From positions 1 to 26,826 of IMG/VR virus record IMGVR_UViG_3300043602_000012: a stretch of 26,826 nt of DNA. One strand, 5' to 3'. Made by a program: the position numbers and the translations under genes. Shown in pieces: positions 1-26,826 of this stretch. Within the stretch, counting starts at the first letter, position 1, and every line of letters starts with the position of its first letter. Source of the DNA: a virus. Under the pieces are notes generated by a model. It searched no databases. It was given only the letters and a program-made list of their open reading frames with translations, and had not been told where the DNA came from.

Positions 1-758
1 GTCGGCAGGTGGTTCTCTGCCTCATAGTGATTGACGATGTTGTATAGTTCCGCGACAATCACATCACGAGGGTCATCGCCTGCTAGGTTGCCTTCCGGCG
101 GGCCGATCGGACGTTGATCCTCGATGGGTGTTGTACCCGTAACGATTATGAATCGCGGAAGAAAGCCACTACGAATATGTTCCATAGTGACTAGCTCTTG
201 CATCTTAGTACGAATTCCGCCCGACATAATAACTAGGTTAGGACGGATGAGTTCAATAGACTCTTTGCGAAGTAGCCTCTTCTCGGACTTGCCATCGTAG
301 ATACGTGTTAAACTTGCAAGCATTCCAGTCATGTACTCACGACTGGTAGTTTCAATCCAACCAGTAATCTCGTCACGATGGAACATAGAAACTTTGTCGC
401 CTCTATGTGCCAATTCAGTAATGATTCCTTCGGGACTGCCATCCGTACCCATACAATAGTCCGGGTGGCACTCATCGAGCATTTTCCTTGCCATGTCCAT
501 CGTCGTCGATTTTCTCGTCGACGTTGTACCAGCTAATACCATGGACCAAATATTAGGTCTAATTTCACCGAACGAAGTTTCTAGGACTAAGTACGGTGTC
601 ATTACAGTACTCAACATTACTATGCTATTGATAATATGGTATTGAGGTGGGGCATCGGTAACTGTCTCGGCCCATCTTGAATATCTATCAACAAATGTTT
701 CTGGTAATGTGTCTATAGGAGGATCTTCGTCTCGGTAAAATGAGGTAGGAATATCCAA
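1..758 (-). CDS. DUF3987-like P-loop replication ATPase, N-terminal part (runs off left edge)
   Basis: The reading frame is open from position 758 to the window edge, giving 252 codons without a stop. An in-frame TGA lies four codons upstream. The only good start is TTG at 758, preceded by GAGGTG with five bases between. A helical N-terminal part is followed by a P-loop-like GTTSTRKST (about residues 77-85), then MFHRDE, which resembles a Walker B, and SGGIRTKM. This layout resembles DUF3987 proteins, P-loop ATPases found in phage replication regions, some linked to primase or helicase activity; that assignment comes from remembered family features. The P-loop has Arg where the classical motif has Gly before Lys. 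It is the last gene seen of the recombination/replication unit, and its C-terminus lies outside the window. The ATPase fold is likely; helicase or primase function is inference. Confidence 0.7.
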   Translation of the reverse strand, partial: MDIPTSFYRDEDPPIDTLPETFVDRYSRWAETVTDAPPQYHIINSIVMLSTVMTPYLVLETSFGEIRPNIWSMVLAGTTSTRKSTTMDMARKMLDECHPDYCMGTDGSPEGIITELAHRGDKVSMFHRDEITGWIETTSREYMTGMLASLTRIYDGKSEKRLLRKESIELIRPNLVIMSGGIRTKMQELVTMEHIRSGFLPRFIIVTGTTPIEDQRPIGPPEGNLAGDDPRDVIVAELYNIVNHYEAENHLP

Positions 759-790
759 GATGCCACCTCACAATCTTTGGTGGTATGGAA

Positions 791-824
791 CTGGCCCCCT
801 ACCTCCTACGAGATAGAGGGCCAG
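791..824 (-). other. Intergenic RNA stem-loop with a Shine-Dalgarno-like loop
   Basis: Read on the minus strand, the arms CTGGCCCTCTA and TAGGGGGCCAG form an 11-bp stem with one G-U wobble around a 12-base loop that contains AGGAGG. On the plus strand the same position would be a C-A mismatch, so the structure fits minus-strand RNA. It lies between the DUF669 gene stop and the TTG start of the DUF3987-like gene. No T-tract follows, so it is not a classical terminator. It may protect or punctuate the message; the role is inference. Confidence 0.55.
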
Positions 825-838
825 CCTCACATATTCAA

Positions 839-1294
839 TTATGGCAGGTCAGATTCCTTAGCAGGGAAGTATCCACCGACCTGATTACGTGCAGGCCAGT
901 CCTGTCCAGTCTTCTGATCCTTACGAGCCTGTTGAATTTTCAGCCTCACTACCAACTCACGGCCAACGAAGTCAGGGCACAATTCCAGCAACTCATCCAC
1001 TGAGTAAGTCTGGTCGGTGTCCTCATTGATAGCCTTCATAAAAGCCTTGAGCTTCCAGAAGGATGCCGGGACAATAGTAAACGTATCCCAGATACGACGG
1101 CCTTCGTAGTCACCATCCTGGACCGTGTACTCAATACTAATCTTCGTAGCACCGTAGTTCTTGGCACCGTCGCTAGAAACTTCGCCCTGATCCCAGTCAG
1201 TAATCCTGACGTTCTGCTTACTGGCAGGAATAGGCTTGAAATCTAGCTGGTCCTCGACATCCGTGAAATCGATTCGGAGGTCAGAGTCAGTCAT
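839..1294 (-). CDS. DUF669-family protein, probable ssDNA-binding or recombination accessory
   Basis: The 151-aa protein has the order typical of DUF669: a short acidic N-terminus, a beta-rich core with the GDYEGRRIWDTF stretch, then FWKLKAFMKAI and a C-terminal part ending in an aromatic GGYFPA segment. In phages DUF669 genes usually sit beside Sak4- or RecA-like annealing genes and are thought to act like single-stranded DNA-binding proteins. Here it follows a Sak4-like gene and overlaps its end by eight bases. The start is ATG at 1294 because GGAG lies nine bases upstream; an ATG at 1309 has no ribosome binding site. Family membership is fairly sure from the motif pattern. DNA binding has not been demonstrated by anything visible here. 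Confidence 0.7.
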   Translation of the reverse strand: MTDSDLRIDFTDVEDQLDFKPIPASKQNVRITDWDQGEVSSDGAKNYGATKISIEYTVQDGDYEGRRIWDTFTIVPASFWKLKAFMKAINEDTDQTYSVDELLELCPDFVGRELVVRLKIQQARKDQKTGQDWPARNQVGGYFPAKESDLP

Positions 1295-2075
1295 GGGAAA
1301 CAACTCCATTCAGAGTGGTTGGAACGAGATAGTCATAGATGGTGGGCATGGTGGGATTCTTCATTGTAAGGGGAACCCCCTGGACTCGACATTTAGCTAC
1401 AACAGTATCAGTCTTGTCTGTTAAGAGTAATCTTTCGTTAGGCGCATCTCCTTTGATTTCACGAGTATACATATACAGCACTGCGTCGAAGAACGCAGGA
1501 ACTTGGGCAGCCAACTTGTTAGAGAAAGCTGGTCGCTTATGCCTCTTGTGAGTACGAGGATCTTCAAAGTCCATTTCGAGTGCGGTAATAATGGTGTGCG
1601 TAGGAAGGTCTCGGAAGGCTCGGATCATTCGGCGAATCTGTTCGGTATTCTTATACCAGTCTTTAAACTCGGGAGTGATACCTACGTCGAGAACCTTACC
1701 ACTTGTTCCCAGTACTGTGTTCATTGCCATCTGCTGAATCTCAGTACCTGAGTCAATGACCACGGTTTTGTAAGGGTGTTTACCCTTCCGCAAGTCATCG
1801 TAAATGTCTTGGAGTTTAAGCCAGTCGGTAAGTTGGACGATATCGAGACGATCGTAATAGGGACCGAGAGCGCTGAGTGTTAATGCACCTTCCTCGGCGT
1901 CAATATATAGTACGGGAGACATAGCGTCTACCATAGCTGCCGTACCGGCGAGCAGAGTCTTACCTACACCAGAAACACCATAGATCAGTGAGTTAATGTA
2001 CGGCATATAGGAGGTCGGATTACGTGTTTTTAGACCACCGATTGAACCCTGAGAAATCCTAGCTAGTTCAGTCAT
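1287..2075 (-). CDS. Sak4-like RecA-fold ATPase (single-strand annealing or recombination)
   Basis: The 262-aa protein carries a Walker A motif GVSGVGKT at residues 33-40, the VLYIDAEEG strand at about 55-63 and a Walker B-like KTVVIDSG at 103-110. This compact single-domain RecA fold (AAA_24 type) is characteristic of phage Sak4 proteins, which promote annealing of single-stranded DNA during recombination and replication. The length fits the family. The gene overlaps the upstream 72-aa gene by four bases (ATGA) and precedes a DUF669 protein. With the Cas4/RecB-like nuclease two genes upstream it makes a plausible nuclease-annealase-SSB set. An alternative is a general phage AAA ATPase for replication, but the neighbours favour recombination. 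Confidence 0.8.
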   Translation of the reverse strand: MTELARISQGSIGGLKTRNPTSYMPYINSLIYGVSGVGKTLLAGTAAMVDAMSPVLYIDAEEGALTLSALGPYYDRLDIVQLTDWLKLQDIYDDLRKGKHPYKTVVIDSGTEIQQMAMNTVLGTSGKVLDVGITPEFKDWYKNTEQIRRMIRAFRDLPTHTIITALEMDFEDPRTHKRHKRPAFSNKLAAQVPAFFDAVLYMYTREIKGDAPNERLLLTDKTDTVVAKCRVQGVPLTMKNPTMPTIYDYLVPTTLNGVVSHD

Positions 2076-2290
2076 GTTTCATACCTGTACGTCGTTTGTT
2101 GACAGGGTGTACCTGGTAAATCCATATGCCTGTAGATGTTATAACGTTCTAGGCTTTCTTCGAGTTCATCTATTTCAATGAAGCCACTGACACTGAACTT
2201 TTTCATTAGTTCGTATCTAGTAACTGTATTACCCCCTGTAAGTTGACTTTTGACCCACATAGCTATAATAAGTTCTTCTAAGTCCTCCAT
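2072..2290 (-). CDS. Small helical protein of unknown function
   Basis: A 72-aa acidic protein, mostly predicted helix, with a middle part (TRYELMKKFSVSGFIEIDELEESLER) that could form a small helix-turn-helix or winged-helix unit. I do not recognise the family. It starts at a TAATG junction with the nuclease gene and ends in a four-base overlap with the Sak4-like gene, so its translation is probably coupled to both. Its place between a nuclease and an annealase suggests a helper or a DNA-binding regulator in the recombination set, but this rests on context alone. Confidence 0.65.
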   Translation of the reverse strand: MEDLEELIIAMWVKSQLTGGNTVTRYELMKKFSVSGFIEIDELEESLERYNIYRHMDLPGTPCQQTTYRYET

Positions 2291-3393
2291 TACCGGACCT
2301 TCTTAAATAGTGAGTTCAGGGTGTAAATATGGTCCTCACCACGAAACTGTCCCACACATGGCTGGCGATAGGCACAGTTGCCACAGACAAATTTACCAAC
2401 ACTAGGATAGAGTCGTAGGTTAGGGTCGATCATATCTTGTGCTTCTTCGGTAAGACAATCCCAAATATTAGCAAGTTCTTCATCAGTTTTAATAATAACA
2501 AATCGTTGATGGAACTTGGGAGCATCTTTGCTATTCAACCATGCTAGATACTCTGTATAACAACCGTCCTCGAAGGCTTGGGTGTCCATCTCTTGAACGG
2601 TACGTCTATAAATCTCTAGAGTTGTAGCTTGATTTTTACCTACGGAGAAAGCTCTCCCACCAGAAAGCCTCGAAAGGATAGCGGGGGGAGATGGGAAAGC
2701 TTTTCTATACTCCGCGTAGACAAATCCTCTTACGTCAATATTAAGTTGTCGCTGTAATGCGGCAGTGTAGCTACCAACTTGGTCATCTAGTTGTAAGAAT
2801 CCATCGTCGTAGGCAAGCTGACTACATGACTTGTGATCCCACACAAAGTAACCACCGTTAAGAATGTCCTCGACCAGCATGTCGATTCGACCGGCATAGA
2901 CAACGAGCTCATCGTCATGGTCCTGACCACATTCAGGAGAGATTTTACAGAGTAGCTGATTACCTAGTGCATCATATAGCGGTACCTCGAACGTCAGTTC
3001 TGTAGCTACTGGTCTAAACCACATATCACGTTCGGGGTGAATCTCCATAGCGTAATAAGTGAGCATACCTATACCGAGTTCAATACGCTCACTATAGTCG
3101 TCACCTTCAGCATTAGGGAGCGCACGCTGATTTGTGACTGTAAGATACTCTTCACGTTGTGTTTCGCATACAGCGATGAACTTTTCTACCGCATACTGTA
3201 ATTTTTCGACAGGCTGAGTAGAGTCCCACCGTTCGGGGCAGTAGAAATCTTCCAAACCAGCATGGAATGCTAAGCCGAATTCCAGAGGTTTAGGTGTTAC
3301 TTCCGGAACATAACCCTGTCTATAAGCCCAATTCCAACGACGTCTACAACTTCTAAAACTTCGACGTGCTGAAGTGCGGATCTCGTGAGGCAT
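2290..3393 (-). CDS. Cas4/RecB-like PD-(D/E)XK exonuclease with probable Fe-S cluster
   Basis: The 367-aa protein shows the RecB-nuclease motifs in order: FGLAFHAGLE with H44, the AGRIDMLVED strand with D171, WDHKS with D186 and K188, and the QLDDQVGSYTAAL helix with Q205. Cys16 near the N-terminus and C337-x2-C340-x5-C346 near the C-terminus match the split four-Cys arrangement that holds an iron-sulfur cluster in Cas4 and AddB-type nucleases. It probably resects DNA ends for the Sak4-like annealase encoded downstream. The start is supported by AAGGGA eight bases upstream. It is the first gene behind the promoter at 3442-3470. No cas1 or cas2 is nearby, so a CRISPR role is not suggested. Confidence 0.85.
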   Translation of the reverse strand: MPHEIRTSARRSFRSCRRRWNWAYRQGYVPEVTPKPLEFGLAFHAGLEDFYCPERWDSTQPVEKLQYAVEKFIAVCETQREEYLTVTNQRALPNAEGDDYSERIELGIGMLTYYAMEIHPERDMWFRPVATELTFEVPLYDALGNQLLCKISPECGQDHDDELVVYAGRIDMLVEDILNGGYFVWDHKSCSQLAYDDGFLQLDDQVGSYTAALQRQLNIDVRGFVYAEYRKAFPSPPAILSRLSGGRAFSVGKNQATTLEIYRRTVQEMDTQAFEDGCYTEYLAWLNSKDAPKFHQRFVIIKTDEELANIWDCLTEEAQDMIDPNLRLYPSVGKFVCGNCAYRQPCVGQFRGEDHIYTLNSLFKKVR

Positions 3394-3408
3394 TATTTAA
3401 TCCCTTGA

Positions 3409-3424
3409 TTAGGCCGTAGCCTAA
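3409..3424 (-). promoter_or_regulatory. Perfect inverted repeat in the 5' leader of the recombination operon
   Basis: TTAGGC-TACG-GCCTAA is a perfect six-base-pair inverted repeat with a four-base spacer. It lies about 10-26 bases into the transcript expected from the promoter at 3442-3470 and just upstream of the ribosome binding site of the nuclease gene. It could be an RNA hairpin that stabilises the message, or a DNA operator for a phage regulator. The sequence alone does not decide between these. Confidence 0.5.
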
Positions 3425-3441
3425 GGCAGAACAACCTCACC

Positions 3442-3470
3442 ATTATATCACAGTTCCGATCAATCGTCAA
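3442..3470 (-). promoter_or_regulatory. Sigma70-type promoter for the recombination/replication unit
   Basis: On the minus strand TTGACG (3465-3470) is separated by exactly 17 bases from a consensus TATAAT (3442-3447). Transcription should start near 3435, giving a leader of about 40 bases before the ATG at 3393. The -35 box begins only ten bases after the holin stop, so it marks the border between the tail/lysis genes and the recombination genes on the same strand. Confidence 0.8.
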
Positions 3471-3480
3471 CTATTCTAGG

Positions 3481-3837
3481 CTATACGGGTGCGGGATTTG
3501 CACTCGAATTACGAGTCACATATACCCCGATAGGTGCCAGGATCGCGACAATGAGCTGAAGCAATTCGGCCCCAGTGATGCCACCCTCCAAGAATACTCC
3601 ATCAATAACAAGTGTGTTGATAGCAATGAGTATGGTCATCGCGACGGAAGCGTAAGATTTACCTAGCGGCCAGAACTGACTGTTGTTAGTGTTCCATACT
3701 TCATATGCCCCAATTGCGAGGATTGCTACGTTAAGCCACTCAGTCACTCCCATATCCGGACTCATAGCTGGAATGACTGCGGGAAGTACTGCGGCAATAG
3801 CCGCCAATATTTGTATCAGTGCTTTAGCCATACTCAT
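3481..3837 (-). CDS. Putative holin with about four membrane segments
   Basis: The 118-aa protein is dominated by hydrophobic stretches at about residues 5-25, 32-48, 63-80 and 87-108, with a short polar C-terminal tail ending in NSSANPAPV. Its size, membrane pattern and position right after the tail fibre genes fit an actinophage holin, which makes holes in the cytoplasmic membrane at lysis. The start is supported by AAGGGA six bases before ATG. A second in-frame ATG two codons on (MSMAK) could give a slightly shorter form. No endolysin gene is adjacent. Another small phage membrane protein cannot be excluded. Confidence 0.7.
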   Translation of the reverse strand: MSMAKALIQILAAIAAVLPAVIPAMSPDMGVTEWLNVAILAIGAYEVWNTNNSQFWPLGKSYASVAMTILIAINTLVIDGVFLEGGITGAELLQLIVAILAPIGVYVTRNSSANPAPV

Positions 3838-3849
3838 TTAGGTTCCCTT

Positions 3850-4131
3850 CTACGGACCTGACATTATTTCCACTCCTGTAATGTTGTCGGTGTTAAAGAT
3901 GTAGTGCCCACCATGAATGTCAGTAAGTACGAATGCCTTACTGGCAACGATAGTATTAAATGCTGCTACTATCGAGCTTAGAATGTTGTTGACTTGTTCC
4001 TCATCATTTACTCCCATGGTGATTTTAAAATCTTCACGGGAGGTGGTATGTACTCTCAAGACAATGTTGACCGTAGTGTCCTCTTCATCGTCAACACCTA
4101 TTTTTCCAGGCTTACCCTTTGGTGGTGGCAT
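3850..4131 (-). CDS. Small protein of unknown function downstream of the tail fibre
   Basis: A 93-aa protein with a basic, Pro/Lys-rich first ten residues followed by what looks like one alpha/beta domain (NIVLRVHTTSRED, a central helix, then GGHYIFNTDNITGVEI). I do not recognise a named family. It has a strong ribosome binding site (AGGAG) and sits between the fibre and holin genes, twelve bases from the holin start. Proteins of this size here are often minor tail or lysis accessories; this is inference from position only. Confidence 0.65.
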   Translation of the reverse strand: MPPPKGKPGKIGVDDEEDTTVNIVLRVHTTSREDFKITMGVNDEEQVNNILSSIVAAFNTIVASKAFVLTDIHGGHYIFNTDNITGVEIMSGP

Positions 4132-4147
4132 TGTATACTCCTATGGA

Positions 4148-5851
4148 TTATGGAATGGGGACCGAAGGAGCATACTGTTTAACCAATGCTCTTAGTTCCC
4201 TGAGGGCTTCCCACAGTACTCCGATCAAGTCTCTATCTGTGAGACCTAATCCCCCCGGAATACTAGGGTCTTGAATGACTAGTTCGGGAGCAACAAGTAA
4301 GATGTCTTCGGCAATAGGCCCGAAGTGGGGATTCATCTTTGGAGCTTGGGGAGCGTCGATCAAAGTTTCTGAAGGCCCTTTAATCAGACGACCGTTATCG
4401 TCTCGTTCTTCGGGTAGATGTTGCTTTATCTTACGACGAAGAGGAACAGGTTCGCCTTCCACCCATTCGTCGTTGTAGTTCCATGACTTAGACTCAACCG
4501 CTCCAATAACAGCGAGTGCTTTTCTCGTGCCGAACTGAATGGGCTTCTCACCCTTCTTCTGCGCCCGAGAAGAAGAGTTGAAGAACGATTTAGTACCCCC
4601 ACCAGCAGCGTTCTGCACAATCATACCCGTACCGATCCACACAATTTGCGTATCAAAGTTGGCAGAATACAGTGCTGGTTCTCCACCACCCCCACCACGG
4701 AAGTACAAAGTGCGAGAAGCAATCTGAGTGTCGTTACCATCCGCGTAAGTGATGATTACTTCACCGGCACCATACTTGTCCATGCCACCAATAAAGACGT
4801 CTCCACCCCAGATATTGAGTCTATCGAAGAGACAAGAGGTAGCGGATGGAACTTTACCAGTTGTACCATTGTAATAACTAGTGAAAGCTTCTGCGGGATA
4901 GACACCACTACGACCGCGGTTGGTTCCCGAACCCTCGATAATAATTGCTGCCGTACCTCCGGGAGCAGGATCGGCATAAATACTTCCGTAGATAGTTGTA
5001 CCCTGATAGAACCGCGCCTCAGCAGGAAAGGTTCCACCAGGGTTCATCACAATACGGGCACCAGTGGGAGCAGTAACAATTTCACCCATGAAGTATGCCG
5101 AACCCGTAGCGGCATTAATCCAGAACGTACGAGTAACACCATCGGCGAGAAAGGCTTGCAAACCCGCTGTAGGATGCATCTCGACCCGAGCACCTGTCGC
5201 TGTACCCGCAATGATGCGAGTGGCAATGACCAAGTCAGCAGCTAACTTTGCTGCGGTAATAGCTCCCGCGATAATCTGATTCGTATCGATGGAGTTAGCA
5301 GTGATATCGGGACCGGCTACCTGAAGGGGTGTCCCACTACTCGGGGTAGAGAAGCCACTCTCTTTCAACGAGTAGTTGACACTGGTCAGGGTGATGACAT
5401 GGGACGTATACGGCAATGGAGCAATGATGAAGCTGCCGAGTCCATTGGCAGCGACAATCGTACCCTCTAGCGTCCGTACCGTGGGGTTAGCGGCAAGGGC
5501 GCTATACACATTCAAATGGGAGAAGTCAGCAGGCCAACTACTGCCATCCACCGATCCGGTACTACTGACACTGAGTCCAGCTTTGGTCGGGACGACAATA
5601 GGTGCGTTAGGTACCTTCGGGGGAACGGGATTGTTGACACTGATCGCACCAACGGTCCCATCGTTCTGCATCCCGACCGACCCACGATAGACACCATCGG
5701 CGTCATACATGGGGATGCTCGTATTATCGAGGGAGCTGTAACGGAGCTGCGCAGTACTTAATGCATTCTCTACACGAGCAATACGCTTCTCGTGTTCGGT
5801 AATCCAATTAGAAATCTTAGTGGTTTCGGTATACGGGGGAGCAACCACCAT
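4148..5851 (-). CDS. Tail fibre / receptor-binding protein with S74-like chaperone domain
   Basis: The 567-aa protein begins with a short coiled coil (about residues 12-36), then a Gly/Pro/Ser-rich region, then the ITANSIDTNQIIAGAITAAK segment (182-202) common in phage fibre and baseplate proteins, and beta-rich repeats starting GARVEM and GARIVM. The C-terminal 150 residues look like an intramolecular chaperone of the peptidase S74 type: SSSRAQKK (426-433) in the place of the Ser-Lys active site, then HFGPIAEDILLVAPELV and a helical LIGVLWEALRELRALV tail. Such domains trimerise fibres and often cut themselves off. ATG directly follows the upstream stop (TAAATG). Host-surface binding is inferred from family and position. 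Confidence 0.8.
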   Translation of the reverse strand: MVVAPPYTETTKISNWITEHEKRIARVENALSTAQLRYSSLDNTSIPMYDADGVYRGSVGMQNDGTVGAISVNNPVPPKVPNAPIVVPTKAGLSVSSTGSVDGSSWPADFSHLNVYSALAANPTVRTLEGTIVAANGLGSFIIAPLPYTSHVITLTSVNYSLKESGFSTPSSGTPLQVAGPDITANSIDTNQIIAGAITAAKLAADLVIATRIIAGTATGARVEMHPTAGLQAFLADGVTRTFWINAATGSAYFMGEIVTAPTGARIVMNPGGTFPAEARFYQGTTIYGSIYADPAPGGTAAIIIEGSGTNRGRSGVYPAEAFTSYYNGTTGKVPSATSCLFDRLNIWGGDVFIGGMDKYGAGEVIITYADGNDTQIASRTLYFRGGGGGEPALYSANFDTQIVWIGTGMIVQNAAGGGTKSFFNSSSRAQKKGEKPIQFGTRKALAVIGAVESKSWNYNDEWVEGEPVPLRRKIKQHLPEERDDNGRLIKGPSETLIDAPQAPKMNPHFGPIAEDILLVAPELVIQDPSIPGGLGLTDRDLIGVLWEALRELRALVKQYAPSVPIP

Positions 5852-7423
5852 TTACGTACGACCTCCATAGCTAAACGTGGAAGCTAACTTGACCTCCAAA
5901 TCTACTCTATCAGTAGACGGATGGTAGGTGATAGAGACGATCCGATAATACTCGCCATAGATTCCGCTAAGCCAGGGAACATCTACATCGATCCAGATAT
6001 CATCGCCCACATCGTAGGTACCAAACGGGGCGTTTTCGTGATATGCGTCCAGAATAACAGTGTTAATTTCAAATGCTGCCGTACGACGTCGCAAAAGTTC
6101 TTCACTCGCTATAGAATTGGCACGTTCTACGGTAGTAATACTCTTGTCCGTGACGACCGCTGCCTTACGGACACGATCACCAAAGGTTCCACCCGCATAT
6201 CCACGGATAGCATCTCGACCTTCACCAGCACCGATGACGTAAACGTTACTGGCATAGTTGTTAGGTGTTTCCTGTACGGGGATAGTTGCCAGGATATTCT
6301 CTCCGTCAGCAAAGCGCAGGGTATCCTTACGTGTTCCTACTCTAGGATAGTAGAAGTCGATATACTTCTCGACGTTAGTCTTAGTACTGTTCCACTGAAC
6401 ACGTTCCATGTAGTCGATGGAAGATTCGGTACAAAGCTTGTCAATCTCGTCACCACAGTTAGTAGCATCCCACCACATGAGTTCGTATGGCTTAGCTGCA
6501 ACTGGTTGGGCTTCGGGCTCAAGAAGCTTCGTAAGATATACCACTACTTCGTGAGCATTGAGTACGTCTGTAGAGTCGTATCCAGCCACTAGTTCATCGT
6601 TATAAAGATTTACGTAGTCAGGACAACCTGCCCATGTCCAATCGCTATTGATAGCCATACCGTTTTGGAAGCGCAAACGAATATCGTACGCGGCCTGCAA
6701 TTTCTGTGGTACACCCTCATTGGTAACAACTGAGGTAAGAAAGTTAACTACTGCGGTAACGTTGAAAACATCCGAAGAGGCATACTGAGCCAGTAGACTG
6801 TCGTTATTATCACTTACAAATCCAGGACAATACGTCCAAGTCCAGTCTTCGAAGACATAGAGACCGAATTGAACTCGAAAGCGGATATCCATTGCCGCTC
6901 TATTTCGATCTGATATGAGCGAGGTTGCTGCTCGTGCAGCTTCGCCGATGCGTACTGGCGTTGTCGTAGTCGCGACGACGATACCAAGGTTAGATTCCGG
7001 CTTGGACTGCACATGTGTCCAGATAGACCGGATCACATCGGATGGGTCTACTTGAATACCTGAGTACTCGACCTCATAAAGATGGTAGTGGGGGAGCGCT
7101 GAGAAACCTTCGCAGTCAAACGTCATCACTGCGTCGTTGTACTCAGGTGGCAGTAAGATACCGGTAGCTCTGATCTCGTTATCAATCTCGACATGAAAGT
7201 AGAACGAGTAAGGATCAAGTAGCAACTCTTGAATGCTGACGATTTCTGGCTTAAAGCTACCCCTCATCGTTGTAGGACCGCTCATAATACGAGTGTATTC
7301 AAAGTCGTCACCGACCGGGACATCCCAATCGACAACCTCACCTGTCAGGATTTTTTGTGCGATAACTCTAAAGGGATGGGTAATAGGAGGATTCGCGTAT
7401 CGGGAGACAACGGCTGAGGACAT
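5852..7423 (-). CDS. Tail-tip protein of the gp37/tail-hub type with an inserted tandem repeat
   Basis: The 523-aa protein has the outline of a siphovirus tail-hub protein: an N-terminal domain with the ILTGEVVDWDVP and RIMSGPTTMRGSF segments, a helix VDPSDVIRSIWTHVQSKP, then YELMWWDATNCGDEIDKL, a core with YVIGAGEG, and a C-terminal beta domain ending YRIVSITYHP. Residues about 160-310 appear as an insertion holding two copies of a 68-residue repeat. The gene starts in a TAATG junction with the preceding tail gene and ends directly against the fibre gene. It probably forms part of the baseplate or adhesion tip. Function of the family is known only by position and remote similarity. Confidence 0.75.
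   Translation of the reverse strand: MSSAVVSRYANPPITHPFRVIAQKILTGEVVDWDVPVGDDFEYTRIMSGPTTMRGSFKPEIVSIQELLLDPYSFYFHVEIDNEIRATGILLPPEYNDAVMTFDCEGFSALPHYHLYEVEYSGIQVDPSDVIRSIWTHVQSKPESNLGIVVATTTTPVRIGEAARAATSLISDRNRAAMDIRFRVQFGLYVFEDWTWTYCPGFVSDNNDSLLAQYASSDVFNVTAVVNFLTSVVTNEGVPQKLQAAYDIRLRFQNGMAINSDWTWAGCPDYVNLYNDELVAGYDSTDVLNAHEVVVYLTKLLEPEAQPVAAKPYELMWWDATNCGDEIDKLCTESSIDYMERVQWNSTKTNVEKYIDFYYPRVGTRKDTLRFADGENILATIPVQETPNNYASNVYVIGAGEGRDAIRGYAGGTFGDRVRKAAVVTDKSITTVERANSIASEELLRRRTAAFEINTVILDAYHENAPFGTYDVGDDIWIDVDVPWLSGIYGEYYRIVSITYHPSTDRVDLEVKLASTFSYGGRT
6515..6913 (-). repeat. Tandem 68-residue protein repeat in the tail-tip gene
   Basis: Residues about 171-235 and 239-303 align without gaps at an offset of exactly 68. 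Shared positions include DIRxRxQxG, DWTWxxCPxxV, NDxLxAxYxSxDVxN and VVxxLT. The DNA copies have diverged clearly, so the duplication is not recent. Each unit has one Cys and a conserved Trp pair, suggesting a small independent fold. I do not recognise the domain. Confidence 0.85.
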
Positions 7424-8484
7424 TACGGACCCGCAATCGCCTTCTGCTTAAAGTTCAAGTTTGCCCAGATAGCTGATCCCTCGAAAGCTCTCATGTTTCC
7501 CGGTGCGGTAGGAGTACCAGTACGCAACTTAGCATACGTTCTGAGGTTAGTCACCTTGCCGCGGTTGGCTAGTGGAATAGAAATCTCTCCCGCAGCCATA
7601 ATGGAATAAGTTTCTGGACCAGAACTAGCCGTATAGTTAATGTCGTAGACTGTATAGGGAGTGGCAGCACCGGTACCGACAAACTCAGCCTTGAATTCTC
7701 CAAGAGTATCACCGGCAAGAGAAATCCCAACAAGCATAACGACAACATCTACGTGAGTAGCCCACAACGGAATGGGTACGGAGTAGTCACAGACGTTAGG
7801 CCAGAACACATAAGAACCGGTGACAACGTTAGTCAAGTCATGGGGAGTGACCGGACCACGACGAACATCAGACCAAATCTTCTGAGAGTTGATATCGCTG
7901 TTCTGACCGATAACAGGAAGCCAGTTGTCAGGGGGAGTTGGGCCCGTTACTACACTCACGAGTGAACGCAACGGGACAATCATAGCCTGTGTAATGGTTG
8001 AGGTAGAAGTAGGGATATCGATACGAGCGAGAGGAATACCAGTGAGGTTACCCGCTACTTCCGTTAGCAGTCTTGTCGTACTCGTCACGCCCTGCTTTAC
8101 TCGAACAAATGCATAAGGACCAATAGCGAGGTTGGGAGGATCGGCCCACGGTTCACCGGCAATGTGTGGGTCTTCAATAGCTAGGTACACTAGGTCACTT
8201 CGAACAGTCCCACCTGTAGGAGTAATGGTAGGAGTGTTAGTCGCCGACGGAACCTTATTCAAATAGGCTTCCTGTAGCTGACCGGCACCACGAGCCCGAG
8301 CAACATAACCGCCAGGCATTACCTGTACTGTATTACCAGGTACAGTCTGCGCCTTGACTTCACAGTCGGTAGCACCTAAGACTCCTTCCTGACCATTAAA
8401 CATCCAGTAAGGAATCATTCGGGCAACGCCTTCATCTACAACGGCGCCGCCACCCACTGCCCACGGAACACCATTAACTGCCAT
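7423..8484 (-). CDS. Minor tail protein, upper-baseplate type
   Basis: The 353-aa protein starts with a GVPWAVGGGAVVDEGVAR segment and a beta-rich N-terminal domain (VQVMPGGYVARA, SDLVYLAIEDP, AFVRVKQG, IPLARIDIP) that I recognise from actinophage minor tail proteins encoded after the Dit-like gene. The second half, from about residue 215, looks like a beta-sandwich (VDVVVMLVGISL, EISIPLANRG) that may bind carbohydrate or the host surface. Start supported by AAGGA six bases upstream. It lies between the Dit-like gene and the hub gene, consistent with the distal tail. The receptor-binding role is inferred. Confidence 0.7.
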   Translation of the reverse strand: MAVNGVPWAVGGGAVVDEGVARMIPYWMFNGQEGVLGATDCEVKAQTVPGNTVQVMPGGYVARARGAGQLQEAYLNKVPSATNTPTITPTGGTVRSDLVYLAIEDPHIAGEPWADPPNLAIGPYAFVRVKQGVTSTTRLLTEVAGNLTGIPLARIDIPTSTSTITQAMIVPLRSLVSVVTGPTPPDNWLPVIGQNSDINSQKIWSDVRRGPVTPHDLTNVVTGSYVFWPNVCDYSVPIPLWATHVDVVVMLVGISLAGDTLGEFKAEFVGTGAATPYTVYDINYTASSGPETYSIMAAGEISIPLANRGKVTNLRTYAKLRTGTPTAPGNMRAFEGSAIWANLNFKQKAIAGP

Positions 8485-8493
8485 ATTTAATCC

Positions 8494-9423
8494 TTACCAA
8501 GTTGTTGAGGCATACTGCCATCTAGTTTCTAGAGTAGCTGTACCTGTTGGGTCAATGCCGCGTAGTACAACCTGATGTGTACCCGGGGGAAGTGTCTGCA
8601 TAGAAATACGTCGAGAGCTCTGAGTGAACTTACCTGCTACGTTAATGTATCCGTTCTTGTAGACCCCACGACTCCAAGGACGAGGATCAATCTCTAAGGT
8701 CTCCCCTACAGCTAAGACAAAGTCTGCCGCTGTCTGAATGGTGTAGTAACCTACCACTTCAACAGCGGGTGCTGTAATAGGACCAATAATCTTACTTCGC
8801 ATCCATGTTTCAGTATTTCCATCGACGACAACGATATCCTCTTGGGTACTCTCGGCTACTGTATTCAGAGGAAACGCTAGAGGAAATATGAAACCACCAG
8901 AGTTACCGGGAGAAATAGTAATACTGTTAAGATGCACAGTATCTTCATAGAATTTATGATCAATAGTTCTGAAGTCAGCAGTAACAGGAATCCAACCCGA
9001 GCTATCCACACGCCCAGTAACAGCTTCACAATGATTTGGCCGCCCGTAAACTACTAGATCAGCTCCATGCCTATTCATTCGTAGCTGAGAAACGTCACCA
9101 GGAGTCAGCCGAGAAGCGCCGACGAATGTATCTTCGGTGAACCAAGCAGCTTCCAATTCCTTATAGAGTGTGTGAGCACTAGGGATTTCTGTCTTGTTAG
9201 TTTTAATGTTGATGTCAAACGTAATCATTCGACCGTTGAGGTAGTCTCGACCCATCCTCATACCATCGGAACGAGCGTTCGGCTCATCATTGATTCTTAA
9301 TTCGGGTGAACCAAAGTTGACCTGTTGGACGTGGATTTTGGTACCTCGACCAAACGTGACTCCGTCACCCTCTAGGAGAGGAGGATTGATTAATTCATAT
9401 CCGAGATTAGGTAGGGGAGCCAT
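8494..9423 (-). CDS. Distal tail (Dit-like) protein
   Basis: The 309-aa protein directly follows the tape measure gene through a TAATG overlap, the usual place for Dit. The N-terminal part (residues about 20-165) has the pattern of a Dit ring domain: GDGVTFGRGTKIHV, the RSDGMRMGRDYLNGRMITFDI stretch, a helix TLYKELEAAW and then WIPVTADFRTIDHKFYED. The C-terminal part (about 185-305) looks like a galectin-like or carbohydrate-binding beta sandwich, with TLEIDPRPWSRGVY and TLPPGTHQVVLRG. Dit forms the hexameric hub joining tail tube and tip. The assignment rests on position and this domain order. Confidence 0.8.
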   Translation of the reverse strand: MAPLPNLGYELINPPLLEGDGVTFGRGTKIHVQQVNFGSPELRINDEPNARSDGMRMGRDYLNGRMITFDINIKTNKTEIPSAHTLYKELEAAWFTEDTFVGASRLTPGDVSQLRMNRHGADLVVYGRPNHCEAVTGRVDSSGWIPVTADFRTIDHKFYEDTVHLNSITISPGNSGGFIFPLAFPLNTVAESTQEDIVVVDGNTETWMRSKIIGPITAPAVEVVGYYTIQTAADFVLAVGETLEIDPRPWSRGVYKNGYINVAGKFTQSSRRISMQTLPPGTHQVVLRGIDPTGTATLETRWQYASTTW

Positions 9424-12400
9424 TATTTACGATACCTTCCCTTGCCAACCTGACGAACACTGAAGCCTACTTCTTGTGCTAGGTCCTTAACACTCGCGCC
9501 GTTAGGTAGAACAATAGTCCCAATCTTTACTCCGGTAGATTCAGACTCAGCTACGATGGCTCGAACTAGTTCACGGATAGACTCAGGATCGGGACTACCC
9601 ATTCGTTGCAACTGCTGGTCGTTAAAGATAGCCTCTCGACGACCGGTCTCATTGAATGCCGACTCACCAGGATCGAGATAGCCACCCTTACCATATCCCC
9701 CGGAACGGTTATATGCGGCTGGCAGTGAACCATAACGGGCGAGTGCGTAGTGCATTGAAGCTAGAATGTTTGCAAGAGGATCCCAAATGTCGTTAGGTGC
9801 CCGAGCATCTCTAAATGATTGGAATGTAGGATCGATAACCTGCATCAGACCCTTAGAAGGAGTTCCACGACGCGCATTGCTGTCCGTCAGGTTAATTGCA
9901 CGAGGATTTCCGCCAGACTCCTGATTCATTCGACGTAAGGTGATACCTGAAAGTGCAGTACCAAGACCCATCATTCCAAGTGCTTGATTAACAATTCCAG
10001 ACCATTGCTGAACACCCGCAGCAGCATTCCCACCCGCACTGCTGGGAGCGTTAGGGTCACTGGTAAACATTGCTGCTAGTTTACCCTTTAGTTTTTCGAA
10101 GACTATAGGGATAATCTTCTTCGGAATTTGAGTGATTGCGTTGCCCATCGGAGAACCGTTACTCGGCATGTCACCAAAGTTTAGTAAGCCATTAAGAAGG
10201 TCTGCAACTTTAGTACCAAACATATCCCACATGGAAACCATGGCACCGCCACCAGAGCCAGAGAAGTTAGCACCGGCAGTGAATGTTCCACCTACTGTAG
10301 GCAAAGAGAAGTGTCTATTACCGAACATTCCAGCATTAGCACCTAAAGCACGACCACCAACTTCGGGACCGTGACCACTACCGCTTTCCACGTTGGTTCC
10401 TGAGAGAGTCCCTGCCATGTGTCCGGGGTTACCTTTAAAATATCCAACACCAAATGCTGAAGTTAATCCTGGGGACCAGCCAGGCCATGGTGCAGAACCT
10501 GTAGTACCGATGCGTCGGTAAGGTGAGAATCCCATGAGGGCATTAGCAATGGCTGAAATATAACCACTACAGTCATAGCCACCAGGTCCTACTCCACCCC
10601 AAATGTAAGGCTTACCTTGTTGAGCTTTCGCAAAGTTCATCCCCGCAGCAATACCACCTTGAGCAAATCCAGGGTATGCATTGACGTTGTTTGGTCCTCC
10701 CGCAGCTTGCACGGCTTCAGGTTGACCCTGTCGTAAAGCTTCGAGGAAGTGCATGTGTTTACGTGCCCGCTTAGCAGGCATGATGTATTCATCTTTGGAA
10801 ACACGAGCTACAATACTGTCACTAGTTCCGGTACCCGGTCCGTAGACTTGCCCACCCTCAGCATATCTAGGCATTTCTGGAATAGGATTGGCCTTGAGAC
10901 CTTCGGCTCCGATCCATCCCATGACAGTGTTCCAACCATTAAGGATGCCCTTGTTCAAGACAACGCTGATAACCCAGTTAATGGGGTCTCTAATTGTATT
11001 AGCAATACCGGCCCAGAATGACGTCCACTCTGCACCTATCTTCAGTCTCTGCCTAGTAAACTCATCGGCAACTCCTTGCCAGAAGTTGTGCCATCCTGTC
11101 GTGAGGGCTAGGTCCCACTCATTGTACTTTTGCTGAGCCCAATTCCAAAACTCGTTCCATGATCCTAGGATTGTTGTCTGGCCGCCATGTTGATCCTCAA
11201 GTGTACCGCCCCAGAATTCTACCCACTTAGTGCGAATAGTTCCCATGGCTCGGTCGGCACCGATATCAAAGGAAGTCCAAAAAGTCTCCCATGCAGTCAA
11301 CGATTCTGAACCGGCAAGACTCTGATCCTGCTTTCTACCTTCCCAGAATAGCCGCCAGCTAGTCGTTAATTCTGCGTCCCACTCATTATACTTTGCCTTC
11401 ATTTCATCAAGGTTCATGCCAAAGATACCAGCAATAACCGTCCAAAAACCCTCAGAAATAGTCGCGAGGCCATCACCCATCTTCTGCCAGTCGCCTGTAA
11501 AGACACCGGCAAAGAAGAGCAAAACACCCGACATACCAAGAAGTATGCCGCCGAGAATATGAAGAGCGCCTTCCAGAAGATGAATAAAAATCTTACCAAA
11601 GAACTCTAGGAACCATCCTGCAATTGGTGCAATGGCTGTGTAAAATGCTAGAACATTGGGGATAACCTGTTCGGTAATAATTTTGGCTAGGTCTTTAAGG
11701 GCGGGGAGAATCTTCTCTTGGAAGACGTTCCACAAATCCTTGAGGACAGGAAGGATATGTTCTTCGATAGCAGCTCTAAATTTGTCCCATGCCGGAATAA
11801 TGTGTTCTTCAAATCCAGTCTTTATTTGGTCGAGGATTGGGTTAAGTTTCTCTTTAAAGGAAGTAGCAAGGCCATCGATACTACCCTTAAGAGAATCAGA
11901 GTTAGTTGCTGCATCACTGAACAGGAATGCGAGACCAGCAATTACTCCGACGGCTATACCAACAGGTCCAGTAGCCCCTATCAGAAGAGCTGCAAAGAAT
12001 CCTGCGATACCGATAGCAATAGCTCCGAGCCATTCGGGAGGCAGTTTATTCAGACCCTCAAAAATCTTCCCGAGTACTTCGGCTATCTTTCCACCGAGAG
12101 GAGTAAGTGCCATAGCAAGTCGGAAGAGGAATTCGACAACTTGACTAATAAGGTACCAAACCTTGGGAAGGTTATCCTTGACCATCTGAATGAATCTTTG
12201 GAACTCGGGGTTTTTGCCTAGTTCTTCCGTCCAATGAGCAAAGTCCTTCATACCTTGGACGAGTTTATCGAGAAGCCATTGCCCAAGGGGCATAAAGGCT
12301 GTTACTAGATTCATTACCGCAATGGCAGCATACCCAGCAATGTCACCCAGCTTAGTAATAACAGGGACGATGTTGTCCCGCATCAAATTAACAAAGGCTT

Positions 12401-13247
12401 GCCAATGAGGACTACCAAAATACTTGTCTAATTTCTCACCAATAATAGTAAAGGCACGACTGGTCGCATCAACGAGAGGTCGTAGCGTATTAATAGCAGT
12501 AGTAGCAGCCTTCAATCCCGCTGCCAACGCAAAACCAACACCGGTTTCGGTTTGTTTTTGTAGCCTCTCGTAGGCATCGTTGAATCCCTTTAAAGCATTA
12601 GCTGCTTGTCGTAGACCAGGAGGGAGTTTATCTATTTCCTTCTGACCAGCTCCTACCGCTGTTTTGATCTTATCAAAGGCAGGTATCGCAACCGCAGCAA
12701 ATGCCGCAACACCTATACCAGCGGTCACAAAGACAGCAGTGAGTGCGCCGACCAGACCGATGACTCCGGTAAAGGCTACGGCGGCAAGAGGCAAGACAAG
12801 AGGCAGTGTCGCCATGAGTATGCGAGCACCGCCATTAACACGGCTAAATGCTCTGCTACCATTGTCCCCCATAGAGCTTAATGAGGAACCTGATCTGTTG
12901 GCTAGATTAATTAAGCTACTCAGTTGCTGATTAGAGTTGCCTGTGTCTACCCTAGCCTTAGCTGTATAGGTAGCCATACCGAACTTGCGTAGGTCTACAA
13001 CTAACTTGTCAAAACTGAGCCTATCTACGTTGACCTTAGCCGTAGCAGCTCTAGAGTTTTTGGTAAAGTTTTGAAGGTCTCTGGTCGCCTGATTAAGACT
13101 GGCCCTATCAACATCTACCTTAACTGTAACGACAAAACGTTCACGGGCTAAGCTACGAGCTTGTGCCCTCGCGGCTGCAATCCCGGCGGTAAAAGGATTT
13201 CGATCCAACCGAAGCGTAGCGTCTATGCTGCCAGCGTTAAAAGCCAT
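9423..13247 (-). CDS. Tape measure protein with NlpC/P60-like and lytic transglycosylase domains
   Basis: At 1274 aa this is the longest gene and sets tail length. The N-terminus is helical; strong hydrophobic stretches lie at about 145-190, 405-445 and 555-585. Helical repeats lie at 480-530 and 631-745. Residues 797-820 hold the GGQVYGPGTGTSDSIVARVS motif common near tape-measure C-termini. A peptidase-like domain (about 868-985) has YDCSGY with Cys893 and candidate histidines 943 and 959, as in NlpC/P60 proteins. A transglycosylase domain (about 1082-1180) has RRMNQESGG with catalytic candidate Glu1110, then KGLMQV and AYNRSGG. These would open peptidoglycan during DNA injection. The ATG is preceded by GGGCGGTG. 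It is separated from the chaperone genes by a plus-strand HNH gene. Confidence 0.93.
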   Translation of the reverse strand: MAFNAGSIDATLRLDRNPFTAGIAAARAQARSLARERFVVTVKVDVDRASLNQATRDLQNFTKNSRAATAKVNVDRLSFDKLVVDLRKFGMATYTAKARVDTGNSNQQLSSLINLANRSGSSLSSMGDNGSRAFSRVNGGARILMATLPLVLPLAAVAFTGVIGLVGALTAVFVTAGIGVAAFAAVAIPAFDKIKTAVGAGQKEIDKLPPGLRQAANALKGFNDAYERLQKQTETGVGFALAAGLKAATTAINTLRPLVDATSRAFTIIGEKLDKYFGSPHWQAFVNLMRDNIVPVITKLGDIAGYAAIAVMNLVTAFMPLGQWLLDKLVQGMKDFAHWTEELGKNPEFQRFIQMVKDNLPKVWYLISQVVEFLFRLAMALTPLGGKIAEVLGKIFEGLNKLPPEWLGAIAIGIAGFFAALLIGATGPVGIAVGVIAGLAFLFSDAATNSDSLKGSIDGLATSFKEKLNPILDQIKTGFEEHIIPAWDKFRAAIEEHILPVLKDLWNVFQEKILPALKDLAKIITEQVIPNVLAFYTAIAPIAGWFLEFFGKIFIHLLEGALHILGGILLGMSGVLLFFAGVFTGDWQKMGDGLATISEGFWTVIAGIFGMNLDEMKAKYNEWDAELTTSWRLFWEGRKQDQSLAGSESLTAWETFWTSFDIGADRAMGTIRTKWVEFWGGTLEDQHGGQTTILGSWNEFWNWAQQKYNEWDLALTTGWHNFWQGVADEFTRQRLKIGAEWTSFWAGIANTIRDPINWVISVVLNKGILNGWNTVMGWIGAEGLKANPIPEMPRYAEGGQVYGPGTGTSDSIVARVSKDEYIMPAKRARKHMHFLEALRQGQPEAVQAAGGPNNVNAYPGFAQGGIAAGMNFAKAQQGKPYIWGGVGPGGYDCSGYISAIANALMGFSPYRRIGTTGSAPWPGWSPGLTSAFGVGYFKGNPGHMAGTLSGTNVESGSGHGPEVGGRALGANAGMFGNRHFSLPTVGGTFTAGANFSGSGGGAMVSMWDMFGTKVADLLNGLLNFGDMPSNGSPMGNAITQIPKKIIPIVFEKLKGKLAAMFTSDPNAPSSAGGNAAAGVQQWSGIVNQALGMMGLGTALSGITLRRMNQESGGNPRAINLTDSNARRGTPSKGLMQVIDPTFQSFRDARAPNDIWDPLANILASMHYALARYGSLPAAYNRSGGYGKGGYLDPGESAFNETGRREAIFNDQQLQRMGSPDPESIRELVRAIVAESESTGVKIGTIVLPNGASVKDLAQEVGFSVRQVGKGRYRK
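11013..11357 (-). repeat. Six WxxFW motifs at 22-residue spacing in the tape measure
   Basis: Trp residues 631, 653, 675, 697, 719 and 741 each begin a WxxFW motif (WRLFW, WETFW, WVEFW, WNEFW, WHNFW, WTSFW). The spacing is exactly 22 residues each time. In addition KYNEWDxxLTTxWxxFW occurs twice, offset by 88 residues, or four periods. Regular aromatic spacing in tape measures of Gram-positive siphophages is known and is thought to mark contacts along the tail tube. Confidence 0.9.
11658..11810 (-). repeat. Fourfold 15-residue Glu-Pro repeat in the tape measure
   Basis: EEHIIP, EEHILP, QEKILP and TEQVIP place a Pro at residues 485, 500, 515 and 530, exactly 15 apart. Each is followed by a hydrophobic helix-like stretch. 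The copies suggest short helices broken at regular intervals, distinct from the 22-residue Trp repeats further on. Confidence 0.75.
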
Positions 13248-13265
13248 CAGTAAACACCGCCCAAA

Positions 13266-13294
13266 TTGACAACAGTAAAGGGATGGTTTAGAAT
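13266..13294 (+). promoter_or_regulatory. Consensus promoter for the plus-strand HNH gene, giving a leaderless mRNA
   Basis: TTGACA (13266-13271) and TAGAAT (13289-13294) are separated by exactly 17 bases. Transcription starting seven bases past the -10 box would begin at 13301, the A of the HNH gene ATG. No Shine-Dalgarno sequence lies at a useful distance from that ATG, which fits a leaderless message. Leaderless mRNAs are common in actinobacteria. Confidence 0.75.
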
Positions 13295-13300
13295 GGCCTT

Positions 13301-13810
13301 ATGGGAATGAACAGAGGAACTAAAACCGCTAGATACTTTCGTGGTACTCCCGAAGAACGTTTTTGGCACTATACAGATATCACGCCTGACCATTGGTGGT
13401 GGACCGGCTCGGTTCTTAAAGACAAGGAAGGGAATCCTACTTATGGTTCCATGGGTGTTGGTTGGATTCCTGAAACAGGTAAAAGTCTTGTAGTTCTTGC
13501 ACATAGGTTCAGTCTTGAACTTTATACTAAAGAGTCTATTGAGCCTGGACTTGAAGTTGATCACTTGTGCAAAGTTAAACTTTGCGTTAATCCTAGACAT
13601 TTGGAAGCAGTTACTAGGTCTATTAATGTACTGAGAGGGGAGGGTCCGAATTCTCAAAGAGTGCGTCATGCTGCGCGTACGCATTGTATTAGAAACCACC
13701 CCTTGAGTGGTGACAACATCAGATTTGACAGGGATGGTTGTCGAGTCTGTAGAACATGTATGCGGGACCATCAAAGGGAGTTCAGAAAGAGAAAGAGGAG
13801 CAATCTTTAG
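13301..13810 (+). CDS. Free-standing HNH homing-type endonuclease on the opposite strand
   Basis: The 169-aa protein has a Trp-rich N-terminus (HWWWTGS), then a classical HNH core: AHRFSLELY with His68, EVDHLC with Asp87-His88, and CVNPRHLEAV with Asn97 and His100. A C-terminal Cys/His cluster (C129, H133, C147, C150, C153) and a very basic tail suit zinc and DNA binding. It is the only clear gene on the plus strand and lies between the tail chaperones and the tape measure, 53 bases from the divergent tape-measure start. It has its own promoter. This is typical of a mobile endonuclease that cuts alleles lacking it. A second ATG two codons on is a possible alternative start. Confidence 0.92.
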   Translation: MGMNRGTKTARYFRGTPEERFWHYTDITPDHWWWTGSVLKDKEGNPTYGSMGVGWIPETGKSLVVLAHRFSLELYTKESIEPGLEVDHLCKVKLCVNPRHLEAVTRSINVLRGEGPNSQRVRHAARTHCIRNHPLSGDNIRFDRDGCRVCRTCMRDHQREFRKRKRSNL

Positions 13811-13842
13811 CAAAGTATTTGCCATGATTGCCCCTCTAACTC

Positions 13843-14492
13843 TTAACCGAGTGTTACATTTTCAGTCTTGTAGTTCGCATTCGGGACTAGCTCTAGAATG
13901 TCACCATCACTAGTACCAAAGTCAGACGGTCGGTCTTCGGGTCTTCCACCAGCTTTAACTCTAAGATACTCTTGTAATTCTTCCATATACATCCATTGTT
14001 GCCACCATGGTAATTTCTCCCACTGATCCACTGTTAAGTTAAAGTGCAATAGTGCCCGGAACCACTCTATACGCTTTTCAGGCGCCTCTGAGAGTTGCTG
14101 GTACCGGACACTGAGACTTCCGGGTTTGTTAGGTTACCAATCAGATAGCCGAAGAAGCCTTGGAACGGCCGATAGGGGAGTGCCTCAAGTACTTCTCTGC
14201 TAGGATTACCAGCACATAGATCAGTAAGTGCATCTAGCAATGCTTCCTGTAGCTTGACGAACTTCTCTTCGTCATCAATAGTGTTCATCGTCTCGGCAAC
14301 ATCGTCAACGTCTAGTTCACTCGTGTCGTCAGAGTCCTTGAGACCCAACTCTTTAAAGGTCACGTCAATACTCTTTAGCAGCTTGTTCACGGCAAACCGC
14401 GGAGGTTCAGGTACTGTGCCCTTTGGGCCACCCCATTTGGTGAAATCATATTCGAGTTCACCACCAATGGTCTCTTCGCTAAACTTGGGCAC
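13843..14492 (-). CDS. Tail assembly chaperone, long frameshifted form
   Basis: This is the fusion product of 216 aa made when ribosomes slip back one base at 14121-14127. The first part is shared with the short form; after the slip the frame reads PGSLSVRYQQLSEAPEKR and continues through WFRALL to LTVDQWEKLPWWQQWMYMEELQEY and a polar C-terminus. No stop occurs between the slip site and the downstream frame. The LPWWQQ motif is typical of the second chaperone frame in actinophages, where the long form binds the tape measure and recruits tail tube protein. The downstream frame has no ribosome binding site of its own, only a TTG at 14049, so expression by frameshift is likely. Confidence 0.85.
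14067..14492 (-). CDS. Tail assembly chaperone, short form
   Basis: The 141-aa protein lies between the major tail protein and tape measure genes, the standard site of the tail chaperone (gpG-like). It starts at GTG 14492, with AGGAGG four bases upstream; there is no in-frame ATG near. An acidic, helical middle (DVDDVAETMNTIDDEEKFVKL) and the FQGFFGYLIGNLTNP segment near the end fit the family. It ends at TAG shortly after the frameshift site, so most ribosomes would make this form. It acts in the cytoplasm during tail assembly and is not expected in the virion. Confidence 0.85.
   Translation of the reverse strand: MPKFSEETIGGELEYDFTKWGGPKGTVPEPPRFAVNKLLKSIDVTFKELGLKDSDDTSELDVDDVAETMNTIDDEEKFVKLQEALLDALTDLCAGNPSREVLEALPYRPFQGFFGYLIGNLTNPEVSVSGTSNSQRRLKSV
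14121..14127 (-). promoter_or_regulatory. -1 ribosomal frameshift slippery heptamer
   Basis: On the minus strand the sequence is A AAC CCG in the zero frame, a perfect X XXY YYZ heptamer (AAACCCG). Slipping back one base gives AAA CCC and opens the downstream chaperone frame. The distance from the GTG start to the final stop (650 bases) needs exactly one -1 shift to stay in phase. Confidence 0.8.
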
Positions 14493-14511
14493 AGTTCCTC
14501 CTAAGGTATGT

Positions 14512-15114
14512 TTACAGTCCTGCGAGGTTGTAGTCCCGAATGATAAGGTCCTCAATCGGGGAAATAAGCCGGAAAGAACAAGCGTAAAGACGCTGTGTCT
14601 CAGCTCGTCGGTAAGAAGTCTCGACCTCTGCAACAGAAAGAACGTCTAGGAATAGGACTCGGCGTGCCATGTTGTCTGCGTTCTGTGCCTCTAGACCAAG
14701 AGTAAGATGCTGAAGGTCCTGAGTAACTCTCAGTTCACGATAGCCAGGAACACCCGATGCAGGTGCAACTGTAGTAATTGTACCGCCACCATAAGCAACA
14801 CTCATGGTTTCCAAGTCGTCCTGGGAAAGAGTAATCTCAATACGAGGGTCAAGAGTGTTTACTGCAACGTCTACGGGGTTAACCTGCTCCTCAATACTAA
14901 TGTCGGTAGTTTCACGAGTAAAGCGCATTGTAGCACCTGACTCGGAAGCTCCCAAAGGCTTCCACAGTACGTTTCCTGTACCAGCAACCGACCAGTCTCC
15001 ACCAAGCGCGAGAGTGTGTGACGGAAGGACTGCGGCAGCATCATACGGTCGGTACCATAGTGCGGCCATACCACGAACAATATTCTTACGTGTATAGCGA
15101 GGAATAAAGGCCAT
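14512..15114 (-). CDS. Major tail protein
   Basis: The 200-aa protein starts in a TAATG junction and precedes the tail chaperone genes, the usual place for the tail tube subunit. The sequence is beta-rich, with RIEITLSQDDLETMSVAYGG and the late FRLISPIEDLIIRDYNL strand, resembling tube proteins of siphophages. It would polymerise into stacked hexameric rings around the tape measure. No Ig-like C-terminal domain is present. Length and context fit well; the fold itself cannot be verified by reading. Confidence 0.85.
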   Translation of the reverse strand: MAFIPRYTRKNIVRGMAALWYRPYDAAAVLPSHTLALGGDWSVAGTGNVLWKPLGASESGATMRFTRETTDISIEEQVNPVDVAVNTLDPRIEITLSQDDLETMSVAYGGGTITTVAPASGVPGYRELRVTQDLQHLTLGLEAQNADNMARRVLFLDVLSVAEVETSYRRAETQRLYACSFRLISPIEDLIIRDYNLAGL

Positions 15115-15398
15115 TAGTCTTCAACCTCCAGCTTGACACCACAACGCTCTGCCATAGCCGTTACCTCATCGACACTACCGGCAGGAATTCTAGTGCCTTC
15201 ACTTGTAATTACTGGCTGATCTTCTACAACGAATTCGTTGGTAGGCCAAAGAACACGAACGAGCTTACCTTCGGCCTCTTTAGGTGGCGCAGGTGCAGGC
15301 TCTGTAGAAACCTGCTCTTTAGTTACAATGGTTTGGTCACCTTGTGGAGTAGCAACCTTTTCCTCTACAGAGTCTTGACTCTGTGGCTGTGCTGGCAT
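15114..15398 (-). CDS. Small Pro/Glu-rich protein of unknown function in the neck region
   Basis: A 94-aa protein with a disordered, Gln/Glu/Pro-rich first half (TEPAPAPPKEAEGK) and a compact second half (LVRVLWPTNEFVVEDQPVITSEGTRIPAGSVDEV). Similar small proteins are encoded just before the major tail protein in other actinophages, as I recall, but I know no named function. Good ribosome binding site (AAGGGAAG). It overlaps the major tail gene by one base. A tail or head-tail joining accessory role is a guess from position. Confidence 0.7.
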   Translation of the reverse strand: MPAQPQSQDSVEEKVATPQGDQTIVTKEQVSTEPAPAPPKEAEGKLVRVLWPTNEFVVEDQPVITSEGTRIPAGSVDEVTAMAERCGVKLEVED

Positions 15399-15414
15399 TT
15401 CACTTCCCTTCTTT

Positions 15415-15825
15415 TTACAAGCCTGTAGAAACTACTATGTAGTAGTTACAGGTAAAAACAAATCTAGACTCGGGATCAGTAATGGCTAGTACTTGGGGAG
15501 CACCACCAGTACGTCCCAGAGAAATAACTCTAACATCTTGCAAATCAAAATTCTCGATAGAACCTATCAAGATGCTGTCAACCTCTAAGGCGATGTTTTC
15601 AGCATCATCATAAGAGTTTTCCGCACCTCGGCACATGACTTGAAATCCTGGACTATCAAGCATACCTTCCATGGACAACCCAGTACCAGGTGCCATAGTA
15701 ACCTTAATAAATCGTCCAACGTCAGGGATACGATCTATAACGATTTCCGCACCCGATTGAACTTGTGGCCTAAGCCACGTAACTAGTTTAGTAGTAGTCA
15801 AGCGACCGACGGGAGGGAACACCAT
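15415..15825 (-). CDS. Tail terminator protein
   Basis: The 136-aa protein sits two genes before the major tail protein, where tail terminators lie. Conserved-looking segments are PDVGRFIKVTMAPG, SPGFQVMCRGAENSYDDAENIALEVDSILIG and VLAITDPESRFVFTCNYYIVV; the 'alternating strand, DAE/helix, then strands' order is typical of gpU-like terminators that cap the finished tail. I choose ATG 15825, in a TAATG overlap with the preceding gene; an upstream ATG at 15855 would overlap that gene by 31 bases and adds residues without family resemblance. Confidence 0.75.
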   Translation of the reverse strand: MVFPPVGRLTTTKLVTWLRPQVQSGAEIVIDRIPDVGRFIKVTMAPGTGLSMEGMLDSPGFQVMCRGAENSYDDAENIALEVDSILIGSIENFDLQDVRVISLGRTGGAPQVLAITDPESRFVFTCNYYIVVSTGL

Positions 15826-16265
15826 TAGTCGATGAATCCCTTCCGTCGATACCACCCGTATCCAGGGTCCTCATCACGCGGAACTTCGGCCGGTCGATGA
15901 TATATCTCTACACCCTGATCTGTAACGGTGAAACTAGTACTACGCCTAAGGTGACCTTGAGTTACCGGAGCTAGTCTCTTCACGTAATCAACTAAGTCTC
16001 CACCAATGTCGGCCATCTCATCATTTAGTCTGCTACCTGTAGGAGTAATGGCAGCACGGGCGAGACCATCGACAAAGTTAAAAGCATTAGCCATAAATGG
16101 TTCACTCAAATAATGAGACTGTCCACCACTAGGGTGAACGTAGCTCATATTCTCGTGCTGATCCTGTGCGTAAGGCTGGTCTACCAAGACTGACAATTCT
16201 AAGTTTCCGTGACCTACAGCGTCCGAAAGATAGTTCATTCGCTCATCGAAGTTGCCATCAGCCAT
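15825..16265 (-). CDS. Head-tail connector / tail completion protein (gp10/gpG-like)
   Basis: The 146-aa protein contains EMADIGGDLVDYVKRLAPVTQGHLRRS followed by SFTVTDQGVEIYHR, the pattern of HK97 gp10-like and Mu gpG-like tail completion proteins: an amphipathic helix, then 'APV(D/T)xGxLRxS' and a beta strand. Its place between the DUF1320-like adaptor and the tail terminator fits a neck protein. The first 70 residues look less conserved and may be specific to this phage. It overlaps the adaptor gene by eight bases. Confidence 0.75.
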   Translation of the reverse strand: MADGNFDERMNYLSDAVGHGNLELSVLVDQPYAQDQHENMSYVHPSGGQSHYLSEPFMANAFNFVDGLARAAITPTGSRLNDEMADIGGDLVDYVKRLAPVTQGHLRRSTSFTVTDQGVEIYHRPAEVPRDEDPGYGWYRRKGFID

Positions 16266-16713
16266 CGTTGATAACTCCTTCGGGCCATCTAGTAAAGATT
16301 TGTTTAGTAGTCATCAGGGTACCTTCGTAAGGATTAAACACCTCGGATGCATTGTCGGTAGATAGACCAGAGATAACTCGTCGGCCGTTACCTATATCAT
16401 CAAGTAAACGACGAGCACGATCGTAACGTAGAATAGTGGGGTGAGATTCCGTACCATATTCTCGGGAGCGTCGGAACCTCAAGTCACACAGATAAGTAGC
16501 AATGTCCGCAGAGATGGAGTTGATAACAGGTGGAACAGGTGAGAAGGGGAGCAGCGCTCCGTAACGTCGCTGTAGTGCTGTATCAATTTGTGAATCTGCG
16601 TTTTTAATCTCATCTTCGATTTGGTCAGTGTCAAGTGTATTCGCACCTAGTGACTGACTCTCAGTACGAGCGCCCACTAAGATTGCCCTGACCTGTTCCA
16701 CATCGGAGTACAT
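16258..16713 (-). CDS. Head-tail adaptor, DUF1320 / Mu gp36-like
   Basis: The 151-aa protein has the helical pattern of Mu gp36-like adaptors: YSDVEQVRAIL at the start, IEDEIKNADSQIDTALQRRYG with the AD..ID....RY signature, PFSPVPPVINSISADIATYLC, and a late helix with RYDRARRLLDDI. These proteins form the ring between portal and tail. It lies four bases downstream of the acidic 118-aa gene, and the ribosome binding site is weak, suggesting translational coupling. Together with the gp29-like portal and the I-like protease it gives the head module a Mu-type character. Confidence 0.8.
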   Translation of the reverse strand: MYSDVEQVRAILVGARTESQSLGANTLDTDQIEDEIKNADSQIDTALQRRYGALLPFSPVPPVINSISADIATYLCDLRFRRSREYGTESHPTILRYDRARRLLDDIGNGRRVISGLSTDNASEVFNPYEGTLMTTKQIFTRWPEGVINDG

Positions 16714-16717
16714 TTAA

Positions 16718-17074
16718 TTAACCGCGTCTCACAGACGTACCAGCGGCAGGCTGTGTTGACTCAGCATTCTCAGGATTAGGCTTTGCAGCTCGTGCCCGTG
16801 CATCCCCAATGGGACCACTCCGTGCACGATTCCTCGTGACCTCATCCTCTTCGTCGTCCTGATCCTTAAACGGATCGTCGTCGGAATCAGCTCGCACAAG
16901 TGGCGCATTAATCTTGAAACCATCACCACGAGCACGAGTTAGCTTCTCACCGATTTCCTCATCTAGCTCAATAATATCCCCACGCACATGCGTAAAGAAT
17001 CGAGTACGATCCTTCTCCTCGTCATACTCTGCACGAGTCCAGCCACCACTAGCCAAGAGGCGATACTTTGGCAT
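16718..17074 (-). CDS. Small acidic head protein of unknown function
   Basis: A 118-aa protein in two parts: residues 1-60 look folded (KYRLLASGGWTRAEYDEEKDRTRFF, then GDIIELDEEIGEKL), and the rest is highly charged and probably disordered, with a DSDDDPFKDQDDEEDE run followed by an Arg/Ala-rich tail. It follows the major capsid gene and precedes the adaptor. Small proteins here are often head-tail or minor capsid proteins; I do not recognise the family. Start choice: an ATG six bases upstream is followed at once by TAG, so ATG 17074 is the coding start. Confidence 0.7.
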   Translation of the reverse strand: MPKYRLLASGGWTRAEYDEEKDRTRFFTHVRGDIIELDEEIGEKLTRARGDGFKINAPLVRADSDDDPFKDQDDEEDEVTRNRARSGPIGDARARAAKPNPENAESTQPAAGTSVRRG

Positions 17075-17079
17075 CTACA

Positions 17080-18024
17080 TCACGGCCCATCGATGTTAGT
17101 GATAAAGCAAACGGCCTTGGGATTATCCACTGCCACCAGATCACGATAGGAGAAGTTAGACCGATAGGTCTGAGTGTCCTCATCGTAACGCATCGGCGTA
17201 CCCGAGAGCGGCCATTCCTTAGAGATGAACCCCATAATATTCCGCTGGCACACGATCGCGAGATCGACTGGACAACGGAAAGAGGTCATCACATCGAGAC
17301 TCATAAACTTCTTGGGCATAACACCCGTGTAGCGTAGAGACTCGCTTGCAAGAGGTGAACCAGCGAAAATGCTGTTAACCTCATTGTTATCAATAAATGC
17401 TGAAGTAGTAGCCGGATGGACAATGAGCGTGTCAGCCCGGTAGTTAAGAGTCTCAGAAAGCTGTGCACCCGTAGCAGGAACACTAGAAATCAGGTACATA
17501 GCCCGAGCGATATCCTTACGGATACCTACCGAAGTACCAGTTCCAAGCCAACCACCAGCAACCGCCGTGTTAGTACACGGGAAAGTCTGCGCCAATGGGT
17601 GGTTGAGAACAGCAGTAAAGAAAACCTTGTCCCGAGTATTGACGAGCGTGTCACGGACCATACGCATTTCGTCCTGAACACGACCAACGTCGTTACGGGT
17701 CTCCATTTCCTTAGAGAACTTGAGATGCACACCACGCTTGGTAGTCGCCCGAGTAACCTCAGTCCGGACCGGCGTCTCCACGCCCGGAATCTCTGCGTAC
17801 TCCGCTACGATTTCAGCATCATGTGAAGCGTAAAGAGAAACGGTCTCACCATAAACAACGGCACCACCATCTGCGGTAGGACCGTCACGGAGCAGCCACT
17901 CCGCAATGTTAGAGTCCTTTACCATGTTTTCAACCATGTTGGGGACTCGCTTGGGCTGCTTCAATAGCTGACTAACAGTCCACTTAGTACCATCATACGA
18001 ATGGCCTGCGCGCACAGTGGTCAT
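17080..18024 (-). CDS. Major capsid protein (HK97-fold type)
   Basis: The 314-aa protein follows the protease/scaffold and decoration genes and has the sequence style of HK97-fold capsid proteins: a helical N-terminal part (VPNMVENMVKDSNIAEWLLRDG), an E-loop-like stretch (TEVTRATTKRGVHLKFSKEME), a long helix with RDTLVNTRDKVFFTAV, and a P-domain with ADTLIVHPATTSAFIDN and VDLAIVCQRNIMGFIS. It starts in a TGATG overlap with the decoration gene. It builds the icosahedral shell. No long N-terminal delta domain is present, in line with a separate scaffold. Confidence 0.85.
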   Translation of the reverse strand: MTTVRAGHSYDGTKWTVSQLLKQPKRVPNMVENMVKDSNIAEWLLRDGPTADGGAVVYGETVSLYASHDAEIVAEYAEIPGVETPVRTEVTRATTKRGVHLKFSKEMETRNDVGRVQDEMRMVRDTLVNTRDKVFFTAVLNHPLAQTFPCTNTAVAGGWLGTGTSVGIRKDIARAMYLISSVPATGAQLSETLNYRADTLIVHPATTSAFIDNNEVNSIFAGSPLASESLRYTGVMPKKFMSLDVMTSFRCPVDLAIVCQRNIMGFISKEWPLSGTPMRYDEDTQTYRSNFSYRDLVAVDNPKAVCFITNIDGP

Positions 18025-18473
18025 CAGGCTGCACCTACCCCACCGAGAAGAATCTTACCGCGTTGACCACTAGCAATACCACCAGGTTCAACACACTTAC
18101 CAATAACTGAATCGAGACCCTGTGCCGCACGAGTGACAACTACTCCGTTAGCACCTGCTACGACAAGAGCACCGAAGGCAATAGCTCCCGATGCGGTCAG
18201 TCGCCATACACCACGCCATGCTACCGCTACCTCAACAGGAGGTACCTGAGCATTGACAATCGGGTTGCCCCATGCATCTGTAGTATCAGCATTGGTATTA
18301 CTGTATGCCGAAGCGTCACCAGTTGCCACGCCAAGACACAATGGTGTATCTGCTACTGTGGGCTTAATACGACCCGTAGTGCCATCGGGCATCACAAGTG
18401 AACCACCCATAATGTTTACGTTGGCATCGAAGGTAAGCGGACCCTGTTCGAGAACAGGACGAATACCAGGCAT
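18024..18473 (-). CDS. Capsid decoration protein, DUF2190-like
   Basis: The 149-aa protein is Gly/Ala/Val-rich and beta-rich, with GGSLVMPDGTTGRIKP, a LCLGVATGDAS strand and turn, VAVAWRGVWRLTASGAIAFG and a C-terminal GQRGKILLGG. This looks like the DUF2190 class of small trimeric proteins that stud capsid surfaces. It lies directly before the major capsid gene and after the protease/scaffold gene, the common site for a decoration protein. It has a strong ribosome binding site (AAGGAG), suiting a protein needed in many copies. Confidence 0.75.
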   Translation of the reverse strand: MPGIRPVLEQGPLTFDANVNIMGGSLVMPDGTTGRIKPTVADTPLCLGVATGDASAYSNTNADTTDAWGNPIVNAQVPPVEVAVAWRGVWRLTASGAIAFGALVVAGANGVVVTRAAQGLDSVIGKCVEPGGIASGQRGKILLGGVGAA

Positions 18474-18488
18474 TATTTACTCCTTCCC

Positions 18489-19520
18489 TTATCGAGGCAT
18501 CCGACCAAGAATGTCAGCCTCAATGGCCTTCCACTCTTCGTCATCTTCTGAGGAGTCATCGGCAAGCTCGTGTCCATCCTCTGCGGAAAGGTCCACAATC
18601 CCCTTGGCAGCCTCTAGAAGTTTAAAAACCTGCTCTTTAGTACTAGTGGAACCACCAGCACTAAGAGTGATGACCTGAGAGTCATTGTCAGGTGTTTCCA
18701 TAATGGGTTTTGCAAGTTCAACTAGAGCGGGAGGCACACCATCCCGAACCAGCGATGACGCCTGACCTGCCCATCGTGTCTTAGAAAGCTCAAGTTGCGT
18801 TTCCTGTGCCAGCTTAATTGCCGCCTTAGCTGTATCATTAGCAAGTGTAATAGCGGCAGACTCACCATCGTCATCGGTCTGCGAAAGTGCAGCAATAGTC
18901 TTCTCAGTCTCGGCAGTATCCTTCATAAGTTGAGTCAGAAAATCTACCTGCTCCTGGGATAGAGTCACCCCTGCCCCCTTCCTATCTTCCGTTACCGGAG
19001 TCAGAGTTTCCCCACTAAGGTTATCTACCTCAGCGTCAGTATCGACGTTAGACAAATCGACTTCTTCCCAGTGGTCCATACCGGCAACCCTGGGATTAAG
19101 CGTCCCTAGTACGTGTGATAGAACCGCTGGGTAAGCCTTACCACCACGGTCTACGCCACGCTCAATACGTGCAGAAACACCAAACTTCTTATTCTTCGAT
19201 ACATACTCGGCCGTCTCAGGATGACCAGTAAAATCGAAGGTGCCATAGAGACCTTTGTCGGTAATCTCTAGGGCCGAAAGTTCTCCACCATAGTTCTTGG
19301 GATCATCATTGTGCTGGTTCTTAGCATCAGCAAAAACAAAAGGCACCTGATCCATAGCCTTAGCATTGTGTGCTAGGACTAGGTCAGATGCCATGGCGTC
19401 AAAATCGAGTACACTACCCTTGTAATTAAACCTACCCTTGGGGAGGATTTGCTTCCTCCACTTATTAGTACTAAGTTCAACTGCGTCTTCGTCAAGTACA
19501 GGAGTCAACATTACATTCAC
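18489..19520 (-). CDS. Head maturation protease fused to scaffold, Mu I-like
   Basis: The 343-aa protein has two parts. Residues 1-165 resemble Mu I-like prohead proteases: QILPKGRFNYKG, then DQVPFVFADAKNQHND with His70, KKFGVSARI with Ser116 and VLSHVLGTLNPRVAGM with His136, a possible His-Ser-His set as in assemblin-type proteases. Residues about 185-343 are helical and very acidic near the end, as in scaffolds. The start is GTG 19520, chosen because a full AAGGAGG lies seven bases upstream; an in-frame ATG at 19511 is too far. It overlaps the upstream gene by four bases (GTGA). The protease would cleave the scaffold after prohead assembly. Confidence 0.75.
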   Translation of the reverse strand: MNVMLTPVLDEDAVELSTNKWRKQILPKGRFNYKGSVLDFDAMASDLVLAHNAKAMDQVPFVFADAKNQHNDDPKNYGGELSALEITDKGLYGTFDFTGHPETAEYVSKNKKFGVSARIERGVDRGGKAYPAVLSHVLGTLNPRVAGMDHWEEVDLSNVDTDAEVDNLSGETLTPVTEDRKGAGVTLSQEQVDFLTQLMKDTAETEKTIAALSQTDDDGESAAITLANDTAKAAIKLAQETQLELSKTRWAGQASSLVRDGVPPALVELAKPIMETPDNDSQVITLSAGGSTSTKEQVFKLLEAAKGIVDLSAEDGHELADDSSEDDEEWKAIEADILGRMPR

Positions 19521-20218
19521 TTTTTAACCTCCTTCGTACCTGCGGTAGTCTTAACTTTCTCAGCTAAGAATGCACCGGCTGTACCTATAGCCTCGCTCAC
19601 CGTTGAGACCTCAACACGTCCGCTCGGACCTTGCACAGTATATGAGCCATTCTCGTTACGTTTTACCCAACCTAGACCAGCCGGAAGGTTTACTGCCTCA
19701 CCGATTTTAAGTGCTGAAATAGCACCCTCGACGATTCTACGCGCCGCTTGCATCTGAGAGCTAGTTGGCTTGTTACCAAATTTGCCTCCGTAGACCCTCC
19801 GAACCTGCGACTCCTCAAATCTTCGGGTACGTGCTGCGTTATCACGAGCCGAACCCGAAGAACCACGAGTTTTCGCCCTAGGATTTTTCCCTGCGAGTGG
19901 TGAGGTGACTTTAGTAATCGGAGAAGTACGAGTGGCAAATGCTAACTTCACAGATTTACTACGCTTACCTTTAATGCGAGCATTCCAGTCGGCTAGCGCC
20001 GCAATGGCTTGTGGGTTACCTTTTGCGGCAAGAACTTTCACCCGCTCCACAGCGGCAGCGATAGCATGACTGATACTCAAACCACTATCACTGTGGATAT
20101 GTTTTGCTATTCGGTCGATGTAGGACGGGAGACCACCTCGCCTGTCGATTTCGTTACTGATACCTGGTTTACGATCCAAGCCAGGATGGATTCTACTGCT
20201 GTGGTCTTTCTTCTTCAC
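19517..20218 (-). CDS. Basic head-associated protein of unknown function
   Basis: A 233-aa, Lys/Arg-rich protein. Residues about 27-80 carry a motif I recognise from many actinophage head-region proteins: RRGGLPSYIDRIAKHI, SHAIAAAVERVKVLAAKG and AIAALADWNA. The middle (about 82-145) is very basic and probably disordered; the C-terminal part has GSYTVQGPSGRVEVSTVSEA, a likely small beta unit. It stands where minor head (MuF-type) proteins are often encoded, after the portal, but I see no MuF motif. The start is GTG 20218 with GAGG seven bases upstream; an ATG two bases earlier is followed at once by TGA and cannot code. Confidence 0.65.
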   Translation of the reverse strand: MKKKDHSSRIHPGLDRKPGISNEIDRRGGLPSYIDRIAKHIHSDSGLSISHAIAAAVERVKVLAAKGNPQAIAALADWNARIKGKRSKSVKLAFATRTSPITKVTSPLAGKNPRAKTRGSSGSARDNAARTRRFEESQVRRVYGGKFGNKPTSSQMQAARRIVEGAISALKIGEAVNLPAGLGWVKRNENGSYTVQGPSGRVEVSTVSEAIGTAGAFLAEKVKTTAGTKEVKK

Positions 20219-20219
20219 A

Positions 20220-20894
20220 TTACAACCTCACATCTGTGGGGATACAGATTTCTCCATCCTCATACATGAGTCGCTTAAAGTCTTCTAGACGTACAAAACC
20301 ACGACCGTTAATCCCATAATCAGAACCCCAAGAATTAGTCCACATAACACAATCGCCAAACATAGGATGACCCGGCCAATAACCGTTGACCATGATGGCA
20401 TGTCCACCTACCTTTTCACCATCAATTTTAACAAGTCCATCATAAGTGGTATCGTACATACCCGAATACCAATTTGTCCCAAAAATTACTGGACCTTTTT
20501 TGACCAGACAGTCGATAACATCATCAATGCTGAAAGCCCAGTAGTATGTTGAGATGAGGTTGAGTCTTTTACAGGCTTTGGCACCCCCGAGAACAGAGGC
20601 TCCTGACGCAAAACTCTTTCCGACTGCTTTGTCTTCAGCTCTTGCGATTTGATAAAGTTCTCGTGCGATGTTGTTGTCAACAACGTATCTGATCGGGGTA
20701 GCTGCAAGTTCGCTAGCAAAGGAGAATCCGACACAAGCTCCTTCTTTTCCCTGGTCCAGCGGTTCTGTGCGAGCTGTCCATATCTGTTTATAGCGAACAG
20801 GTCTATCTTCACCAATTAAACCACGAACCGGGAACTCACGTGATCTATCATCGAATAAAGGCACCCGATCTAACGTAGGGAGCTCAGCTCTCAT
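20220..20894 (-). CDS. Papain-like (C1 family) cysteine protease in the head module
   Basis: The 224-aa protein has a complete papain-type active site: Gln48 in LDQGKEGACVGFSFA with Cys54, His165 in GGHAIMVNGY and Asn187 in WTNSWGSDYGINGRGFVRL. No signal peptide and no long propeptide are seen; about 45 residues precede the oxyanion Gln. It overlaps nothing, lying between the portal and the basic head protein. I take ATG 20894 as start because GGA lies just upstream; a TTG at 20903 would add three residues. The fold and likely catalysis are sure; the substrate is unknown. A second predicted protease lies two genes downstream, so this one may process a different head protein or act on the host. 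Confidence 0.88.
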   Translation of the reverse strand: MRAELPTLDRVPLFDDRSREFPVRGLIGEDRPVRYKQIWTARTEPLDQGKEGACVGFSFASELAATPIRYVVDNNIARELYQIARAEDKAVGKSFASGASVLGGAKACKRLNLISTYYWAFSIDDVIDCLVKKGPVIFGTNWYSGMYDTTYDGLVKIDGEKVGGHAIMVNGYWPGHPMFGDCVMWTNSWGSDYGINGRGFVRLEDFKRLMYEDGEICIPTDVRL

Positions 20895-20895
20895 A

Positions 20896-22317
20896 TTATC
20901 CAAACTTCTTGTTTGCCACTACTGATTCAGTACCGAAAGGCTTAGTTCCTACGGTAGAAGAGTTACTTTGAGTTTGATTCTTGGCACCCGCAACCATGTT
21001 AGTTGCCTCATCTACAGCAGCACCCATCTGTAGTAGCGGACTACCATTGACCTTTATGTCCTTGGCAACCTTTCCTGGATCAAGCTCAAGTAGAGTTGCA
21101 GTCCGAGTTGTAAGTTGGTCATAGAACTCAACTGGGACCTTTGCTCCTGTGGTAGCAACCTTTGCGAACATGTCGAGCACTGCTTGCTCGTTCTGTTCAC
21201 TAAGGGGTCCGAAGGCAAAGCGGGGAACGGGCGCGTTTGGTCCAAAGTTATACCTAATCAACGGTCCTACGACATCGTTGGTTAGTTGTCTCGCCATATC
21301 ACGGGCAACCATTCTACGTGTACGTAGGAAGAGTTTACCTTGCGATTCAGACAGAGCATACGAACCCTTACCCTCCGCTGCCTGCGAAGTGAGGTCCATA
21401 AATCCGGCAAGAATACTGTTGGACATTTCAGAGTCGAGGAATCTAATCGCCTCGATGAATGATTCGGCACCCTTACCACTACTTTCGAGCACACTGAAAG
21501 TAGACTCACTGTTCATACCCATCAGTCCACGAGAACGCAGGGTAGACATAAGCTTAGCGTCTGCTCGTGCCTGTAGTTCGTCCTGATTTTGAACGATAAC
21601 CTTAGGGAGTGAAGTGTTCTCTAGGAACTGATACCAGAGCCAACGAATCTTACGCTTTGTAATGTAGCACCAGTATGGCAGCTTCATCTGAGAGAAGCCA
21701 AGCAGGGGATCACGCCATGTTCCATGGACGTAGACAAATGCCTTCTTTGGCCTAATGTATTTCCAGTCACCCTGACTAGTAGTACGGGAAGCAACATGAG
21801 GATAAGGATCCCAATGGACAGGGAGCTGTCTAAACCCTTGCGGCTCACCAGTCTTAGCATCTAGAGCAAGTTCACAAGTCTCCGGGGGACGCCACGCAAT
21901 CTTGTCGTAAACTACCATGTTATCGTCGTTAATCTTAAAAACTTTCTCGAAATACGCACGACGATGAGTAAATGCCATCGTCATCTGTGAGACGAGCTGT
22001 TCAATCGTTGTCTTTGGTCCACCTTGATGCGGTAGTGCGGTCAAGGCATCATAGATAAACTCTGCCTCTCCGCTATCACCCTTAGCAGGATCAATCTCCC
22101 ACCCAGCAGCAATAATAGGGTAACTAAGAAGTTTTTCAATAGACGCAGCTTTACCATCGGTATCAAGCATCTCCTGATAACGAGGTACATCTAACTCCTC
22201 GTATGCGAAGACCCTACCCTTATCGTAACCACCAAAAGGACTATCATCCCACGAAAAAGAACTACCCAACTCGTTCATGGGTGGTAGCTTTTCGCTTACC
22301 TCTTCATCATTAACCAT
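20896..22317 (-). CDS. Portal protein, DUF935 / Mu gp29-like
   Basis: The 473-aa protein has the marks of gp29-like portals: the DTDGKAASIEKLLSYPIIAA segment near residue 52, AGWEIDP, KIAWRPPETCE, then the helical LWYQFLENTSLPKVIVQ and EMSNSILAGFMDLTSQAAEGKGSYAL stretches. The C-terminus is polar and probably flexible. It overlaps the large terminase gene by eight bases and starts at ATG with GGGAG ten bases upstream. It forms the dodecameric ring through which DNA enters and leaves the head. Confidence 0.9.
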   Translation of the reverse strand: MVNDEEVSEKLPPMNELGSSFSWDDSPFGGYDKGRVFAYEELDVPRYQEMLDTDGKAASIEKLLSYPIIAAGWEIDPAKGDSGEAEFIYDALTALPHQGGPKTTIEQLVSQMTMAFTHRRAYFEKVFKINDDNMVVYDKIAWRPPETCELALDAKTGEPQGFRQLPVHWDPYPHVASRTTSQGDWKYIRPKKAFVYVHGTWRDPLLGFSQMKLPYWCYITKRKIRWLWYQFLENTSLPKVIVQNQDELQARADAKLMSTLRSRGLMGMNSESTFSVLESSGKGAESFIEAIRFLDSEMSNSILAGFMDLTSQAAEGKGSYALSESQGKLFLRTRRMVARDMARQLTNDVVGPLIRYNFGPNAPVPRFAFGPLSEQNEQAVLDMFAKVATTGAKVPVEFYDQLTTRTATLLELDPGKVAKDIKVNGSPLLQMGAAVDEATNMVAGAKNQTQSNSSTVGTKPFGTESVVANKKFG

Positions 22318-23833
22318 ATGGAACCAACTCCCATTCTACGGTTGGTTCTTCCCAATCTACAGTGGCCGATGTGTCATTGTCATCAGGATCGGCCCAGTGG
22401 AAAACACCAGAACTTGAATCTAGAGCGATGCTACCTGAGCTAGCCCAAAACGCTAAAGCAACAGCATCTCCACGGTCGGGGGATCTACCAATGCGTTTCT
22501 TAATGTCCTCTTTTGACTCAATGAGTATCTTACCCCCACTGACTACCGACCATCGAGGCGCAGATAAGTCGGTAGCTAACTGGTCATCAGGAGGCAGACA
22601 AATAGTACTGCCACGAGAAGGGTCAAGTAACTCGCGTAGGCGCCATAAAGACGCAGCGCGGAGGTTATAAAACTCTTGTTGTCCACTTGCATCCTTAAGG
22701 TGAGTACGACTACCACCATTAAAGGGGAGCATGTGATATCGTCCGCGCCGTGCCTTATCAAAGACACCTGCTCCAACGCCGTTAACGTCTACGACACCCA
22801 AGTCGCGAGCTTGATTGAGCTTTCCCATGAGTAGATCAGCGGTCTGCTGGGTATCTACTTTAGGCATGACGTTTATCTCAGTACACACATCACCATAACG
22901 ATGAGCAAACACAGTTTTATCCCTGCCGAAGCGGGCAATGTCAGCTCCGACAATGTGTCTGTCCGAATAATCGGGCGTACCATTATTCTCTTCTTTCCAA
23001 CGTGACCAGCGTTCCTGGGCACGATAAATCCAACCAAGAGGAATGACGGAAAACTCGTCCACCTCAGGAAATTCACCCAAGACCTTAGAGGTCCACATGG
23101 GTGTATCTCTACCAACCTCAGACTCCATCTCATTAACCCACTCCATACTCGTGAGTTGGTCTGAGACGTCTAGAGATACCTTCTCACCAGTGAAGTTAGG
23201 TGAGTCAAAAACGGAAATCTTGATTTGGTGCCAGTCGGAGGAAGGTTTACATACCTTCGCAAAGTAAGAGGAAGGATCGTCAGGGTTCCCGATGGCCAAA
23301 ATACGACAGTATTTGCCAGTAGTAATGGCAAGCGCGGCGATCCATAGCCACTCGTCGATACCACATGCTTCGTCAATGATGACGAGTACGTACTTTCTGT
23401 GTAGACCTTGAAAAGCATGACGGTCGTAATCCTGTGGTTTACGGCCAAATCCAACGAGCGTATCACCAATGAGCCAGTTATCTGACCTCTGGACTTCACC
23501 TTGTAATCTACCCTTCCGGTGAAGCTTTCTAATGTCCTCCCAAAGAATTGCATGAACCTGACGTGCGCTAGGCGCAGTACTTACAACTAGTGTCTCTTCA
23601 GGTGGGTGTGTTGCGATCCAATGAACTGCCGCTGTAGATGCAACGAATGACTTGCCGACACCGTGACCACTTTTAACTGCTACTTTCTTATATTCACCAA
23701 TAGCTCTAATGATTTCGCGTTGCTTCGACCACAGGTCAATCCCGAGTGTCTTTTTAATCCACTCCATAGGATTCTTAGGATTAACCTGGTCATCTAGAAT
23801 CTTACTTGCATACTCAAAATCAATAACGCCCAT
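22310..23833 (-). CDS. terL: Terminase large subunit
   Basis: The 507-aa protein has an ATPase half with Walker A SGHGVGKS (55-62) and Walker B VLVIIDEA (149-156), followed by RILAIGNPDDP as coupling motif. The C-terminal nuclease half shows GADIARFGRDKTV (Asp298), VVDVNGVGAGVFD (Asp349) and SPDRGDAVALAFW (Asp453, Asp456), the acidic residues of the RNase H-like fold. Length is normal. It starts in a TAATG overlap with a 39-aa Cys-rich gene, with GAGG seven bases upstream. It cuts the concatemer and drives DNA into the prohead. Confidence 0.97.
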   Translation of the reverse strand: MGVIDFEYASKILDDQVNPKNPMEWIKKTLGIDLWSKQREIIRAIGEYKKVAVKSGHGVGKSFVASTAAVHWIATHPPEETLVVSTAPSARQVHAILWEDIRKLHRKGRLQGEVQRSDNWLIGDTLVGFGRKPQDYDRHAFQGLHRKYVLVIIDEACGIDEWLWIAALAITTGKYCRILAIGNPDDPSSYFAKVCKPSSDWHQIKISVFDSPNFTGEKVSLDVSDQLTSMEWVNEMESEVGRDTPMWTSKVLGEFPEVDEFSVIPLGWIYRAQERWSRWKEENNGTPDYSDRHIVGADIARFGRDKTVFAHRYGDVCTEINVMPKVDTQQTADLLMGKLNQARDLGVVDVNGVGAGVFDKARRGRYHMLPFNGGSRTHLKDASGQQEFYNLRAASLWRLRELLDPSRGSTICLPPDDQLATDLSAPRWSVVSGGKILIESKEDIKKRIGRSPDRGDAVALAFWASSGSIALDSSSGVFHWADPDDNDTSATVDWEEPTVEWELVPYG

Positions 23834-23952
23834 TAGTCTGCCTCACTGTGACAATCACATACACACTGAGAATCACAGAATTTGCATGTACGACGACACT
23901 CAGTGTGCACCTCATGCAAACAGGCAGTAGATAAATACACATGTTCATCCAT
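23833..23952 (-). CDS. 39-aa Cys-rich zinc-finger-like peptide between terminase genes
   Basis: A small frame of 39 codons that fills the gap between the terminase genes exactly, with TAATG overlaps at both ends. It has seven Cys (11, 19, 23, 26, 30, 32, 34) plus His13, His16 and His35, in a CRRTCKFCDSQCVCDCH pattern, so it probably binds zinc. Similar tiny Cys-rich proteins occur in many actinophages, as I recall, with no known role. Both overlaps and the dense Cys spacing argue that it is a real gene. Possible partners are the terminase subunits; this is context only. Confidence 0.75.
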   Translation of the reverse strand: MDEHVYLSTACLHEVHTECRRTCKFCDSQCVCDCHSEAD

Positions 23953-24593
23953 TAACTGACCACCTCACCATCGACGGTAGTCAGTTGCTTCTGGACAATA
24001 TCGTAGACACGCGGAGGAAGATTCGCTTCCCTATCCAAACGCTGTATCAAAAGCTGTCGAGCACGATCGTAGGTCTCGCTATCAAGTTCCAAGTCGGTAA
24101 TTACACCCATGATGATACGAATGATCAACTCTGTCTGAGCCTTACCCAAACTAGTAAGCTTCTCTTGAATAGCCATCTTAGATACTTGAGCCAAAACACG
24201 AGTGGTTCTATCCTGTGCTCGTTCAAACAGTGAGACATAACTGTGAAGTTGTTCGCTATCGTGACGGTCCTTATATCTCCACTCGGTAGGCTTCAGTGAC
24301 CGAAGCAAACGAGCTACTTCATCCTCGAAATCTAAGACTCTATCCAGTGCATCATTCATCTTCTCTAACGCACTAGTCTGATAGTCTTGTGCTTGAACAT
24401 TCCTGACACTCGTAATGGCTTTATCTACGTCTGATTGTAGAACAACGTGACCACGCCGAACTCTATCTGCCATGTGTTGCAGTCCGCGAGGAGTGTCTAA
24501 ATGATTGCGGCAGAAATCAAAGCCAAGAACTCGTTCGTATGCACACTGAGACGTGCGCCCCGAGCGGTCCTCATAGAGACATTGACTACTCAT
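23952..24593 (-). CDS. Putative terminase small subunit with N-terminal Cys/His cluster
   Basis: The 213-aa protein starts with a likely zinc-binding unit (C5, C17, C28, H31) and continues as almost pure helix (SALEKMNDALDRVLDFEDEV, SLFERAQDRTTRVLAQVSKM, KLTSLGKAQTELIIRIIMG), ending in a polar tail. Position just before the large terminase, and the helical oligomer-like middle, suggest the small terminase that recognises phage DNA. I choose ATG 24593; an upstream start at 24647 would place the first 18 residues inside the terminator hairpin. The ribosome binding site (AGTGG) is weak. The name rests mainly on position. Confidence 0.65.
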   Translation of the reverse strand: MSSQCLYEDRSGRTSQCAYERVLGFDFCRNHLDTPRGLQHMADRVRRGHVVLQSDVDKAITSVRNVQAQDYQTSALEKMNDALDRVLDFEDEVARLLRSLKPTEWRYKDRHDSEQLHSYVSLFERAQDRTTRVLAQVSKMAIQEKLTSLGKAQTELIIRIIMGVITDLELDSETYDRARQLLIQRLDREANLPPRVYDIVQKQLTTVDGEVVS

Positions 24594-24610
24594 GTAAGCC
24601 ACTGTAACGC

Positions 24611-24651
24611 AAAAAGGGCCGCTGACCTCTCCGGAAGGAGAAGCCAACGGC
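24611..24651 (-). terminator. Intrinsic terminator just upstream of the small terminase gene
   Basis: On the minus strand GCCGTTGGCTTCTCC and GGAGAGGTCAGCGGC form a 15-bp stem with three G-U wobbles around a TTCC loop, followed by CC and five Ts. On the plus strand the three wobbles would be mismatches, so the hairpin serves minus-strand RNA. It follows the 53-aa gene by 16 bases and ends 17 bases before the small terminase ATG. Confidence 0.8.
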
Positions 24652-24667
24652 TCCGGTACTGCGGTTT

Positions 24668-24829
24668 TTACTCCTTATGTCCCTTCTTTCGACGACGACC
24701 CATGTTCGATGTGTTCACCCCGACCTTTTTACCATCCTTAGTTTTCGGCTTGACTCTTGTAATGCCGTGTCGAGAACTGTTTTTCGGGTTGCCCCACATC
24801 TTGTCGTCTTTGCCGTCGAGCCAGCCCAT
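24668..24829 (-). CDS. 53-aa basic protein upstream of the terminase genes
   Basis: A short, strongly basic protein (MGWLDGKDDKMWGNPKNS at the start, MGRRRKKGHKE at the end), too small for a standard frame list. It starts in a TGATG overlap with the 81-aa gene and ends just before the terminator. Short basic proteins next to terminase genes are frequent in actinophages, and this one could bind nucleic acid. I do not recognise a named family. The overlap and sensible composition make it a likely real gene. Confidence 0.65.
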   Translation of the reverse strand: MGWLDGKDDKMWGNPKNSSRHGITRVKPKTKDGKKVGVNTSNMGRRRKKGHKE

Positions 24830-25074
24830 CAGACGTAACCCCGCCGCTGAATCTCTTTCTGCGCTGCGGTAAGAGCACAGGCAGTGCCATCGGCAAGATT
24901 ACCCCAACCCTCAACTTGTTCAGTAGTCTGACTACCGAGTCGGATTGCATCTGCCAGAGTGAGGCCGATAACTACGGCAAACTCAATCTCCTCCAACTCT
25001 TCCGGCAGATTAGAAGGTGGGGTACTTGGGTGGGTCGTAGGTGTACTCTTTGATACTGTAGTCGGCTCCGTCAT
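24829..25074 (-). CDS. 81-aa protein of unknown function
   Basis: An acidic protein with a Thr/Pro/Ser-rich, probably disordered first 25 residues (TEPTTVSKSTPTTHPSTPPS) and a helical rest (EELEEIEFAVVIGLTLADAIR, ACALTAAQKEIQRRGYV). No family recognised. The first 65 bases overlap the end of the 281-aa gene in another frame; a Shine-Dalgarno-like GGAAG lies 12 bases upstream, rather far, so the start could be later. Its end overlaps the 53-aa gene start by one base, which supports expression. Confidence 0.6.
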   Translation of the reverse strand: MTEPTTVSKSTPTTHPSTPPSNLPEELEEIEFAVVIGLTLADAIRLGSQTTEQVEGWGNLADGTACALTAAQKEIQRRGYV

Positions 25075-25855
25075 GACTGATCTTTACTTCCTTCCCTGTT
25101 GACTGCTGACGATATGTGGTAAGTGTATATTTACCAACTGCATCATAATTAGTTTGTTTATCGGTTAGCGTCCACCAATCAGGATTAGGTACTGCACCCG
25201 GAGGATTAATCGGAATCCCCAAGAGTGTAGTATCTTCAAGAGGTTTACCAGTTTGACTCTTATAAAAATCATTGAAGTCTTTCTGCGCTTGACACTCTGA
25301 ACAATCACAGGCTGTTGAATATCCAGGTGTCTCCACGCCAGGATGGAAAAACTGATTCATACTACTCTTGGTGCCTAGTGGTACATCTGTAACTATAGCT
25401 TTAGCATAAGGTAAATCGTCGTCCTTGGTTACTCCAGGAAGGCGCAACATTGTGCCGCCGTCACGTTCATACTGTTTAATAATCCCCTCTCCAATAAGTT
25501 CCGCTTCACGTAATGCATATAGAAGCTTACCATACTGTTCGTGAGTCAGTTGTTTGTTGATATAGAGGTGGCCGTGACCTTCGGTAGAAGAACCAACGTA
25601 GAAATGTTCGATATCTAGATCGATGAGTGGTAGATGAATCTTAGTGTCGCCATCGTCATAGACTACCGATGATATGACATTCGCACTCTCAGGTGTTGCT
25701 CTGTCCGCTTCCGTGACCGCAGTCCACCTATCGAATTTTTCTGTGCCTTCACTGTCCTGGCTGAGTGGCTTACGGTAGAGCAGGTTTGAGCGTAACCATT
25801 CGGGCAGAGTTTTGAACCGTTGGAGTGCTCTTTGGGTAGAAGACAGGTTGTTCAT
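25010..25855 (-). CDS. 281-aa protein of unknown function
   Basis: A soluble protein with a middle part resembling proteins of unknown role in other actinophages, as I recall: LPLIDLDIEHFYVGSSTEGHGHLYI, a helix YGKLLYALREAELIGEGII and GGTMLRLPGV. A CDCSEC motif (about residues 184-189) could bind a metal. The DLD...GHGHLY pattern hints at a nucleotidyl-transferring or primase-like beta fold, but I would not name a function. ATG 25855 is the only possible upstream start (TAG directly precedes it) and has no clear ribosome binding site; 86 bases overlap the preceding gene, so translation may be coupled. Confidence 0.65.
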   Translation of the reverse strand: MNNLSSTQRALQRFKTLPEWLRSNLLYRKPLSQDSEGTEKFDRWTAVTEADRATPESANVISSVVYDDGDTKIHLPLIDLDIEHFYVGSSTEGHGHLYINKQLTHEQYGKLLYALREAELIGEGIIKQYERDGGTMLRLPGVTKDDDLPYAKAIVTDVPLGTKSSMNQFFHPGVETPGYSTACDCSECQAQKDFNDFYKSQTGKPLEDTTLLGIPINPPGAVPNPDWWTLTDKQTNYDAVGKYTLTTYRQQSTGKEVKISHDGADYSIKEYTYDPPKYPTF

Positions 25856-26339
25856 CTAGGGTATCCAACCATTCAGCAATTGCTTCACGTGTCCAATGAT
25901 GTGCATCGTTGAGATTCATAATAACATTAGCTAAAGGCAATCGTACTTCAGTTACCGGGTGTATAACATACTTGTTAAAGTCAGGCTTATTAAATCTCTC
26001 TTGCCCATTGCCGTCGTAAGCAGCAAGGCTTCTCAGACATGTCTCAATTTTATTCACCGTTGCACGACTATATGTCACACCCTCAATGATAGGTACCTCT
26101 TCACCACCAGAGATAATGACTTCAATCATGGTATCGCCGGAGTACTCGACAACCTTAAAAATCCTCAACAATCCGATCCATGTTGCCGTGACAATATATT
26201 CTTTAACGGTAACTGGCGGTAACTTAACTCGTTTCATATCTAAGTCTGCCTGCAATCGTTCAAGTTGTTGCTTAAATACTTCGAGTTCACTAGAAAACTT
26301 TATATATCCAGGCAAAGGCCCTGGGGCATCCATCGGCAT
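25770..26339 (-). CDS. 189-aa protein with an actinophage LND...W motif
   Basis: The protein has a helical N-terminal part (ELEVFKQQLERLQADL), a middle beta region, and LNDAHHWTREAIAEWLDTL near the C-terminus. That last motif occurs in many actinophage proteins of unknown function, often small ones, and resembles a short helix-turn-helix. I choose ATG 26339 because AAAAGG lies nine bases upstream; a TTG at 26348 would touch the same AAAAGG and leave no spacing. It follows the 62-aa gene by five bases. A DNA-binding or regulatory role is possible but unproven. Confidence 0.65.
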   Translation of the reverse strand: MPMDAPGPLPGYIKFSSELEVFKQQLERLQADLDMKRVKLPPVTVKEYIVTATWIGLLRIFKVVEYSGDTMIEVIISGGEEVPIIEGVTYSRATVNKIETCLRSLAAYDGNGQERFNKPDFNKYVIHPVTEVRLPLANVIMNLNDAHHWTREAIAEWLDTLDEQPVFYPKSTPTVQNSARMVTLKPALP

Positions 26340-26344
26340 AACTA

Positions 26345-26533
26345 TCAACCTTTTTCATGTATTACATCACCGATACGTTTCCAAGGAAAACCAATAGACT
26401 GTTCCAATCTATACACTGCATGACAGACGGAGCATTCCCACTCACTACCTGATCCTGCCTCATCTTCCTTAATTTGTTCGTTGGTAGGTAATATACACAA
26501 GTCATGTTCAGGCATTCGTTTAATCCACGGCAT
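26345..26533 (-). CDS. 62-aa zinc-ribbon-like protein
   Basis: A small protein with His10 and Cys13 in the first part and Cys34-x2-Cys37 in WECSVCHAVYRL, a plausible split zinc-binding set. The sequence between is acidic and probably a loop. GAGGA precedes the ATG. It lies ten bases after the 44-aa membrane peptide gene. Many phages carry such zinc ribbons; their roles vary and I cannot name one here. Confidence 0.65.
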   Translation of the reverse strand: MPWIKRMPEHDLCILPTNEQIKEDEAGSGSEWECSVCHAVYRLEQSIGFPWKRIGDVIHEKG

Positions 26534-26542
26534 AATTAATCC

Positions 26543-26677
26543 TCAACTTTTTTCGGGTACGGATACTCCATACTTCATAGATGCGATCTTTTCCATAGTC
26601 GTCGTTACAGATACCAAAGTAATAACGTAGAGGAAAACAGCCGCTGTAAAAACGATCCACCAAAATGTCTCAGGCAT
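26543..26677 (-). CDS. 44-aa single-span membrane peptide
   Basis: A short frame too small for the usual length limit. Residues 5-24 (FWWIVFTAAVFLYVITLVSV) are a clear membrane segment, followed by a polar, slightly charged tail with EKIASMKYG. AGAGGTG lies four bases before the ATG, and the stop is ten bases from the next gene. It may be a small membrane effector or a lysis accessory; there is no family I recognise. Confidence 0.6.
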   Translation of the reverse strand: MPETFWWIVFTAAVFLYVITLVSVTTTMEKIASMKYGVSVPEKS

Positions 26678-26721
26678 AAACACCTCTCGAAATGGTTATG
26701 GGAAAAACCCCCCAACACCCT

Positions 26722-26749
26722 ATTATACACCCGCCATGGCATACCCCAA
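26722..26749 (-). promoter_or_regulatory. Possible promoter upstream of the accessory gene run
   Basis: On the minus strand a consensus TATAAT (26722-26727) is preceded by TTGGGG (26744-26749) with a 16-base spacer, so only the -10 box is strong. Transcription would begin near 26715 and lead into the 44-aa gene with a leader of about 40 bases containing a G-run and T-run. A possible stop codon of an upstream gene overlaps the -10 box. Confidence 0.45.
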
Positions 26750-26826
26750 AGGACGATCATTAGACGACACGGAGATTGAGCGTTCAACTACGTGGCCGCC
26801 GGGGTCTCCGACTGCGTCGATCAGTT
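26723..26826 (-). CDS. Possible C-terminal end of a minus-strand gene cut by the right edge
   Basis: From the right edge a minus-strand frame of 33 codons ends at TAA (26723-26725) and reads LIDAVGDPGGHVVERSIS and then SNDRPLGYAMAGV. It has the same direction as its neighbours, but is too short to recognise. On the plus strand a frame starting at ATG 26736 (MAYPKGRSLDDTEIERST) is also open to the edge, without a ribosome binding site. I prefer the minus strand from context only. Confidence 0.3.
   Translation of the reverse strand, partial: LIDAVGDPGGHVVERSISVSSNDRPLGYAMAGV

Follow-up and report, generated by a model that had tools for sequence, protein, structure and literature searches.

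How is a gene expressed when it points against the operon that surrounds it, and how did it come to lie there? These questions are raised by the window, that is, the whole 26.8-kb virus contig analysed here, which belongs to a siphovirus-like phage. The minus strand carries about 32 genes, in the order terminase, portal, capsid, connectors, major tail protein, tail chaperones, tape measure and minor tail proteins, followed by exonuclease and single-strand annealing genes. One HNH endonuclease gene (13301..13810, plus strand, 169 aa) lies alone on the opposite strand, between the tail chaperones and the tape measure. A first-pass annotation of the sequence had given the same ORF, strand, coordinates and place, and had called it the only plus-strand gene against about 40. 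It is indeed the sole gene with a family match among the plus-strand ORFs searched; the figure of 40 is too high. Our preferred reading, to which we give a probability of roughly 0.75, is that this is the gene of a free-standing HNH homing endonuclease: it would have entered the tape measure gene at its start codon, facing the other way, and would carry a leaderless promoter of its own.

The neighbours of the HNH gene are intact by homology. The tape measure gene (9423..13247, minus strand) matches PHROG tape measure families, and its start codon is the putative point of insertion. The tail assembly chaperone ORFs (13843..14633, minus strand) consist of G and a second-frame extension; they are found at the same position in related contigs (L009-L021), and their chaperone function is assigned by position. 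The capsid and tape measure proteins have distant kin in phages of Gordonia, Rhodococcus, Corynebacterium and Streptomyces. A DNA-level search of phage records found no close relative of the window. When viral contigs were scanned with the proteins, the tape measure and the terminase had one match each; the capsid scan was productive.

The protein is an HNH endonuclease with an intact active site. It matches PHROG 826 (E 2e-35) and Pfam HNH_3, and contains the HNH catalytic core with its zinc-binding cysteines; alignment against 28 relatives showed that the catalytic and zinc residues are intact. An AlphaFold model has a mean pLDDT of 91.7. The closest PDB fold to this model is I-HmuI (probability 0.99, E 3.7e-3), a partial match with a TM-score of 0.34; I-PpoI follows and is weaker. 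A sequence search of PDB chains gave no match. I-HmuI-type genes reside in group I introns, and this arrangement was considered and rejected: an Rfam search of 12800-14800 gave no match up to E 1, so intron RNA was not found around the gene. It stands alone, with no intron or intein.

Comparison with relatives indicates that the gene is an insertion. In related viral contigs, whose capsid proteins (MCP) are 44-75% identical to that of the window, the genes for major tail protein, chaperones and tape measure follow each other as they do here. In the relatives with an empty site, the chaperone stop and the tape-measure start are 18-23 nt apart, vs 595 nt in the window. The empty-site relatives comprise seven contigs (L009, L010, L011, L012, L014, L019 and L021) from five distinct lineages; several further related contigs are near-copies. 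The HNH gene was absent from the chaperone-tape measure junction in every related contig inspected there. The first-pass annotation had proposed this comparison, and the possibility that all relatives carry the gene at this site fails on the five lineages without it. The inserted segment is put at 578 bp (13248..13825), with ATGGC at both presumed borders. On the tail strand, the left junction reads TAA GAGTTAGAGGGGCAATC ATGGC AAAT... and the right junction reads ...GGGCGGTGTTTACTG ATGGC TTTTAACGC. Removal of the 578 bp between the ATGGC copies leaves a 17-nt spacer with a Shine-Dalgarno sequence, which resembles the spacers of the relatives; insertion was therefore probably at the tape-measure start codon, the most likely site on the junction sequence.

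This junction has been invaded elsewhere. The Cluster O mycobacteriophages Corndog, Firecracker and YungJamal carry an HNH gene where the tail chaperone meets the tape measure; as in the window, the insertion is at the tape-measure start codon, and empty alleles exist in the sister phages Catdawg and Dylan (PMC4351075). The position of the tape-measure ATG is occupied by ACG in the Corndog-type phages, whereas the window has ATG. For the Corndog-type HNH gene, PMC4351075 does not describe a reverse orientation, a leaderless promoter or a transcript of its own. Those features have a separate parallel in Corndog gene 53, which, like the window HNH gene, is reverse to the structural operon and has a predicted leaderless SigA promoter (PL2); its product is a putative DNA-binding protein, unlike the window HNH (PMC4351075).

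The upstream region of the HNH gene contains a predicted promoter, TTGACA-17-TAGAAT (13266..13294, plus strand; hexamers at 13266-13271 and 13289-13294). It matches the sigma-70/SigA-type consensus at 11/12 positions. TAGAAT ends 6 nt before the HNH ATG (13301), and there is no Shine-Dalgarno sequence ahead of this ATG. Hexamers, spacer, gap and missing Shine-Dalgarno had all been described correctly in the first pass. A -10 hexamer placed about 6-7 nt before a start codon which lacks a Shine-Dalgarno is the layout of leaderless genes, and it is present here at the sequence level. The predicted transcription start is the A of the ATG, at 13301. The RNA structure around the start does not exceed that of shuffled sequences in strength (z 0.08), so a Shine-Dalgarno-sequestering hairpin of the T4 style is not indicated. 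No terminator-like site was found on the plus strand between the end of the HNH gene and 19.4 kb; the transcript may therefore run on across the chaperone genes as antisense RNA. Any effect of such RNA on the chaperone genes or the tail message is speculative.

The best surviving alternative is that the HNH gene is mobile but the promoter-like sequence arose by chance, the gene being expressed by read-through or, as a dying insertion, not at all. An 11/12 site has a chance of about 1e-5 per position and strand, an expectation of 0.55 sites per window with both strands counted; for this reason the hexamers alone prove little. What is unlikely by chance is that two hexamers, both near consensus, should lie precisely in front of the sole plus-strand gene: for the four spacings before one given start codon, simple multiplication gives about 4e-5. 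A dying insertion is also at odds with an intact HNH ORF in which all catalytic residues are present. Further evidence on a chance origin comes from other HNH genes.

Contigs of relatives were collected by four viral scans, one genome scan and one genome search, yielding 288 distinct HNH loci. A gene was scored as having the leaderless layout if a TAnnnT hexamer that agrees with TATAAT in at least 4/6 positions ended 5-8 nt ahead of an ATG or GTG in frame. The layout was present in 17/40 antisense vs 10/184 sense HNH genes, with orientation taken from a simple custom gene caller, so that some antisense calls may be wrong. The histogram of hexamer positions peaks at 6 and 7 nt before the start. 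The idea arose from the first survey, which gave 10/21 vs 4/104 on rescoring. Loci fetched after the idea had formed replicated the difference (7 of 19 antisense vs 6 of 80 sense, p 0.003); both this set and the discovery set come from one family and one search tool. Shuffling the upstream regions of the antisense set gave 2.1 +/- 1.4 hits and a maximum of 9 in 2000 runs, against the 17 observed; in the sense set, the 10 observed are near the shuffled mean of 5.6. An extended -10 (TGn) is found in 5/17 of the antisense HNH promoters (chance 0.003). Control genes from the same loci rarely have the layout: 2/46 antisense non-HNH genes, 2/73 divergent first genes and 12/679 sense genes. On the first of these counts, which may include spurious calls, leaderlessness was rejected as a property of every antisense gene in these phages.

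The motif is absent by the set criteria in 23/40 antisense HNH genes, which leaves some room for a chance promoter in the window; the class-wide peak at 6-7 nt and the negative controls argue against it, and we regard it as unlikely. The empty alleles, the intact active site and the recurrence of the layout far above controls favour what the first-pass annotation had proposed, a mobile HNH gene that carries a leaderless promoter of its own.

According to the preferred reading, the HNH cassette would bring a sigma-70/SigA-type promoter, and transcription from the A of the start codon would give a leaderless mRNA. The cassette would consist of roughly promoter plus ORF, and would require no phage promoter, transcript or ribosome-binding site. 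With a promoter of its own, and a leaderless message that can do without a ribosome-binding site, the gene could work in either orientation. Expression may occur throughout infection or in lysogeny, independent of the phage programme. In related phages without the insert, the conserved start of the tape measure gene is the presumed target; the enzyme would cut or nick it, and recombination would then copy the cassette into that phage.

The layout is found in a variety of settings. Leaderless translation is best documented in GC-rich actinophages. The low-GC loci L310 and L094 carry the layout, which is thus not confined to that group. An antisense HNH gene on a 38% GC contig (L284, 2785) has TATAAA-6-ATG and escapes the strict TAnnnT rule, so the counts may be low. 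PHROG matches place antisense HNH genes in structural modules: next to major tail proteins (L106, L138) and next to minor tail proteins (L037, L083). Another lies between terminase and portal (L108); its hexamer is farther from the ATG, and it was left out of the count. The leaderless label is scattered across the HNH tree, which is poorly resolved; one recent ancestor is therefore not indicated, and there is no support for placing the leaderless antisense HNH genes in one clade. In Clavibacter phage CMP1 (end2; L022, 2504), TACTAT ends 6 nt before the ATG of a sense HNH gene, overlapping the end of a helicase gene; this is a possible leaderless promoter within a coding region.

It seems fairly probable that leaderless antisense HNH cassettes form a recurring class of minimal mobile gene, made up of promoter hexamers and an ORF only. 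Each ingredient of the window case has precedent; what merits further attention is the pattern across the class. A few searches of open-licence papers found no description of such a class, and with this restriction the lack of reports is weak evidence of absence. If the layout holds for the whole class, it would explain how reverse HNH genes persist inside late operons, and such genes would be expressible early or in lysogeny. It would also supply a simple rule (TAnnnT, 6-7 nt, ATG or GTG) with which they can be found and tested. Antisense transcription in phage structural operons may then exceed what annotation suggests.

In the best-studied phages, free-standing homing endonucleases are mostly promoter-less and depend on their landing site for expression (PMC2988022). 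The seg and mob homing endonucleases of T4 are intergenic, free-standing and beside their presumed target, like the window gene. Unlike it, most have no promoter and use upstream phage promoters; others have late promoters with hairpins that sequester the Shine-Dalgarno, and antisense transcripts are mentioned merely as a possibility in the review of these enzymes (PMC2988022). The hidden HNH of the ShiLan domain resembles the window gene in lacking a Shine-Dalgarno and in having a host-direction frame free of stops, and leaderless initiation has been proposed for it (PMC11855218). It differs in lying on the same strand within a methylase gene, with no promoter of its own reported (PMC11855218). 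The window gene is antisense and intergenic, and was rejected as a member of this type. HNH genes reverse to the capsid operon, and similar to the window in that respect, are found in Microbacterium phage SadLad (gene 28, MW924641) and in Austelle (gene 12, ON970575). Unlike the window gene, the first has a strong Shine-Dalgarno and the second no clear leaderless promoter. These two HNH genes occupy the same place, between the protease region and the major capsid hexamer gene (L026 3001-3474 and L027 2866-3579, respectively).

The strand opposite the HNH gene raises a further issue. A 192-codon ORF (13247-13825, minus strand), missed in the first pass, spans the whole HNH gene and is codon-aligned with it. 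It begins with a Shine-Dalgarno and ATG beside the chaperone stop and ends in the TGA of a TGATG at the tape-measure start. The HNH gene lacks TTA, CTA and TCA at its 21 Leu/Ser positions, giving 0 antisense stops vs 4.8 expected (P about 0.005 with phage codon usage). The 192-codon ORF may itself serve the phage: the insert would have captured the original tape-measure start signals (Shine-Dalgarno and ATGGC), and ribosomes starting there would read the 192 codons antisense to HNH and re-initiate at TGATG, so that tape-measure translation stays coupled. The open frame from end to end and the missing stops are what one would expect from this, and in Corndog, too, tape-measure initiation is disturbed by an HNH gene inserted at this junction (PMC4351075). 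However, antisense stops are not depleted in other antisense HNH genes (86 observed, 69.7 expected), and a general upkeep of open antisense frames in such genes was rejected on this count. By our estimate, roughly 3-4% of comparable stretches in the phage's own genes contain an open run as long as this, and the tape measure has a possible Shine-Dalgarno of its own (GGGCGG). No relatives of the 192-codon product were found and no fold is predicted for it, the latter being weak evidence from a single-sequence fold; it is probably not a folded protein. Ribosome passage of this kind is doubtful, a little more so than a chance promoter; it is compatible with the homing reading of the HNH gene. Elsewhere in the window, antisense open runs of 252 and 234 codons (4148-7423, plus strand) lie codon-aligned inside two tail genes; they are probably composition effects.

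That the HNH protein is a domesticated packaging nuclease, or serves some other phage function, is very improbable: terminase-adjacent HNH proteins are packaging components (Kala 2014, as cited in PMC4351075), but this gene adjoins the tape measure in reverse orientation, with the terminase large subunit (22310-23833) 8.5 kb away and in the opposite direction, and related contigs lack it at the same site.

Other candidate regulatory elements were found on the minus strand of the window. TTGACG-17-TATAAT (3470-3442), an 11/12 match, lies about 50 bp ahead of the exonuclease gene (2290-3393) and probably serves the recombination module as its promoter. A strong terminator-like hairpin of 15 pairs with a T-run (24651-24618) lies upstream of the structural genes and separates them from small genes at 24.7-26.8 kb.
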